NCBI RefSeq assembly: GCF_020194955.2
Contig: NZ_JAFCIY020000039.1
Location: forward strand, 1 to 64,000
Source of the DNA: Desulfuromonas sp. CSMB_57
Lineage (GTDB): Bacteria > Desulfobacterota > Desulfuromonadia > Desulfuromonadales > Syntrophotaleaceae
Direction of reading: 5' to 3'
DNA: 64,000 nt
Shown here: positions 1 to 64,000 of the stretch, piece by piece
Layout: every line of letters begins with the position of its first letter
How positions within the stretch are numbered: position 1 is the first letter of the stretch
Notes under the pieces: model-generated
The model's database searches: none
Told to the model about the DNA's origin: nothing
Seen by the model: the letters and a program-made list of their open reading frames with translations, nothing else
Position numbers and translations under genes: made by a program

Positions 1-40
1 AGGGGAATTCATGCGTCATAAAACAAAACGATCGTATCTA

Positions 41-64
41 TAGGGTCAGGGTTTGATAACTTGA
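41..64 (+). repeat. left inverted end of RAYT unit
   Basis: 24-bp copy of the end sequence. It matches the reverse complement of 1024-1047 with two mismatches and overlaps the last codons and stop of the transposase. Confidence 0.8.
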
Positions 65-1001
65 TTCAGAATCTCCCGTCGCAGTCGTTCCATTTTATCA
101 ACAAGCGAAGAGTCTTTCTCCCGGCGTTTTTCCATGCGCCGCACCGCACAGGTCAGCGTCGATGAATCTCGTCCCAGAAGCTTCGCGAGCTCTGTCAACT
201 TCCCGCTGCTGATCTCAAGCGTCGCCCAGGCAGCAAGGCCACGAGCTTCGCAACTCTTCCGCTCCCGTCCCCGCGATCGGAGAAGCTCATCCGAAAGCCC
301 ATAAATCGTCTTCACGGCAGCAACCACGGCATGCACGTCAGGTTTCCGTTCGGGAAGAGATTCCGCCTCGGCCAGCACGATATCGACAAATCGGTCATCA
401 CCGAAGATGCGGCTATCTTGGGTCTTCACGCCATGAAACTCATCCCGGCGCCCCTCATTCACTCTCCCCCCTACAAAACGCGCAAACTGGGTACGGGCGT
501 TCTTTTCGTCCGTTGAGAACTGGGAGAGGATGAAACCGGTTTCCAGCCAGGAAAGGTTCTCTTTGCCAAGGTAGGCGCGGTGACTGCTCCAGCGGTGATT
601 TTCCGGCTGGTCCGTCATGCCGGCGCGCACCGGGTTAAGGTGGATGTATGCCGCCAGCTCCAGGAGATATTCGTCGGCATCCACCATGACAGCCTTGTAT
701 CTGCCCTGGAAAACGTGCCCCGACTTCTTATGCCGCCAGTTGAACCACTGTGTGTACCGCAACGCGATGTTCTGCATGATCCGGGACAAGGGGATATCGC
801 CGACCTGGAACTGCAAGTGAACATGGTTGGTCATCAAACAAAAGGCGTGCACCCGGAACCAAATCGCTCGTGCGCTTTCTGGAGGATCTCGTAGAAACGA
901 TAGCGGTCCTTGTCATCTGAAAAAATATCCTGGCGGGCATTACCACGAAGAATGACGTGGTAGGTTGCGCCCGGCGCGTGTATGCGTGGTTTTCGTGCCA
1001 T
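46..1001 (-). pseudogene. REP-associated tyrosine transposase, frameshifted
   Basis: This is an IS200/RAYT-type Y1 transposase of about 317 residues if repaired. Reading starts at the ATG at 1001 (MARKPRIHAPG), a typical RAYT N-terminus with a TYHVILRGN motif, and runs into a stop just past position 858. The rest is open in another frame from 852 and carries the HUH metal motif (TNHVHL), the HVFQGRYKA block and an AAYIHLNPVRAG block. One missing base near 853-858, where GGTTTCCGGGTG would be expected and GGTTCCGGGTG is read, accounts for the break. The family cuts single-stranded DNA at REP sequences through a tyrosine. It could be a real mutation or a base-call error. Confidence 0.8.
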
Positions 1002-1023
1002 GGCAAAATGATATCCGGAATAT

Positions 1024-1047
1024 TCAAGTTATCAAGTCCTGACCCTA
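1024..1047 (-). repeat. right inverted end of RAYT unit
   Basis: Inverted copy of 41-64 with two mismatches. It lies 23 bp upstream of the transposase start codon at 1001. Confidence 0.8.
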
Positions 1048-1092
1048 CTGCTCCCCCCTAGTTATGCTGATTTTCAAGTCGCCATATTTTAG

Positions 1093-1121
1093 TTGACTGT
1101 GTGCTTCAAATTGTGTACATT
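1093..1121 (+). promoter_or_regulatory. sigma-70 type promoter for the methyltransferase gene
   Basis: TTGACT at 1093 and TACATT at 1116 are separated by 17 bp. They lie about 30 bp upstream of an AGGAGG site and the ATG at 1153. Assigned by motif only. Confidence 0.5.
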
Positions 1122-1152
1122 GCAGCCGGGCAGTAAAATTAGGAGGGTGCAA

Positions 1153-3690
1153 ATGCCGATTACGATCAAGGACTCCAAGGTTGCATTGTCTAAGCTCGTC
1201 AACATGGCTAAAAACATGCCAGTTTCCTCAAGAGCGATTTGGCAGTCACGTATATCACACGTTTACGGCGACATGAAGGGTCAAAGGGCTGTCGATTTAA
1301 CGGTTCTCCAAAAAACCATCGAGGTAGATATGTCTGCCGACATGGCTGTAGACACTATAATTGCTCTAGAGGCCTACTTTTTTCTTGTTTGCAACCTAAT
1401 TGCATATGCATCTTTTCAAAAAAATCCATCTGACTTTCTGCGCAAAATACATTCACTCCCAGATCAGCATTTTCGTTCCTTTTTAGACAAGCTAATCTCA
1501 GGTGCATTATTTGAGGATGAGGGAGTTTATGGGTGTAAATTTGCCTTCGATTTTGACTGGATACTCGAAGGCTGCAATGGAGATAACTTACACGGTGTCC
1601 GGGATGCATTAGGTAATCTTTCTATTGTTTGGGAGCGGGACAAGTTGTTAATCCCCGGTTGCGACCCGCTTCAAATTATCCATCACTCACTTTTTCCGAA
1701 AAATCTCTTGCATATAACCGGACAATTTTACACTCCTGAGTGGCTTGCCGAACTACTACTAGTTGACGTCGATTGGTCGCCAGAGAAACGACTGCTTGAT
1801 CCATTTTGCGGGTCAGGTGTCTTCTTGGTTCGTGCACTACAGCGAGCAATAACACAAGGGGTGACAGTTAATGAAGTGCTACCAAACCTTCTTGGAATCG
1901 ACCTCAATCCGATTGCTTGCGCTGCTGCTAGAGCAAATCTTGCTCTGTGCATTGGTCGTCTGGGGCAGAAGCTTGACTCCAGTGTTCACCTAAACATTGT
2001 TAGTGCCGATTCCTTGGCTCCTGCAATAACAAAAGGGCAATACAAATCTTCACCACTGGGGCTATTTCCTTCGACAATTAGTATTGACGGTGAAACGGTT
2101 CGCCTCCCTGATTTAACTTCCAACGTCGCTTTCTCAAAAATTGCAAATAGACTCTCTGTTTATGGACTTAACCTCGACAACTGGATCGATTACTCAGCTC
2201 AACACCCAATACATAGCGAGTTTGTTACGCTTTCCGCAAGTGATCGAAGAATTTTGGAACAGTTTTTTGTTTATGCTGTAAAACCTGCGGATGTTGTTTT
2301 AACTAACCCTCCTTGGGTTGGTTGGGAGTATATTTCTCGATCCTACCGAAACACAATTACTGATGCATGGGGGCTTTATGATCTTTTTAAGGTTAGCGGG
2401 CTAGATGCTGCTTTCCTTAAAGAGGATATCTCAAGCCTTGCTCTAATGGTAGCTTGGGACTTTTACCTAAAGGACAAAGGCAAAAGTGCAGTTGTACTCC
2501 GTCCTGCAACAATGCATTCTGAACTCGCCGCCCGTGGTGTACGCCGTCTGTCGCTGGCTGATAATGGCACGCCACTATGCCTTGAACATATCCGCACTTT
2601 CTCTAATATCCGTGTTTTTTCAGAAGCGAATACCGATGCAGCAACATGGGAAATAAGGAAAGGTGAGCCCACTGTCTTTCCTGTAAACGTAGCTGAGTGG
2701 AGTAAAGATAGCAAACGTTGGAACCCGGAAACGTCTATGAGTCTTGATGCCGTTCGCAGCCGCATTCGTGAAAACCACAAATTCGCTTCACGAACCGACC
2801 CAAACAACCCTGAGTCTCGCTGGCTTATCGCAGATGCTAACGTCACAGAAACCTTTTCTCCGTTGCAGGGGACCAATGAATACGTTCCCAGAATGGGAGT
2901 TTTTACCGGTGGCGCAAATGCAATCTTCTATATGGAATATCTGGATCAAGGCGATACAAAAGAAACGGGTTTTTACAGGAACATCATCGAAAGAGCAAAA
3001 AAGCCTGTTCCATCAAGAAAAGTAATTCTAGAACGCGATGCCATTTTCTCAGTGCTTAGAGGCAGAGACATACAAATGTGGCATGCTCGTCCTGAAGTGT
3101 ATTTACTGTGTCCACATACCCGTGATACTCGAATGTACCCCCTTGAGAAAACACAGTTGGAGTCAACCTTTCCATTTGCCTATCAGTACCTTACATCTAT
3201 GCAAAGTGTTCTTGCCGAGAGGCAAGGATTTGCTGGTTGGGAGAAAGATATACTTAAAAAATATTTCTACACTCTTCAGAGAATCGGTGAATATACTTTT
3301 GCACCATACAAGGTGTGTTGGAAATATATCGCAAGCGAATTTACCGTATGTGTAGTTGACGGTGATGACTATTCCAAACCTATACTTCCAAATGACAAAG
3401 TGATGTTTATTCCGTTTGAGTCTTCGCAGGAAGCCTACTTTGTTTGCGGTATATTATCGTCAACTGCGATACGCAATTATATTAATTCATCTGCGAGCAA
3501 GCGCCAAATATCTACCAATATCATAAAGTCTCTTGCATTGCCTCAGTTTGACGAAAATAATACACAGCACTTGAATATCTCTTCTATATGTCAGGGCGGT
3601 CACAAAGCAACTTCAAGTCACGATGCAGATGTGTTACGGGAACTCCGAAAACAACTAGACCAAGAAGTTAGTAAGATTTTTGTAACATAA
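1153..3690 (+). CDS. N6-adenine DNA methyltransferase (Eco57I-like class)
   Basis: An 845-residue protein with the two hallmarks of adenine-N6 DNA methyltransferases: the S-adenosylmethionine motif DPFCGSG at about residue 216, preceded by the TGQFYTP motif, and the catalytic NPPW at about residue 385. The long C-terminal half has the look of a target-recognition region. The start at 1153 is chosen because AGGAGG lies 7 bp upstream; an in-frame start at 1093 has no such site. The gene is A+T-richer than its neighbours and converges with a probable nuclease gene, 9 bp between stops. The pair looks like an acquired restriction-modification system. It could also modify DNA alone if the neighbour is not a nuclease. 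Confidence 0.85.
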   Translation: MPITIKDSKVALSKLVNMAKNMPVSSRAIWQSRISHVYGDMKGQRAVDLTVLQKTIEVDMSADMAVDTIIALEAYFFLVCNLIAYASFQKNPSDFLRKIHSLPDQHFRSFLDKLISGALFEDEGVYGCKFAFDFDWILEGCNGDNLHGVRDALGNLSIVWERDKLLIPGCDPLQIIHHSLFPKNLLHITGQFYTPEWLAELLLVDVDWSPEKRLLDPFCGSGVFLVRALQRAITQGVTVNEVLPNLLGIDLNPIACAAARANLALCIGRLGQKLDSSVHLNIVSADSLAPAITKGQYKSSPLGLFPSTISIDGETVRLPDLTSNVAFSKIANRLSVYGLNLDNWIDYSAQHPIHSEFVTLSASDRRILEQFFVYAVKPADVVLTNPPWVGWEYISRSYRNTITDAWGLYDLFKVSGLDAAFLKEDISSLALMVAWDFYLKDKGKSAVVLRPATMHSELAARGVRRLSLADNGTPLCLEHIRTFSNIRVFSEANTDAATWEIRKGEPTVFPVNVAEWSKDSKRWNPETSMSLDAVRSRIRENHKFASRTDPNNPESRWLIADANVTETFSPLQGTNEYVPRMGVFTGGANAIFYMEYLDQGDTKETGFYRNIIERAKKPVPSRKVILERDAIFSVLRGRDIQMWHARPEVYLLCPHTRDTRMYPLEKTQLESTFPFAYQYLTSMQSVLAERQGFAGWEKDILKKYFYTLQRIGEYTFAPYKVCWKYIASEFTVCVVDGDDYSKPILPNDKVMFIPFESSQEAYFVCGILSSTAIRNYINSSASKRQISTNIIKSLALPQFDENNTQHLNISSICQGGHKATSSHDADVLRELRKQLDQEVSKIFVT

Positions 3691-3699
3691 ATAATCTCA

Positions 3700-4881
3700 C
3701 TAAATGTAAATGACCGCCTCACCGCATCGAATTGACTTCCAGCTGCTTAAGGTTTCATCTTTGGCCGTAATAACTTTCACGTCTTTTGGGACATATATAT
3801 TTTTTATAGCATCAATGTCTTCGGTATCATAATAGTCGCTAAAGAAGATGCCCTTTATTTTTATCTGCCCTAGTAGATGTAAACGGAGTGGCGCTTTATA
3901 AAGCGTCTTGATCTGAACAAAGTTATTAAATTGCTTTAAAAGCTTATTTATTGTATCTGACTTGTTCTCGCTGAATCCAACGCCATCAACTAGCCCCCAA
4001 AGCTCAACATTGGTTTTTTCTTTGTTCTGTGTATTCCATTTTTTTATCTTGCCAGCGATAGATACGGTCTCATTGCTTTTATCAACACCATATTGACCAG
4101 GATCAGAAGTATGTATAAGGGATTGAATAGCAACAATGACGCGTTTATCTGAGAGAATAATCATGTCAAAAGCATGAGTTGTCCCCGCCTGCCGTTCAGA
4201 TACTGTCATTGTCTCCAGATTTAAATGTGGGTCGTTTGCACCCATTGGATTTGCGGCTTTGTTTTTCGGTATCATATCAATGCCGCATTGTTCTAACACC
4301 TCAGCTAGGGCAGCTTCGCAACCATGTCCACGTCGCTTAGCTGCTTTCTGCTGGTACTCTTTCGGAGAGATAAGTCGGGTGTAAACCAACTGCATAAGGT
4401 TTTCCGACATTCCAGAGAAACCCCTTGCAGCCTCATAGAGCCCCTGCTCGATCATATAGGCGGCGATCATATCCGCTGTTGAGATTTGGACCGGCTTCCC
4501 TTGTGACCCACTAAGCAAACGTAGAAAAAATGCCATGGGGTGCCGAGATAGTGTCCATGGGTGACAGCCGCTTATGCTTGTGGCTTGCGTTGGGTGTGGT
4601 GTACGACTAGCAATATACGAGAGGTCGAGATAGGCTCTTTTATCGCTCAATCCAAGAAATTGCCTTGCGTGACTGAAGATTACCGGGTTATCAATCAAAC
4701 ATTCTCGGATTATTTTCTTAGCCGAAGTGACATTAGCCGCACCAGCAAGTTTAAGAAAAAATACGGAGATTGACTTTAAATCAATTTCTAGATCTATCTG
4801 TCCAGCCAAAGGCAGGTCATCTTGCGGAGAAACGTTGTACCAGTATTCGTCTTCTTTTGATGCATAAGCAGGGCTTGGCAT
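3700..4881 (-). CDS. putative restriction endonuclease partner of the methyltransferase
   Basis: A 393-residue soluble protein of no family I recognise. The region around residues 235-270 has an acidic-hydrophobic pattern (FDMIILSDKRVIVAIQS) that could be a variant PD-(D/E)xK nuclease core with Q in place of E; this is a weak reading. It has no membrane segment or signal peptide. Start at 4881 is supported by AAAGG 7 bp upstream. Its role is inferred from position: tail-to-tail with an adenine methyltransferase, similar A+T-rich composition, and a size usual for type II enzymes. Confidence 0.5.
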   Translation of the reverse strand: MPSPAYASKEDEYWYNVSPQDDLPLAGQIDLEIDLKSISVFFLKLAGAANVTSAKKIIRECLIDNPVIFSHARQFLGLSDKRAYLDLSYIASRTPHPTQATSISGCHPWTLSRHPMAFFLRLLSGSQGKPVQISTADMIAAYMIEQGLYEAARGFSGMSENLMQLVYTRLISPKEYQQKAAKRRGHGCEAALAEVLEQCGIDMIPKNKAANPMGANDPHLNLETMTVSERQAGTTHAFDMIILSDKRVIVAIQSLIHTSDPGQYGVDKSNETVSIAGKIKKWNTQNKEKTNVELWGLVDGVGFSENKSDTINKLLKQFNNFVQIKTLYKAPLRLHLLGQIKIKGIFFSDYYDTEDIDAIKNIYVPKDVKVITAKDETLSSWKSIRCGEAVIYI

Positions 4882-4970
4882 TTACGTACCTTTCTTGTGT
4901 AATGTATTTTCAGCTCTTTGGAATAGTTGCTACTTTTGCGTTTTTCTATATGGCATAACAGATTGGATCG

Positions 4971-5072
4971 GTGGAAAAATTTCCGTCATATCAGCGCTAT
5001 AGCAGGCAAAATTTTCCACTTATCACGATATTAAAGGGGTAAAAGTGGAAAGTGGTTGTCTCCATTTTCCAC
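4971..5072. repeat. two tandem hairpins sharing a GTGGAAA motif
   Basis: The gap between the nuclease gene and the hydrolase gene (4882-5528) has no convincing coding region. It holds two inverted repeats side by side: 4971-4982 with 5008-5019 (GTGGAAAAATTT against AAAATTTTCCAC) and 5045-5055 with 5062-5072 (GTGGAAAGTGG against CCATTTTCCAC). Four copies of GTGGAAA thus occur within about 100 bp in alternating direction. They could be protein binding sites, terminator-like structures or a relic of a mobile element. Confidence 0.55.
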
Positions 5073-5528
5073 CCTTTGATCGTAAAGAAAATCCTCAGAA
5101 ATCCTGTGTCTCTTCCACGACATATCCGCAAAGGAACCATCCACGCCAAATTCGACTGGCGCTACAGCCATGGCCACAAATCCCTGGCAAAAAAGCATCC
5201 GGTCTTGCGAAAAACTATGCAACCAGGAACAACCGCGCCGCATTCCTTCCCAACCAAAATCCAATTTTGCGCCAATGGAAAAATTAGTCAATCATTTTAA
5301 TGTCAGCAGCTTTAATGTTTGCAGCCGCGCCTCCCAAGCCTTGCCTTGCCCGTCGAATTCCCGTATAGAAAACAGAGCTGTTTCGCCCGCCCCGAGGAGC
5401 CCGTAGCTACCCATGTTTGCCACCCCCTGGAAACCCTCCGGATAGTTTTCGGCTACAGGGGGTATCACTGTGCAGCGGGAAAAAATCGGCCGGAGTTTCA
5501 GAATTTTCAGAGGAGAATAGGTGAACCT

Positions 5529-6458
5529 ATGCGCAAGGAATCCGGACAAATGAACATCTCAGGCGGATTGTTCCCCTGGCGGGTATCGGGGAGTCTGGTG
5601 GGGCTGATGCTTGCCTTCGCACTTTTGGTATCGGCCGCCGGAGAAGCTTTCGCCGGGAACGACTGGCCCAAAATGGCCAGTTCCGCGGACGGCACGGCCA
5701 TTTCCTATGAAACCTATGGAACCGGCACGCCCGCTCTCGTGTTCGTCCATGGCTGGAGCTGCGATGCCCGCTACTGGCGGCAGCAGACGGCGCATTTTGC
5801 CGACCGGCATCGCGTGGTGGTGCTGGATCTTGCCGGACACGGCCACTCGGGGAGCGGGCGGACGCGCTATACCATGGCGTCCTTCGGGGAGGACGTGCGC
5901 GCCGTGATGGATGCGGAAGGGATTGAAGACGCCATCCTTGTCGGCCACTCCATGGGCGGCTCCGTGATTGTGGAGGCGGCCCGGTTGCTGCCGAAGCGGG
6001 TGCGTGGCCTGATCGGTGTGGATACCCTGGAAAATATCGAATATCCCCTGACTCGTGAGGCATTTTATGGCATGGTCGCGCCGCTGGAACAGGATTTCCC
6101 GGCCGGCGCCAGAGAGTTCGTCGCCCAGATGATTTCCCCGCAGACGGATCCCCGGCTCCGGGATTGGATTCTGGCGGACATGTCCGCTGCACCGCCCGCT
6201 GTGGCCCTGAGTGCCTTGCGGGAAACCATGCAGCAGTACCTTACCGGTGAGGTGGCCAAGATATTCGAGGAGGTTCGTTTGCCCGTGGTGACCATCAATG
6301 CCGATGTGTGGCCCATCAACTACGAAGGCAACCGGCGGCACATGCTGTCCTACGAAGCCATTGTCATCGAAGGGGCCGATCATTTTCTGATGATGAATCG
6401 TCCGGGAGAATTCAATGCGGCGCTGAAAAAGGCCGTCGGTATGCTGCCCGGCCCCTAA
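5529..6458 (+). CDS. exported alpha/beta-fold hydrolase
   Basis: A 309-residue alpha/beta hydrolase. A signal peptide or N-terminal anchor spans about residues 15-45, with a likely cleavage after AFA. The core starts at the FVHGWSCDA oxyanion block; the nucleophile elbow is GHSMGGS, and the catalytic His is in EGADHFLM near the C-terminus. The substrate cannot be told from sequence. ATG at 5529 is taken as start; a GGAG lies 13 bp upstream, and ATG at 5550 is an alternative. The gene stands alone, facing recQ tail-to-tail. Confidence 0.8.
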   Translation: MRKESGQMNISGGLFPWRVSGSLVGLMLAFALLVSAAGEAFAGNDWPKMASSADGTAISYETYGTGTPALVFVHGWSCDARYWRQQTAHFADRHRVVVLDLAGHGHSGSGRTRYTMASFGEDVRAVMDAEGIEDAILVGHSMGGSVIVEAARLLPKRVRGLIGVDTLENIEYPLTREAFYGMVAPLEQDFPAGAREFVAQMISPQTDPRLRDWILADMSAAPPAVALSALRETMQQYLTGEVAKIFEEVRLPVVTINADVWPINYEGNRRHMLSYEAIVIEGADHFLMMNRPGEFNAALKKAVGMLPGP

Positions 6459-6608
6459 ATCGAGGCTGGCGGCGGTCTCCCCCGCCCGGATTCTCTGGGA
6501 AGGGCCCGGCAACTGCGCGGAATGCCTGAACCAAAGCTTCGAGCAGCTTGTCATTGATGCAGTCGCAAATTCGGTTCGACTTTTTGCGAGACCATCATTG
6601 TTGGGAGA

Positions 6609-8531
<1,923 letters not shown>

Positions 8532-8896
8532 GATTGCCCTCCTGTGGTGCTGTGGGATGTGCCTCGTTGGAAATTGTTTATATCAATTAATTATTAATTG
8601 TTCAAGCATAAACTCCGCCATTCGTGCGGGATGGCTTCCCGGGAGAAGATTGCAGGAGCATGGATGCTATCTGAAGGAAGATCGATTTCTAATATTCTCG
8701 GAGCGAAAGGCATTGCAATCGGCATCGGATTGGGGTACAGGTGCTCATGCACCATCAGATAGAGTGGTGCCTTCTGCCAAAGCAGATCCGGTCCTGAAAA
8801 CGCTTCTCACGCCTTGTCGGATTTGTCTCCAGCAAGTGTTCATCCGGCAACCCAGGATGAAAATCCGTTACATTTTGAGAGAAACCGCAAGCCTCC
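8532..8896. other. intergenic region between divergent recQ and mnmH
   Basis: 365 bp with no coding region I can support. It has an A+T-rich palindrome-like stretch around 8583-8605 that may hold the divergent promoters, and a short GGTGC-N4-GCACC hairpin near 8740. Confidence 0.4.
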
Positions 8897-9934
8897 ATGA
8901 GCCTACGTACCCTGACTGCCGACCAATTTCTGCGACTGGCGAAGCATTCTCCTATTTTCGATGTCCGTTCTCCGGGCGAATACCAGCAGGGGCATATCCC
9001 CGGTGCCCATAATCTGCCGCTGTTTTCCGACCAGGAGCGGCATCGTATCGGCCTGGCCTACAAGCACCAGGGGCGGGAGCAGGCGGTCATTCTGGCCTTC
9101 GAGTTCGTCGGGCCGCGTCTGGCGCAATACATCGCCCAAGTCAAGGCGGTCACCGACGCGAAGCAGATCCTGGTGCATTGCTGGCGCGGCGGGATGCGCA
9201 GCCAGGCCCTGGCCTGGCTGCTGGAGAAGGTCGGCTACCGGGTCGGCTTGCTGCAGGGCGGCTACAAGGCCTATCGACGGCATGTGCTGGCCGGTTTCGC
9301 CACGCCCCTGCCGTTGCGGGTACTGGGCGGCATGACGGGTAGCGGCAAGACCGATATCCTGCAGCATCTGCGGCGCCGGGGGCAGCAGGTGCTGGACCTG
9401 GAGGGTTTGGCCCACCATCGCGGCTCGGCCTTCGGCGGCCTGGAGGAGACGGCGCAGCCTTCCAACGAGCAGTTCGAAAACGAACTGCACACGGCCTTGC
9501 TGAGTTTGAGTCCCGCTCAACCCATCTGGATCGAGGACGAGAGCCGCCGCATCGGCCGGGTCCTCATTCCCGAAGGGCTGTTTTTGCAGATGCGCAGCGC
9601 GCCCCTGATCCGGGTCCAGGTGTCGCGCGAGGTGCGGGTGGAACGTTTGTGCCGCGATTACGGCGCCGTGCCCCCGGAACGGTTGGCCGAAGCGGTGCGA
9701 AACATCAGCAAGCGCCTCGGCGGCGAAAAAAGCCGTTCCGCCCTGCAGGCCATCGCTGCGGGCGACTATGCGGCCGCCACCCATACCCTGCTCGATTACT
9801 ACGACAAGACCTACCTGTTCGGCATTTCGAAAAGAAATCCCGCCCGGGTCATCGACCTCGACCCCACAATTGAGGAGCCCTCGGTCATGGCTCGGGCCCT
9901 GAGCGCGCTGATGGAAAAATGGACTGAAACCTGA
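8897..9934 (+). CDS. mnmH: tRNA 2-selenouridine synthase
   Basis: A 345-residue MnmH/SelU (YbbB) protein, which replaces sulfur by selenium in 2-thiouridine of the tRNA wobble base, using selenophosphate. The N-terminal rhodanese domain carries the catalytic Cys in LVHCWRGGMRSQA (about residue 95). A P-loop domain follows with GGMTGSGKTDIL (about 148-158). Length matches the family. Its presence implies a selD gene elsewhere in the genome. It lies 43 bp upstream of hisF on the same strand. Confidence 0.93.
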   Translation: MSLRTLTADQFLRLAKHSPIFDVRSPGEYQQGHIPGAHNLPLFSDQERHRIGLAYKHQGREQAVILAFEFVGPRLAQYIAQVKAVTDAKQILVHCWRGGMRSQALAWLLEKVGYRVGLLQGGYKAYRRHVLAGFATPLPLRVLGGMTGSGKTDILQHLRRRGQQVLDLEGLAHHRGSAFGGLEETAQPSNEQFENELHTALLSLSPAQPIWIEDESRRIGRVLIPEGLFLQMRSAPLIRVQVSREVRVERLCRDYGAVPPERLAEAVRNISKRLGGEKSRSALQAIAAGDYAAATHTLLDYYDKTYLFGISKRNPARVIDLDPTIEEPSVMARALSALMEKWTET

Positions 9935-9977
9935 TGGCGTAATACTCAAACCCCGCAAAAAACAGGAGGCCGCAATC

Positions 9978-10739
9978 ATGAATCCGAAAATTCGTATCAT
10001 GCCTTGCCTGGACATGCAGAACGGACGGGTGGTCAAGGGTGTACATTTCGTGGACATCAAGGACGCCGGGGACCCGGTGGCCTGCGCACGTGCCTATTGC
10101 GAAAACGGCGCCGACGAACTGGCGTTGCTGGATATTACCGCCACGGTCGAAGGCCGGGCCACCATGCTCGAGGTGGTCGGGCGCGTCGCCGAGGTGACCA
10201 CGGTACCCTTTACCGTCGGCGGCGGCATTTTCGATGTGGCGTCCGCGGAAGCGGTGCTCAAGGCCGGCGCCGACAAAGTTTCCGTCAGCAGCGCCGCCTT
10301 CCGCAAGCCGGATCTGATTCCGGAACTGATCAAGGCGCTGGGCGCGCAGTGTGTGACGGTGGCCATCGACGTGGATCGCAATCCGGCCCTGCCCTCCGGT
10401 TACGAGGTCTATGTCGACGGCGGCCGGACCGCTACCGGGGCCGATGCCGTCGAATGGGCCAAGCGGGTGGACGGCTATGGCGTGCCGGTCATTCTGCCGA
10501 CCAGCAAGGCCGGTGACGGCGCCCGGACCGGCTATGATCTGCCGGTAATCCGGGCCATCAAATCCGCCGTGGCGGCGGAGGTGGTGGCGTCCGGCGGCGC
10601 CGGCAAACTGGAACACTTTTATGATGCCGTGCAGGCCGGGGCCACCATTCTGCTGGCGGCATCCATGTTCCATTTCGGCATGGTTCGCATCAGCGAACTC
10701 AAGCAATACCTGCGGGAGCGGGGCGTCGCGGTCGCCTGA
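9978..10739 (+). CDS. hisF: HisF-type cyclase, stand-alone
   Basis: A 253-residue (beta/alpha)8 protein close to the imidazole glycerol phosphate synthase cyclase subunit. It keeps MPCLDMQNGRVVKG, the LDITA block, TVGGGI, the second-half Asp in AIDVDRN and the ASGGAG phosphate loop. It differs from usual HisF in the loop normally written LLTSMDRDG, here LPTSKAGDG. No hisH or other his gene is near, so it may be the true HisF away from its operon or a paralog with another amidotransferase partner. Start follows AGGAGG at 8 bp. Confidence 0.8.
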   Translation: MNPKIRIMPCLDMQNGRVVKGVHFVDIKDAGDPVACARAYCENGADELALLDITATVEGRATMLEVVGRVAEVTTVPFTVGGGIFDVASAEAVLKAGADKVSVSSAAFRKPDLIPELIKALGAQCVTVAIDVDRNPALPSGYEVYVDGGRTATGADAVEWAKRVDGYGVPVILPTSKAGDGARTGYDLPVIRAIKSAVAAEVVASGGAGKLEHFYDAVQAGATILLAASMFHFGMVRISELKQYLRERGVAVA

Positions 10740-10840
10740 GGTCCTTCGGGGGCAAGGCAGGCCGGTTACCGAACAGCGTTCCCTGAGATCGCAGTCCTGA
10801 TTTCACAGGCCCCGGCGAAGGCCGTCGACGGGGCGTCTAC

Positions 10841-12346
10841 CTACAGCAGCGGCTCCAGGGGCAGCAGTTGCAGCAGGAAGACCTTGATGCGTTTTGCCAG
10901 GGAGGCGAAACGATCCGGGCCGGCGGCGGCGTTCCAGCTGTTTTCCGGGTCCATGTCCTGCTCGATGCTGTTTTCCACCTGGGCGGCAAGCTGCCGGTTC
11001 TCGACCAGGATGCCCACCTCCGTATTGAGGTTGGCGGAGCGGGGGTCGAGGTTGAAGGTGCCGATGAACAGGGTTTCGCCGTCGACGACCAGGGTCTTGG
11101 CGTGGACGGCGAACACCGGCGCCTTGTCCTCCAGTTGCGGATAGCGCTCGATGAGGGCGCGCTTGATGGCGGGATCGGGCTTGAACTCGTAGATCCGGAT
11201 ACCGCTGTTGATGAGACGCCGGCGCTGTTTGCGGTAGCCGCTGAAGGCCATCAGATTGTCCGTGGAGGACAGGGAATTGGTGGAGATGCGCACCTCGACG
11301 CCGCGTTGCACCAGGCTGTCAAACAGCTCGAAGCCGCCCTCGGGCATGATCAGGTAGGGTGACTGAATGGTCACCCTTTGTTTTGCCCGGCGCAGCAGGT
11401 CGGCCAGTTCGGTGGTGGTCCGGCCGCCGCAGGAAAGCCCTCTGCGCTGCTCGTTTTTCCCCGGCAAATCGCTGAGAAAACGGACCTCCTCCCAAACCAT
11501 TCCACTCAGCATGCGGTCCAGGTTGCGCGGCAGATCTCCGAGGGCTTCGCGCACCTCCGGGGCGAAATTTTCCGGGTCGCCGGCATAACGGCGCAGGTGG
11601 TCGTAGACGGCCCGGGTCCGCTCCGGGTCCATGTCCCGCAGTTCCCGGGTCAGCAGTTTTTCCACCGGTACCGCCAGGGGACTTGCCCAGAAGCGGTCGA
11701 AACTCTCCTCCATGTCCGCCACCACCGGCCCGACCACCAGCACGTCTCGATCGCGGAAGTTATAGCGGTGATCGTAGTCGAAATACTCATCCGCCATGTT
11801 GCGGCCGCCGGTGATGCCGACGGTGCCGTCGAACAGGGCGGTCTTGTCATGCATGCGCTGATTGACGGCGCGCAGGGCGGTAAGGGCGTTAAGGATGCGT
11901 TTCAGCCTGGAGGTGCCGACGGTGACCTTCGGGTTGTAGATGCGGATGTCGATGTTCGGATGCTGCACCAGGGCCAGCAGAGCGGCGGGCGGCGCATCGA
12001 TGAGCAGATCGTCGACCAGCACCCGCACCTTGACGCCGCGGTCGGCCGCCCGCAGCAGGGCTTCGCTGGCCAGAATGCCGATGTTGTCCGTGCTCCAGAT
12101 AAAGTACTGGATGTCGATGCTGGAACGGGCCTGGTCGGCCAGCCAAGCCCGGGCCAGCAATGATTCTTCGCCCTTCTCCAGCACGTAGACCCCGGATTTT
12201 CCATGAGGGCCGCCGCCGGTTCCCCGGCTCATGAGCGCCAGCAGGGCTGCGGTGGAACGCGGTGCTTCATCCGCGCCCTTTAACGGAGCGGCCATGAGCA
12301 GCAACAGCAGGCAGCAAAGACAGGATGGAGCCATGCGCATGGGCAT
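10841..12346 (-). CDS. phospholipase D-family protein (ClsC-like)
   Basis: A 501-residue protein with an N-terminal signal or anchor (about residues 8-24, Cys- and Leu-rich) and two HKD half-sites: MHDKTALFDGTVGITGGRN and VHAKTLVVDGETLFIGTFN, each followed by a tract typical of PLD enzymes. Such proteins act as periplasmic or membrane phospholipases or cardiolipin synthases. It lies 58 bp downstream of the GH3-like gene on the same strand and may be the last gene of that operon. The exact substrate is not shown. Confidence 0.8.
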   Translation of the reverse strand: MPMRMAPSCLCCLLLLLMAAPLKGADEAPRSTAALLALMSRGTGGGPHGKSGVYVLEKGEESLLARAWLADQARSSIDIQYFIWSTDNIGILASEALLRAADRGVKVRVLVDDLLIDAPPAALLALVQHPNIDIRIYNPKVTVGTSRLKRILNALTALRAVNQRMHDKTALFDGTVGITGGRNMADEYFDYDHRYNFRDRDVLVVGPVVADMEESFDRFWASPLAVPVEKLLTRELRDMDPERTRAVYDHLRRYAGDPENFAPEVREALGDLPRNLDRMLSGMVWEEVRFLSDLPGKNEQRRGLSCGGRTTTELADLLRRAKQRVTIQSPYLIMPEGGFELFDSLVQRGVEVRISTNSLSSTDNLMAFSGYRKQRRRLINSGIRIYEFKPDPAIKRALIERYPQLEDKAPVFAVHAKTLVVDGETLFIGTFNLDPRSANLNTEVGILVENRQLAAQVENSIEQDMDPENSWNAAAGPDRFASLAKRIKVFLLQLLPLEPLL

Positions 12347-12404
12347 ATCTTCCTGATCGGTTGAGGGTGATGGGTTCCAATGGCCATGAGGACTGCCCGG
12401 GCGA

Positions 12405-14066
12405 TCACCACAACATGGAGCCGTCGAAAAATTTAGTCCAGCCCGTTGCGGGATGCAGCACCCGGGGTTTTACATCGCCGAGGCGTTGTCCGCGGGCGGC
12501 GCAGCCGTGCAGGTAGGTTTCGCGGCCGTTGGCGGTGATTCTGAACACCCGCACTGGTGCCAGCTGTCCCAGATCCCGGCAATAGCGATAGTGGAAATTG
12601 TCGCCGAGGTGTTCCTCAAACCGCTCCCCGCACCGTCGCAGTTGCTCCTCATGGGCGGCGGCGTCTTCGAGGTACAGGACATAGGCGGGCGGCGGGCCTC
12701 CATCCAGGGCGAGCATTGCGAAAGCCGGCCGCAGGCCGAACTCGGCCAGAGACTGGCGCAGGGCGCCGTCGACATGCTGCTCATGGAGCTTCTCGCCGAA
12801 ATGGTCGGCGATGCCGTCCTCCCTGCCGACGAAACGCAACCGGGGCACGCTGCGGTAGAAGCCCGTCACCTGTACCAGGTCGCGCAGGCGGTAACGATAC
12901 AGCCCGCCGGCGGTGGTCAGCACCAGAGAGTAAGTTTGTCCATCCTCGAGTTGGTGCAGCAGGCGGAACCCGCCGCCGTCGCCGGGCAGAAACTCGAAAA
13001 AATGGCTGCGCAGGGCCGGCAGACAGCCGCCGGCCATGACCGGCAGGGTGACGAAGCCTTCCGTAGCCAGCAAGCCCTTGCCCTGGATGGTCGCCTGCGG
13101 GAAGAGGTCGGCCAATTCGGCGGCCGGCTCGGCAGCGGCGCCGTCGCGCCAGCAGCTGATCAACCGCAGATGGGGCCAGAGGGCCTGGTGCACGGCAGCC
13201 GGGTTCGGAGGGTCGGCGAAAGCAGCGCGAACTTCTCCGGCGCGGACGGCATCCGGGCGCAGATGTCTGGTCAGTGTGGTCTGCAAAGGTTCGGTCAGGG
13301 ATTGCGGCGTGCTCAGGGTGCCGCGGGCCAGGTCCCCGGCCAATTGCGGCCACCAGCGCTGCAGATGGCCGCACAGCAGGATCAGAAAGGTCGGATTCCA
13401 GACGGAGATCAGGGCCAGGTTGCGGCTGCGCAGCAGGAACAGCAGGGTCGCATACCAGAAACTGTCCATGTCGCGAACCTGTTTGACTTCGGCCGGTACC
13501 GCCTGGGTGGCGCGCACCAGCCAGCCCTTGAATCCGCCCAGGTAGTCGCTGTCGTCCTCGAAGCCGACGGGTATCCCGCCCGCCGTACGCTCCGCCTGCC
13601 GGGCGGCCGGCGTCACCGACCAGTAGCTCTGGCCCCCCAGCAGGGCCGGCATGCTGCGGAACAGGTCGGCCATCCAGGGGGCAATGCCGCGCTGGAACTG
13701 GGTTTTGAGTCCCCGGGTGTAGGGGATCAGCTTCGAGGCCGTCGCGGAACCGCTGGTCGGTTCCAGCAGCAGCACCGGTTCCGCCGTCAGCACCATCGCT
13801 TCGCCGTCGGCAATAAGCCGGATATAGGGTTCGAAGTCCTCATAATCGGCCAGGGGCACGGCGCGTTGATAATCCTCGATGGAGCGAATGGCATCAAAGC
13901 CGTGGCGGCGACCGAAGACGGTGGCGGTGTTCTGCCGCAAAATGTCCCGCAACACCGCTTCCTGAGCGGCGGCGCTGTTACCGAGGGCCCGGTGGAACCG
14001 GCGCGACTCCGGCAGGGTCGACAGATACCAGAGGCTGTTGGCCAGCAGGCAGCGCAGGCGGCTCAT
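12405..14066 (-). CDS. GH3-like acyl-adenylating/amide synthase family protein
   Basis: A 553-residue GH3 auxin-responsive-promoter family protein. Plant GH3 enzymes adenylate acyl acids and join them to amino acids. The ATP-binding stretch is seen as LLEPTSGSATASKLIPYT (about residues 100-117); C-terminal blocks LYRYRLRDLVQVTGFY and LRFVGREDGIADHFGEKL are typical of the family. No signal peptide. The start overlaps the upstream stop by 4 bp (ATGA), so translation is coupled to the unknown gene before it. The acid and amine substrates are unknown. Confidence 0.85.
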   Translation of the reverse strand: MSRLRCLLANSLWYLSTLPESRRFHRALGNSAAAQEAVLRDILRQNTATVFGRRHGFDAIRSIEDYQRAVPLADYEDFEPYIRLIADGEAMVLTAEPVLLLEPTSGSATASKLIPYTRGLKTQFQRGIAPWMADLFRSMPALLGGQSYWSVTPAARQAERTAGGIPVGFEDDSDYLGGFKGWLVRATQAVPAEVKQVRDMDSFWYATLLFLLRSRNLALISVWNPTFLILLCGHLQRWWPQLAGDLARGTLSTPQSLTEPLQTTLTRHLRPDAVRAGEVRAAFADPPNPAAVHQALWPHLRLISCWRDGAAAEPAAELADLFPQATIQGKGLLATEGFVTLPVMAGGCLPALRSHFFEFLPGDGGGFRLLHQLEDGQTYSLVLTTAGGLYRYRLRDLVQVTGFYRSVPRLRFVGREDGIADHFGEKLHEQHVDGALRQSLAEFGLRPAFAMLALDGGPPPAYVLYLEDAAAHEEQLRRCGERFEEHLGDNFHYRYCRDLGQLAPVRVFRITANGRETYLHGCAARGQRLGDVKPRVLHPATGWTKFFDGSMLW

Positions 14067-14887
14067 GGGGCACCGTTGCCTTGCAGACCCAGCATGCGGC
14101 GGCCGGCCGCGGTCAGGTTTTCAAGGCTGACTTGGGCCAGGCAGGCCAGTTCGTCGCCGCGGATATGGCCGGGGTTGGCCTGCTGGAAAAAGGCGATGTG
14201 GGGATCCCGCAATCTTTGCGCCGTAACCTCCGCCAGCCCAGTTCTCAGGGGGGTGGCCCGGTGCAGTCGCACCACTCCGTGGTCGGCATCGAACTCCTCC
14301 GGAAACTTGCGCCGGGCCAACACCTCGAGGATGGGGCGCAGGGCCGCCGCGTGATCCTGGCCGTGGCCGGGATAGAAGGTGCGGAAGAATACCGGCAGAA
14401 AGCGGTAGGTCTTGTATCCCGAACAGATGAGGAACCAGTACACCGGGCGATCCCGGATTTCCTCCGCCAGGGCAAAGACCAGGCGGCCCCACAGGCGCGG
14501 CAGGACCGTCTCCCCCCAGAAGGACCGGCTGATGACCGTGTCGCCGGAGAAGAAGGCAATCAGGGGTTGGTCGTCGACCACCTCCTCCATCCGCATGAGG
14601 GTGGAAAAGCCCTGCAGCGTGCCCTGCTCCCGTTCGTGGAGTAGAATCACCCACTCCTTTTCGGCCAGGTCCCCCTCGAAACTGCACCGGCCTACATTGT
14701 CGTAGGACGCGGTCATGAGTTGCAACATGGCGTCCCGTTCCGCTTCCGTTAAGGCCGTGACGGGCTTCACCGTTCCCGCCAGGCGCTCCGCCGCCAGGGT
14801 TGGCGGCAACAGGTGCCCGGTCGCCGTCCCGGGCCGTTCAGAGGGTGGCGATTTCGACCTGGCTGTTTCGTCCATCGAGGCGGTCAT
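14063..14887 (-). CDS. unknown protein in radical SAM/GH3 operon
   Basis: A 274-residue soluble protein that I do not recognise. It has an acidic N-terminal half, a hydrophobic-aromatic stretch around FFSGDTVISRSFWGE, and a block FLICSGYKTYRFLPVFFRTFYP that looks conserved in kind. Weak overall resemblance to an acetyltransferase fold cannot be excluded. The start at 14887 is chosen for GGGAG 8 bp upstream and gives a 50-bp overlap with the GNAT gene. It ends in an ATGA overlap with the GH3-like gene, so it is surely part of the same transcript. Confidence 0.7.
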   Translation of the reverse strand: MTASMDETARSKSPPSERPGTATGHLLPPTLAAERLAGTVKPVTALTEAERDAMLQLMTASYDNVGRCSFEGDLAEKEWVILLHEREQGTLQGFSTLMRMEEVVDDQPLIAFFSGDTVISRSFWGETVLPRLWGRLVFALAEEIRDRPVYWFLICSGYKTYRFLPVFFRTFYPGHGQDHAAALRPILEVLARRKFPEEFDADHGVVRLHRATPLRTGLAEVTAQRLRDPHIAFFQQANPGHIRGDELACLAQVSLENLTAAGRRMLGLQGNGAP

Positions 14888-15950
14888 GGAAGGTGCTCCC
14901 GTTATCCCAGCCGACGGTATAGAGCCGGCTGACGTAATCGATATGGCTGTAGCGGCGCGCCACGCCCAGCAAGGGATCGCCGGCACTGAAGCCGGCCATG
15001 AGAAAAGCCAGTTGGCGCTCCCTGGCGGTGCGCAATTGACGGCGCAGCAACAGGTCGAAGACCGCCGCATCGTTCTCGGCGATGCAGTGCAGTGCGGCAT
15101 AGCCCATGGGAATGACGGCTCCCGGTGGCGGCAGGGGCAGTAAACCGCGCAGGCGGTTATAACCGTTATACAGGGGGCGCCCCCAGCGCAGCAGACCTTG
15201 GTAGCCGCGCACCACCGATTGTTTGAACCCGCCCTGTTCCCAGAGTCCCAGGATGCCGACCAGGCGACCCCGGCGCAGGGCGATTAGCAGGTCCTGGCGC
15301 CCCAAGCCGCGCAGAAGTCCGCTTTCAGCACCAAAATCGGCCACCGTGAGCACCGGGAAAAACTGCCGCAGGGATCCCTGCCGGTTGAGAAAAGCGACCA
15401 GATCTTCCAGATCGATGTCGTCGCCCCGGCGGATTTCGCAGCCGGCCGAGGCCGGCTGTCCTGTGTCGCGGCTGTGCAGCGCCAGGGTATGCAGGCGCTC
15501 CAGGGGACGGTAGCGGGGAAAATGGCGGCGCGCCCGGGTCACCAACACCCCTTCGGCCTCCCGGTTGCCTTCGATGATGGTGGTCAGATAGCCCTGTACC
15601 CGCCGGTCCTGGTGCAGTTCCCATAGACAGCGGAAGCCGCCCGCGACCAGCCAGCGGGCCCGGAAGCGATGGTCCACCCGCAGTTGCCCGAGATAGCCGA
15701 CGGTTTCCGGTCGGCCGTTGATGAAGCGCCGCCGCAGGGCGCGGCAGGCCATGGCGGCTACCGCGCCGCTCGGCAGATGGCGCGCGACCAGGGTCTGGCA
15801 GCCGTCGCCCAACACCTCGCAGCCGAGAAAGTAGGACGGCGCCCGCTCATAGCTGATGGTGACGCTGCCGGGCACCGGATTGTCCCGCAGCAGGCGGAGA
15901 ATGGCGGCATCGTCGGCCGGGGTCGCCAGTTCGAAGGCAAATTCCGTCAT
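14838..15950 (-). CDS. GNAT-family N-acyltransferase-like protein
   Basis: A 370-residue protein. The N-terminal 150 residues read as a GNAT domain: FELATPADDAAILRLL at the start, the VAAMACRALRRRFINGRP strand and a GYLGQLRVDHRFRARWLV segment where the acetyl-CoA-binding motif is expected. The C-terminal 200 residues are of unknown type. Start at 15950 overlaps the radical SAM stop by 4 bp (ATGA). The acceptor is unknown; the operon suggests an amine or amino-acid-derived intermediate. Confidence 0.75.
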   Translation of the reverse strand: MTEFAFELATPADDAAILRLLRDNPVPGSVTISYERAPSYFLGCEVLGDGCQTLVARHLPSGAVAAMACRALRRRFINGRPETVGYLGQLRVDHRFRARWLVAGGFRCLWELHQDRRVQGYLTTIIEGNREAEGVLVTRARRHFPRYRPLERLHTLALHSRDTGQPASAGCEIRRGDDIDLEDLVAFLNRQGSLRQFFPVLTVADFGAESGLLRGLGRQDLLIALRRGRLVGILGLWEQGGFKQSVVRGYQGLLRWGRPLYNGYNRLRGLLPLPPPGAVIPMGYAALHCIAENDAAVFDLLLRRQLRTARERQLAFLMAGFSAGDPLLGVARRYSHIDYVSRLYTVGWDNGSTFHDRLDGRNSQVEIATL

Positions 15951-17341
15951 GATTGTTCCTCCGCGGGGACCGGGTTGGCGGCCAAGGTGCCGTCCACGGT
16001 CAACAGCGGAATGCTGCAGCCTTCGTCACCGAGGGGATACTGGCGCCGTTGCAGCACCTCCCTGCGCATCAGCAGGTTGATGACGAAGAAGTGGCCCCAC
16101 ATGAACAGGCTGCGGCTGTTGACCCGGAAATCCAAGCTGCGGCGCAGGATGGAAGGCAGACCGAAAAATCCCCGGCGGGCGTCGATGCAGGATTCTTCCA
16201 GGGCCTGCGGGGTGATGCCGGCCGGGGTGAAAGGCAGCATGCCGTAGCGGTAGGCGGGGTCCAGCCACCAGCGCTCGAAAAGGAGTCGGCCCTCCCGTTC
16301 GAGCCGTTGATAGAGGGGGGTGCCGGGGAAGGGCGTCAGGTGGTTGAAGGCGGCCAGGTAGAAGCGCTGCCGGGCGGCGAAGGCCCGCGCCTGGTCGAGG
16401 CTGGCGGCGGAGTCGCCGTCGTAGCCGAAGACGAAGGTGACGTAAAGGCGGATGCCCTGGCGCCGCAGGTTGGCCAGGGCCGTCTCGTAGCTGCCCCGGG
16501 CGGTGGCAAAGCCCTTGCCCATGCTTGCCAGGGTGTCCAGATCCAGGCTTTCCAGGCCCATGAGCAGCCCCTGGCAGCCGCTCTGCGCCAGCAGGCCGAG
16601 GAGTTCTTCGTCGAAGGCGGCATCGATCCCGGCCTGGCCGACCCAGCGGATTCGCAGGGGGATGAGGGCGCGCAGCAGTTCCTTGGCCCGCGGCGGGTCG
16701 GCGACGATGTTGTCGTCGACGAAAAAGATCAGGGGCTTTTTGATGCCGCGCAGTTCCTCGACCACCTCGTCCACCGGGCGCCAGCGATGGGTGCGGCCGA
16801 AGAAGGTCTGGATGGCACAGAATTCGCACGGATGTGGGCAGCCGCGGCCGGTCTCCACCAGGGCCACGGGCAGATAGTTCTTGCCGGCAAAGATGCGGCG
16901 ATCCGGGGTGCTGCCCGCCAGGGACGGCCGCCTGTCGCTCTGGTAGCGGCGTGCCAGGCGGCCCCGGCGAAAATCGTCGACGACCCGGGGCCAGAGGCCT
17001 TCCGCCTCGCCGACCACCACCGCCTCGGCATAGTTGGCCACTTCGTCGGGCATCAGGGTGGCGTGGAATCCCCCCATGACCACGGGCACCCCCCGGCGCC
17101 GGTATTCGCCGGCAATCTGGTAGGCGCGTCGGGCCGTGTAGGTTTCCACGGTGATGGCCACCAGGTCGGTGGGCTCGTCATAGGGGATGGGCTCCATCCG
17201 ATCATCGAAGAAGCGGATGGTCACATCCGGCGGCGTCAGGGCCGCCAGCAGCGCCGGCGCCAGGGGCTCCATCTGCCAGGTGCGGATGTAGGGCGCGCCG
17301 CGCCGGCGCCCCATGCAGGGTTGGATCAGGGTCAGCCGCAC
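15947..17341 (-). CDS. B12-binding domain radical SAM protein (second of pair)
   Basis: A 464-residue protein with an N-terminal cobalamin-binding-like Rossmann domain (LTLIQPCMG, then VVMGGFHATLMPDE) and a radical SAM core with the [4Fe-4S] motif CPHPCEFC at about residue 180. The family does difficult methylations or ring and chain rearrangements. Start is GTG at 17341: GGGAGG lies 7 bp upstream and the protein then aligns with its upstream paralog. It overlaps that gene by 10 bp and the GNAT gene by 4 bp. Substrate unknown. Confidence 0.9.
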   Translation of the reverse strand: MRLTLIQPCMGRRRGAPYIRTWQMEPLAPALLAALTPPDVTIRFFDDRMEPIPYDEPTDLVAITVETYTARRAYQIAGEYRRRGVPVVMGGFHATLMPDEVANYAEAVVVGEAEGLWPRVVDDFRRGRLARRYQSDRRPSLAGSTPDRRIFAGKNYLPVALVETGRGCPHPCEFCAIQTFFGRTHRWRPVDEVVEELRGIKKPLIFFVDDNIVADPPRAKELLRALIPLRIRWVGQAGIDAAFDEELLGLLAQSGCQGLLMGLESLDLDTLASMGKGFATARGSYETALANLRRQGIRLYVTFVFGYDGDSAASLDQARAFAARQRFYLAAFNHLTPFPGTPLYQRLEREGRLLFERWWLDPAYRYGMLPFTPAGITPQALEESCIDARRGFFGLPSILRRSLDFRVNSRSLFMWGHFFVINLLMRREVLQRRQYPLGDEGCSIPLLTVDGTLAANPVPAEEQS

Positions 17342-18720
17342 CGGAAATCCTCCCGGCCAAAGGCCGCCCGATACCAGTTTTCCTGCGGCGGCGAACCGGG
17401 CCGTGCGACCGACCAGGGTTGGGCGAAGCGCGGTTCGCGGTAGAGGCGGCGAACGAACCGCCGATAGGTCAGGTTGCCCAGGGCGTTGATGGCCGAGTTG
17501 GTGGTCAGACCGCGCATGCGGCGAACGATGGAGCCGATTTTGAAGGTCTCCCGGTAGGCCCACTTGAAGCCCCGGTACAGTTCCTCCGGGGTCATGCGGG
17601 CCGGTTGGATGACTACGTGCATGGTGTCGTAATCATCCCAGTTGTAGCTCAGGATGCGACCTTCCCGGTGCAGGCGCCGGAACAGTTCGGTGCCGGGATA
17701 GGGGGTGTAGAGGGAATAGCGCGGGATGTCGATGCGCAGGGCATTGACCCGTTCGACGGTGCGCTGAAAGGTTTCCGTGGTGTCATGGTCGAAGCCGAAC
17801 ACGAAGCAGCCCTGGACGCTGATGCCCAAATCGTGCATGGTGCGGACCAGAATGTCGTAATCCACCGGCTTGTTGAACCCCTTGCGAATGTCCTGCAGTA
17901 CCGTCCGACTGTCCGATTCAAAGCCGAACAGCAGGTAGCGGCAGCCCGAAGCCCGCAGCAACTCCAAAAGTTCCGGATCATGGGCGATGTCCACGGTGGC
18001 CAGGCCTCCCCACTGTTTTTTCAAGGGGATCATGGCTCGGAACAGTTCCTTGGCGTAGTCCGGATCCTCGGCGATGCTGACGTCGTTGAAGACCAGATAG
18101 CGGCCCCGGGTCAGGCGGATGTCGCGGATGACGTCCGCCACCGGCCGTTTCAGAAAGTCCGGCCAGACGGCCGGGACGGTGCAGAAATCGCAGACCTTCT
18201 TGCAGCCGCGGGTGGCCTGCACCGTATCGGGCAGCATGTAGCCGGAACGGCGGTGCAGATCCCGGCGCGGCGGCGGCACCTGGGCCAACACGCCGTCGCC
18301 GATGGCGTGCTCCTCGTAGACGCGCTGCAGGCGGCCGCGCCGGAAATCCTCCAGCAGCCGCGGCCAGGCCTGTTCCCCCCGGCCGATGACGATGGCGTCG
18401 GCATGGCGGATGGCCTCCCCCGGGAGGATGGTGACATGCACGCCGCCCAGCACCACGGGGATGCCCCGGGCCCGGAAATGGTCGGCCAGTTCGTAGCCGC
18501 TGTTGGCGCAGCCGGTGATGAGGCTGATGGCCACCAGGTCGGCATCGGCATCGCGGGGAATGGGGTCGACGCTGCCGTCCACCAGTCGCACCTTCACCTC
18601 CGGCGGCGTCAGGGCGGCCAAGGTGCAGAGGGACAAAGGCATTTCGCGCATGGAGCGCACATGGGGGCCGAGGTGCAGCTTGTGCATGTGGGCGTCCGGC
18701 ATGATCATCAACAGCTTCAC
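17332..18720 (-). CDS. B12-binding domain radical SAM protein (first of pair)
   Basis: A 462-residue paralog of the next gene. The N-terminal B12-binding-like half starts MKLLMIMPDAHMHK and has VVLGGVHVTILPGEA; the cluster ligands are in TRGCKKVCDFC (about residues 181-191). The C-terminal third has the PYPGTELFRRL block common in this class. It is the first gene of a closely overlapping minus-strand operon running to 10841. The tandem pair suggests two successive radical steps on one substrate. Confidence 0.9.
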   Translation of the reverse strand: MKLLMIMPDAHMHKLHLGPHVRSMREMPLSLCTLAALTPPEVKVRLVDGSVDPIPRDADADLVAISLITGCANSGYELADHFRARGIPVVLGGVHVTILPGEAIRHADAIVIGRGEQAWPRLLEDFRRGRLQRVYEEHAIGDGVLAQVPPPRRDLHRRSGYMLPDTVQATRGCKKVCDFCTVPAVWPDFLKRPVADVIRDIRLTRGRYLVFNDVSIAEDPDYAKELFRAMIPLKKQWGGLATVDIAHDPELLELLRASGCRYLLFGFESDSRTVLQDIRKGFNKPVDYDILVRTMHDLGISVQGCFVFGFDHDTTETFQRTVERVNALRIDIPRYSLYTPYPGTELFRRLHREGRILSYNWDDYDTMHVVIQPARMTPEELYRGFKWAYRETFKIGSIVRRMRGLTTNSAINALGNLTYRRFVRRLYREPRFAQPWSVARPGSPPQENWYRAAFGREDFRCG

Positions 18721-19099
18721 GGGTTTTACCTCAGCTTGTTAGCAGTCAATCACGCCGCCGGCCCTGGATGGTTGGAAGTTTCGGGTCTGAATGTGCCGGA
18801 AGAAATGCCTTGTCAGAAGCAGCATAGCAGCGGAAGAGGGGCCAGGCAATAGCCATGCCTCGCCATGTTGTGCCGCATCATTCCAAACCCGTTCCGACGA
18901 TGCTGGCCAGAAAAATGACGCTACCGCAATACGCAACATTGGGACATTCAGTCTTGACATGTCCAAGGGGGGATCGTTATAAAAAGGAAGGTTTTTTCCT
19001 GCTGGAATAAAACAACCTCTTTGCAGATTTTTCCCAAGCGGGAATTACGCCATTCCCTTCCAATCCTTTCTAAAATGCGCCCAGGAATCCTGGCGCCAT
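18721..19099. other. divergent intergenic region
   Basis: 379 bp between the radical SAM operon and the M23 peptidase gene. Apart from the plus-strand promoter at 18954-18983 nothing is recognised. The promoter of the radical SAM operon must lie here but has no clear match. Confidence 0.4.
18954..18983 (+). promoter_or_regulatory. sigma-70 promoter for the M23 peptidase gene
   Basis: TTGACA at 18954 and TATAAA at 18978 with an 18-bp spacer, upstream of the gene starting at 19100. Confidence 0.6.
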
Positions 19100-20413
19100 A
19101 TGAGTTCCCTTATGCATATGAGTTGGAAAATGCTGCAAACACAACGCAGGCGGACGGTGCGGAAACGCTGGCTTGGCACCTTGGCGGTGATGCTGGTGTT
19201 GGTGGCCCTGGGCTTTTCGTTGCACCTATCAGGCGGTCGGCCGGATTCGGCCGACTCCAATACGTCTCCGGTCCTTTCCGCCCGTCCGCCCGAACCGGAA
19301 CACGTTTTTGTTCGAACCATCCAGACCGGCGACACTTTGAGTTCCATTTTTGGCCGCTTCAATATCAACCAAGGGACCCTGCACCAGATTCTGGCCGCGG
19401 ATGAGGCGCTGCTGGCTCTGGATGTGTTGCGGCCGGGCAATGTACTTACCCTGACCCTGGATAAACAAACTCGCCAACTGGAAGAAATGGAATTATTCAT
19501 CCATGCCGGCAGTCGGGTTGTCTATCGGCGCGTCAATGACAGCGGTTTTGACTTTGAAGAAATCATCCAGCCGGGAACCTGGGAACAGGAACTGCTGGAG
19601 GGCGAAATCAACGGCAGCTTTTTTGTGTCGGCCACTCGGGCCGGTTTGACCGATGGCGAGACGGCGGCCATCTCCGACCTGTTCAAGGATCAGCTCAATT
19701 TCCGGCGGGAAATCAAGGCCGGGGACAGGTTCCAGGTGGTACGCAAGCGCCAGTTTGTCGAAGGAGAATCTACCGGCCAGAGCCGCATCGAAGGCGTTCG
19801 CATTCTCCGTCCCAACCGGTTGTACAGCGCCTTTTTATTCGAAGACGGCAACTATTATGATCACCGGGGCGAGAGCCTGGTTCGCGCCTTCATGCGTTAT
19901 CCCACCAAAAGCCGTCATCGTGTCAGCTCGCACTTCAATCCGGTCCGGCGTCATCCCGTTACCCGGCGTATCGCTCCCCATAACGGCGTCGATTTTGCCA
20001 TGCCCATCGGCACGCCCGTCAAGGCTATCGGGGATGGAGTCGTGACGCGTGTCCATCACCACCCCTTTGCCGGGAAATACGTCGAAATTCAGCATGGCGG
20101 CCAGTATGTGACCCGCTATCTGCATCTGCATAAAACCCTGGTCCGGCGCGGCCAGCGGGTCCAGACCGGCGACCGCATCGCCCTCTCCGGCAATACCGGT
20201 CGTTCCACCGGACCGCACCTGCACTTCGAACTGCACGTCAACGGCCGTCCGGTCGATCCTCTCAGGGCCAAGATTCCCATGTCGGCTGCCGTTCCCAGGG
20301 AAAAGCTGCCGCAATTCCATCAGCGGGTGGCGGTTCTGGTTGCGATGATGGAGCAACCGCAAGGCCATGTGGCCGCCGCCGAAGACACGGAAGAGTCGGC
20401 GGGACGCATCTGA
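19100..20413 (+). CDS. M23 murein endopeptidase, MepM-like
   Basis: A 437-residue cell-wall peptidase. A single membrane segment lies at about residues 25-45 (signal anchor), followed by an OapA/LysM-like binding region (TIQTGDTLSSIFGRF). The C-terminal peptidase M23 domain has the zinc ligands in HNGVDFAMPIG and in HLH and HLHFELHVNG. It cleaves peptide cross-links in the periplasm to allow wall growth. ATG at 19100 is used; ATG at 19115, 19118 or 19130 could also start it. A strong promoter lies upstream. Confidence 0.88.
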   Translation: MSSLMHMSWKMLQTQRRRTVRKRWLGTLAVMLVLVALGFSLHLSGGRPDSADSNTSPVLSARPPEPEHVFVRTIQTGDTLSSIFGRFNINQGTLHQILAADEALLALDVLRPGNVLTLTLDKQTRQLEEMELFIHAGSRVVYRRVNDSGFDFEEIIQPGTWEQELLEGEINGSFFVSATRAGLTDGETAAISDLFKDQLNFRREIKAGDRFQVVRKRQFVEGESTGQSRIEGVRILRPNRLYSAFLFEDGNYYDHRGESLVRAFMRYPTKSRHRVSSHFNPVRRHPVTRRIAPHNGVDFAMPIGTPVKAIGDGVVTRVHHHPFAGKYVEIQHGGQYVTRYLHLHKTLVRRGQRVQTGDRIALSGNTGRSTGPHLHFELHVNGRPVDPLRAKIPMSAAVPREKLPQFHQRVAVLVAMMEQPQGHVAAAEDTEESAGRI

Positions 20414-20550
20414 TCGGCGGCCTTTTTTTCGAATCCAGATCGAAACACCCTCCCGTCCCTGTTCTTCGATTGCCATACGGCCCCAAAGGCCCTACTATTT
20501 TTTACAGGCAAGGTGTCGTTCCTTGTCTTCAATCAGCCTCAGGATAAATC

Positions 20551-20892
20551 ATGCACAATTTGCCGAAATGTCCCAAATGCGGTTCCGAGTATACCTATCT
20601 GGACGGGCCCCTGTATGTCTGCCCTGAGTGTGCCCATGAATGGACCGTCGGGACAAGCGACGCGGGGAAGGAAGCAGGGCGCGTGGTGCGCGATGCCTTT
20701 GGGAATGAACTTCAGGATGGCGATACGGTAACGGTCATTAAGGATTTGAAGGTCAAAGGTTCCTCGTCCGTCGTGAAGGTCGGCACCAAGGTCAAAAACA
20801 TTCGGATTGTCGACGGGGATCATGATATCGACTGCAGGATCGAGGGCTTTGGGTCGATGCAATTGAAATCGGAGTTCGTCAAGAAGGCATAG
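20551..20892 (+). CDS. yjdM: zinc-ribbon protein YjdM/PhnA family
   Basis: A 113-residue PhnA-type protein: N-terminal zinc ribbon [21 protein letters not shown] and a C-terminal SH3-like domain with [19 protein letters not shown]. Length equals the family. Despite the old phn name it is not a phosphonoacetate hydrolase as far as known, and its function is unsettled. Confidence 0.9.
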
Positions 20893-20973
20893 CCGTGTTG
20901 CGCCTCAGCCAGGCTTTGGGGCGCGAGCTGCCGTTCCGACTCATTCTCTTGTTGATTGGTGTTGAGGCCGGAT

Positions 20974-21435
20974 ATGTTTCGTTCCCGTTGGTTCACGGTG
21001 CCGCTGTTTTTAATCCTGTTTTTTGGCGGCGGCTTTTTGGGCTCGCAATTGGCCGCTGTGGTGGCGCCGGATTCGCGGGTCGCGGAATTCATCAGTTTCT
21101 TTGCTCTGCCCGTGGCCTTTGTCTTCGGCGTGGTAGCCTGGGCCGGCGCCGCCATTCCCTGTGCGGTGCGGGTTCTCATCGGCCGCTTCCAGGGTCGGGA
21201 GCGTTCCCCTGCGCCCGGAAAAACCGCGGTTGATCCCCTTATCCCACCCGGATCCTTTTTGTTCGTCCCCCTCTCCGTCGTGACTTCATCTCTGGCCGGC
21301 CTGGTGGTTGCAATCCTGGCGACACGGCTGGGGTTTGGCTGGGTGGTGTGCCTGTATGTGATGCTCGGGCTGGGTTATGGCCTGACCTGCTGGAAACTCG
21401 CACAAGGGGGCTATCTGGAGTTTCCCACACACTAA
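20974..21435 (+). CDS. small membrane protein of unknown function
   Basis: A 153-residue protein with about four hydrophobic membrane segments (residues 8-28, 38-62, 88-110, 112-130). I recognise no family. ATG at 20974 is preceded by GAGG at 6 bp. Its stop overlaps that of the convergent dam gene by 4 bp. Confidence 0.65.
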   Translation: MFRSRWFTVPLFLILFFGGGFLGSQLAAVVAPDSRVAEFISFFALPVAFVFGVVAWAGAAIPCAVRVLIGRFQGRERSPAPGKTAVDPLIPPGSFLFVPLSVVTSSLAGLVVAILATRLGFGWVVCLYVMLGLGYGLTCWKLAQGGYLEFPTH

Positions 21436-22268
21436 CCGTGGCGTATCCGACCTTTTGGGTCGGGGGCAAAAACGGCCAGCAGTTCAGCGGCCTTGCCGCG
21501 ATTGGCGCCGTTGCAGCTGATGAACCTTTGCACTGGGAAGCTGATCAGTTCGGCATCGGCATAGGCTTGACGGGTGAAGTCCGTATCGTGGTTGGAAATG
21601 ACCACCGTAATGCCTCTGGCGGCCACCTCCACGGCCACATCGGCCAGTCTCTGCTGGCTTTCCAGATCGAAACCGCCGGTACTGTAGTTGGTGAAATTGG
21701 CGGTACGGGAGAGGGGCACGTAAGGCGGATCGCAATAGATCACGTCCCCCGGTACCGCGGAAAGCATGGTTTTCTCGAAATCCCAGACGTTGAAAGTCGC
21801 CCTTTGCCGGGTTGCCTTGTCGCTGAAGAAGTGCATCTCCCGGGCGGGGAAGTAGGGTTTTTTATAACGGCCGAAGGGAGCGTTGAACTCCCCTTTGGCG
21901 TTGTAGCGACAGAGACCGTTGTAGCAATGCCGGTTCAGGAATAGAAACAGGGCGGATTTGAGTCGGCCATCATCCGTGGTGTTGAAGATGTTCCGCAAGG
22001 CGTAGAAAGCGTCTTCGGCATTATTTTCATGGGTGAAGAAGGTGCGGCAGTATGCGATGAACGATTCGCCTTCCTCTTGCAGGCATCCAAATAGAGTGAT
22101 GAGGTCCCGGTTGGTATCGGTGAGGAAGTAACAGGGATAGCCGGTGTTGAGGAACACGGCGCCCGAGCCGACAAAGGGCTCGATGAGCCGACCGCCGGAT
22201 GGCAGGACCTCCAGAATGCGCTGGAGAATCTGGAATTTGTTGCCGGCCCATTTGAGAAATGGTTTCAC
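21432..22268 (-). CDS. dam: DNA adenine methylase, Dam type
   Basis: A 278-residue D12-class N6-adenine methyltransferase. It has FLKWAGNK at the N-terminus, the SAM motif EPFVGSGAVFLNT, and the catalytic CDPPY (about residues 180-184), as in E. coli Dam, which methylates GATC. GTG at 22268 is chosen because AAGGGG precedes it and the protein then begins like Dam; ATG at 22304 with GGAG is an alternative. No nuclease is next to it, so it is probably an orphan regulatory or repair methylase, or phage-derived. Confidence 0.88.
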   Translation of the reverse strand: MKPFLKWAGNKFQILQRILEVLPSGGRLIEPFVGSGAVFLNTGYPCYFLTDTNRDLITLFGCLQEEGESFIAYCRTFFTHENNAEDAFYALRNIFNTTDDGRLKSALFLFLNRHCYNGLCRYNAKGEFNAPFGRYKKPYFPAREMHFFSDKATRQRATFNVWDFEKTMLSAVPGDVIYCDPPYVPLSRTANFTNYSTGGFDLESQQRLADVAVEVAARGITVVISNHDTDFTRQAYADAELISFPVQRFISCNGANRGKAAELLAVFAPDPKGRIRHG

Positions 22269-22459
22269 GTCAGTCCCCTTCCGATTGCAGGACTTGTAAA
22301 ACATTTTGCGGCTCCGGGCAATGTTTTTCGCCGATTTGGTTAATTGTCGCTCGTGTTGTGCTGCCCGGATGCCGGTATGACCTCGACAGGGAATGGCGTT
22401 GAATCGGGCCGGCAGGATGTGTCGGGGCGGAAGTGGTTCTGCAGGCTTTGCACAATGCA

Positions 22460-22528
22460 AAAGAGCCTGATGTTGCGCTGAGTTGGTCCTCTTGCTCAAG
22501 GAGGATTTCAGCGATCATCAGGCTCTTT
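22460..22528. repeat. long hairpin in the dam-SDR intergenic region
   Basis: The gap 22269-22951 has no gene I can support. Within it 22460-22472 (AAAGAGCCTGATG) pairs exactly with 22516-22528, and pairing continues inwards with small mismatches. The loop itself holds TCCTC and GAGGA arms. There is no U-tract on either strand, so it is not a normal terminator. It could be a small RNA, a binding site or a remnant of a mobile repeat. Confidence 0.55.
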
Positions 22529-22951
22529 CCCCCGGTGCTCTCAGAAAGAATTTCTTCCTCAAGTTATGCACATCGATGACGCGGTGCGTTTCGATGTGGG
22601 AGCGGGGGTGCATAGGAACCGCTGCGTCGGAGGATTTTACCCTGCCTTGGCTTTTTTCGTCTCTGGCAACCACTTGATCTTCGGTTTGTCAGGACGGGCG
22701 GCACCTACGCTTTAAATATACCCCCGGCGTCTCGGAAGATCAACCGTCCCGGCCACTTTTTTTTCAAGAGCATTTTTCGAGGCGTAGGTCCGGAGGATGG
22801 CTCACCCTCGGAATGAAAGAAGGTGGTACGAGCAGGCAATGGGCCGCGTTGTTATGGAGAAAAACATTCGGGAGCGATGGTTCATCGCAAGCGGCTTGTC
22901 TATAATTGAATCCGAAGGTCTTTTCGTCCGAACTGAGCGAAGGAGAGGGAT

Positions 22952-23656
22952 ATGAACGATATGGATACGATCCTGATTACCGGGGCCAATCGCGGCATTG
23001 GCCTGGAACTGGCAGCTCAATATGCCGCCGACGGGTGGCGGGTACTGGCCTGCTGCCGGCATCCGGAGCGCGCGGAGCCCTTGCAGCGATTGCATGCAGC
23101 GACCTCGGGTCGCCTCAGCATCCATGGTCTGGAGGTGACCGACAACGAAGCTATCCAGGCGCTGGCGCGGGAACTCGATGGCCAGGCCATCGACATTCTG
23201 TTCAACAACGCCGGTGTCGGCGGCGGCGAGCATCAGGCTTTGGGGAAGGTGGACGTCGAAGACTGGCTGCGGACCTTCCGGGTCAACACCATCGCGCCGC
23301 TGAAGGTGGCCGAAGCTTTTCTTCCGCATGTCGGCCGCAGTCGGCAGCGCATCATCGCCACCATGGGCAGCGTCATGGGCAGCCTCGCCGAAAACACCTC
23401 CGGCGGGCACTATATCTACCGCAGTGCCAAGGCCGCGGTGCACATGGTCGGCCGCTGCCTGGCCGTGGATCTGCGCGCGCAAGGCATCATTTCAGTCCTG
23501 TTCCATCCCGGCTGGGTGAAGACCGATATGGGGGGTGCCAACGCCCCGGTCGCCCCCGCAGACAGCGCCGCCGGCCTGCGCCGGGTACTGGCCGGCCTGC
23601 GTCTGGAGGACAGCGGACGTTTCTTCGATTACCAGGGGAATGAGCGTCCCTGGTAG
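22952..23656 (+). CDS. short-chain dehydrogenase/reductase
   Basis: A 234-residue SDR of the classical type: TGANRGIGLEL at residues 8-18 binds NAD(P), NNAG is present, and the catalytic Ser-Tyr-Lys is seen as MGSVMGS and YRSAK. It resembles the C-factor (CsgA) branch. The substrate is not known. Start follows AAGGAGAGGGAT. Confidence 0.88.
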   Translation: MNDMDTILITGANRGIGLELAAQYAADGWRVLACCRHPERAEPLQRLHAATSGRLSIHGLEVTDNEAIQALARELDGQAIDILFNNAGVGGGEHQALGKVDVEDWLRTFRVNTIAPLKVAEAFLPHVGRSRQRIIATMGSVMGSLAENTSGGHYIYRSAKAAVHMVGRCLAVDLRAQGIISVLFHPGWVKTDMGGANAPVAPADSAAGLRRVLAGLRLEDSGRFFDYQGNERPW

Positions 23657-23855
23657 TTGTGTTGGCCCAATGCGAACCAATCCAGAAGGTTGTCATTCTT
23701 CTGCAGTTTGACAATTCCTGCCCAGCGGCAACAATTTGAACAACGTTCAAATTGTTGCAAGACGGGCGATCGATAGCCGTCGGCGATTTGTCATACCCGC
23801 TGCGGCTGCCGGACCAGACTCTGCCTGGGTTATTGCTCGGAAGGAGGAACCCCCG

Positions 23856-24968
23856 TTGCTGGAAGAATTTCCCTTTGCCGACGAACTCGGCCCCGCCCGA
23901 ATCGTGCATGTCCACGAACCCCGCATCGGCCTGAAAGGGGTGCTGGTGGTCGACAACCTGGCCATGGGCCCCGCCATCGGCGGTTTGCGCATGGCACCGG
24001 ATGTCAGCACCGCCGAGTGCTTTCGGCTGGCGCGGGCCATGACCCTGAAAAACGCTGCGGCGGGGCTGCCCCACGGCGGCGGCAAGTCGGTGCTGTACGG
24101 CGATCCAAGGATGCCGGCGGCGGACAAGGAGCGGTTGATTCGGGCCATGGCCTGCGCTCTGCGCCACTGCCATGACTACGTTTTCGGCCCGGACATGGGT
24201 ACCGATGAGACCTGCATGGCCTGGATCAAGGACGAAACCGGCCAGGCCGTGGGACTGCCCGAGGCTCTGGGCGGTATCCCCCTCGACCAGATCGGCGCCA
24301 CCGGGTGGGGGCTGCGCCACGCCGTGGAAGCCGCTGCGCCGGCGGCCGGTTTGGCCCTGTCCGGGGCCCGGGTGGTGGTGCAGGGCTTTGGTGCCGTGGG
24401 GCAGCATGCCGCCCGCTTTCTCGGTCAGCTGGGAGCGGTGCTGGTCGGTGTGGCCGATTCCCGTGGCACCCTGTACGATCCCCAGGGTTTGGATATCGAG
24501 GGGTTGGCGCAATTGAAGCTGCAGGGCGGCAGCGTGCTGGATTATTCCGGCGGCCGGAAACTCGAGTTGGATGCGGTTATCGACCTGGAATGCGAAGTCT
24601 GGATACCGGCGGCGCGACCCGATGTCATCACTGAAGCCAACGTCGACCGGTTGCGCACCCGGATGGTCGCCCAGGGCGCGAACATTGCCCTGACCCCCGA
24701 AGCCGAGCAGATTCTGCACCAGCGCGGCGTTCTGTCCCTGCCGGATTTCATTGCCAATGCCGGGGGGGTGATCTGCGGGGCCATGGAATATCGCGGCAGT
24801 TGGAAAGGCCAGGTGTTTGAGGTGATTGCTGAAAAAATCCGCGCCAACACCGAAGAGATGCTGCGCCGGGTGCAAAAGGACGGATTGCTGCCGCGCGCCG
24901 CGGCGACGCATATGGCCTTGGCGGCCCTGCGTCAGGCCATGTCCACCCGCCGTTGGAGTATTTTCTGA
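23856..24968 (+). CDS. Glu/Leu/Phe/Val dehydrogenase
   Basis: A 370-residue amino-acid dehydrogenase. It has the catalytic block LPHGGGKSVLYGDP, GPDMGTDE and an NAD-binding VQGFGAVGQHAARFL with an acidic residue after it. Length fits leucine/phenylalanine dehydrogenases (about 360) better than glutamate dehydrogenase (about 420). Start is taken as TTG at 23856 because AAGGAGG lies 8 bp upstream and homologous sequence begins there; the reading frame is open further upstream. The acyl-CoA synthetase gene follows after 31 bp, so the two may act in oxidation of a branched-chain or aromatic amino acid. Confidence 0.85.
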   Translation: MLEEFPFADELGPARIVHVHEPRIGLKGVLVVDNLAMGPAIGGLRMAPDVSTAECFRLARAMTLKNAAAGLPHGGGKSVLYGDPRMPAADKERLIRAMACALRHCHDYVFGPDMGTDETCMAWIKDETGQAVGLPEALGGIPLDQIGATGWGLRHAVEAAAPAAGLALSGARVVVQGFGAVGQHAARFLGQLGAVLVGVADSRGTLYDPQGLDIEGLAQLKLQGGSVLDYSGGRKLELDAVIDLECEVWIPAARPDVITEANVDRLRTRMVAQGANIALTPEAEQILHQRGVLSLPDFIANAGGVICGAMEYRGSWKGQVFEVIAEKIRANTEEMLRRVQKDGLLPRAAATHMALAALRQAMSTRRWSIF

Positions 24969-24999
24969 GCAGGGCCTTGCCGATGCACCGGGAGGGGTT

Positions 25000-26706
25000 A
25001 TGAGCGAAAAGGTGGGCAGCTATTATCACTGCGGCGGCCTGGAGCCGTTGACCGGGATGACCATCCCCGAGCATTTTGCCGAAGTTGTCCGGCGCTGCGG
25101 CGCCCGGGAAGCGATCGTGTCCCGGCACCAGCAGCGGCGCCTCACCTACCGGCAATTGGCCGCCGAGGTGGACGATCTGGCCCGGGGCCTGCTCGCCATG
25201 GGCTACCAACGCGGCGAGCGCATCGGTGTCTGGGCGACGAACAGCATCGAATGGCTGTTGCTGCAGATGGCCACGGCGCGCATCGGCGTGGCCCTGGTGG
25301 CCATCAACCCCGGCTATCGCCGGCAGGAGATCGCCTACGCCATCCAGCATTCCGAGGTGCACGGCCTGTTCGTCATGCCGGCCTTTCGCCGCAGCGACTA
25401 CCTAGCCATGCTGGCAGAGGTGCTGCCCCCTTTGCAGAACCCGGAGCGTAACCTGAAGCATGCGGATTTCCCCTTTCTGCGCCAGGTGGTGTTGTTCGAT
25501 CCGCGGAGTCCTGCCACGACTCCCAGGCTGCTGCCGGGCCTGACCCTCTGGCAGGAAGTGCTGGCCGCCGGTTCCGCCGTCTCCCCCGCGGCACTCGATG
25601 CCGCGACCGCCGCTCTGGATCGGGACGACACCATCGCCCTGCTGTATACCTCCGGTTCCATGGGCTTCCCGAAGACGGCGGTGCTGTCCCACCACAACAT
25701 CCTCAACAATGCCTGGTTCACGGCGCGGCGCATGGCCTTCACCGAAACCGACCGGCTGTGCGCCCCGGTACCTTTTTATCACTGCTTCGGTATGGTGCTG
25801 GCCAACCTGCTCTGCCTGGCGGTGGGGGCCTGTCTGGTGGTGCCGGAGGAGTATTTCGACCCCCTGGCGACCATGGGGGCCATCGAAGCGGAGGGCTGTA
25901 CCGCCTTGTACGGGGTGCCGACCATGTTCCTGGCCCAACTGGAGCACCCCCAGCGCGGCGATTTCGATTTGACCAGCCTGCGCACCGGCATCATGGCGGG
26001 CGCTCCCTGCCCGCCGATCTTGATGCGGCGGGTCATGGAAGAGATGCCCTGCCCGGAAATTCTCATCGGCTACGGTATGACCGAGGCCTCGCCCGTGACC
26101 CATCTGACGGCGGCGGAGGATTCCCTGGAGGTTCGCCTGGAAACCGTCGGCCGCAATCTGCCGCATCAGGAGGTGAAGCTCATCGATCCGGACAGCGGGG
26201 TCACCGTCTCCGTCGGAACGGTGGGGGAGGTATGTTTTCGCGGCTACCATGTGGCCAAGGGCTATTACGGCGATCCGGAGGCGACCGCTCTGGGCATCGA
26301 TGCCGACGGCTGGCTGCACTCCGGGGATCTCGGCATCATGGACGGCGACGGCTATTTGCGCATCACCGGTCGTCGCAAGGAAATCATCATTCGCGGCGGC
26401 GAAAACATCTGCCCCTGGCAAATCGAACAGCAGCTTCTCCAGCATCCCAAGGTGGCCGAGGTGGCGGTGTTCGGCCTGCCGGACGAGTTCTACGGCGAAC
26501 AGATCATGGCCTGGGTGCGGCTCAAAAGCGGGGAACGGGCCGATGCAGAGGAACTCAAGGCCCACTGCCGGAGCGGTCTGGCCCATTTCAAGGTGCCGGC
26601 CCAAATCTGGATTGTGGCAGAGTTTCCCAAGACCGGCAGCGGCAAACTGCACAAGCCGCGCATGCGGGAGTTGTCCCTGGAGTGGCTGGCGCACAAAACA
26701 ATATGA
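25000..26706 (+). CDS. AMP-dependent acyl-CoA synthetase
   Basis: A 568-residue ANL-superfamily enzyme that activates a carboxylic acid as acyl-AMP and passes it to CoA. The P-loop-like motif is YTSGSMGFPKTAVLSH (usual T before G replaced by S), with YGMTEASPV, the hinge TGRRKEIIIRGGENI and the C-terminal Lys in PKTGSGKLHKP. Start at 25000 follows GGAGGGG. It is probably co-transcribed with the amino-acid dehydrogenase. Chain length of the substrate is not shown. Confidence 0.9.
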   Translation: MSEKVGSYYHCGGLEPLTGMTIPEHFAEVVRRCGAREAIVSRHQQRRLTYRQLAAEVDDLARGLLAMGYQRGERIGVWATNSIEWLLLQMATARIGVALVAINPGYRRQEIAYAIQHSEVHGLFVMPAFRRSDYLAMLAEVLPPLQNPERNLKHADFPFLRQVVLFDPRSPATTPRLLPGLTLWQEVLAAGSAVSPAALDAATAALDRDDTIALLYTSGSMGFPKTAVLSHHNILNNAWFTARRMAFTETDRLCAPVPFYHCFGMVLANLLCLAVGACLVVPEEYFDPLATMGAIEAEGCTALYGVPTMFLAQLEHPQRGDFDLTSLRTGIMAGAPCPPILMRRVMEEMPCPEILIGYGMTEASPVTHLTAAEDSLEVRLETVGRNLPHQEVKLIDPDSGVTVSVGTVGEVCFRGYHVAKGYYGDPEATALGIDADGWLHSGDLGIMDGDGYLRITGRRKEIIIRGGENICPWQIEQQLLQHPKVAEVAVFGLPDEFYGEQIMAWVRLKSGERADAEELKAHCRSGLAHFKVPAQIWIVAEFPKTGSGKLHKPRMRELSLEWLAHKTI

Positions 26707-26724
26707 GCCGACCCAGGTAAAAAT

Positions 26725-26763
26725 ACGGGAAGGATTGCATGCTGAAGGCAATCCTTCCCGTTT
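26725..26763. terminator. bidirectional intrinsic terminator
   Basis: A 14-bp stem (ACGGGAAGGATTGC and its complement, 26725-26738 with 26748-26761) with a 9-base loop. T-rich tails follow on both strands (TTTCT on plus, ATTTTT on minus), so it can end both the acyl-CoA synthetase and the PepSY gene transcripts. Confidence 0.85.
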
Positions 26764-26807
26764 CTGAATGGCCATGATTCTGGAGGATGTGGTGGACCGA
26801 ACCTCGG

Positions 26808-27401
26808 TTACGGCGAACGCCGCCGTTTTTTCCAGCGCGGCAGCGCCCACAGGTACAGTCCGGTACCCGCCAGGACGATAAGCGCCAGGGCCACAGCGTC
26901 ATACACCAGTTTGCCGGGGGTGCCGGCGAGTTTTCCGGTATGCAGATCTTTCATCAACCGGTTCCAGTTGATGCTCTGTGGTTTCGGTTTTTGGTCGTCG
27001 GCACCTTCCCGAATTCGATAGCCGTCCACTTTCTTCCAGCTGCCGCTGTGGGCGTCGACAAACAGCTCTCGGCCCGATCCGGGCATAATCTTGTAGACCA
27101 GCCTCCCCTGGCTTTCCAGCACCTCGATTTTTTCGATGGGGACAACCCCCCATTCGTGCCGGGCCATCCCCAAGGCCTGCTCCAGGGTGACGGGAAGTTG
27201 TTTGACCGCTGTGTCCGTAGTTAGCAGGCCTTGCAACGGGGGTTTGGCCGCCCCCGGGGAGAACAGATCGCGGTGATTGAGCCAGATGCCGGTCAGGCTC
27301 AGCACAATCGTCAGTGGTACTGCGATCAATCCGAGCCAGATGTGCCAGGTTCGAGAAAGGGAAAAAAGCCGCAGGTGCAGATTATCCTTGGCTGTGCGCA
27401 T
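26808..27401 (-). CDS. PepSY-associated membrane protein
   Basis: A 197-residue membrane protein with a transmembrane helix at about residues 20-42, a periplasmic PepSY-like stretch (ALGMARHEWGVVPIEKIEV) and a second helix at 165-187, ending in a basic tail. Such proteins often accompany siderophore receptors and may reduce or process ferric complexes. It is the last gene of the TonB operon, 14 bp after the receptor. Confidence 0.8.
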   Translation of the reverse strand: MRTAKDNLHLRLFSLSRTWHIWLGLIAVPLTIVLSLTGIWLNHRDLFSPGAAKPPLQGLLTTDTAVKQLPVTLEQALGMARHEWGVVPIEKIEVLESQGRLVYKIMPGSGRELFVDAHSGSWKKVDGYRIREGADDQKPKPQSINWNRLMKDLHTGKLAGTPGKLVYDAVALALIVLAGTGLYLWALPRWKKRRRSP

Positions 27402-27415
27402 CGCTTGCCGTCCTC

Positions 27416-29563
27416 TTAGAGTTTCACTTCCAAACCTGCCAGCCAGGTGCGGCCGATGCTCTCTTCGCGCCGGCTGGAACTGCCGTCCATAAAATATTCC
27501 TGTTCGACCTTGCTGCGATTGGTGATGTTGCGCCCTTCAAGGAACAGGCGGGCGTTTTTGCTCACCTTCTGATATACGGCGATGTCCACGGAGGAGTCGG
27601 CGGCCTTTATCTTACGGGTGCCGTCGGCTTTGTTCTCCGTGGTTTTGGCTACGTAATTCCAGGCGGTACTCAAGGTGGTGCCCCATGGTTGGTAGGTATA
27701 ATCGATCCCCACGTTGACGATATAGTCCGGCTGATCCTTGAAGGGCTGTTTGCTGCCGGCCGCCGTTTTCAGTTCCGAGTCGAGCAGGGTCTGGTTGCTC
27801 CACAGCACCAGGCCGGCCAGCAGGGGGTTGCCGGTCCAGCCGAAGCCGATGCGCTGTTCGAGTTCGATGCCGGCGTTCCAGCCGTTGCCGACGTTGCGTA
27901 CCGCATAAACCTCCTTGCCGCCCACTTCGACGCCGGTGCCTACCTCTTCCAGCACGCCTTGGATATCCAGGTAGAAGAAGTTGATGCCCAGCAGCAGGTC
28001 ACGCCGGGCGAAATCGGCGCCGATGTCGTATTTCCAGGCGATGGCGGGGTTGAGGTCGGGATTGCCGCGCACCAGACGATCGCCCTTTTCCTCCTCGTAA
28101 GGGGCCAGTTCATCGAACTTGGGGCGGTTGACGGCGCGTGAGACCGCCCCCCGCAGGGTCAAATCCTTGCGCAGGGTATAGAGCAGGTGGAGCGAGGGGT
28201 TAAGGTCGGTGCGTGAACTTCCCAGGCTGAAATCGCCGCCGTCGCGGGCATCCAGGCGCACATGCTCCAGGCGCAGGCCGGGCAGAACGCTGAACCGCTC
28301 GGTCAGCCAGACTTCATTTTGCGCGAACAGGGCGTAGTAGTCCTCGTCGAGGCTGTAGTTGTCCTTGGGGCCGGTCTTGTCCGACATGCTGCCGGCCGGA
28401 TTCTGCTCCAGTTTGGTTTTGTCGCGGTAGCGTTCCCGCAAGCGGGCCGAGGCGCCCACACGGGCTTCCTGCGCCAGGCCGAGATGAAAGGGAATCACGG
28501 CCTTGGTGGCGAAACTCAGGGTGCGATCCTTTTTCTCCTCCTCCTCGAGATCGGTTTTCTTCAGGACGTAGAGGTTCGAGCCGACGGCCGTTTCTTCGAA
28601 GGACGGCTTGCGTTTTTCTTTTTCCTCCCGAGTCTGGTGATAGCCGGCGCGACTCTCCAGAATGATACCGGAAGCGAAGTTGTGCTTGTGGCTCAACTCC
28701 AGGCCGGCGGTCTGCTGCTCCTTGTGTTCGGTTTCCTCCTCGCGCTTGCCCTTCTTGCCCGGTTCGAGATTGAACTTCACTTTGCTTTTCTTCTCGTCAA
28801 CATCATGGATCAAGGGTTTGAGGCGGACCTCTCCGCGGTCGTAGAACAGGCCGAGATCGAGCCTTGCGCTGACAAAATCCTTGTCGCGATGTTCCGTTTC
28901 CGTTTCCATTTTGCCGTTGGTGAACATTTTTTCACGTTCTCGGGACACGGCATCGTGCAGGGCATCGGTGCTGGCCAGGAAACCGAAATGCTGCAGGGGG
29001 CGCATGCCGAAGGACAGCGCGCCGTGAAGCATATCGCCGTCGATGGCGTCGCTGCCACCGTAGCCAAGACGACCCTCGAGCTTGAATTTGTGCGGGATGG
29101 GACGGCTGACGATGTCAATCTGCCCGGCAAGACCGTCGCTTTCATATTCTGCCGTCGGGTTGCGAATCAGGCGGATTTCCTCGACCATGAAGGAAGGCAG
29201 GCGGTCGACCTGGAACTCCCGCTTTTCCCCGGCGTCAGGCAGCATGAAGCCGTCGACACGGATGCGGGTGAACTCCTTGTCGAGGCCCCGCAGGCGAATA
29301 TCCTTATCCTCACCGATGGCGCCGCCGGTGGTGATGCCTGGCATGCGCTTGAGCACATCGCCGACGCGCAGACTCGGCAGGTTGTCGATCTGCTCGCGGT
29401 TGACGGCGGTTTGCGGCTGGCTGGCGATGAGGCGCTCTTCGCCGGTGACCGCAGCGGCATCGACATGCACTTCCGGGGCGACTTCCGATGGGGCCGCCAG
29501 GCCTGGCTGGGCGGTGGCCAGAAGCCAAATCAGCAAGGTTGCAGTTCTGCGATTGAAATTCAT
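27416..29563 (-). CDS. TonB-dependent outer membrane receptor
   Basis: A 715-residue receptor. Signal peptide 1-23 (cleavage near GLAAP); no standard TonB box is obvious. The plug has LRVGDVLKRMPGITTGG, IRLRGLDKEFTRIRVDG and the IVSRP block; the rest is a beta-barrel with alternating polar and aromatic strands and charged loops, and it ends in an aromatic-type LAGLEVKL terminus. ATG at 29563 follows GAGGAG. The ligand is probably a ferric complex, from the ExbB-ExbD-TonB and PepSY neighbours; this is inference. Confidence 0.9.
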   Translation of the reverse strand: MNFNRRTATLLIWLLATAQPGLAAPSEVAPEVHVDAAAVTGEERLIASQPQTAVNREQIDNLPSLRVGDVLKRMPGITTGGAIGEDKDIRLRGLDKEFTRIRVDGFMLPDAGEKREFQVDRLPSFMVEEIRLIRNPTAEYESDGLAGQIDIVSRPIPHKFKLEGRLGYGGSDAIDGDMLHGALSFGMRPLQHFGFLASTDALHDAVSREREKMFTNGKMETETEHRDKDFVSARLDLGLFYDRGEVRLKPLIHDVDEKKSKVKFNLEPGKKGKREEETEHKEQQTAGLELSHKHNFASGIILESRAGYHQTREEKEKRKPSFEETAVGSNLYVLKKTDLEEEEKKDRTLSFATKAVIPFHLGLAQEARVGASARLRERYRDKTKLEQNPAGSMSDKTGPKDNYSLDEDYYALFAQNEVWLTERFSVLPGLRLEHVRLDARDGGDFSLGSSRTDLNPSLHLLYTLRKDLTLRGAVSRAVNRPKFDELAPYEEEKGDRLVRGNPDLNPAIAWKYDIGADFARRDLLLGINFFYLDIQGVLEEVGTGVEVGGKEVYAVRNVGNGWNAGIELEQRIGFGWTGNPLLAGLVLWSNQTLLDSELKTAAGSKQPFKDQPDYIVNVGIDYTYQPWGTTLSTAWNYVAKTTENKADGTRKIKAADSSVDIAVYQKVSKNARLFLEGRNITNRSKVEQEYFMDGSSSRREESIGRTWLAGLEVKL

Positions 29564-29733
29564 TTTCAACTTCTCCTCAAAAAAATATCCTATGACAGAT
29601 GCCCCTTCAGGGGCGCTTATGTGACGGGCTGCTGAATAATTGCTAGGCCGGGGCGAGATTCCGGCACCCCTCTGGTCCGTCCTCGAAAACCGATTCCAGT
29701 TGCATAATGCGCCGGACAAAACTTCTCTTTGGT

Positions 29734-30468
29734 TCAACGCTGCAGGCTGAAACGCACCGGGACCACGCATTCGAAGATTTCCCCGCGCGGGATGCGCGGT
29801 GCCGGCAAGGGTTGGGCCTCGGCCACCATGCGCAGGATCGCGTCGTCCAGCATGCGGTGACCGGTACTGCGAACAATCCGTACCGAGATGGCTCGTCCGG
29901 TGTCGTCCAGTCGCAGTTGCACCAGGGCCTCTCCCTCCAGGCCCAGGCGGCGAGCGGCGATGGGGTAGTTTTTGTGCCGTTCGAGGCGCCCCGAAAGGGT
30001 GGCAAGGTAACTGGCCTGCCAGTCGGGACTGACGGCCCGGGAAGGTGCCTCCTGCGGTCTCGACACCGCCTTCGATTCCGGAAGCGGCGCAGGGTCCACG
30101 ATGGCAGCATCGGCAACCGTCGGCAGCTGTGGTGCGGTCGGGGATTCCATCCTGGTTTCCGTCTTCGGTTCCGGCAGGGGTTCCGGTTTCCGCGCCGGTT
30201 TTTGCTCCGGCCGCGGCTCCGGTTTGGCTGTGGGTGCCGGTTTCTCCCGAGGTTGCGGCCTGGCCTGCGGCGGAGGAGGGGGCGATGGCATTGGCTCTGT
30301 CGACGCCGCCGGCATCAAGGGCTGCGCGTCCTGCAGGCGTACCTTGATGGCCTGCAGAGGCTCCGGCGCGACCAACGGGTCGGAGGTCGACATCCGGAGG
30401 CTCAGCAGCGCCCCATGGAGCAGTATCGCCACCGCCACGGCAACTTGATGGATGGTCAAGGTCTTCAT
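29734..30468 (-). CDS. tonB: energy transducer TonB
   Basis: A 244-residue TonB: N-terminal membrane anchor (about residues 5-24), a long Pro/Lys/Glu-rich periplasmic spacer (residues 60-150) and a C-terminal domain with NYPIAARRLGLEGEALVQLRL. It transmits proton-motive force from ExbBD to the receptor encoded next. ATGA overlap with exbD. Confidence 0.93.
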   Translation of the reverse strand: MKTLTIHQVAVAVAILLHGALLSLRMSTSDPLVAPEPLQAIKVRLQDAQPLMPAASTEPMPSPPPPPQARPQPREKPAPTAKPEPRPEQKPARKPEPLPEPKTETRMESPTAPQLPTVADAAIVDPAPLPESKAVSRPQEAPSRAVSPDWQASYLATLSGRLERHKNYPIAARRLGLEGEALVQLRLDDTGRAISVRIVRSTGHRMLDDAILRMVAEAQPLPAPRIPRGEIFECVVPVRFSLQR

Positions 30469-30869
30469 GGTTTCTGATCGGTGACCACGGAAATATTTTC
30501 AGCGCCGGCCTGCTTCGCCAGATCCATGATTTCAACCACCTGACCAAAAGGTACCCCCCGGTCGGAACGCAGGCTGACATCCCGCTCCCGGGTTCGGGCC
30601 GACAACAGGACGGCCAGCTTTTCCGCAAGTTCTTCGCGAATCACCCTGTCGCCGTTGAGATCGAGGGTGCCGTCGCGCTGGATGCTGAGACTGATTTCGG
30701 GCTCCTGCAGAACCTGGCCGCTGGCCGCTTCCGGCAAGTCCAGGGGCAGCAGGGGGCGGGCGAAGATCGAGGTCAACAGAAAGAAAATCAACAACAGAAA
30801 GACCACGTCGAGCATGGGGGTCAGATCCAGGGATTTGCGTTCCGCAACATGTTCGCCGAAATCGATCAT
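30465..30869 (-). CDS. exbD: biopolymer transport protein ExbD
   Basis: A 134-residue ExbD: cytoplasmic N-terminus, one helix starting LDLTPMLDVVFLLLIFFLL with the conserved Asp, and a periplasmic domain. ATG at 30869 overlaps the exbB stop (ATGA). Confidence 0.93.
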   Translation of the reverse strand: MIDFGEHVAERKSLDLTPMLDVVFLLLIFFLLTSIFARPLLPLDLPEAASGQVLQEPEISLSIQRDGTLDLNGDRVIREELAEKLAVLLSARTRERDVSLRSDRGVPFGQVVEIMDLAKQAGAENISVVTDQKP

Positions 30870-31474
30870 GCCTTGGCTCCCAGGTGCTTGGCTGCTTCCG
30901 TGCCGTAATGCTTCATGAAATAGGCGAAGGAACGCACCCGATCCTCGAAAAAGTGGTGCAGGATCATGGCGGGGATGGCGACGCATAGACCCGCCACGGT
31001 GGTGATGAGGGCTTCCCAGATGCCGCCTGCCAGCAAGGAAGGATCAACCGCGCCGCGGGCCCCGGCGACCTGACGAAAGGCGGCCACCATGCCCAGCACC
31101 GTACCGAGCAGGCCCATCAACGGCGCCATGCGGCCGATAAGGTCCAGAACGTGAAGGTTCTGGTTGAGGCGCTTCAATTCGGCTGCGCCGCGCAGACAGA
31201 TGACCTCTTCCAAAAGATCTCGGCTGTTCCCGTTGTGGCGCAAGCCTTCCGCCAGGACTGCTGCCACCGGGCCGGGAGCCGCGGTAGCCAAGGACAGGGC
31301 CTGGTCGATTTTGCGCTCCTCGATGAGAGTATGGATTTTTTCCGGCGCACCGCCATCGCGAGCGGCGCGCAGGTAATGCCAGCCGCGTTCGATGCCGAAC
31401 ACGACGGTCAGGATGGAGCAGGCTAACAGGGGATACATGAGCGGTCCCCCTTTGATGAAAAATTCCCACAGCAT
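30866..31474 (-). CDS. exbB: biopolymer transport protein ExbB
   Basis: A 202-residue MotA/TolQ/ExbB protein with three membrane helices (about residues 12-30, 110-135, 150-175) and the family block LIGRMAPLMGLLGTVLGMV. First gene of the operon exbB-exbD-tonB-receptor-PepSY. ATG at 31474 is preceded by GGAGAG; a longer open frame upstream lacks a site. Confidence 0.93.
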   Translation of the reverse strand: MLWEFFIKGGPLMYPLLACSILTVVFGIERGWHYLRAARDGGAPEKIHTLIEERKIDQALSLATAAPGPVAAVLAEGLRHNGNSRDLLEEVICLRGAAELKRLNQNLHVLDLIGRMAPLMGLLGTVLGMVAAFRQVAGARGAVDPSLLAGGIWEALITTVAGLCVAIPAMILHHFFEDRVRSFAYFMKHYGTEAAKHLGAKA

Positions 31475-31565
31475 GGATGACTCTCCTTTTTCCGAGGCGG
31501 GCGGTACGGAAACGGGCCCGCCGAGCAACGCAGTTTCGAGGCGGCGAGTAAAAAAGTTGATTGAT

Positions 31566-31594
31566 TTGATACAGAAATTAAAAATCAAAGTCAA
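31566..31594 (-). promoter_or_regulatory. promoter of the exbB operon with overlapping inverted repeat
   Basis: On the minus strand TTGACT (31594-31589), a 17-bp spacer and TATCAA (31571-31566). The spacer region is framed by TTTGAT (31565-31570) and ATCAAA (31584-31589), an inverted repeat that could bind an iron regulator; it is not a good match to the Fur consensus. Confidence 0.55.
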
Positions 31595-31665
31595 CAAGAT
31601 CTTTTTTCATCCGCGGCGGGTGTGTCCGGGCGAGGTCCGGTACTGGGCTGACGAAACGATGCTCC

Positions 31666-31700
31666 CCAAAAAAAGGGGGCCGCAACAATGCGTTGCGGCC
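31666..31700 (-). terminator. intrinsic terminator
   Basis: An 11-bp stem (GGGGCCGCAAC at 31674-31684 with its complement at 31690-31700). On the minus strand it is followed by CTTTTTTT. It ends the transcript of the 125-residue protein gene. Confidence 0.85.
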
Positions 31701-31728
31701 CCGCTTTTCGACTGTCCCTTTGCCCTGC

Positions 31729-32106
31729 TCAGTGCCAGCGCACAAAGGGTTCCATGTTGTATTTTTCCTTTTTGGCTTCCTCCTCCTGCCCTTTGGGCCA
31801 CCAGTGGAACACCTGCAACCCCTCTGCGTCGATGGGGTTTGCGGACATGGTGCTCTGGTCTTCCAGGTCCATGGATTCATACCGCATCAGCACCGGTCTT
31901 TCAGGGAAATTGCGGATTTCGATGATGTCGTCGAGATAGATTTCATCCACATCATCAAAGGCATGAGTACCATCATGGAGCGCCATGATTTTGTCGCGCA
32001 TCATCCGCACCGCTTCTTCGGTATTGCCGGCGGAAAGCAGCATGGTGAAGTAGCCGTGCTTTTTGTGTTGGTCCTCATCGAAGCTGAAATGTGCCATGTA
32101 TCTCAT
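31729..32106 (-). CDS. hypothetical protein downstream of encapsulin
   Basis: A 125-residue soluble protein I do not recognise, acidic overall, with FSFDEDQHKKHGYFTMLL near the start and an aromatic HWWPKGQEEEAKK stretch near the end. ATG at 32106 has AAGGAGG 7 bp upstream. It lies 212 bp after the encapsulin gene and may have its own promoter or be the tail of that transcript. No encapsulin targeting peptide is seen. Confidence 0.65.
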   Translation of the reverse strand: MRYMAHFSFDEDQHKKHGYFTMLLSAGNTEEAVRMMRDKIMALHDGTHAFDDVDEIYLDDIIEIRNFPERPVLMRYESMDLEDQSTMSANPIDAEGLQVFHWWPKGQEEEAKKEKYNMEPFVRWH

Positions 32107-32318
32107 GTCGCCACCTCCTTGCAGGGAGTGGCGGATTCTCTGGCCCATCAACTTCAGCGGCTAAGGAAAATCCGCCAGGCTCCGGCTCGGTTGTGCAAAA
32201 GGCGCCATGGCTCGCTGGTGCCCGCCATCGCCCTTTTACTTGATTATTTTACTACAGAAGTGGGCAAGAAGAAAAGGCCGGGGCCGGTCGTCGTGCCGGC
32301 CCCTGCGCAGGCGGGCAA

Positions 32319-33155
32319 TTACTCGATGGTGCAGATGGCGTCGACGCGCCGGATGAGCAGGGAGATGGTTTCGAAGACCCGGAAAATGTGGTTCATGTTT
32401 TCGGCGGCGGTGTAGCCGGTAACCAGGTCCTGGCCGATGGCCAGGTTCAGGTTCTGAATGCCGCTGGCGATGACCACCGCCTTGTTGCCCTGGATGGCAC
32501 TGCAGGGATAGACATTGCCACGCAAGAGGGCCTTGACCTGATCCAGTTCCAACATGCCGGTGCTTCCGTACACTCGCACCATCTGCCCGTAAAGGAAGGG
32601 GCTCAGGGCCATGGAATAGGGGCCGCAGTGGCCCGCCGAGTTGAGGGCATTGACGGCTTTGACGGTATCGGCCAAGGGGCCGCCGCCCTGGGTCCAGTCG
32701 CCCTTTTTGATCTTGGTCCGGCCTTCCGCCGTCAGCAGACCCTTGTAGCCGAGGTCGGCGTTGCCGTTGAAAATCAGGTCGTCTTCCTGGCCCACGACAT
32801 CGGCGGCGGCCACGGCGGCGACGCTGACATCAAGAGGAATACCGAGATGCCGATCGGCTTCGACATCCCGCCAGAAAATTTTGAAGTCCTTGAAGATCAT
32901 GGGAAGGTTGATGGTCTCGCGGCGTTCCGCGGCGACGATGGAATCGACCCGATCGCCGATCATGTCGATGGCCGCCGGCTTGCTGCCGCCGAAAACAGCA
33001 TAAGGCAGCGCGTAAACGCCGGGCCCGAGAGGGCCGAGAACTTCGATCATTTTACGCCCGACGAGCATGTTGCGGGCCGTGGAGAACACCGCTTCATCGA
33101 TACGATGCCATTCTTCGCCGGTCAGCGGGGAAGAGCTTCTGTCCAGAATGTCCAT
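32319..33155 (-). CDS. family 1 encapsulin shell protein
   Basis: A 278-residue HK97-fold encapsulin (linocin M18 family). The N-terminal block MDILDRSSSPLTGEEWHRID is typical, as are the LPYAVFGG region, the GYKGLLTAEG loop and the AENMNHIFRVFETISLLI end. It self-assembles into a protein nanocompartment around cargo carrying a C-terminal tag. ATG at 33155 is chosen over GTG at 33161 because AAGGAG is 5 bp upstream. The cargo gene ends 30 bp before. Confidence 0.95.
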   Translation of the reverse strand: MDILDRSSSPLTGEEWHRIDEAVFSTARNMLVGRKMIEVLGPLGPGVYALPYAVFGGSKPAAIDMIGDRVDSIVAAERRETINLPMIFKDFKIFWRDVEADRHLGIPLDVSVAAVAAADVVGQEDDLIFNGNADLGYKGLLTAEGRTKIKKGDWTQGGGPLADTVKAVNALNSAGHCGPYSMALSPFLYGQMVRVYGSTGMLELDQVKALLRGNVYPCSAIQGNKAVVIASGIQNLNLAIGQDLVTGYTAAENMNHIFRVFETISLLIRRVDAICTIE

Positions 33156-33185
33156 GATCACTCCTTGAGGAAATGGGGCAGGGGT

Positions 33186-33620
33186 TTATTCTTTGCCGTA
33201 AAGGTTGCCGAGAGCGCTGGGCGGCAATCCGGCCGCCGGAACATCGTCTTCGGTTGCCGGTGCCGCCTCGGCGGGGGCTTCCGCCGCTGCGGGAATGGGG
33301 TTGCCCTCGGTCCTGGCAGCACCCAGGGTTTCCATAAGCTCAATAACTTCCTCTTCGCCCTTGGCGTATAGGCCGGCTTCGCCGGGAGCCAGTTCCTTGA
33401 GCAGTTTGAGGAATTCACCCGCGTGGACGATTTCCTCATCGGCGATGTCCCTGAGGACCGCCTGGGCGAGTTGGTTGTCCGTGGACTCGGCCAGTTGCAT
33501 GTACAATTGGACGGCCTCGTACTCGGCGGCAACCATGTAGCGGATGGCGCGGATCAACTCGTCATGGGTGACTTTGCGATCGGCGGCCAGGCCGGCAAAG
33601 GGATTTGCGAACTCAGGCAT
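33186..33620 (-). CDS. ferritin-like encapsulin cargo protein (EncFtn/rubrerythrin type)
   Basis: A 144-residue protein. Residues 15-100 form a ferritin-like helical hairpin with Glu33 (AEYEAV) and the ExxH motif EIVH (Glu63, His66), one half of a diiron ferroxidase site completed on dimerisation. An Ala/Pro/Glu-rich linker (105-130) leads to a hydrophobic C-terminal tag, LPPSALGNLYGKE, of the kind that docks cargo inside encapsulins. Start follows GAAAGGAGGAAACAAGC. First gene of the pair; iron oxidation and storage inside the shell is the likely role. Confidence 0.9.
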   Translation of the reverse strand: MPEFANPFAGLAADRKVTHDELIRAIRYMVAAEYEAVQLYMQLAESTDNQLAQAVLRDIADEEIVHAGEFLKLLKELAPGEAGLYAKGEEEVIELMETLGAARTEGNPIPAAAEAPAEAAPATEDDVPAAGLPPSALGNLYGKE

Positions 33621-33973
33621 GCTTGTTTCCTCCTTTCAGGGTGGGGTCTGCCATGGGTAACGGTGGGGTTCCCATACCAAGGGAGTACGTTTAAAAAGAC
33701 GGCACGAAAAGAATTGTTATAGAATTGATGCTATCAGAAAAATAGGGTGCGGCAAGGTACAGTAGATGCAATGCTTATCCTGGACGGCTGGTTTTGTGGA
33801 CCGGTTTGGCCGGGGAGAGGAGCTGGGCTGGTTGCGGAACAGGGAGACGGCGACTTCCCGGATGCTGTTAATTTTAATTGTTTGACGGAAACTGGGGCCG
33901 CATGTATTTTGGCCAAGTAATCTTTAATTATTTTTTTATTTTTTAAAACAGGAGCAAAACATTTGACACAAGG
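33621..33973. other. divergent intergenic region, encapsulin operon and GGDEF gene
   Basis: 353 bp without a supported gene. A+T-rich tracts around 33870-33960 are likely promoter DNA for the plus-strand gene. No clear operator was found. Confidence 0.35.
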
Positions 33974-35308
33974 ATGGCCATGCCTTTGATTCGTTTGACC
34001 GTCACCCGAAAGATAGCCGCCGGTTTCCTGCTGGTGGTGGCATTCTGCTTGGCGGCGATCATTTTCGCCCTCATGGCCTTGGACAACCTGCGGGTTCGAT
34101 CCGAGGAATTGGTGCGCCGGGATTTCAGGGCTTTGGTTCTGACGCGCGAACTATCCAGCAGTCTGGCTGATTTGGAACGGCTGGAAAAGCAGGTTCTGAT
34201 CCTGCGGGACCCCTCCATGTTTCCCCTGATCGACCGTCGCGATGAAGACAACAACCTGCTGCACCGGCAACTCGCCGAGCTTCTGCCGGATGGACGGCTG
34301 GCAGAGGTGGAAAGACTGTTCTCTACGGTGGCGACGGCTCGTATCCAAAACCGGGCTTTGCTGGAAGAGCTGAACTGGGAGGAAGCGGATCGACATTCAC
34401 AGCGGGTCATGACCCCTCTGAACGACCAACTTTTCTCTGCTCTACAGCGCTTCCGGTCGGCGCAGGAAGCTTTTTTGGATCAGACCATGCAGACCTTCAA
34501 CAGCGCCAGCGTCAGGGCTTATCGCCTTACCTTGACCCTGGCCTTTGCCGGCATCGGACTGGCGGCCCTGGTGGCAGGGGGGATCATTCTCAAGATTCAC
34601 CGGGCCATGGCGCGCTTGACCCAAGCCACCCGAGCCATGGCCGAAGGTCGTTTCGAACATCCTGTCGGTTTGGAGGGGCAGGACGAGTTCGGCATGCTGG
34701 CGCGCAGTTTTTCGGAAATGGGAATGAAACTGCGGGAATTGCAGAGTCTGAATCTGGATGCCAACCCTCTGACCCGCCTGCCCGGCAACCTGGTCATCGA
34801 ACGGGAACTGGAACAGCGCATTGCCGGCGACCAGCCCTTCGCCCACATCTATATAGATTTGGACTATTTTAAAGCCTATAATGACCGCTACGGGTATCAG
34901 GCCGGCAGCGACGTGATCTCCAAGGTCGGCACCATGATCCAGCAGGTCACCGAACGCCTTGGCAACCCGGCGGATCTGATCGGGCATGTGGGCGGCGATG
35001 ATTACGTGATTCTCAGTACGCCCGATCGTGCCGAAGCTCTCTGCGAGGCTGTTATTCGGGAGTTCGACGCCATGGTGCCCGACTTCTATTCAGAGCAGGA
35101 TCGCAAGGCCGGCTGTTTCGAAGGTCAGGATCGCTACGGGGTGGTGCGCCGGTTCCCTCTGCTGTCCATGTCCATCGCCGTCGTCGGTACCCAGAACCTG
35201 CGGAATCCCTCGGCCGAGGCCATCGGCCGCGAGTGTGCGAAGATGAAGGAACATCTCAAACTACTTCCCGGCAGCAACTATCTGCTGGATCGTCGCGAGA
35301 GGCGCTGA
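33974..35308 (+). CDS. HAMP-GGDEF membrane signalling protein with Hypr-like active site
   Basis: A 444-residue inner-membrane protein: helices at about 12-34 and 187-208 enclose a helical periplasmic sensor, then a HAMP segment (210-260) and a GGDEF domain (262-430) with NPLTRLPGN. The signature is GGDDY (340-344). In IDLDYFKAYNDRYGYQAGS the Asp that reads guanine in PleD (D344, in GHxxGD) is Ser312 here. The same Asp-to-Ser change marks Hypr GGDEF enzymes of Geobacter that make 3',3'-cGAMP. Product and activity are inference. ATG at 33980 is an alternative start. A lipoprotein gene follows at once. Confidence 0.85.
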   Translation: MAMPLIRLTVTRKIAAGFLLVVAFCLAAIIFALMALDNLRVRSEELVRRDFRALVLTRELSSSLADLERLEKQVLILRDPSMFPLIDRRDEDNNLLHRQLAELLPDGRLAEVERLFSTVATARIQNRALLEELNWEEADRHSQRVMTPLNDQLFSALQRFRSAQEAFLDQTMQTFNSASVRAYRLTLTLAFAGIGLAALVAGGIILKIHRAMARLTQATRAMAEGRFEHPVGLEGQDEFGMLARSFSEMGMKLRELQSLNLDANPLTRLPGNLVIERELEQRIAGDQPFAHIYIDLDYFKAYNDRYGYQAGSDVISKVGTMIQQVTERLGNPADLIGHVGGDDYVILSTPDRAEALCEAVIREFDAMVPDFYSEQDRKAGCFEGQDRYGVVRRFPLLSMSIAVVGTQNLRNPSAEAIGRECAKMKEHLKLLPGSNYLLDRRERR

Positions 35309-35310
35309 GC

Positions 35311-35694
35311 ATGCGCAAGGTTTTTTACGGCAGCCTGTTGATTCTGCTCTGTGCCTGCAAGTCCGGTTCGATCCCCATGCCGGCGCCCCCGCCGGACCAA
35401 GTGCTTTTCTACCAGGGGCTGGATGAACTCGGTGGCCGCAAGAATGGTCTGCCGCCGGCTTTAGATGCCTTGCAGAAGGAGTATCCGGACAGTCCGTATG
35501 CCCTCCATGTTCGATCTATCGGCCAACTTCTGGAACGGATGCAGAGCCAGCAGCAGGTCATCAATCAGTTGACGCGCGAGCGCAACGCCTGGCGGGACGA
35601 AAAGAAGGATCTGCAACAGACCATCGACGCCTTGGAAAACGATCGCCGTAGATTGCGCCAGTTGTTGATCGACCTGGAAAAGCGCCGGCAGTAG
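35311..35694 (+). CDS. coiled-coil lipoprotein of unknown function
   Basis: A 127-residue protein with an N-terminal lipoprotein signal (LLILLCACKSG; Cys16 or Cys18) and a predicted coiled coil at about 75-127 (repeated Gln, Glu, Arg, Leu). It starts 2 bp after the GGDEF gene stop, so the two are co-translated. It may be a periplasmic partner of the sensor region. No family recognised. Confidence 0.75.
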   Translation: MRKVFYGSLLILLCACKSGSIPMPAPPPDQVLFYQGLDELGGRKNGLPPALDALQKEYPDSPYALHVRSIGQLLERMQSQQQVINQLTRERNAWRDEKKDLQQTIDALENDRRRLRQLLIDLEKRRQ

Positions 35695-35730
35695 GTACCG
35701 ATGGTCGGCGGGCAATCCGCATGAAATAGT

Positions 35731-35762
35731 CAGGGCCGGGACTCTCAGGAGTCCCGGCCCTG
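35731..35762 (+). terminator. hairpin terminator after the GGDEF operon
   Basis: 13-bp GC-rich stem (CAGGGCCGGGACT, 35731-35743, with 35750-35762) and a 6-base loop, followed by a weak T-run (ATGTGTTT). Confidence 0.65.
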
Positions 35763-35861
35763 ATGTGTTTCCAGGCCAATCCAAAATCCCATCCCTGGCT
35801 CAAGCCTGCCAAGGATGCCATTGAGGGTGGCGTACATGGCAAATTCCTGCCAGCGCTTGAT

Positions 35862-36767
35862 TTAGCCGAGGCGTGCCTGCAGGGGCCGCGCCACCAGCCA
35901 AGCCAAAGTGAAGGTCAGCAACACCCCACACAACCCCGCCAGGCCGGTAGCCAGGGCCTCGTGACCGATGGCGGCCAACTGGTAGTCCGTCAGGGGCGAC
36001 CAGAAACCGCTCTCTTCCACCGGCATGAAGTTCAGATTTTCCGCGATCCTTTCCAGACCGTCCGGCAGGCTGCTGGCCAGGGGGCTCAGCAGCAGCCCGA
36101 TGCCGCAGGCCGCGGCGAAGGGCCGGGCCATCTGGCGGAAGCCCGACAGGTCGCGCTGTACGGGCCGGGCCAGCAAGGCCAGCGCGGCTGCCGTAATCAG
36201 CCCCTCGCCGAGGCCGATGAGAGCATGCACGCGGAGCATGGCACCGGCCACGGTGGCAAACGGCACGGCGCCGGCAAGGGCCAGTTGCAAACTGACGGCC
36301 AGGGCGGCGAGCAGCACCGACAACCAGCCGGCGGCGCCGAAAGCCAGGCCGGTGCGCCAGGAAGACCGCAACGCCTCGCTGTTCCACAGCCGCTGCAGGA
36401 GGGCGACGGCGGCCACACCGATGAGGGCCATGTTGAGGATGTTGGCGCCCAGCACCATAAGGCCGCCGTCGCCGAACACCAGAGCCTGAACCGCCACCAC
36501 CAGGGTCATGGCCAGCACCGCGAAGGGCGTACCGAGCAGGGCCGTTGCCAGCGCGGCGCCCAGCAAATGCCCCGAGGTGCCGCCGGCGATGGGGAAGTTC
36601 ATCATCTGGGCGGCGAAAATTAGGGCCGTTATGGCGGCAAAGCGGCCGACGCCCGGTTTGTTATGGCTGCGGGCTGCCGCCACCAGGGCCGCTCCCACGC
36701 CCGCCAGGGCGAGGGCTGCCGTGGCCGGGCAAATGGCGCCCTGCAGCATGTGATCGGGGATGTGCAT
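35862..36767 (-). CDS. NikM/CbiM-type ECF metal permease with fused PDGLE domain
   Basis: A 301-residue membrane protein that begins MHIPDHML, the N-terminal metal-binding His signature of CbiM/NikM substrate-binding subunits of nickel/cobalt ECF transporters. About seven hydrophobic segments follow; the C-terminal third carries PDGLERIAENL, the small NikN/CbiN-like part fused on. No CbiQ or CbiO gene follows, so the energising module must be elsewhere. It lies 58 bp after the CODH operon on the same strand, which points to nickel for CooS. Confidence 0.85.
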   Translation of the reverse strand: MHIPDHMLQGAICPATAALALAGVGAALVAAARSHNKPGVGRFAAITALIFAAQMMNFPIAGGTSGHLLGAALATALLGTPFAVLAMTLVVAVQALVFGDGGLMVLGANILNMALIGVAAVALLQRLWNSEALRSSWRTGLAFGAAGWLSVLLAALAVSLQLALAGAVPFATVAGAMLRVHALIGLGEGLITAAALALLARPVQRDLSGFRQMARPFAAACGIGLLLSPLASSLPDGLERIAENLNFMPVEESGFWSPLTDYQLAAIGHEALATGLAGLCGVLLTFTLAWLVARPLQARLG

Positions 36768-36825
36768 GTGGTCCTCCTTCGGATTCGGGGTTTCGGTGCC
36801 CTGTCGGCAGTCGCAATGATTATCG

Positions 36826-38055
36826 TCAGGCGCCGGCCGGAGCCAGGTTCATCATGGAACGATAATAGCTCTCGCCGCGGGAGTCGGCAAGCACGCTGCC
36901 GATGGCACCCGCGACCGGTTCCCGCGTCAGGTACAGGTTGTAGATGTATCCGGCCAGGCGGGTATCGCCGATGAGGATGTAGCCGTTGATGCGTCCTTCC
37001 TGCAGATAAACGCGCCGGAACAGGCGCTGGTTGCGGAAGGTCACGGCTTCGCCTTCGAACCGGCCGGCGGAAACGATGGGAAAATCCAGGTGCTTGCGCA
37101 GCACGTTGGCGTTCAGGGAGCCGGCGTAGCGCGTCTGGCCGCCGAGCACGTAGGCCGCCGCCACCCGGGCCTGGGCGATGGCGTTGGGAGCGGTGGCATA
37201 GAGACCGGCCGGGCCGTCCAGGGCATGCCGGGTCACGGCCACGTCGCCGGCGGCCAGGATCCGTGCTTCGGCCAGCAGATCGTTGCCGACGGCGATCCCT
37301 TGTTCGGCTCCGGTCAGGGGGGCCGAGTTGGGCACGAAGCCGGTGGCGACGATCACCAGGGCGGCGTCGATGTCCCGGCCGTTGCGCAGCCGGACCCCGC
37401 AGGCCTGGCCGTTGCGGGCCGTCACCGTGGCCACCTCCGAAGACAGATACAGGTCGATACCGCTGCGCTGTGCCAGTTGCTCCGTGGCAAAGCGTCCGCC
37501 GTCGACATCCGTCATGCGCTCCAGCAGCCGCTCATGGCAATGCACCAGGCTGACCTGCAGGCCCCGATGACGCAAGGCCAGGGCGGCGTCCAGACCGATG
37601 AATCCGCCCCCGATCACCACGGCCCGTTGCACCCCCTGGGTGCGGATATGGCCGTCGATGGCCTGCATGTCGGAGAGGGTCTTGAAACCGAACACGCCGG
37701 CGGTGTCCAGCCAGTCGCGGCAGGGAAACCGGCTGCGGCTGCCGGGAGCGAAGAACAGCCGATCGTAGGGTTCCACGCGGCCCTGTGCGGTGCGCAGCCG
37801 GGTTTGCTGCCGGTCGATTTCCACCACCGGGTCGCCGAGGCGGGCCGTGACCCGGTAGCGCCGGTAAAAATCGCGGCCCTTCCAGAACACGTTGTCCGCC
37901 GGCTCGCCGGCCAGCAGATAGGGGATGACACAGGGCGAATAGGGGGCATGGGTTTCCGCGCTGCACATGACGATATCGCCGTCAAACCCGCCCAGGCGCA
38001 GTTGCTGGACGAATTCGGCCGCGGCCATGCCGGTGCCGACGGTGACCACTTTCAT
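36826..38055 (-). CDS. CODH-associated FAD NAD(P)H oxidoreductase (FNOR)
   Basis: A 409-residue flavoprotein of the rubredoxin reductase/NADH oxidase class. FAD-binding GTGMAAAEF at the start, a second dinucleotide fold VVIGGGFIGLDAALAL (about 145-160) and the late LAAGDVAV FAD motif. Start overlaps the cooF stop (ATGA). In many anaerobes CooS, CooF and such an FNOR form a module that passes electrons from CO through CooF to NAD(P)+. A paralog lies at 45706. Confidence 0.88.
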   Translation of the reverse strand: MKVVTVGTGMAAAEFVQQLRLGGFDGDIVMCSAETHAPYSPCVIPYLLAGEPADNVFWKGRDFYRRYRVTARLGDPVVEIDRQQTRLRTAQGRVEPYDRLFFAPGSRSRFPCRDWLDTAGVFGFKTLSDMQAIDGHIRTQGVQRAVVIGGGFIGLDAALALRHRGLQVSLVHCHERLLERMTDVDGGRFATEQLAQRSGIDLYLSSEVATVTARNGQACGVRLRNGRDIDAALVIVATGFVPNSAPLTGAEQGIAVGNDLLAEARILAAGDVAVTRHALDGPAGLYATAPNAIAQARVAAAYVLGGQTRYAGSLNANVLRKHLDFPIVSAGRFEGEAVTFRNQRLFRRVYLQEGRINGYILIGDTRLAGYIYNLYLTREPVAGAIGSVLADSRGESYYRSMMNLAPAGA

Positions 38056-38648
38056 GTCGGTTCCCCCCGGCGCCGGGCAAAGGTTCTGCGCCGCAGTTCC
38101 CGGTGCAGGGCAAACAGGGCCGGCTCCCCTGCTTCGCCCAGCAGATAGACCTTGAGACCGGCCTTGGCCCGCTGTTCCCGGGCCGGTTCCAGCTCGCGAA
38201 ACACCAGGGCGCCGGAATGGCAGGCCGCCACGCAGGCCGGTGCCTCGCCCCGGGCCAGGCGCTGATGGCAAAGGTCGCACTTGAAGGCCACCTCGCGGCC
38301 CGGCAGGGCGCGGTGGGTGTGTTTGAAGGAGATGGCATCGAAGGGGCAGACCATGGCGCACATGGCGCAGGCCTGACACCTTTCCGGATGCTGCACTACG
38401 GCGCCGCTGTCCGGATCGCGGGCGATGGCCCCTGCCGGGCAGGCACTCAGGCAGGCGGCGGGGTCGCAATGCCGGCAGGAGACGGGAAACGCCTCGTGCT
38501 CCACTCCCAGGACGCGCACGTTGACCTGGGTGCGGGCATCTCCGATCAGCCCGAAAAGGTTGCCGCTGGGGTGATGGGCCACGGCGCAGGCCGTTTCGCA
38601 GGACTTGCAGGCCACGCATTTGCGGTAATCGACGAGGATCTTTTTCAT
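38052..38648 (-). CDS. cooF: CooF-type four-cluster ferredoxin
   Basis: A 198-residue polyferredoxin with four Cys groups: CVACKSCETAC, CRHCDPAACLSAC, CQACAMCAMVC and CDLCHQRLARGEAPAC. It carries electrons from CooS to the flavoprotein encoded next. ATG at 38648 overlaps the cooC stop by 4 bp. Confidence 0.93.
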   Translation of the reverse strand: MKKILVDYRKCVACKSCETACAVAHHPSGNLFGLIGDARTQVNVRVLGVEHEAFPVSCRHCDPAACLSACPAGAIARDPDSGAVVQHPERCQACAMCAMVCPFDAISFKHTHRALPGREVAFKCDLCHQRLARGEAPACVAACHSGALVFRELEPAREQRAKAGLKVYLLGEAGEPALFALHRELRRRTFARRRGEPT

Positions 38649-39514
38649 TCTTTGCCTTCCTCCTCCAGGGCTGCAGCAGATCTTTCGCGGCGTCGTCCTT
38701 CGAAGGCCAGCAGGTCCTCGACGAGTCGGTTCAGGCCCGACACATAGGCGCTTTCCTGGTCGAGGATGCGGGTTACGTCCGGCTCCAGGTCCTCGAACCG
38801 GGCCTCGCCGGGCAGGGTGTGAATGACGTCGAACAGGCGCTGCGTGTCCTGACCGGTGGCCTCCCGGAAGCGCTGCAACTTGTCGCCGGCGTCCTCCCGG
38901 TAGCGATTGACCACCAGATGGATGCGACCGATGCCGAGCTGCCGGGCCAGGTCGGCGGCATGGCAGGCCACCGCCAGGGCGTTGAAGGACAGGTCGCTGA
39001 CCACCAGGCACTGGGAAAAACCCTTGGCCAGGGCGCGGCCGAAATGCTCCACCCCGGCTTGCGTGTCGAGGAGGATGGCCTCCTCGTCGCGCAGCGCCAG
39101 ATAGTTGAGCACCGAATCGAGCAGCACGTTCTCCGAGCAGAGACAGCCGGCCGCCGCCTGTACCACGGTGCCCATGACCAGCAGGCTCAACCGGTCGTCG
39201 ATGCGGACTCCGAAGCGCCCGACCACGTCGCTGACATCAGGGTTGAGACGAAACAGGGCGCCGAAGGACTTGCCGGGCCGTGCGCCGGTTTTTTCCGCGA
39301 TGTAGTCGGGATTCCGGCTCAGGGGCACGATGGCCAGCGCCTGTTCCGGCGGCAGGCCAAGGGCATGGGGCAGGTTCATCTGCGGATCCTCGTCCGCGGC
39401 CAGCACCCGGATGCCGCGTCGACCCAGCAGTCGCGCCAGGCAACTGGTCAGGGTAGTCTTGCCGACCCCTCCCTTGCCCGTGATGACGACACGGAAACCT
39501 TTCATTTCATGCAT
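38645..39514 (-). CDS. cooC: CO dehydrogenase nickel-insertion ATPase CooC
   Basis: A 289-residue P-loop ATPase of the MinD/CooC type, with deviant Walker A GKGGVGKTT at residues 13-21, the ADEDPQMNL block and LLDTQAGVEHFGRA. A Cys pair motif CLC (residues ~125-127) sits where CooC dimers bind metal. It uses ATP to load nickel into the CooS C-cluster. GGGAG lies 7 bp before ATG 39514. Confidence 0.93.
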   Translation of the reverse strand: MHEMKGFRVVITGKGGVGKTTLTSCLARLLGRRGIRVLAADEDPQMNLPHALGLPPEQALAIVPLSRNPDYIAEKTGARPGKSFGALFRLNPDVSDVVGRFGVRIDDRLSLLVMGTVVQAAAGCLCSENVLLDSVLNYLALRDEEAILLDTQAGVEHFGRALAKGFSQCLVVSDLSFNALAVACHAADLARQLGIGRIHLVVNRYREDAGDKLQRFREATGQDTQRLFDVIHTLPGEARFEDLEPDVTRILDQESAYVSGLNRLVEDLLAFEGRRRERSAAALEEEGKE

Positions 39515-39526
39515 GGCTCTTCTCCC

Positions 39527-41440
39527 TTACAGTCCGAGTCCGGCGCGCTTTTCCATGATGATGGCCTCCATGCGGTCGGCGGTCGCCAGGGGATCCTCCT
39601 CGACGAAGAAATATCCGCCGAGCAGGTCCCGGGCCGATTCCGTGAGAATTTTGGTGACGGCCGGCGAACCGAGGACCGGCGGTACCGGCCAGAGATGCAC
39701 CGGCAGGCCGCTGCCGATAAAATAGGTGCCGATGGCGACGGCCTTCTCCGTGGTCCATTCCGGCGCTGAACCGACTACCGGCAGGGCGGCCGTGTCCACC
39801 CCCAGGTGGTCGGCCAGGGCTCCGGTCAGGACCAACATGCGCGAACAGTCGACACAGGAGCCCATGTGCAGCACCGGCGGAATGCCGAGTTGCCCGCAGA
39901 CCGCTTTTAGTCCCGGGCCGGCCAGTTCCAGGGCGTCCAGGTTCATCAGCCCGGCCTTGGCGGCGGCGATGGCCCAGCAGCCGGTGCCGAGCACCAGGAT
40001 GTCCCGTTGAATGAGCTCGCGGGTCAGGGCCAGGTGGAAGAAGTCCTGCTGCACCTTGGCGTTGTTGCAGCCGACGATGCCGACCACGCCCTTGATGGTG
40101 CCGTTGGCGATGACTTCCACCAGCGGGTCGGGCGTGCCGCCCAAGGCAGCCAGGATCTGCTCGACGGTGAAGCCGACCATGGCTTCCTCCGTCTCCTGGG
40201 GGATGTAGACCTTGGCGGTGTTGCGGTTGGGGAAAGCGTCGATGGCGGTCTGAATGATGCGCCGGGCGATGGCGTCGGCCTGATGTTCCTCGAACTGAAT
40301 GTGCAGGGCGCCGGGGATGTTGGTCTGCTCGCTGGTGGTGATGAAGCGGGTGTGGAAGCAGGACGACAGGTCGGCCAGGGACGGGAAGATGCACTGCACA
40401 TCGACCACCATGGCCTCCACCGCGCCGGTCATGATGGCCAACTCGCTGTGCAGCAGGTTGCCGGCCACGTTGACCCCCTGGCGCATGAGGATCTCATTGC
40501 CGGTACAGCACAGACCCGCGACATTGATGCCCTTGGCGCCCACCGCCCGGGCGGCTTCGGCCATTTCGGGAGCGCGGGCCCATTCCACGACCTTTTCCGA
40601 CAAGACCGGTTCGTGGCCGTGAACCAGCACGTTGACCATCGTCTGGTCGAGGACGCCGAGATTGGCCTTGATGGTGCGCACCTGAGGCGATCCGAACAGG
40701 ATATCCTGGCATTCGGTGGCGATGAGGGAACCGCCCCAGCCGTCGCCGAAGGAGCAGCGCAGGGTCTGCGCCACCAGGGACAGGGGGTCGGCGTCGCAGC
40801 CGAAGTGGGTGCGGTGCATGATATCCACCACCTCCCGGTCGATGCCGCGCGGCAGCAGGCCGATGCGGGCGCCCGTCAGCTCTGTCAGGGTACCCTCCAG
40901 GCCTTTTAGCAATTCGACGCGCTGTTTCGGCATGTAGGCGGTGGCGAAGGGGATGACCTCCTCTCCCTGGGCGCCGAAACAGGCGATGGCCACATCGGCC
41001 ACCTCGCCGGCGATATCCAGGATCTCCCGCCCGGCCGTGGCGATGCCGAGACGGCCGGCCACCACCAGCAATTTATCGGGATTGATGAGGGGATAATCCG
41101 TATTGCGACCCGCCGCGACTTCCTTCAGCAGCAGGGCCACCTTGCGGCCGTGGTCGGAGTGGGCCGAGGCGCCGGCCGCCGCCATGCGCGCCAGGTTGCG
41201 GGCCACCATGGTGTCGGCGTTGGCGCCGCATACCCCGCGTCGCGGACCCTGTTCCAGAGGATCGATGCGGCAGGGTCCCATGCTGCAATTGCGGCAGCAG
41301 GTGCCGAGTTGGCCGTAGCCGCACTGCGGTTGCTGGGCTTCCAGGCGGCTCCAGGCGGTCTCGAAACCGTCGCGATCGGCAATCTTCAACATCGCCGCAG
41401 CCGCCGGATCGACGCTGCGGTGGTCAGGTCTGGTGCACAT
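39527..41440 (-). CDS. cooS: anaerobic Ni-Fe carbon monoxide dehydrogenase catalytic subunit
   Basis: A 637-residue CooS, CO + H2O to CO2 + 2e- + 2H+. N-terminal Cys for the D and B clusters are in QCGYGQLGTCCRNCSMGPC and GVCGA. All C-cluster ligands are in place: His in VLVHGHEP, and Cys in NVAGLCCTGNE, VDVQCIFPS, GIVGCNNAK, GTGCWAIAAAKAG and MGSCVDCSR. Length fits the family. AAGGAG precedes ATG 41440. First structural gene after rcoM; expression is probably CO-dependent through the sites at 41490-41551. Confidence 0.97.
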   Translation of the reverse strand: MCTRPDHRSVDPAAAAMLKIADRDGFETAWSRLEAQQPQCGYGQLGTCCRNCSMGPCRIDPLEQGPRRGVCGANADTMVARNLARMAAAGASAHSDHGRKVALLLKEVAAGRNTDYPLINPDKLLVVAGRLGIATAGREILDIAGEVADVAIACFGAQGEEVIPFATAYMPKQRVELLKGLEGTLTELTGARIGLLPRGIDREVVDIMHRTHFGCDADPLSLVAQTLRCSFGDGWGGSLIATECQDILFGSPQVRTIKANLGVLDQTMVNVLVHGHEPVLSEKVVEWARAPEMAEAARAVGAKGINVAGLCCTGNEILMRQGVNVAGNLLHSELAIMTGAVEAMVVDVQCIFPSLADLSSCFHTRFITTSEQTNIPGALHIQFEEHQADAIARRIIQTAIDAFPNRNTAKVYIPQETEEAMVGFTVEQILAALGGTPDPLVEVIANGTIKGVVGIVGCNNAKVQQDFFHLALTRELIQRDILVLGTGCWAIAAAKAGLMNLDALELAGPGLKAVCGQLGIPPVLHMGSCVDCSRMLVLTGALADHLGVDTAALPVVGSAPEWTTEKAVAIGTYFIGSGLPVHLWPVPPVLGSPAVTKILTESARDLLGGYFFVEEDPLATADRMEAIIMEKRAGLGL

Positions 41441-41489
41441 GGTTACTCCTTCAGGTAGTTCGGCAGATGGACAATTCGTCGGGCATCCT

Positions 41490-41551
41490 AGGCGGAACGG
41501 GAGCGAAGGGCAATATACGATTGGTCAACGGCGGGATGGTTTGGTGAACGG
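41490..41551 (-). promoter_or_regulatory. LytTR-like direct repeats in the cooS promoter region
   Basis: In the 122-bp rcoM-cooS gap two copies differing at one base, 41521-41531 and 41541-41551, recur with exactly 20-bp spacing. Read on the cooS strand they give CCGTTCACCAA and CCGTTGACCAA, close to the LytTR half-site pattern with a GTT core. A third, looser CCGTT lies at about 41496-41500. They are the likely targets of the adjacent RcoM regulator. The second copy contains TTGACC, a possible -35 element. Confidence 0.55.
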
Positions 41552-41562
41552 TTGTGGGCGGC

Positions 41563-42270
41563 TCAGCGCAGACCGATGCGCTGCAGAAAATCCTTCGACC
41601 GGCTGCGGCTCACCGGCAGGCGCGCCTGGTCGCCCTCCATGACCACGGCGAGGGATTGGGCATCCCGATCGATCTTCTTCACCTTGCCGAGGTGGATCAG
41701 GTAGCTGCGGTGGATGCGGATGAATTCCTTGGTCGGCAGACCTTCCTCGATGACGCCGAGGGGCAGATCGCAAAAGAAGTCGCCGCGGGCGGTAAAGATG
41801 CGGCTGTAGACGTTTTCCGCCCTGATATAGAGAATTTCGGAGGGATCGATGAGCCGGATGCCGCTGGCTGTCGATACGGGGATTTTCAGCAGGGTGCGCT
41901 GGGCGGTGGTGATGAAGGGCGTGATGTCGTATACCAGGCAGCCGTTGATGGTCTGCTGCAGGCTGCTGTCGAGCAGGGGCATGAGCTTGAGAAACAGGAA
42001 TCGCTCATCCCGGTCGCGGCCCAGGTGCCGGATGGTATGGGGAACCGGCCGGCTGGCATCCTTCATCACCCGGAAGATGTCCCGGATCTGGTTGCGAAGT
42101 TTTTCCTCGTGCAGTGCCAAGAGGTTGGTGCGGAACACCTCCTCGCGGGAGATTTTCGGGAAGATCAGCAACAGGGCCTGGTTGATGAAGAGGACGTTGA
42201 AGGCATCGTCGAACAGCACCACACCGGGGTCCAGTTGTTCAAGCAGTTTGAGGAGGTTATCGCTTTCCAT
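41563..42270 (-). CDS. rcoM: RcoM-like PAS-LytTR CO-responsive regulator
   Basis: A 235-residue regulator. Residues 1-115 are a PAS domain with LDPGVVLFDD and LLALHEEKLRNQIR, where His54 aligns with the proximal heme ligand His74 of Burkholderia RcoM. The distal Met104 does not seem kept; His78 or His82 fall nearby. Residues 135-235 are a LytTR DNA-binding domain (ILYIRAENVYSRI, FIRIHRSYLI). ATG at 42270 is preceded by AAGG and matches the RcoM start; a longer frame upstream lacks support. It sits just upstream of cooS. A redox-sensing role is the main alternative. Confidence 0.8.
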   Translation of the reverse strand: MESDNLLKLLEQLDPGVVLFDDAFNVLFINQALLLIFPKISREEVFRTNLLALHEEKLRNQIRDIFRVMKDASRPVPHTIRHLGRDRDERFLFLKLMPLLDSSLQQTINGCLVYDITPFITTAQRTLLKIPVSTASGIRLIDPSEILYIRAENVYSRIFTARGDFFCDLPLGVIEEGLPTKEFIRIHRSYLIHLGKVKKIDRDAQSLAVVMEGDQARLPVSRSRSKDFLQRIGLR

Positions 42271-42565
42271 CGAAGCCGCCTTCCGGGCTGTGAGGGCCGC
42301 TGGGTTCCGGTGCAGGGTGGAGCAGGGGGTGCGGCGCGATTTTAGCAGGGGCCATTCGGCATGGCCAGTCATTTTTAGCCGAATCAAGGCATGATTGACC
42401 GTCGATATTTCCTCGCCCGGCAAATTGCGGAACCGGGTGAAGGTCTGTTTCATTAATGGATGAACGAACCAAAAATTTGGTGAAAAATCTAATTGAAAAA
42501 CAATGTAAATTATTATTTAATAATTTTACGTGGTGTTAGCCGTTCACTTTCTAAGGAGGTTGTCG

Positions 42566-42928
42566 ATGCATTGGGAATACAGTCAGTCTACCGGTATCCT
42601 GACATTCGATGGGGCCAAAGTCGTAAAAGGCTACGCCGGACGGGGAGCCGCAAAAAACCAGCCGGATATGGAACACTTGGTCGGTTTCGGGCCGATCCCG
42701 AAAGGAGAGTATGAAATCAAGAGTCCAAGGCAGAGTTCCAGGACGGGCCCATACGTGCTCCCCTTGGTGCCGGTCGGACATAATGCGCTTGGTAGATCCA
42801 GTTTTCAAATCCATGGCGACTCGATATCGAATCCCGGCTCTGCGTCCAGCGGTTGCATCATTGTCGGCCGCGAAATCAGGGAAAAAATTTGGAATAGTGG
42901 CGCGCGAAAGCTGGTGGTGATCCCCTAG
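42566..42928 (+). CDS. Tlde1-like (DUF2778) L,D-transpeptidase-fold protein
   Basis: A 120-residue protein that looks like the Tlde1 domain, a peptidoglycan-acting L,D-carboxypeptidase/transpeptidase toxin known as a type VI secretion effector in Salmonella. Visible: GFGPIPKGEYEI and the catalytic motif IHGDSISNPGSASSGCIIV with His83 and Cys97. It has no Sec signal, as in Tlde1. ATG at 42566 follows AAGGAGG by 7 bp. A lipoprotein gene follows 10 bp later. No secretion system gene is visible in the window. Confidence 0.75.
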   Translation: MHWEYSQSTGILTFDGAKVVKGYAGRGAAKNQPDMEHLVGFGPIPKGEYEIKSPRQSSRTGPYVLPLVPVGHNALGRSSFQIHGDSISNPGSASSGCIIVGREIREKIWNSGARKLVVIP

Positions 42929-42938
42929 GAGAATTTAT

Positions 42939-43445
42939 ATGAATGCGAGCATTAGATTATGGGTTTTTCTAACTCTATTGCTTCTTTCTGGATGTTGGGC
43001 GGTTGCGGAAAATTCTGAAAAGACGGTGGAGCATTTGCGCTCTGACGGGAAAAATTATGTTGAGTATATTGTTGAAAATAATAAATTTGAAAAATTGCTG
43101 GATAGGATAGAAAATGGAGATGAAATATTGATTATGAATTCACATCTATTCTTGCCTTGGATTGACGCCTCGAATTTAACTTCTTTGCATTTTTCTTTAT
43201 CAAGAGCCTTGATTGAAAACCCAGAAGCAGTAATGTCCTTGATTCCCAGGTATTTTTCTGTTTCTGAAATTTGCACCATTCCCTATGTTGAGGGATTGCT
43301 AGAGGTAGAGAGAAGGCATGTGTCAAGAGCAATCGAGGCATTGGAGTCCGTGGCAAAATCCGAATTAACTCCAAGTTATTTTGAATGTCTGGGTATCTAT
43401 AAAAATCTTCAGACAACCATCAGTCATGACTTGAATGGCGACTGA
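42939..43445 (+). CDS. small lipoprotein, candidate immunity protein
   Basis: A 168-residue protein with a lipoprotein signal (lipobox LLSGC, Cys19) and a helical, charged mature part. No family recognised. AGGAG precedes ATG 42939, and the gene is strongly A+T-rich compared with its surroundings. Position right behind a periplasm-acting cell-wall enzyme suggests that it protects against it; this is inference from context. Confidence 0.65.
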   Translation: MNASIRLWVFLTLLLLSGCWAVAENSEKTVEHLRSDGKNYVEYIVENNKFEKLLDRIENGDEILIMNSHLFLPWIDASNLTSLHFSLSRALIENPEAVMSLIPRYFSVSEICTIPYVEGLLEVERRHVSRAIEALESVAKSELTPSYFECLGIYKNLQTTISHDLNGD

Positions 43446-43686
43446 GACAACTGCCGGGTAGTGCCCACCCTAAGAGGTTGGTTGGGGGCAGGGATTGGGC
43501 AAAAAATCTTCCTGCTATTCTGTCCGCCCCAACACCCCATCGGCCATGCGGATGTGCCCCACCTGCCGCCAGGGGATGCCGAGCAGGGTGGCGCCGGCGA
43601 AAGAGATTGTCTTGCAGGGGCTCGACATGGGGCCATTCTAGCAAGCCATTGCGCGGGAAGGAAATTTCAGGAACTCCAGGCTGGTG
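43446..43686. other. intergenic stretch with a 37-codon open frame on the minus strand
   Basis: No strong feature. A short minus-strand frame at 43515-43628 (start ATG at 43628, ending GVLGRTE) has GC-rich, host-like composition and reads like a protein piece, ISFAGATLLGIPWRQVGHIR, but has no ribosome binding site. It may be a gene remnant. Confidence 0.25.
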
Positions 43687-44397
43687 TCAGGGGCGAAGAA
43701 TCCGGTGCCGCCGGTTGTTGCGGCTGTCGGCCCGAAGCTGCAGGATGAAATCCTCCGCCTCGATGCCGAGAGTAAATCGGGAGCCACAGAAGCCGCAGTC
43801 CGCGGCTGCGTGGAGACGGGGCCACAGTTTCAGGGTCTTGCCGCAGATGGGGCACCACACGTCGACAACCGTTCCCCGTCGAAGCTCGGCCAGGGCCTGC
43901 TCGAAAATGCGCCGATGGGCCTGTTCCTGTTCCGCCACATCCCGAAACAGTTCACTGACGGGCCCGGAAGTTTCACGGGCGAAATAGCGGTAGATGGCAT
44001 CGGCCCGCTGTTCCTGGACGATGTCCGTCGCCATGGCCTGGACGACCCGTCCCAGGCCCGGGATCGGTTCTGTTTCCGGAGGCGTGATCCCATGGAATAG
44101 AGCCTCGGGGAACACGATGCGGGGCACGGGTTCTTGACCCGGATTGAGGGCCTCGGCGGCTTCCAGGAACCATTGCCGATGGACGATTTCCACTTCCATG
44201 ATCCCGAGCAAATCCCAGAGAATCACCGGCACTGGTCGGACGGGATACACCTCGTCCAGAACATAGTACTGCGCCATCAAGGGCACCGTGGCAAAGGGGT
44301 CCCGATGCAGTTGGCGGGAGTAAAGATGGATGGCGAAGTCCTCGCGGCCCGCGCTTTCCAGCAGGCCACTGACGGCATATCGTTGCGTCGCGTCCAT
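43687..44397 (-). CDS. rubrerythrin-like ferritin-fold protein with C-terminal zinc/iron ribbon
   Basis: A 236-residue protein. Two ExxH motifs, EIVH (about residue 70) and EQAH (about 157), mark a diiron ferritin-like bundle. The C-terminus has CPICGK and CGFCG, a rubredoxin-like metal site. Overall order matches rubrerythrins, peroxide-scavenging proteins of anaerobes, though it is longer than usual at the N-terminus. AAGGAG precedes ATG 44397. Confidence 0.8.
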   Translation of the reverse strand: MDATQRYAVSGLLESAGREDFAIHLYSRQLHRDPFATVPLMAQYYVLDEVYPVRPVPVILWDLLGIMEVEIVHRQWFLEAAEALNPGQEPVPRIVFPEALFHGITPPETEPIPGLGRVVQAMATDIVQEQRADAIYRYFARETSGPVSELFRDVAEQEQAHRRIFEQALAELRRGTVVDVWCPICGKTLKLWPRLHAAADCGFCGSRFTLGIEAEDFILQLRADSRNNRRHRILRP

Positions 44398-44611
44398 GAT
44401 GGGACTCCTTTATGGAGCAGTACAAGAACCTGACTGAAGTTTACCCGGAATCTTTTGTTGTTGATTGCAATGGTTCTGTCTTGGTTGTCGATTTCTGAAT
44501 TCTTTGCAAAAATTGCTATGCTATTGTTTCATGGAGCCATGGTCGACATGGTTTTGGGTGAAGGTCTGCCCGGACGGGTTGCGCGGAAGGTTTTTGTGCG
44601 ATGGAGCGATG

Positions 44612-45544
44612 ATGCGTTTGGGGCTTTGCTGTATTTTCGTCGAACAACCCATCCGCTTTCGCGCCACCACGGCCCGGATTCTCTCCGCCTTGCCCCGCGC
44701 AGGGCAACTTTCCCGGTTGTCGGACATCTGCCTCGAAAATGCCCGCAACCTGGTGCGTGCCGTCGAGACCGTGCATGGTTTGGGCATCGGCGCCTTTCGG
44801 GTAACGACTCCGCTGTTTCCGCGCTACACCCATCCTCTGGTCGGCTACCATCTGGATGAACTGCCGGCCGCCGGCGAGATCCGCCGGCAACTTGCGGAGG
44901 TCCGTCGGCTGCGCGGGAGTCTCGACATCCGTCTGAGTTTTCACCCTGACCAATTTGTCTCCCTGTCGTCCCTGCGTCCGGAGGTGGTGGACAAATCCAT
45001 TGCCGAGTTGGAATACCAGGGGCTGCTGGCCGAACTCATCGGTGCGGAGGTGATCAACATTCATGCCGGCGGTCGGCAGGGCGGCAAGGAACAGGCTCTG
45101 CGGCGGTTGGCGGACAATTTCCCCCGTCTGTCCGAACGGGTGCGAACCAGGCTGACCCTGGAAAACGACGAGCTGTCCTATTCAGTGCGGGATTTGCTGC
45201 CTCTCTGCCACGCCCTTGGGGTGCCCCTGGTCTATGATGTTCACCATCACCGCTGCCTCCCCGACGGCCTTGCCGTGGCGGAGGCCACCACTTTGGCTGC
45301 GGCCACCTGGCGGGGGCGCGGCGAGCCCTGGGCGCACGTCTCTTCGCCGAAACAGGGTTGGCAGGGGTCCAATCCGAGGTTGCATGCCGATTATATCGAC
45401 CCCGAGGATTTTCCGGTTTGCTGGCGTGGCCTGGCCTTGACGGTCGATGTGGAAGCCAAGGCCAAGGAACTGGCGGTCTTGAAGCTGATGTCCGATCTGG
45501 GAATGACGCCGAAGCAAGGCAGCGGCTCCGCAGGGCAAGCTTAA
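44612..45544 (+). CDS. uvsE: UV DNA damage endonuclease
   Basis: A 310-residue UvsE, a TIM-barrel nuclease that nicks 5' of UV photoproducts and other lesions. It begins MRLGLCCIF; metal-binding residues appear in SFHPDQFVSL, NIHAGGRQGGKE, LENDELSYS, VYDVHHHRCLPDG and THVSSPKQG-like AHVSSPKQG. ATG at 44612 (or the ATG just before) follows GGAG. Stand-alone gene. Confidence 0.93.
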   Translation: MRLGLCCIFVEQPIRFRATTARILSALPRAGQLSRLSDICLENARNLVRAVETVHGLGIGAFRVTTPLFPRYTHPLVGYHLDELPAAGEIRRQLAEVRRLRGSLDIRLSFHPDQFVSLSSLRPEVVDKSIAELEYQGLLAELIGAEVINIHAGGRQGGKEQALRRLADNFPRLSERVRTRLTLENDELSYSVRDLLPLCHALGVPLVYDVHHHRCLPDGLAVAEATTLAAATWRGRGEPWAHVSSPKQGWQGSNPRLHADYIDPEDFPVCWRGLALTVDVEAKAKELAVLKLMSDLGMTPKQGSGSAGQA

Positions 45545-45573
45545 AGTCCCCACGCCAAATGTTTCGGTTTTTC

Positions 45574-45596
45574 GCCCCTCCCTTGCCGGGAGGGGC
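45574..45596. repeat. GC-rich hairpin after uvsE
   Basis: 9-bp arms GCCCCTCCC (45574-45582) and its complement (45588-45596). No T-run follows on the plus strand, so it is only a possible terminator or REP-like element. Confidence 0.4.
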
Positions 45597-45705
45597 TGGG
45601 GAGGGTGTGCAGTGAGTATGACAAATTAAGAATTCGTGGTTTATCCATTCAGGCGACGTGATAAGATTGGCCCTGTTTGGAAAACTGGAATTTCAGGGAG
45701 GAACC

Positions 45706-46896
45706 ATGGCTGAAAAACAACGCATCGTCATCGTCGGCTCCAGCATCGCCGGAGTGTCCGCGGCCGAGGGGGCGCGCAAACAGGACGCCGAAGCCGATAT
45801 CCTGCTCCTTTCCCAGGAACCGTTTCTGCCTTACTACCGGTTGCGTATCTGCGAGGTGTTGGACCATCCGGAAACGGCGCCGCAATTGACCCTGCATCCA
45901 CCGGAGTGGTATGACGATCTACGCCTGCGACGCCTGCAGGGTACGGTCACGGGAGTGGAACCCGCCGCAAGCCGCGTTCGCCTGGCCGACGGTACATGTC
46001 AGGAATATTCCAGCCTGGTGATCTGTACCGGCAGCCAGAGTTTCGTGCCGCCCATCCCCGGCATCCAGCGACCGGGGGTGCATACCCTTTGGCTGATGCA
46101 GAACGCCCTGGAACTCGCCAAGGTGATCGCCCGGTCGCGCAGCATCATTGTCATCGGCGGCGGTCTGTTGGGCCTGGAGGCCGCCTACCATGCACGGCGC
46201 GCCGGGCTGCAAACCACCATTATCGAAAAGGCTCCTCTGCTGTTGGCCAATCAGTTGGACGAAGCCGGTTCCGCGCTCTTCTGCCGACGAGTGCAAAGCC
46301 TCGGGATTCGAGTGGAGACGGGAGCCGATATTCTTGCCGTAACCGGTCGCGACGATGCCCCGGAAAGTCCCGCCCGCGGAGTGCGACTGGCCGATGGTCG
46401 CTGCCTGGAGGCGGACATGATTTTGGTCAGTATCGGCGTCAAGGCCAATATGGGATTTCTGGAGGGCTCCGGCATCAGGACGGAACGACGGATCTTGACG
46501 GATACCTGCATGCAGACCAATGTGCCGGGGATCTACGCCGCCGGCGACGTGGCCCAGCCCGACGGCTACTGGTTCGGTCTCTGGCCGGTGTCGCGACAGC
46601 AGGGTCTGGTGGCGGGGAGCAACGCCGCCGGCGGCAAAGCGGAATTTGCCATGAACATCCCGCCCTATATGATCAACACCATGGAAACCCGGGTGGCCGT
46701 GCAGGGGGACAAGGGGCTGAGCGAGGCGCCGGGCTATTCCCTCGACATCAGCCTGGACGAGGAACGGGGCCATTACCGCAAGCTGGTCTATCGGAATGGC
46801 ATCCTGAGCGGTTTCATGCTGGTGGGCGATACTTCGGAATTCGTCAAGTTGCAGCAGGCCATGGGCAAGCCGACAGCCTCCTTGGTGGGAGCATGA
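45706..46896 (+). CDS. FAD-dependent NAD(P)H oxidoreductase (rubredoxin reductase-like)
   Basis: A 396-residue flavoprotein with VGSSIAGVSAAEGA, SIIVIGGGLLGLEAAYHA and the YAAGDVAQ FAD block. It is similar in length and layout to the CODH-associated flavoprotein at 36826. The surrounding rubrerythrin-like and ferritin genes suggest that it supplies electrons for oxygen or peroxide removal. GGGAGG precedes ATG 45706. Confidence 0.88.
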   Translation: MAEKQRIVIVGSSIAGVSAAEGARKQDAEADILLLSQEPFLPYYRLRICEVLDHPETAPQLTLHPPEWYDDLRLRRLQGTVTGVEPAASRVRLADGTCQEYSSLVICTGSQSFVPPIPGIQRPGVHTLWLMQNALELAKVIARSRSIIVIGGGLLGLEAAYHARRAGLQTTIIEKAPLLLANQLDEAGSALFCRRVQSLGIRVETGADILAVTGRDDAPESPARGVRLADGRCLEADMILVSIGVKANMGFLEGSGIRTERRILTDTCMQTNVPGIYAAGDVAQPDGYWFGLWPVSRQQGLVAGSNAAGGKAEFAMNIPPYMINTMETRVAVQGDKGLSEAPGYSLDISLDEERGHYRKLVYRNGILSGFMLVGDTSEFVKLQQAMGKPTASLVGA

Positions 46897-46931
46897 AAAA
46901 GCCGTGCGGAGGCCGGGGCTTCCGCACGGCT
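46896..46931 (-). terminator. intrinsic terminator of the ferritin gene
   Basis: 11-bp stem AGCCGTGCGGA with its complement, loop about 10 bases, followed on the minus strand by TTTTTC. It touches the stop codon of the convergent flavoprotein gene. Confidence 0.8.
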
Positions 46932-46953
46932 GATGTCAAAGAAAAGCTGAGCC

Positions 46954-47478
46954 TCAGGCGCCGGTGATGTTCATGCCCGTCGGCGGCATGAAGGTGCGCT
47001 GGCTCAGTTCCCGATCCAGCATCAGCAGGCCGCGCCCGTCGCTGCCGAGGCGTTTGAGTTTTTTCAGTTCCAGGCCGAAGCTGGCCTCTTCCTCCACCTG
47101 CTCGGTGACGAACCATTGCAAAAAAATTTCGGCCGCATGATTGTTTTCCTGTTTGGCCAAAGTCATGAGTTGATTGATGCGGTCGGTGACGAACTGTTCG
47201 TGCTTGAGAGAATATTCGAACACCGCCAGGGGTGACTCATAGTCCGTCTGCGGACCGTCGATGGGCAGCAGGATGGCCCTGCCGCCGGCTTCGCAGATGA
47301 AGTTGAAGAACTTCTCCCCATGGCAGAGCTCTTCCAGGGTCTGCAGACGCATCCAGTGGGCGAAGCCGGGCAGGTCCTCGGACTCGAACCAGGCGGCCAT
47401 GGCCTTGTACAGGTAGGCGGAAAAGAACTCATTTTTCATCTGTTCGTTGAGCGCATCCTGCAATTTCTGGCTGAGCAT
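46954..47478 (-). CDS. ftnA: ferritin
   Basis: A 174-residue non-heme ferritin of the four-helix type: LNEQMKNEFFSAYLYKAMA, the ferroxidase Glu/His in LEELCHGEKFF, and EQVEEEASFG. Length is standard. It stores iron as ferric mineral and, with the encapsulin system at 32.3-33.6 kb, gives the cell two iron stores. Confidence 0.95.
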   Translation of the reverse strand: MLSQKLQDALNEQMKNEFFSAYLYKAMAAWFESEDLPGFAHWMRLQTLEELCHGEKFFNFICEAGGRAILLPIDGPQTDYESPLAVFEYSLKHEQFVTDRINQLMTLAKQENNHAAEIFLQWFVTEQVEEEASFGLELKKLKRLGSDGRGLLMLDRELSQRTFMPPTGMNITGA

Positions 47479-47508
47479 TGCGGGTACTCCTTCTCCTTGG
47501 AAAGAATG

Positions 47509-47775
47509 TCAGGGGCAGGGCGGCGGTTCCTGGGACGACCCTTTCGGTAAGCATTGATCCAGCAGCAGCGGCGCCAATTGCTTCAACGTGCGCCGCAGGC
47601 GGGGTGAGGCCCCGAGCAGCAAGCCGCCGGCAAAGGCCACCAGCAGACCGCCCTTGGGATGCAGGCGGCTGGTGGTCAGCACGGACAGCAGCAGCGACGG
47701 CTCCCGGGCTGCCACCTGCCGCAACCGCGCCTTGGCATCGGCGACGCTCAGCGGAGCATGCGGCGTGCATAGCAT
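47509..47775 (-). CDS. small membrane-associated protein, third gene of yqjDE-like operon
   Basis: An 88-residue protein with a short hydrophobic stretch (GGLLVAFAGGLLLGASP, about 42-58) and a basic surrounding. ATG at 47775 follows GGAGG by 6 bp and overlaps the preceding gene by 28 bp. Its place after yqjD- and yqjE-like genes is that of yqjK, but sequence likeness is weak. Confidence 0.6.
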   Translation of the reverse strand: MLCTPHAPLSVADAKARLRQVAAREPSLLLSVLTTSRLHPKGGLLVAFAGGLLLGASPRLRRTLKQLAPLLLDQCLPKGSSQEPPPCP

Positions 47776-48026
47776 AGGGCCCCTCCGGCGATGATCAGCA
47801 TGATGACGGCGCAGCTGAACAGGGCTCCCGGTGGACCCAGGAGGCCTGCCAGAACCAGATAAAAGGCCCGCATCAGCAACCCCACGGCGCCAATGATGAC
47901 GACGCTGGCGGAAATGCCGATGACAAAGGCCGCACCGACGCGGATGATCCCTCGCTGGAACGTTTTTGCTTCCGCTTCGAGCAGATCCAGCAGGGCAATG
48001 GAAAAATCGGTTAACGTCTTCAGCAT
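47748..48026 (-). CDS. YqjE-like holin-superfamily membrane protein
   Basis: A 92-residue protein with two membrane helices (about 28-52 and 60-82), as in the phage-holin 3_6/YqjE group. ATG at 48026 is used because upstream codons lack support. It starts 4 bp after the yqjD-like gene stop. Confidence 0.7.
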   Translation of the reverse strand: MLKTLTDFSIALLDLLEAEAKTFQRGIIRVGAAFVIGISASVVIIGAVGLLMRAFYLVLAGLLGPPGALFSCAVIMLIIAGGALCYARRMLR

Positions 48027-48030
48027 GAGT

Positions 48031-48345
48031 CTATTTCCGGCTGACGAGCCAGCCGAGCACAAAGCCGACTCCTGCGGCGGTCAGCAGTGCCGTGAGGGGA
48101 TGCTCGTCGACCTGCTTCTCGATTTTTTGAATGGCTTCCTGCCCATGGTGTTTCATGTTTTCGGCACCTTCCTGCAGGCGCTTGAGCAGGCGCTGGGTTT
48201 CCGTTTCCAGTTTCTGGCGGGCATTGCTGACCATGTCACGAGTCAGGTCGAGACCGGCATCCTTCAAACGGGCGGTATCGGCCTGCAACTGTTTGAGATC
48301 GTTGCGGATGGCTTCCAATTCCTGTTGCATGGTGCTCTCTGTCAT
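48031..48345 (-). CDS. YqjD/ElaB-like DUF883 protein
   Basis: A 104-residue protein: a long amphipathic coiled region (residues 1-75) and one C-terminal helix ending GFVLGWLVSRK, the typical DUF883 tail anchor. E. coli YqjD and ElaB bind ribosomes at the inner membrane in stationary phase. ATG at 48345 follows GGGAGG. First of three genes. Confidence 0.85.
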   Translation of the reverse strand: MTESTMQQELEAIRNDLKQLQADTARLKDAGLDLTRDMVSNARQKLETETQRLLKRLQEGAENMKHHGQEAIQKIEKQVDEHPLTALLTAAGVGFVLGWLVSRK

Positions 48346-48624
48346 GGGGGTCCTCCCTTTCCATGGGCAAATTATCAAGTACCTGGTGAAACCGGTCCGG
48401 TCCACGATGGATGGCAACCGGTTTTATTCTACACGTTACGTTTTATCTTAGCAAATTAAGGGCAAGTCTCAAGGGCCGGCGGGGTCTTTGCGCCCTGCTC
48501 CGCGGCAGCATGGACATCCCTGTTTGGCCTTGCAGGGGTGCCATGAATTCGGTTACCTTTAGAGACGGTTTTTCTGAAAATCACCCTTTTTCACATGCGT
48601 GAACAGGGCCGAGGGAGACAAGGG

Positions 48625-50124
48625 ATGTTAAGGAACCTGGCAGACCTGACCATCAAAACCAAGCTGATTCTCTCTCTGAGTTTTCTCCTGGTCACCGGCT
48701 TTTTCCTGACCAATTACCTGAATTATCGGGCATCGAGACATTCGGTGCGCAGCAATATCATCGAACACTCCCTGCCGCTCACCCGCGACAACATCTATTC
48801 CGAAATCCAGACCGATCTGCTGCGTCCCATCTATGTTTCGTCGTTGATGGCCAACGATACATTCCTGAAGGACTGGGCGATTGAGGGCGAAAAGAATGTA
48901 TCCCAGATTACCAAATACCTGTACGAAATCAGTCAGAAATACGGTTTTTTCTCGACCTTCTTCGTCTCAGATCAAACCGGAAACTATTACCATTTCAACG
49001 GCATTCTGAAACGCATCAGTCCAAGGGACGCGCATGACGTCTGGTTTTATGATTTCAAAAAACTCAATCAACCTTACGATCTTTCGGTGGACAACAACCA
49101 AGCCGCCGACAACCACCTGACCATCTTCATCAATCACCGATTGGAAGATCACCAAGGCAATCTGCTGGGGGTGACGGGCGTCGGACTTAACATGCAGATG
49201 GTGGGCGAATTGCTGCTGGACTATCAGCGCCGCTATGACCGCAATGTTTATCTGGTTGACCGGGACGGTTTGGTGAAAGTTCACAAGGATCAGGATTGGG
49301 TTGACCGGGTGAATATTTTGCAGCGGGAAGGATTGAATGAAATAGCCGAACAGGTGTTGACCGTAGGGGATGAACCTCGATTTTTCGAATACCGTAAGGA
49401 CGGTCGGACCATGCTGCTGACCTCCCGGTATATCCCGGAATTTAAATGGTTTCTCCTGGTCGAACAGGATGAGAGCCGGGCTTTGGCAGGCATCCGCAAC
49501 AGTTTTCTTGGTAACCTGGTTTTCGATTTGGCCATCATCGTCCTGGTTCTCGTCATCACCATTTGGACGATCAACAAATACCAGAGCCGACTCGAACAAT
49601 TGGCGACCACCGATGAGCTGACTCAGGCCTTCAATCGCCGGGAATTCGAGCGTTGTTTCGAGTTGGCCGTCTATCAGAGCCGACGCAAGCAGGAAGCATT
49701 TTCCGTCATCCTGTTCGACATCGATAATTTCAAGGGCATCAACGATCAACGCGGTCACCTGGCCGGTGATCGGATTCTCAAAGAAGTGGCGGTCATCGCC
49801 CGGGATTGTTTCCGGAAGAACGATCTGCTGGTGCGTTGGGGTGGGGACGAGTTCGTCCTGCTGACCTACGGCGATTTGCACCAGGCGCAGAGCATGGCCG
49901 AGCGCATCCGTAGCCGGGTGCGGGATCTGCGCCCGGACCTGGACGGCCATGCTGCTCCGGAAGCGGCCAACCTGGTGAGCATCAGCTGCGGAGTGGCGGA
50001 ATGGGTCGCCGGGGAAACCCTGGATCAACTCATGACGCGGGCCGATCGGGCCCTCTACCTGGCCAAAAGCGCCGGCCGCAACCTGACGGTGGTCCTGCCT
50101 CAGGGGGAGGGGGCCGCCGGTTGA
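48625..50124 (+). CDS. Cache-domain diguanylate cyclase
   Basis: A 499-residue membrane enzyme: helix at about 14-36, a periplasmic dCache-like sensor to about 290, second helix at 295-318, then a GGDEF domain with DELTQAFNRREFE, IDNFKGINDQRGHLAGD (canonical Asp kept), WGGDEF and an RxxD inhibitory site RKND five residues before it. It should make c-di-GMP from GTP under feedback control. ATG at 48625 is preceded by GGGAG; upstream ATG at 48595 is possible. Confidence 0.92.
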   Translation: MLRNLADLTIKTKLILSLSFLLVTGFFLTNYLNYRASRHSVRSNIIEHSLPLTRDNIYSEIQTDLLRPIYVSSLMANDTFLKDWAIEGEKNVSQITKYLYEISQKYGFFSTFFVSDQTGNYYHFNGILKRISPRDAHDVWFYDFKKLNQPYDLSVDNNQAADNHLTIFINHRLEDHQGNLLGVTGVGLNMQMVGELLLDYQRRYDRNVYLVDRDGLVKVHKDQDWVDRVNILQREGLNEIAEQVLTVGDEPRFFEYRKDGRTMLLTSRYIPEFKWFLLVEQDESRALAGIRNSFLGNLVFDLAIIVLVLVITIWTINKYQSRLEQLATTDELTQAFNRREFERCFELAVYQSRRKQEAFSVILFDIDNFKGINDQRGHLAGDRILKEVAVIARDCFRKNDLLVRWGGDEFVLLTYGDLHQAQSMAERIRSRVRDLRPDLDGHAAPEAANLVSISCGVAEWVAGETLDQLMTRADRALYLAKSAGRNLTVVLPQGEGAAG

Positions 50125-50139
50125 GGCAGAGATTGCGTC

Positions 50140-51435
50140 TCAAGCGTGTGTCGTCGCGCGACGGTGGTGTTCGGCGGCATTGGCCGTTTCGCACAGGAAG
50201 TAGGCGCCGCCCTCGTACAGTTGATCGTTTTTGAGCTGGTTGCCGACCTCTTCCCAATTGGGAAATCCCCGCAATACCAGGCCCTTGCCATGTCGATGGG
50301 CGAGGGCCTCGCAATGGAAATTGCCGATCACCAGGTCGTAATCCTCCTGCCGAACCTCCGCATCCTCCAGATCGCCCACCAGTACCCGGTCGGCTGGGAC
50401 CTCATCCAACCCGGGCGCATCGACGGTGGCCAGAGCGAGGGTAACCCGGCCGCCGGCCTCGGCCAGGGCCTGGCAGGCGCCGGCCAGAAAATCAGGTTCC
50501 CCGGCCACCAGGAAGCGGGTCTGGCCAAGGGCGAAGTGGGTATCGAGCATGGCATCCTGCAGGCGCCGGCGCCAGCGGACGATGGCCGGGTGGGGTAATT
50601 CCCGTCCGCTTTCCGCCAGCAGGGCGGCGGCCAATGCATCCGTCGCCGCCAGGCCCTGCAGGTGTGGGAAGTGCCGGTGGCACAGGGCCGGGTTTTTGTT
50701 CAGCAGGGCCGCCGCGCTCGGCAGCATGGAAGCACCGACGGAGATCACCAGGGCCGCCTCGGCCAGACTACGGATTTGCTCCACCTCGATGCCGCCGCTG
50801 CTCAGGGCGCTCTGCTTTTCGCCCAAGTGGCCGTCCAGGGCGGTGGACAGATCGGGCAGGGCGTGAACTTGATAGCCGAACCGGGCGATGAACTCCTTGA
50901 TGCGTTCCACCTCGATGGGCTGCAGGCCGACATGGGGCAGCAGTATCGCCTTGCCCTTTTGAACCGCATCGCAGGGTTTGGTCAATTGATCGATCATGGC
51001 CCGGACCGCCTTGCCCCAGCCGCTTTCCAGCCCGCCCTCGTAATCGGTGGTATGTACATACACCAGGGGAAAATCGACCTGCCCGGCGATGCCGCCGAGG
51101 TCGTCGCCCTTGGTTTCCGTCAGACCGGTGCTGCACAGGCCGATGAGGCTCGGCGTGACCTTGGCGGTGATGTTGCGTACCGCTTCGGGAATGCTCGTAT
51201 CGCCGCCGTCGAGCACCGCGCTGACGTCCGTCACGGCGGTGGTCTGGATGGCGATGGGCTCGCTGAAATGGCGGGTCAGAAACACCTTGGTGAAGGAGGT
51301 GCAGCCCATGCCGCCGTGCATCAGCGGCATGCAGCCATGGACGCCGAGAAACGCCAGGGTCGCCCCCATGGGCTGGGACAGGCGGATGGGATTGACCTGC
51401 AGCGGCTTGCCGGTTTTGCGTATCACTTCTCCCAT
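50140..51435 (-). CDS. nifN: nitrogenase cofactor scaffold NifN
   Basis: A 431-residue NifN: MGATLAFLGVHGCMPLMHGGMGC block, CSTGLTETKGDD and the P-cluster-like Cys of the NifD/K family. With NifE it forms the scaffold on which the FeMo-cofactor is finished. Start overlaps the nifE end by 13 bp. No nifB, nifX or nifHDK is in the window. Confidence 0.93.
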   Translation of the reverse strand: MGEVIRKTGKPLQVNPIRLSQPMGATLAFLGVHGCMPLMHGGMGCTSFTKVFLTRHFSEPIAIQTTAVTDVSAVLDGGDTSIPEAVRNITAKVTPSLIGLCSTGLTETKGDDLGGIAGQVDFPLVYVHTTDYEGGLESGWGKAVRAMIDQLTKPCDAVQKGKAILLPHVGLQPIEVERIKEFIARFGYQVHALPDLSTALDGHLGEKQSALSSGGIEVEQIRSLAEAALVISVGASMLPSAAALLNKNPALCHRHFPHLQGLAATDALAAALLAESGRELPHPAIVRWRRRLQDAMLDTHFALGQTRFLVAGEPDFLAGACQALAEAGGRVTLALATVDAPGLDEVPADRVLVGDLEDAEVRQEDYDLVIGNFHCEALAHRHGKGLVLRGFPNWEEVGNQLKNDQLYEGGAYFLCETANAAEHHRRATTHA

Positions 51436-52775
51436 GGCGCCCTCCTGGCGACGTTTTCGAATACCGGGTTCTCCAGCGCGTTCTTCAGATCCTCGGCCAG
51501 GTTCAACAATCCTGCGTAGCCGCCGTAGCTTTGCTTCTTTTCCTGATTGACATCGGCAAAGGCAATGCGTTTCTTGATGGCGGTGTACAGGCTGCGGCCG
51601 CCTGCCAGCAGCAGATCGGCGCCGGTCTCATCGATGATGCGGGCCTGCTCCTGACCGGGGTTGGTCATCAGAACCCCCTTCTCCCCCAAATATTGCCGGG
51701 CTTTTTCCCGATCCGCCTCGGTGGCCTTGCGCACCGAGGTCGCCACCACCTCGATGCCCAGATCCTGCAGGGCCGAAGCGATGGACCAGGATTTGTTGCC
51801 ACCGGTGTTGAGCACCGCCTTGCGGCCGCGGAAGAACTGCCGATAGGGCGCCAGTCGCTGTTCCAGTCGGGCCTCCTCGCGGCCGATGAGCTGTCGGGTG
51901 CGGTCAACCAGGCCGGCGTCGCCGAGGGCTTCGGCGATGGCCAACAGTCCGGCGCTGGTGTCCCGCCGGCCATAGAAGGACACGGAAATGGACGGGGTGC
52001 CGTAGCGTTCCTCCAGTTTGCGGGTCAGGGACACCAGTGACTTGGCGCAGACCAACACGTTGAGGCGGGCGCGATGGGCGGTGCGGATGCGGGCCACCCG
52101 GCCGTCGCCGCTGAGGGTGGAGAGAATGCGGATGCCCAGCTCTTCGAGCAGCGGGCTGTACTGCCACATGTCGCCGGTGACATTGTATTCGCCGATGAGG
52201 TTGATGTCGAAGGGGGTGGTGTTTTCCGGCTCCAGGGTGCCGATGAGGTGCATCAGCACCGCCTCTCCGGCCAGCCGGCTGCCGAGGTTCTTGCTGCCGA
52301 CGAAACCGGGTGCATGCACCGGTACCACCGGCAGGCCGTGGGCGGCTTCGGCCTGCCGGCAGATCAGGTCGAGATCGTCCCCGATCATGGCGGTGACGCA
52401 GGTGCTGTAGACAAACACCGCCTGGGGGGCGTAGTGCTTTACCAGGTAGTCGATGGCCTGACGCAACTTCGTTTCGCCGCCGAACACCACGTCGTTGGTG
52501 CCGATGGCGGTGGTGAAACCCATCTGGGTCAGGTCGCGCCCCGGCCAGCTGGTGCGCGTCAGGCGCGTTTCCCAGGAGGCGCCCAGGCAGGTAGCGGGGC
52601 CGTGGACCAGGTGGGCGGCGTCGGCGTAGGGAAACAGGGAGATCTGGGCGCCCTCGAAGGCGCACCCGCCGGTGGTGGCGCCGGGGACGGGGGCGTTGCA
52701 GGCGGCTTTTCGGGTCTGGCTGTGGGCGCAGGCCGTTTCGTCGAGCAGTTCACGGATCTTCGGTTTTTGGGCCAC
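51423..52775 (-). CDS. nifE: nitrogenase cofactor scaffold NifE
   Basis: A 450-residue NifE with GCAFEGAQISLFPYADAAH, HGPATCLGASWETR and VYSTCVTAMIGDD, the conserved Cys set of the family. Start is GTG at 52775 behind GGAG at 8 bp. First gene of a two-gene unit with a sigma-54 type promoter upstream. Confidence 0.94.
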   Translation of the reverse strand: MAQKPKIRELLDETACAHSQTRKAACNAPVPGATTGGCAFEGAQISLFPYADAAHLVHGPATCLGASWETRLTRTSWPGRDLTQMGFTTAIGTNDVVFGGETKLRQAIDYLVKHYAPQAVFVYSTCVTAMIGDDLDLICRQAEAAHGLPVVPVHAPGFVGSKNLGSRLAGEAVLMHLIGTLEPENTTPFDINLIGEYNVTGDMWQYSPLLEELGIRILSTLSGDGRVARIRTAHRARLNVLVCAKSLVSLTRKLEERYGTPSISVSFYGRRDTSAGLLAIAEALGDAGLVDRTRQLIGREEARLEQRLAPYRQFFRGRKAVLNTGGNKSWSIASALQDLGIEVVATSVRKATEADREKARQYLGEKGVLMTNPGQEQARIIDETGADLLLAGGRSLYTAIKKRIAFADVNQEKKQSYGGYAGLLNLAEDLKNALENPVFENVARRAPWEK

Positions 52776-52837
52776 GGCCGGGACTCCTTTGGGAGGGGTG
52801 CGAAGGAGCCCGGAACGGCAGCTCCTGCCTTCTTACC

Positions 52838-52853
52838 AGCAAGAGTCCTGCCA
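52838..52853 (-). promoter_or_regulatory. sigma-54 promoter of nifEN
   Basis: On the minus strand TGGCAG-N5-TTGCT, with GG and GC exactly 10 bp apart, 63 bp before the GTG of nifE. This fits the -24/-12 class used by nif genes. Confidence 0.7.
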
Positions 52854-52854
52854 A

Positions 52855-52905
52855 CGGCAAACAGGCCTGTTTGGCGGGTTGCGGAGGGAAAAGGAACAAC
52901 CCGCC
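52855..52905. promoter_or_regulatory. palindromes next to the nifEN promoter
   Basis: A perfect 14-bp palindrome AAACAGGCCTGTTT (52859-52872), 20 of 22 if extended to 52855-52876, abuts the -24 element. Beyond it GGCGGGTTG (52873-52881) pairs with CAACCCGCC (52897-52905). No TGT-N10-ACA NifA site was found. They may be activator or repressor sites; the outer pair could also end the M16 gene transcript. Confidence 0.5.
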
Positions 52906-52942
52906 AGACAGATTTCAGGCAGCCTGCCGTTTTTTGTGGCAA

Positions 52943-54232
52943 TCAGGCCTGACGGTAGGCGGCCAACAGTTGCTCACAGGTTTTGCGATCGCGGGCCCGG
53001 AAGGGGCCGACCACCACCAGGTGCAGGGCCTCGGGCCGCAGCAGTTCCACCGCGACTGTTTGCAAATCCTCCCCCTTCAGGGCCAGGATGGCCTGCCGTT
53101 CCCCCTCCAGGGTCAGGGGATAGCCGACCAGTTCGCCCCAGGCGAAGCGGGCGGCGCGGCCGTCGGGCTGATCCTGGCTGAATTCCAGGTCGTAGAGAAA
53201 GCTTCGCACGGTCCGTTGCAGTTCCTCCTCCGCCGGCGCACGGGCACAGAGATCGCTGAAAATATCCAGCACCTCCGCCAGGGCTTGCGGCAGGCTCTCC
53301 GGCACCACCGCCAAGTCGACGCTCAGTACCCCGCAATCGTGATGCAGGCCGAGATTGGCTTCGACATGGTAGGTCAGGCCCAGTTCGTCCCGCAGGCGGC
53401 GCATGAGGCGTGCCGTGCCGCCGCCGGACAGCAGGCGGCGCAGCAACCGCAGGGCGCAGTTGCGCGAATCGCGCCAGCCCGGCAGACGAAAGCTGAGTTG
53501 CAGATTGACCTGGGAATTGGAATCCTTGACCCAGGAGGTGGTCGGACCGGCAGCGACGGTGTCGGGGGCCGGACACGGTGGTGGCGCCGGCTGACCCTGC
53601 CAGGCGGCGAAGGACTCGCCGAGGGTGCCCAGAGCCTGCGACCGGGTGACCCGCCCGGCCAGGGCGATGACCGTGTTGGAGGGGCCGTAGTATAGATGGT
53701 GATGCTGCTGCAGGTCGGCCAGGGTCAGGCCGCTGATGGACGCCTGGCTGCCGACGGTGGGCAGGCTCAGAGGGTGCTCCGGCCACAGCAGGCGGGCGGT
53801 GAGACTGTCGGGATTGATGAGTCGCCCGGCCTGGTTGAGATCCTCCAGGGCCTCTTCCAGGATGATGCGTCGCTCGATCTCCAGACCGTTCAACAAGGGC
53901 TGTTGCAGCAGGGAGGCAAACAGGGCGGCTCCTTCCTGAAGGTGCGCCGGATGGATGCGGGAATGAAAACAGGTCGACTCACTGTCCGTGGCGGCGTTGG
54001 CCATGCCGCCGATGGCTTCGAAGGCCGCTTCCAGGATCTGGCTGGTGGGGTAGTCGCGGCTGCCGCGAAACAGCATGTGTTCCAGAAAATGGGAAATGCC
54101 GGCCGTTTCCGGTGTTTCATAACGGCTGCCGATGCCGACGTAGCAGACCATTTCGATGCTGTGCAGGTGGGGCATTTCGACGGTGAGCAGGCGCAAACCG
54201 TTGTCGAGGGTGTCCAGATGGTATTCACGCAT
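52943..54232 (-). CDS. M16 family zinc metallopeptidase
   Basis: A 429-residue pitrilysin-type peptidase. The inverted zinc motif HFLEH (about residues 47-51) and downstream Glu are in place, with the LVVVGPF end typical of the C-terminal half. Substrate unknown; PqqL/mitochondrial-processing-like enzymes degrade short peptides. Last gene of the tetrapyrrole gene run, 37 bp after the DUF2270 gene. Confidence 0.9.
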   Translation of the reverse strand: MREYHLDTLDNGLRLLTVEMPHLHSIEMVCYVGIGSRYETPETAGISHFLEHMLFRGSRDYPTSQILEAAFEAIGGMANAATDSESTCFHSRIHPAHLQEGAALFASLLQQPLLNGLEIERRIILEEALEDLNQAGRLINPDSLTARLLWPEHPLSLPTVGSQASISGLTLADLQQHHHLYYGPSNTVIALAGRVTRSQALGTLGESFAAWQGQPAPPPCPAPDTVAAGPTTSWVKDSNSQVNLQLSFRLPGWRDSRNCALRLLRRLLSGGGTARLMRRLRDELGLTYHVEANLGLHHDCGVLSVDLAVVPESLPQALAEVLDIFSDLCARAPAEEELQRTVRSFLYDLEFSQDQPDGRAARFAWGELVGYPLTLEGERQAILALKGEDLQTVAVELLRPEALHLVVVGPFRARDRKTCEQLLAAYRQA

Positions 54233-54269
54233 GTCGCAGGATTCTTCCAGAGGGTAAAGGGGTGTGGCG

Positions 54270-54944
54270 TCAGTCGACGCGTCCGGGGAAAATCAGATCG
54301 CGGCCGCCGCGGGCCCGGCTGCCGAGCTGCTGCAGCACAACCAGATGGCCGGCAAACAGCATCGCCAGAGTCAGGGTCAGCCAACCCGGAATGCGTCCCA
54401 TGCCGGCCTGGGTCAAAAACTCCCGGAAGGTGCCTACCGGCGCCGGATGGAGCTGGATTTTCAGCATCCAGGCCGCCAGCAGGACTCCGAACAGGAAGAT
54501 GTAATTGGAATGGATGCGTTGCCCGATGGCTTCCAGACGGGTCATCTTGTAACGCGGATGCAGCAGATCCTCCGCCAGGGCCTGGCGCCAGGGCGCATCC
54601 GGACCGTGTTCCAGGCGACCCTGCAGGATCTCGGCGACGAAGTGCTGATGCAGCAGCCGCACCCGGAATTCGTAGGCATCGTAAAACCGGAACCGTCGTC
54701 CTTCGACCACCAGCAGGATATAGACCATGGCCAAGGCGAAGAGGAAGATGGCATGGGGCAATTCCGGATGGCTGAAGGAAAAACCGAGAAATGCCGCAGC
54801 GGTACCCACCGCCCAGTTGGTGGTGCGATCCAGGCGCTCGCGCCAGGCCAGGGCGCGAGCCGATTCGGCCCGGTAGTAATGGATCAGGGTGGTGATGGCT
54901 TCACTGCGGCTCAGTTGGCGGCTTTCCGAAGCACTGTCGGCCAT
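54270..54944 (-). CDS. DUF2270 integral membrane protein
   Basis: A 224-residue protein with about four helices (45-62, 65-82, 145-165, 185-205) and the DUF2270 pattern HYYRAESARALAWRERLDRT at the start and RRFRFYDAYEFRVRLLH in the middle. Function unknown. It follows hemB by 17 bp. Confidence 0.8.
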   Translation of the reverse strand: MADSASESRQLSRSEAITTLIHYYRAESARALAWRERLDRTTNWAVGTAAAFLGFSFSHPELPHAIFLFALAMVYILLVVEGRRFRFYDAYEFRVRLLHQHFVAEILQGRLEHGPDAPWRQALAEDLLHPRYKMTRLEAIGQRIHSNYIFLFGVLLAAWMLKIQLHPAPVGTFREFLTQAGMGRIPGWLTLTLAMLFAGHLVVLQQLGSRARGGRDLIFPGRVD

Positions 54945-54961
54945 GGCGGTATCCCTTTGCT

Positions 54962-55939
54962 TCAGCGGGTGCGCAGCAGACGTGCTGCTTCCGGCGCGTG
55001 ATAGGTGATGATGAGATCGGCGCCGGCCCGCTTCATGCCGGTCAGGGATTCCAACATGACCTGGTCATGGTCCAGCCAACCCCGTTCGGCGGCAGCCTTG
55101 AGCATGGCGAATTCGCCCGACACGTTGTAGGCCACCAGGGGCAGGTCCAGGCGCCGGCGCAGGTCCCGCAATATGTCCAGGTAGGCCAGGGCCGGCTTGA
55201 CGATCAGGCAATCGGCCCCCTCCGCCACATCCAGTTCCGCTTCCCGGTGGGCTTCCCGACGGTTGGCCGGATCCATCTGGTAGCTGCGCCGGTCGCCGAA
55301 CCGGGGTGCCGATTCGGCCGCTTCCCGGAACGGACCGTAGAAGGCGCTGGCGTATTTGACGGCGTAGCTCATGATGGGGAGCTGCGCATAGCCGGCGGCG
55401 TCGAGGGCGGCGCGCAGGGCCGCCACCCGGCCGTCCATCATGTCGCTGGGAGCCACCATGTCGGCGCCGGCCCGGGCATGGCTGACGGCCTGGGCGGCGA
55501 GCAGTTCCAGGGTCGCGTCATTGTCCACCTCGCCGCCACGGATGACCCCGCAGTGACCGTGGTCGGTGTATTCGCACAGGCAGACATCGGTGATCACCAG
55601 CAGATCCGGCCAGGCTTCCTTGATGGCCGCCACGGCCCGCTGCACCACGCCATCGGGGCGGGCACCGGAGCTGCCCACGGCATCCTTGTCGGCCGGAATG
55701 CCGAACAGCAGCACCGCCGGAATGCCCAGTTGCCAGGCGCTGCCGGCTTCCAGCACCGCCTGGTCGACGGACAGTTGGCAGATGCCGGGCATGGAGGCGA
55801 TGGGACGCCGCTGGTTCCGGCCTGCAATGCAGAACAGGGGGTAGATGAGATCCTCGACGGCCAAACGGGTTTCGCGGACCATGCCGCGCAGGGTCGGTGA
55901 GCGCCGCAGGCGCCGCAGGCGGGTGGCAGGAAAATGCAT
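54962..55939 (-). CDS. hemB: porphobilinogen synthase
   Basis: A 325-residue HemB, joining two 5-aminolevulinate into porphobilinogen. Active-site Lys are in [16 protein letters not shown] and [10 protein letters not shown]. The metal loop [14 protein letters not shown] has three Cys, the zinc type. It starts 1 bp after the cobA-hemD stop. Confidence 0.96.
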
Positions 55940-55940
55940 G

Positions 55941-57476
55941 TCAACTCCTTGCTGCAGAGGAAAGGGCGGAAAAATGGGCGCCGAGAGCCGCCACCAGGGC
56001 CTCTGCGGTCGGCTCGTCGGCCTCGACGCTGACGGCTAGGCCCAGCTCCCTGGCGGTGGCGCTGGTCTGCGGGCCCAAGGAGGCCAGCACGGCGCCCTGC
56101 AACAGTTTTCGACGGCCGGCATCGAGCAGTTCCCAGGCATGGCGCAGGGCCGACGAAGACGCGAAGGCGACGGCGTCGACACCGTCGTCCAGGGCCTGCC
56201 GCAAGGGTTCGGCGGCCGCCGCCGGACAGCGGCAGTGGTAGGCCACGGGCGCCGTGACTTCGGCTCCGGCGGCGATCAGTTCGCGGACCAGCAGGGGACG
56301 CGCCAGCTGACTGCGGGGATACAGGATGCGACCTCCGGCCACACCCTGCTCGAGGAGCATTTCGAGCATGCCTTCGGCATCTTGCCGGGCGGGCTGCAAG
56401 TCGGCGAGGATGCCGTGCCCGGCCAGGGCCGCGGCCGTTTTGCTGCCGATGGCGGCAACAACGATGCCGGCCAAGGCCCGGGAATCCAGATTGCGCGCGG
56501 CCAATCGGGCCAACAAGGACTCCACGGCATTGGTCGAGGTCAGAACCAGAAAGTCGGTACCGGCGAGGCGATCCAAGGCCCCGTCCAGGTCCGTCCAGTC
56601 GGGGGGCGGCACGATTTCCAGGGTCGGCACGGCCAGCACCCGGGCGCCGGCTGCTTCCAGCGCCGCGCTCAGAGCGCCGGCCTGCTCTTGGCTGCGCGTC
56701 ACCAGGATGCGACGCCCGAACAGGGGGCGCCGGTCGAACCAGCGCAACTGATCGCGCAGGGCGACGACTTCGCCGACGATGATGATGGCCGGCGGCCGCA
56801 GGCCGCTGCGTCGAACCTGGGCGGCAATTTCCCGCAAGGGGGCGACCAGGGTCTGTTGTTCGGGCAGGGTGCCCCAACGGATGACGGCGGCGGGGGTGTC
56901 GGGATGACGCCCGTGTGCCATGAGCAGTGCGGCGATCTGTTCCAGGTTGGCCATGCCCATGTAGAAGACCAGGGTGCCGACCCCCGTCGCCAGCTTGGCC
57001 CAATCGAGGCTGGAGATCTGTCGGGCCGGATGCTCATGGCCGGTGAACAGGCCCAGACTGGTGGTGAAATCCCGATGGGTGAGGGGAATGCCGGCATACA
57101 GGGCGGCGCCGAAAGCCGCCGTCACGCCGGGCACGATCTCGAAGGGGATGCCGGCGGCGGCCAGTTGGCAGGCTTCTTCGCCGCCGCGGCCGAAAACACA
57201 GGGATCGCCCCCCTTGAGACGCGCCACTATTCGGCCTTGGCGGGCAAGTTCCACCAGCAGGGCGTTGATCTGTTCCTGGGGCAGGTGGTGCCGGCCGCTG
57301 GTCTTGCCGACATAGATGCGTCGGGCATCGACGGGCACTTCGTCCAGCAGGCGCGGATTGGCCAGGTAATCGTAGACCACCACCTCGGACCGGCGCAGGC
57401 AGTCGCGGCCGCGCACCGTGATCAGGCCCGGATCGCCGGGGCCGGCGCCGATAAGGTAGACCAGGCCCGTGGTCAT
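55941..57476 (-). CDS. cobA-hemD: fused uroporphyrinogen-III methyltransferase/synthase
   Basis: A 511-residue bifunctional protein. Residues 1-250 are SUMT ([53 protein letters not shown]), making precorrin-2. Residues 260-511 are uroporphyrinogen-III synthase (HemD), low in conservation but with VLTSTNAVE and [11 protein letters not shown]. Such fusions are common in Geobacter and clostridia. ATG at 57476 overlaps the hemC stop (ATGA). Confidence 0.95.
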
Positions 57477-58414
57477 GGCGTTTCTCCAGGGCCGCCGGCG
57501 GCGACCAGCAGACGCCGGGCGCCCCGGGCCAGCAGTTCTTCGGCCAGTTCCCGGCCGGCCTGTTCCGCGAGAGCCTTCGACACCCTGCGGCGGCCACGCA
57601 GCAGTTCGCGGCCATCGCAGCTGGCCACCAGGCCGTCCAATTCCAGCAGGTCGCCGCACAGGCTGCCATGGGCCGCCAGCGGCACCTGGCAGCCGCCTTC
57701 CAGGCGGACCAGAAAGGCCCGCTCAGCGGCCACCGCGATGGCGGTGGCGGGGTGGTGCAGGGGGGCGAGGAGCCGCTGTACCCGTTCGTCGTCGCTGCGG
57801 CATTCAAGGCCGAGGGCACCTTGGCCGATGGCGGGCAAGCATAGCTCCGGCGCCAGGAACTCGGAAATACGTTCTGCCAGGCCCAGGCGCTTGAGGCCGG
57901 CGGCGGCCAGGATGATGCCGTCCAGGGCCTGCTCCTCGAGTTTTCGCAGTCGGGTTTCGACATTGCCGCGCAGGGGCACGATGTGCAGATCCGGCCGACT
58001 GTGCAGCAGCTGGGCCTGACGCCGCAGGGCGGAAGTGCCGAGGCGGGCCCCTGCGGGCAGGTCCGCCAGCCGCCGCCCGTCCCGCGTCACCAGGGCATCG
58101 CCGGGATCTTCCCGCTGAGGAATGCAGACCAGTGCCAGCCCGGCCGGCAACTGGGACGGCACATCCTTCATGGAATGCACCGCCAGATCGGCGCGGCCGT
58201 CGAGCAGGGCCTCCTCAATCTCCTTGACGAACAGTCCCTTGCCGCCAAGCTTGGCCAGGGGCACATCAAGGATGCGATCGCCGGTGGTCGTGAGGGGCAG
58301 CAGTTCGACTCGCAGGCCCGGCCAGGCCCTACGCAGTGCCGTGGCGGTCCATTCGGCCTGCCACAGGGCCAGCTGACTGGCGCGGGTGCCGATAATCAGA
58401 TCAGGTTTTGTCAT
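57473..58414 (-). CDS. hemC: hydroxymethylbilane synthase
   Basis: A 313-residue HemC. It has [11 protein letters not shown] at the start, the [13 protein letters not shown] block and the dipyrromethane attachment Cys in [18 protein letters not shown] overlap with hemA. Confidence 0.96.
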
Positions 58415-59727
58415 GGGACGCCGTCCTCCTTGTCACGGGTATCGGCCAAGCCGGGTCCCGCCTCCGGTTCCAGACGGAACAATCGGCGTGCCGTTTCCAG
58501 ATAGAGTTCCCCCGCCTTTTCATGTCCCATGGCCTTGATGACGGTGATGGGTTGGTGCAGCACCTTGTTGACCAGCGACCGACTCATGGCTTCGATGGCC
58601 TGTCGATCGTCCTCCGACAGGTGGCTGAGGCCGGCCAGGGTTCGGGCCAGTTCCTGGCGGCGCAGTTCCTCCATCTGCCGGTGCAGGGCCACGATCAGAG
58701 GCTTGACTTCCAGGGTACGGAGCCAGCGGCTGAATCTTTCGACCTCCTGATCGACGATGTCCTCCGCCTTGTCGGCCGCCTTGCGTCGTTGCTGGCGGTT
58801 GGCGGCGATCACTCCCTGCAGGTCGTCGATGTCGTACAGGTAGAGATTATCGATGCGGTTGGCGGCCGGATCAATGTTGCGCGGCACGGCGATATCGATG
58901 AGGAACATGGCGCGGTTGCGGCGTTGCCGGATGACCTGTTCCAGTTGTTCGCAGGTCAGCAGTACGCCGCCGGCGGCGGTGGAGGTCAGCACGATATCCG
59001 CCTGATGCAGATGGTAGGGAAATTGTTCGAAGGCCACGGCGCGGCCGCCGATCCGCGCCGCCAGTTGCCGGGCCCGTTCCAGGGTACGATTGGTCACCAG
59101 GGTGGTACCCACCTGCTGGGTGACCAGATGCCGGGCGGCCAGCTCGCACATCTTCCCGGCGCCGATAATCATCACCGTGCGTCCGGCCAAATCGCCGAAA
59201 ATACGTCGTGCCAATTCGACCGCCGCGTAGGAGACGGAAACGGCGTGCTGGGCGATGGCCGTCTCGCTGCGCACCCGCTTGGCGGTGGCAAAAGCGCGCG
59301 GCAGCAGACGATGCAGAATGGGACCGGCGCACCCGCAGGCGTTGGCGGCGGCGTAAGCCGATTTCAACTGGCCGAGGATCTGCGGCTCGCCAAGGACCAT
59401 GGAATCAAGGCTCGAGGCGACCCGGAACAGGTGGCGAATAGCGGCCGCGTCAGCCAGTTCATAGAGGTGCGGGTCGAGTTGCAATCCGCCTTCCTGCCGT
59501 TGGGCGGAGAGCAGGCCGCGCAACTGTCGGCCCGCTTCGACGGGATCATGGCTGACGGCGTACAGTTCCACCCGGTTGCAGGTCGACAGGATCAGGCCCT
59601 CCGCCACCGACGGCAAAGCCATCAGGGCGCGCAGGGGACTGTTCGCGTCACAGCTGTGAAATGTCAGCTGTTCGCGGAGTTCGACCGGGGCGGTGTGATG
59701 ACTCAATCCGACAACCAACAGGTGCAT
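58411..59727 (-). CDS. hemA: glutamyl-tRNA reductase
   Basis: A 438-residue HemA for the C5 route to 5-aminolevulinate. Active-site Cys lies in [12 protein letters not shown], the NADPH fold has [17 protein letters not shown], and a C-terminal dimerisation helix is present. The partner hemL is not in the window. Confidence 0.96.
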
Positions 59728-59739
59728 GAACGGTCAGCC

Positions 59740-60564
59740 TCAGGGCGCGCCGGGGGTAAATCCGCCGTACCAACCGGAAAACAGCAGATTAACGCCGACA
59801 AAAGTGAACAGCAGGCAGATGAAGCCGGCGATGGCCAACTGGGCCGCCTTGCGGCCTCGCCAGCCGATGGCCAGCCGCCCATGCAGCAGAATGGCAAACA
59901 GGAACCAGGAGAGCAGGGCCCAACTCTCCTTGGCACCCCAGCGCCAATAGCTGCCCCAGACCGATTCGGCCACCAGGGCGCCGAACACCATGCTCAGGGT
60001 GAGCAGGGGGAAGCCCAGGGTCAGGCAGCGCAGGTTGATCGTATCGAGGGTATCCAGGGCCGGCAGGCGATAGCAGAGGGGGGCGATGCGTTTGCTTTTC
60101 AGCATCCGTTCCTGCATCAGGTAGAGAATCCCGGCACCGGCGGCAACGGCGAAGGCGGCGTTGCCGAGCAAGGCCAGAACGACATGCAGTGGCAACCACC
60201 AACCGGCGAGAGTCGGGGCCGGTCGCAGCGGGGTGAGGCGGCTCAAAAGGAGCAGGATCAAGGCCAGGGGCGTGATGAATGCGCTCAGTACGGCTAAAGG
60301 ATAGCGGCGGCTGAACAACAGGAACAGGGCGACCATGGCCCAGGAGAAAAAAGCCAGGGATTCCGGACGGCCGGCCAGGGGCAGCAGGCCGGCGGCGGCA
60401 ATCCGGGTCGTCAGGGTCGCACAGTGCAGCCCAAAACCGGCGAGCAGCGTCAGGCGTGCCGCGCGTGCGGTGCTCCAACGGCCGAAAAGGTCCGTCAGCG
60501 CCAGGGCGGAGGCCAGGCCATAGGCGGCCAGGGTGGCCTGAAAGAGCAGGGTGTCAAGACTCAT
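59740..60564 (-). CDS. ccsA: CcsA/HemX-type cytochrome c assembly protein
   Basis: A 274-residue membrane protein with about eight helices and the heme-handling Trp-rich motif WGSYWRWGAKESWALLSW, plus His residues in helices. It resembles CcsA of the system II route and HemX, found before hemA in many bacteria. Start overlaps the siroheme gene by 11 bp. Confidence 0.88.
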   Translation of the reverse strand: MSLDTLLFQATLAAYGLASALALTDLFGRWSTARAARLTLLAGFGLHCATLTTRIAAAGLLPLAGRPESLAFFSWAMVALFLLFSRRYPLAVLSAFITPLALILLLLSRLTPLRPAPTLAGWWLPLHVVLALLGNAAFAVAAGAGILYLMQERMLKSKRIAPLCYRLPALDTLDTINLRCLTLGFPLLTLSMVFGALVAESVWGSYWRWGAKESWALLSWFLFAILLHGRLAIGWRGRKAAQLAIAGFICLLFTFVGVNLLFSGWYGGFTPGAP

Positions 60565-61213
60565 GGGGCTCCTTGCCTAGTCCCAGGCGGGCCAGGGTGC
60601 AATCCGGGCCGAATTCGTTCTGCAGCAGGAGATCTACCGTCGCCAGTTCGCCGACGGCGAAAGCTTCCGCCAAGCCGTTGTCCAGCAGTCGGCCCAGTAC
60701 CCCGGCGGTCACCGTGGGTGAACCTTGGGCAGTACGGCGCCGCAGGGCTTCCGCCAGGTCCAGGACCTGGTCCCAGGCCGAGGGCAGCCAGGCGCCCAAG
60801 CGGTCGCGCAGGGCCGCGGCCAGGGCGGGGCTGCGGCCGGCGGTGGCCACGGTCACCGTCAGATCGCCGCGCCGCAATACTGCCGGCAGGGTGAAATCCC
60901 CATTTTCCGGCTGGCCGGCCAAGGCCACAGGAATGCTCCGCTGCCGGGCGGCGGCGGCCACCGCCTCGTCAACAGCGCACCGACCGGTGGCGGCAATGGC
61001 CAGAAACATGCCATCGAGATGCGCGGGCCGGAAAGGCTCGATGAGCACTTCGATTCCGGCTGCAAGGGGTTGTTCCGGTGTCTGCAGGGCCACCATCCGC
61101 ACCCGGGCACCGGCGGCCAGCAGGCCCAGGGCTTTGCGCCGGCCCACCGGTCCGGCACCGACCACTAGTCCGCAGCGGCCTTCCATGCGCCATATGACAG
61201 GATAATCTCCCAT
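60554..61213 (-). CDS. precorrin-2 dehydrogenase/sirohydrochlorin ferrochelatase
   Basis: A 219-residue CysG N-domain/Met8-type protein with GLVVGAGPVGRRKALGLL, the ATGRCAVDEAV region and GDFTLPAVLRRGDLTVTVATAGRSPALAAALR. It oxidises precorrin-2 with NAD and inserts iron for siroheme. ATG at 61213 gives the usual MGDYPV start. With cobA it completes siroheme synthesis. Confidence 0.92.
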   Translation of the reverse strand: MGDYPVIWRMEGRCGLVVGAGPVGRRKALGLLAAGARVRMVALQTPEQPLAAGIEVLIEPFRPAHLDGMFLAIAATGRCAVDEAVAAAARQRSIPVALAGQPENGDFTLPAVLRRGDLTVTVATAGRSPALAAALRDRLGAWLPSAWDQVLDLAEALRRRTAQGSPTVTAGVLGRLLDNGLAEAFAVGELATVDLLLQNEFGPDCTLARLGLGKEPHES

Positions 61214-61236
61214 GAATGAATGGCCCAATGCCGGGG

Positions 61237-61812
61237 TCAGCTGCCGAACAGGGATTCTTCCACCAACTCGCATAGCAGGTGGCCGAAAAACAGTGCCGCT
61301 TCCGCGGCTCTGCCGACGGAGTCGGTGTTGAGGCGGAACAGGTAATGGGGGCCGTCGCCTGCCGGCTCTTCCTGATCCGGCAACAGGGCGGCGGTGACAC
61401 AGCCCCGTTCCCGGGCTTCGGCCAGCCCGGCCATGACCGCCTCGTTGTGCGCCACGTCGCCCAAGGCGAGCACGGCATCATGTTCGCCGGCCAGCAGGCC
61501 GAGTTGTTGGGCGAAGAAGGTGCCGATCTGCCCTTCCTTGGCCAGGGCGGTCGCCAGGGTAATGTCGTGACAAAGGGAAAGCGCCGGTAGCGGTGGCCGT
61601 TCGAAACTCAGGCGGTGCCGAAACAGGTTGGCGACCAGGTTGGCGATGGCCCCCAATGAACCGCTGCCGAAGATCAGCAGGCGCCCTCCCTGGTTGAAGA
61701 CTTCGACGATGCGGCCGGAGAATTCCACCAGCTCATTGGCCTGGAGCAGGAAGGTTTCTTCCAGAACGGCGGTGTGTTCCCGTAACGATTTGCTGATGCG
61801 GTCCTGTAGCAT
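61237..61812 (-). CDS. SIS-domain protein (GmhA/DiaA-like)
   Basis: A 191-residue sugar-isomerase-fold protein. The phosphosugar loop is FGSGSLGAIANL instead of the FGNGGSAADAQH of GmhA, so it is divergent and may be a binding protein like DiaA. It starts the tetrapyrrole gene run, 23 bp before the siroheme gene. Confidence 0.75.
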   Translation of the reverse strand: MLQDRISKSLREHTAVLEETFLLQANELVEFSGRIVEVFNQGGRLLIFGSGSLGAIANLVANLFRHRLSFERPPLPALSLCHDITLATALAKEGQIGTFFAQQLGLLAGEHDAVLALGDVAHNEAVMAGLAEARERGCVTAALLPDQEEPAGDGPHYLFRLNTDSVGRAAEAALFFGHLLCELVEESLFGS

Positions 61813-62000
61813 GGGCCTGGCCTTGCCTGAATAAGTGAAAAAATGTTAGGTTGACCCTATCCGTCTGTCAATGAAACTGCCGGCTGCCGCGGGACCGGGC
61901 CTTGCTTTTTTCGACGGCTCATCTATGCTAAAGCGGACTTCCTTGGGATGCGGGTTATTCAACTGATTGATAGTGCTATTCTTGCAAAGGAGAAACGACG

Positions 62001-62330
62001 ATGGCAAGTGAGAATGTGTTGCAAGTTTCCGATGGCAACTTCGATAGCGAGGTATTGCAATCCTCCCAGCCGGTGCTGGTGGATTTCTGGGCTTCCTGGT
62101 GCGGGCCCTGCAAGGCTATCGCTCCGGTTATCGACGCCTTGGCCGAACAGTATGCCGGCCAGGTGCGAATTGCCAAGCTGAATGTCGATGAAAATCCTGC
62201 CACGCCGGGCAAATACGGGGTGCGCGGCATCCCGACCCTGATTCTGTTCAAGGACGGCCAGATTGTCGATCAACTGGTGGGCGCGGTGCCCCGCCAGCAA
62301 CTGGAAAATCTGTTGCAGAAAGTTCTGTGA
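62001..62330 (+). CDS. trxA: thioredoxin
   Basis: A 109-residue thioredoxin with WASWCGPCK at residues 29-37, cis-Pro in GIPTLILF and a length equal to TrxA. AAAGGAG precedes ATG 62001. Single gene ended by a hairpin at 62358. Confidence 0.97.
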   Translation: MASENVLQVSDGNFDSEVLQSSQPVLVDFWASWCGPCKAIAPVIDALAEQYAGQVRIAKLNVDENPATPGKYGVRGIPTLILFKDGQIVDQLVGAVPRQQLENLLQKVL

Positions 62331-62357
62331 TTACCGAACCGCACGTTGTACTTGATG

Positions 62358-62387
62358 GGGGAGGCGCCGCAGGGCGCCTCCCCTTTG
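62358..62387 (+). terminator. intrinsic terminator of trxA
   Basis: 11-bp stem GGGGAGGCGCC with its complement (62358-62368, 62373-62383), 4-base loop, then TTTG. Confidence 0.8.
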
Positions 62388-62405
62388 TGGTTTTCCGCCA
62401 AACGG

Positions 62406-62933
62406 TCATGTCTCCGGTTGCGTCCCGCCGTCCTCCTCCATGGCTTGCCGCAGCAGCCGAAACAGGGCCCGCGCCGCCTGCTTGTCGCCATGGGTGCGGG
62501 CCGACTGGGCCAGTTGTCGGGTCCGGCGTTCGTCGAGGGAGGGGAAGCGGCGCACACATTCCTCGAGGGCGGCGGTGTGATCTTCCTCGTGGCACAATCG
62601 GTCGCGCAGGGTCTCCAGGAGATGAAACTCCTGCTGCTTTTGCAATTGGCGTTCGCTGACTCCGCCCAGAAAGGCCAACACCTCTTCCTGCTGCTCCGGT
62701 TCCTCGCGCAGCAGGCCGGCCAGGTGTTTGACTTGTCGCTTGCGGGCGCCGTGGCTCCTGATGGCCCGAACCGCTTCCGCCTCCTTGCGCAGGTGCGGCG
62801 TCAAGGGCAGGGCGGAGAAGGTCGCCGGCGGCAGTTCGGACAGCTTGTGGGCCAGTTCCTCGACGGCTTGGGCGGCCCGTTTGCGGGCACTGCGGCTGGG
62901 AGGGCGCTGCTGGTTTTCTTCCAAATCGGTCAT
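62406..62933 (-). CDS. darP: ribosome biogenesis factor DarP/YjgA (DUF615)
   Basis: A 175-residue, highly charged helical protein with the DUF615 pattern PPSRSARKRAAQAVEELAHK, then LPLTPHLRKEAEAVRAIR and ERQLQKQQEFHLLETLRDRL. YjgA binds late 50S intermediates. Start overlaps the dtd stop by 1 bp. Confidence 0.88.
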   Translation of the reverse strand: MTDLEENQQRPPSRSARKRAAQAVEELAHKLSELPPATFSALPLTPHLRKEAEAVRAIRSHGARKRQVKHLAGLLREEPEQQEEVLAFLGGVSERQLQKQQEFHLLETLRDRLCHEEDHTAALEECVRRFPSLDERRTRQLAQSARTHGDKQAARALFRLLRQAMEEDGGTQPET

Positions 62934-63382
62934 CAGAATACCTTGCGGCTGTCGAGCAGAAAAGTCACCGGCCCGTCATTGACCAGTGCGACCTGCATCA
63001 TGGCCTGAAAACGGCCGGTGGCCACGGTCAGGCCGCGCCGGCGGAGATGTTGAACATAGTCCAGATAGAGGGCTTCGGCGACCGCCGGCGGCGCCGCGCC
63101 GGTAAAGCTGGGCCGGCGGCCCTTGCGGCAATCGCCGGCCAGGGTGAACTGGGAGACCACCAGCACCCCACCGCCGGTATCTTCCACCGACAGATTCATT
63201 TTGCCTGCCGCGTCCTCAAAAATGCGCAGTTCGGCGGTCTTGTCCGCCAGAGCGTCGGCGTCGGCGGCCGTGTCGCCCTGCTCGACCCCCAGCAAAACCA
63301 GCAGTCCCGGGCCGATGGCCCCAACCTCCTCGCCGGCGACCGTGACGTTGGCCTTGGCCACCCGTTGCAGTACCGCTCGCAT
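62933..63382 (-). CDS. dtd: D-aminoacyl-tRNA deacylase
   Basis: A 149-residue Dtd: [15 protein letters not shown] start, the catalytic [17 protein letters not shown] and the cross-subunit [10 protein letters not shown] (usual NxGPVT motif as NDGPVT). It removes D-amino acids and glycine from tRNA. ATG at 63382 is the family start. Confidence 0.96.
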
Positions 63383-63383
63383 G

Positions 63384-64000
63384 TTATGACTCCTCGGCGA
63401 GGGACCGCAGTCGGGCCAGATCCTGGAGATGGCCGGTATTGTCCGGACCAGGTGCCGTTTCCAGGATTTTCGGGATGCCCGCAAACCGTGCGTCGCGCAG
63501 CAGTTCTCGGAACACCGCCAAGGGAATATTTCCCTCACCGATATGCTCGTGACGATCGACCCGCGAGCCGTGGGTGCTTTTGGCGTCGTTGAGGTGAAAC
63601 GCCTGCAGTCGTTGACAACCGATGAGCCGGTCGAATTCGGTCATGACGCTCCGGTAGCCTTCGCTGTTGGTCAGCTCGTACCCGGCGGCAAAGGCGTGAC
63701 AGGTGTCGAAACAGACCCCGAAGCGGCCGTCGGGGACCCCGGCCATGATGGCCGCCAGATGCTCGAACCGGTATCCCAGGTAACTGCCCTGGCCGGCGGT
63801 ATTTTCCAGCAACACCGTAACCGTGTCCGGGGCTCCGGCGAATACCTGGCGCAGCGCCTCGCAGACCCGGGCCAGGCCCACCGCTTCCCCTGCATCCAGG
63901 TGGGCGCCGGGATGCATGACCAGGGCCGGGATGCCGAGGGCGTGGCAGCGCTCCAGTTCGTCGGCGAAGGCCGCCAGCGACTTGCTGCGCACCTCGCCTT
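63384..64000 (-). CDS. nfo: endonuclease IV, 5' part outside the window
   Basis: The C-terminal about 205 residues of an endonuclease IV, which cuts abasic sites. Metal ligands are seen in [38 protein letters not shown] and DRHEHIGEG. The frame stays open to the window edge, so the start lies beyond 64000. Confidence 0.95.

Follow-up and report, generated by a model that had tools for sequence, protein, structure and literature searches.

We describe six clustered genes of Desulfuromonas sp. CSMB_57. The conserved unit is not all six but a trio, encoding a GNAT-like protein, a 274-residue protein and a GH3 acyl-acid amido synthetase-like protein. This follows from its distribution, since radical SAM genes are missing beside three of the ten core loci examined. 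A biosynthetic operon had been proposed in the initial annotation, made from the DNA alone. Joint conservation of the genes bears out that part of the claim, but for the trio rather than the full set. From the sequences, we see an even chance that the operon is biosynthetic, is built on a portable three-enzyme core, and yields an acylated amide that is most likely amphiphilic.

Gene organization

Our analysis used a 64,000-nucleotide stretch of DNA, referred to as the window. Six minus-strand genes were confirmed: rSAM1, rSAM2, GNAT-like, 274-residue, GH3 and PLD (Table 1). As initially annotated, five genes overlap by 4 to 50 bp and the PLD gene follows. The overlaps are 10 bp (rSAM1/rSAM2, where the best rSAM2 start is a GTG at 17341), 4 bp (rSAM2/GNAT-like), 50 bp (GNAT-like/274-residue) and 4 bp (274-residue/GH3). 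The gap from GH3 to PLD is 58 bp. On either side are a divergent gene at 19100 (plus strand) and a convergent plus-strand gene ending at 10739. Pattern scans identified no sigma-70-like promoter (0, against 1.1 in shuffles) and no excess of terminator-like sites (5, against 5.8 in shuffles). Hence, we infer co-transcription of the six genes from their spacing only.

Table 1. Genes of the operon in the window
Feature	Coordinates	Strand	Evidence
rSAM1 (radical SAM, N-terminal B12-binding-type domain)	17332..18720	-	Pfam
rSAM2 (second radical SAM, different orthologous group)	15947..17341	-	Pfam, orthologue alignment
GNAT-like protein, 370 aa (P0003), conserved core	14838..15950	-	Profile of relatives
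274-aa core protein (P0004), probable divergent GNAT	14063..14887	-	Alignments, weak domain matches
GH3 acyl-acid amido synthetase-like protein, 553 aa, core	12405..14066	-	Pfam, ATP motifs
PLD-superfamily protein, adjacent, non-core	10841..12346	-	Pfam PLDc_2

Distribution of the gene set

Three further genomes (G188, G237 and G551) share the collinear order rSAM1, rSAM2, GNAT, 274-residue, GH3, with proteins 49-75% identical. For rSAM2, identity in these genomes is 68-73%. The 50-bp overlap between the GNAT and 274-residue genes is exact in four loci (the window, G188, G237 and the Chloroflexaceae MAG G655) and differs in G551. Collinearity of five proteins, together with the kept overlap, confirms that the operon is real, beyond chance. 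Whether the genes stay together elsewhere had been set as a test beforehand, and they do. Two Chloroflexota-group genomes carry the gene set with insertions, rSAM1 lying outside the visible stretch in one. Note that the G655 contig stops within rSAM2, so the positions of rSAM1 and PLD there are beyond the contig end. On a Citrobacter plasmid the gene set is present in rearranged order.

The three core genes occur together in ten loci: the window, G188, G237, G551, G655, G924, G305, Citrobacter, Acinetobacter and Burkholderia. The G305 GNAT was assigned via those of Burkholderia and G924. Seven of these loci have radical SAM genes next to the core. Acinetobacter, Burkholderia and G305 gave no radical SAM match within the stretches fetched. 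In those three, the core adjoins efflux genes, a desaturase/Rieske pair, and two genes of no assigned family, respectively.

Within the class, the 274-residue protein was found in 3 of 277 genomes. A GNAT profile, run on 271 class genomes, identified those three and one more. Genome G054 has one GNAT, with no GH3 or 274-residue gene detected; this genome is 79% complete and contig ends are close by. Relatives of the 274-residue protein also occur without a neighbouring GNAT or GH3 gene, in Azospirillum (L028) and G725 (L021). A further relative of this kind (L024) lies on only 3.4 kb, where little context is visible. For Azospirillum and Acinetobacter, gene contexts come from one of eight and one of two matching records, respectively. 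At megablast sensitivity, E. coli genomes contained nothing close to the Citrobacter cluster, and a plasmid collection contained it in its own record only. A contig search with GH3 as the query recovered one partial locus. Overall, the distribution of the locus is patchy and accessory-like, with one plasmid copy.

The PLD gene

The PLD protein matches Pfam PLDc_2 (130 bits) and, like cardiolipin synthase-type enzymes, has PLDc_2 domains and, on inspection by eye, two HxKxxxxD motifs. Unlike cardiolipin synthase, it has a hydrophobic, signal-like N-terminus and scores below the equivalog cut-off (109.3 against 290 bits). The gene adjoins the core in 3 of 10 loci (the window, G188 and G237). Homologs at E<=1e-100 are found in 25 of 271 class genomes, 22 of them without the cluster, and no core gene was present at the six PLD loci fetched from among the latter. 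We excluded PLD as a core member on this distribution. A gene that also occurs away from the cluster tells little about a lipid product, and the hint of one that the initial annotation drew from PLD is weak.

The GNAT-like and 274-residue proteins

Neither protein has a Pfam match at E<=1. A profile of six relatives of the GNAT-like protein matched a GNA1-type acetyltransferase chain (E=0.0016), and the Citrobacter relative scores 21.0 for Acetyltransf_1, where the cut-off is 20.7. The glycine (acyl-CoA) loop of GNATs is seen in G237 and G655 and is degenerate in the window's protein. In alignments, close relatives of the 274-residue protein conserve GFST, SGDT and YWxLI..GYKTY-like stretches. 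Matches to GNAT models are weak: Acetyltransf_9 in one of six family members (E=0.0011) and Acetyltransf_1 in the Citrobacter copy (E=0.041). A profile search of the PDB gave no GNAT, and single-sequence AlphaFold models were uninformative for both proteins (mean pLDDT 33.2 for the 274-residue protein and 35.4 for the GNAT-like protein). Originally said to be of no known family, which holds for Pfam and NCBIfam but not for the weak GNAT matches of its relatives, the 274-residue protein is probably a divergent GNAT, as these matches weakly suggest.

The radical SAM proteins

Both proteins contain a Pfam radical SAM domain (46.3 bits in rSAM1) and a CxxxCxxC motif, at residues 173-180 of rSAM1 and 168-175 of rSAM2. 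They form two separate orthologous groups (tree split support 1.000). The initial annotation had named both as B12-type enzymes in tandem. The B12-binding domain exceeds the Pfam cut-off of 32.1 bits in rSAM1 (35.7) and falls slightly below it in rSAM2 (30.5). The two proteins may use cobalamin, of which a B12-type domain is no proof. In domain order and CxxxCxxC motif they resemble the B12-binding enzymes HpnJ, AprD4, PhpK and the ladderane type. A radical SAM profile gave 1.1e-19 against AprD4 (6fd2) and 8.3e-10 against a tryptophan methyltransferase (6wte). However, scores are well under equivalog or subfamily cut-offs. The best NCBIfam match of rSAM1 is HpnJ (101.1 bits against 577.6), and rSAM2 matches PhpK (83.5 against 600), HpnJ (80) and the ladderane type (77 against 360). 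Membership of the HpnJ, PhpK and ladderane-type families was rejected on these scores. In G188 and G237, two further radical SAM genes follow GH3. The first is absent from the window's 64 kb, to which that search was confined, and nothing close to the second turned up in the genome of the window (34% over part at best).

The GH3 protein

The N-terminal, central and C-terminal GH3 domains of Pfam score 182.1, 67.5 and 38.1 bits, each above 23.6, and the operon protein is the only GH3 match in the window's genome. All three nucleotide-binding motifs are present (PTSGSATASK, GKGLLATEG and GLYRYRLRD), with motif II divergent. In a tree, the core GH3s group as a single clade (split support 1.000), and motif II reads KGL-x-[AS]-T-E in 9 of 9 core GH3s versus 0 of 4 unlinked bacterial GH3s. 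Those of G005 and G093, in other gene contexts, fall outside the clade. Plant acyl-acid amido synthetases (JAR1, OsGH3.8) belong to the same Pfam family, and the window protein keeps their motif III (GLYRYRL-D). Its PDB matches are 7dk8 (E 2.6e-26) and 4epl (E 4.1e-25). Unlike the plant proteins, it is encoded in a bacterial operon and has a different motif II.

By sequence, the nearest characterized GH3 is OlsH, an N-acyl-ornithine synthetase. OlsH is the lyso-ornithine lipid synthetase of Singulisphaera acidiphila, encoded in an OlsH/OlsG/OlsI operon, and uses ATP and free fatty acid to form N-acyl ornithine (PMC12493201). Like OlsH, the window GH3 is bacterial, lies in a small operon and has the three nucleotide motifs; amide formation, predicted here, was demonstrated for OlsH (PMC12493201). 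Motif II differs (GKGLLATEG versus TYPCSE in OlsH). So do the partners, which are GNAT-like, 274-residue and radical SAM proteins here and a methyltransferase and alpha/beta-hydrolase with OlsH. The essential serine of OlsH, S115, is serine in the window and glycine in three of nine core GH3s (G188, G237 and Citrobacter). Acid adenylation and amide formation, as initially assigned to GH3, would fit both the motifs and this relative (PMC12493201).

Neighbouring genes at related loci

In G655, G924, Burkholderia and Citrobacter, FA_desaturase-family genes occur in or beside the core. G924 and Burkholderia also have Rieske genes there. The G655 and G924 'desaturases' score highest against an arginine hydroxylase model, at 64.7 and 55.5 bits, where the cut-off is 380. 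Hence, these proteins may act on an amino acid rather than a fatty chain. A PAP2-type gene lies beside the Citrobacter core. That of G551 was assigned by similarity to the Citrobacter one only (33% identity over 185 residues); a Pfam scan of an ORF over this stretch found nothing, but the ORF is in another frame. In G551, an alpha/beta-hydrolase fused to a methyltransferase is encoded 0.8 kb after GH3, and G237 has an MGDG-synthase-like neighbour. An outer-membrane efflux gene lies among the core genes of Acinetobacter. Upstream of this core are a HlyD-type gene and a gene that is MFS-type by eye. Such neighbours are expected if the product is exported. Papers describe A1S_1772/1773, candidate tags for the Acinetobacter pump genes (L026), but gave no proof of that identity. 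By eye, two G305 neighbours are condensation-like.

Discussion

The reactions, substrates and product discussed here are predictions, set against observed gene content, conservation, GH3 ATP motifs and a core GH3 clade. GH3 would use ATP to activate an acid, which it would then couple to an amine. On the same scaffold, the GNAT-like protein and the 274-residue protein, a probable second GNAT, would serve as acyl-CoA- or ACP-dependent acyltransferases. The resulting acylated amide would most likely be amphiphilic, in the form of an aminolipid or a lipoamide. In the present organism, the two B12-binding-type radical SAM proteins could tailor unactivated carbons in either the acyl or the head part, for instance by C-methylation, cyclization or desaturation. 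In several relatives, oxygen-dependent enzyme types (a membrane desaturase-type oxidase and a Rieske oxygenase) are encoded beside the radical SAM genes, and in Burkholderia without them. In this lineage, a membrane head-group step may be added by PLD. Most likely, the product is a tailored N-acyl amide, either a lipid or an exported amphiphile. The joint occurrence of the trio, the core GH3 clade, the Acinetobacter efflux genes and the activity of OlsH favour this reading. Counting against it are glycine at the S115 position in three core GH3s, the arginine hydroxylase resemblance of the G655 and G924 'desaturases', the weak GNAT matches of the 274-residue protein, the degenerate acyl-CoA loop of the window's GNAT-like protein, and the 274-residue and GNAT relatives found apart from the core.

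The same core might instead make a small, diffusible, secreted amide (a signal, metallophore or antibiotic-like compound), with radical SAM, desaturase-type and Rieske enzymes modifying an amino-acid or aromatic part. The Acinetobacter efflux genes, the resemblance of the G655 and G924 desaturase-type proteins to arginine hydroxylase, although well under the cut-off, and a patchy, plasmid-borne distribution that fits secondary metabolism all favour this. Conversely, the PLD, PAP2-type (Citrobacter and G551) and MGDG-synthase-like neighbours lean towards a lipid, each weakly, and no convincing peptide-synthetase or polyketide domain was found among the neighbours scanned. We consider a diffusible product somewhat unlikely. 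An OlsH/OlsI-type route to ornithine lipids, with GH3 forming N-acyl ornithine for O-acylation by a partner, is improbable. OlsH is the characterized bacterial GH3 (PMC12493201) and the sole NCBIfam match of the window GH3 at E<=0.01, and the G551 fusion recalls OlsI plus OlsG. However, that match is 59.5 bits, well below the 620-bit equivalog cut-off, and membership was rejected on score. Matches of other core GH3s are lower (Citrobacter 42.5 and Burkholderia 41 bits) or absent at E<=1e-8 (Acinetobacter, G305 and G924). Furthermore, the six window genes include no OlsI-type alpha/beta-hydrolase, and the published pathway has no place for two acyltransferase-like and radical SAM genes.

Kinship with hopanoid side-chain or ladderane biosynthesis, suggested by the HpnJ, PhpK and ladderane-type matches, is very improbable given scores so far below the cut-offs and a core that lacks radical SAM matches in the stretches fetched at three loci. 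We give even less credence to unrelated neighbours with no joint function. In its favour, PLD is free-standing at the six loci fetched from genomes without the cluster. It is opposed by five-gene collinearity, recurrence of the set in other phyla, the exact 50-bp overlap and the separate clade that core-linked GH3s form.

We found no description in the literature of this gene set, nor a characterized cluster containing it, in line with the initial annotation. Returning to the acylated amphiphile, we tentatively suggest, at somewhat less than even odds, an undescribed class of tailored aminolipids or lipoamides. Its mobile core of GH3, GNAT and divergent GNAT would span phyla, paired radical SAM proteins or oxygen-dependent oxidases would alter the skeleton according to host, and the Acinetobacter core would supply the cargo of an EmrAB-type pump. 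A survey of bacterial GH3 proteins yielded over 7500 matches, and homologs other than OlsH may make other N-acyl amino acids (PMC12493201). A GH3 subfamily tied to two acyltransferase-like partners, from a Chloroflexaceae MAG through an enterobacterial plasmid to Acinetobacter, is a candidate second route. The radical SAM, desaturase-type and Rieske neighbours suggest one scaffold decorated by both oxygen-dependent and oxygen-independent means. The substrates of such Acinetobacter EmrAB-like pumps are reported as unknown (PMC10812440). If the Acinetobacter copy is functional, its product may be one that an EmrAB-like pump naturally exports.

Layout of the six-gene run

The six genes all lie on the minus strand and span 18720 to 10841, with opposite-strand genes adjoining them on both flanks. 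The initial annotation gave overlaps of 4–50 bp among the first five genes and the measured values agree with this. A pattern scan found no convincing promoter or terminator at the operon.

Positions and spacing of the six genes
Gene	Position	Strand	Spacing
rSAM1	18720-17332	-	overlaps rSAM2 by 10 bp
rSAM2	17341 (GTG start)-15947	-	overlaps GNAT-like gene by 4 bp
GNAT-like gene	15950-14838	-	overlaps 274-aa gene by 50 bp
274-aa gene	14887-14063	-	overlaps GH3 by 4 bp
GH3	14066-12405	-	58 bp before PLD
PLD	12346-10841	-	last of six; starts 58 bp past GH3

In Pfam searches, both rSAM proteins have a Radical SAM domain, with a B12-binding domain above cut-off in rSAM1 only. The GH3 protein, the sole GH3 found in this genome, has all three GH3 domains, and PLD has two PLDc stretches. 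No Pfam match was found for the two ACYLTRANSFERASE-like proteins in the operon, namely the GNAT-like (370 aa) and 274-aa proteins of the window. NCBIfam matches were all sub-threshold: HpnJ was best for rSAM1, PhpK (then HpnJ and ladderane type) for rSAM2, OlsH for GH3 and cardiolipin synthase for PLD. The 274-aa protein had no NCBIfam match.

A conserved three-gene core

Searches by class, phylum and family show that the 274-aa protein is rare and patchy. It occurs in 3 of 277 class genomes (G000, G188, G237) and, in a phylum sample of 395, in three (G000, G551 and a remote match in G305). It is also present in a Chloroflexaceae MAG, G655, the only GH3 match in a contig scan of genomes. Further searches recovered it from 3 of 301 genomes in the phylum of that MAG (G655, G924 and, remotely, G725), one of two in the family of G551 (G551 itself), and, in a set of 99 relatives of G305, from two (G305 and a remote match in G1038).

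The initial annotation would have been undermined by genes lying apart elsewhere. Instead, G188, G237 and G551 share the window's order, rSAM1-rSAM2-GNAT-274aa-GH3. Identities to the window are 49–75% (rSAM1), 68–73% (rSAM2), 50–62% (GNAT), 50–55% (274aa) and 54–63% (GH3). The exact 50-bp GNAT/274-aa overlap is kept in G188, G237 and G655, and not in G551. In G655, rSAM2-GNAT-274aa-desaturase-GH3 reaches the contig ends, with GH3 split across two contigs and rSAM1 beyond view. The order in G924 is rSAM1-rSAM2-desaturase, two inserted genes, GNAT, Rieske, a SPASM-type radical SAM, a radical-SAM-like fragment, 274aa and GH3.

A plasmid collection was searched by tblastn with the 274-aa protein, GNAT and GH3, which matched 12, 4 and 7 records, respectively. 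All three queries matched in four records: a Citrobacter portucalensis plasmid, one from Burkholderia arboris and two from Acinetobacter baumannii. Note that the latter 'plasmid' records (NZ_CP104448.1 and NZ_CP064203.1) are ~4 Mb each and probably mislabelled chromosomes. Gene order was read in three of the four. Citrobacter has 274aa-GH3-rSAM-rSAM-GNAT-rSAM-rSAM-PAP2-hypothetical, then rSAM and a fatty acid desaturase on the opposite strand; in all, the core has a PAP2 gene, a desaturase gene and five radical SAM genes beside it (NZ_CP134684.1, L025 13262-25357). This plasmid is typed as mobilizable IncF, and no close copy of the cluster was found among E. coli genomes or other plasmids in the collection. 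Burkholderia has 274aa-GNAT, then desaturase-GH3-Rieske, with GH3 and Rieske overlapping by ~8 bases. In Acinetobacter, a HlyD-type and an MFS-type gene (the latter judged by its start sequence alone) come first, then 274aa, GH3, an outer-membrane efflux gene (OEP, 155 bits) and GNAT. Neither the Burkholderia nor the Acinetobacter locus has a radical SAM match within 29 kb. G305 groups GH3 and 274aa with a remote GNAT, identified as such through those of Burkholderia and G924, and with two further genes; no radical SAM match lies within 19 kb. The two genes, adjoining the trio (L015 11791-14519), gave no Pfam match at E<=0.1 and look condensation-domain-like by eye.

Together with the collinear loci, these neighbourhoods place the trio in 10 loci (GH3 being split in the Chloroflexaceae), with radical SAM genes adjoining in seven. 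The conserved core is three genes: GNAT, 274aa and GH3. Hence, the larger set proposed initially holds as five collinear genes in three other genomes, but radical SAM genes are absent beside the trio in three loci and PLD adjoins just three of the 10 (the window, G188 and G237, on differing sides; out of view in G655).

Counting against a strict three-gene core, 274-aa relatives lacking nearby GNAT or GH3 occur in Azospirillum, G725 (L021) and G1038 (L024, context barely visible). For Azospirillum brasilense (L028 9947-10774), neither GNAT nor GH3 was detected within ~10 kb, so the 274-aa family may also act outside the core. Among 271 class genomes, the GNAT profile matched four, namely the three with the cluster and G054, a relative in the same taxonomic order. 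In G054 (L048 1-1598), the gene after GNAT encodes a radical SAM protein 65% identical to Citrobacter's third, and the contig then ends; this pairing hints at the origin of the Citrobacter variant. GH3 was not found in this 79%-complete genome, which was also absent from the 274-aa matches of the class search.

Properties of the encoded enzymes

rSAM1 and rSAM2 are distinct orthologous groups (split support 1.000). While the rSAM2 proteins of G188 and G237 are sisters, rSAM1 of G188 and G551 falls in a different sub-branch from that of the window and G237. Because of this disagreement, the first radical SAM enzyme seems to have been swapped. Among the best solved relatives of the pair are AprD4 (6fd2) and TsrM, a tryptophan methyltransferase (6wte). 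The B12-type fold is present in AprD4, which is not known to use cobalamin, so 'B12-type' denotes domain shape only. In G188 and G237, two more radical SAM genes and a small protein follow GH3 (L009 8692-11596, L010 1122-4018). The extra radical SAM genes of G237 had no B12 domain match, and the small protein had no significant Pfam match. No copy of the first extra radical SAM gene was found in the 64-kb window, and no close copy of the second in the window's genome.

Support for the GNAT-like family comes from relatives: the family profile matches GNA1-type chains (best E=0.0016), one of six members matches at E=0.0007, and the Citrobacter relative is above the Acetyltransf_1 cut-off. The Burkholderia and G054 copies had no Pfam match at E<=0.001. 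The acyl-CoA loop motif is seemingly canonical in G237 (QGRG) and G655 (QGQG), and degenerate in the window copy. Relatives of the 274-aa protein gave weak GNAT matches, the Acinetobacter and Azospirillum copies gave none, and GNAT was not among PDB profile-search matches. From the weak matches alone, it is a probable divergent GNAT.

In a midpoint-rooted tree of 13 bacterial GH3s, excluding the split G655 copy, nine trio-linked proteins separate from the other four (G005, G093 and two Streptomyces) with support 1.000. All nine, and none of the four, have motif II KGL-x-[AS]-T-E. Motif III (GLYRYRL-D) is plant-like, and the best PDB relatives of the window GH3 are plant amido synthetases. PMC12493201 describes Singulisphaera OlsH, a GH3 that uses free fatty acid, ATP and Mg2+ to produce N-acyl ornithine, requires S115 in motif I, and is partnered by the alpha/beta-hydrolase OlsI. 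At the position corresponding to S115, the window GH3 has serine, whereas the G188, G237 and Citrobacter proteins have glycine. We regard an ornithine-lipid pathway, strictly defined, as unlikely. Other bacterial GH3s may take other amino acids, according to the same paper, and the trio-linked clade is a candidate for such enzymes.

Possible product of the pathway

The GH3-dependent step would form an acyl amide. The GNAT-like and 274-aa proteins would carry out two further acyl transfers, and the radical SAM enzymes would tailor the product. The initial annotation took the exported PLD as a hint of a membrane lipid. At E<=1e-100, a PLD homolog is carried by 25 of 271 class genomes and, in the six loci fetched from 22 cluster-free genomes, no core gene was near PLD (one weak, generic radical SAM match was seen). 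PLD itself is therefore a poor guide, but other lipid-type neighbours point the same way. These are PAP2 in Citrobacter and, by similarity, in G551; an alpha/beta-hydrolase-methyltransferase fusion in G551; an MGDG-synthase-like protein in G237; and FA_desaturase-family proteins in G655, G924, Burkholderia and Citrobacter. The FA_desaturase family includes amino-acid hydroxylases as well, and for the G655 and G924 proteins the top-scoring model is of that kind, far under cut-off. A lipid is thus the favoured candidate product.

The main rival has the same chemistry yielding a secreted small molecule, which we consider possible, if less probable than the preferred reading. In Acinetobacter (NZ_CP104448.1, L026 10632-17993), the trio is interleaved with the HlyD-type, MFS-type (by eye) and outer-membrane efflux genes, which suggests that the core's product has its own tripartite exporter. 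This pump may be among the EmrAB-like pumps of Acinetobacter investigated in drug and acid stress, whose substrates are reported as unknown in PMC10812440. In PMC5997985, an A. baumannii GH3 auxin-responsive promoter gene appears in a predicted interaction list alongside an efflux protein and neighbours described as uncharacterised; this gene is a candidate for the L026 locus.

In line with the initial annotation, which knew of no characterised pathway with this gene set, we found no literature on a GH3 and radical SAM cluster of this kind among the papers listed in our searches; subscription papers and preprints were mostly outside the search, and absence from print is not implied. With confidence evenly poised, our preferred reading is an acyl-amide pathway that depends on GH3, adds two more acyl transfers and radical tailoring, and would yield an amphiphilic amide.
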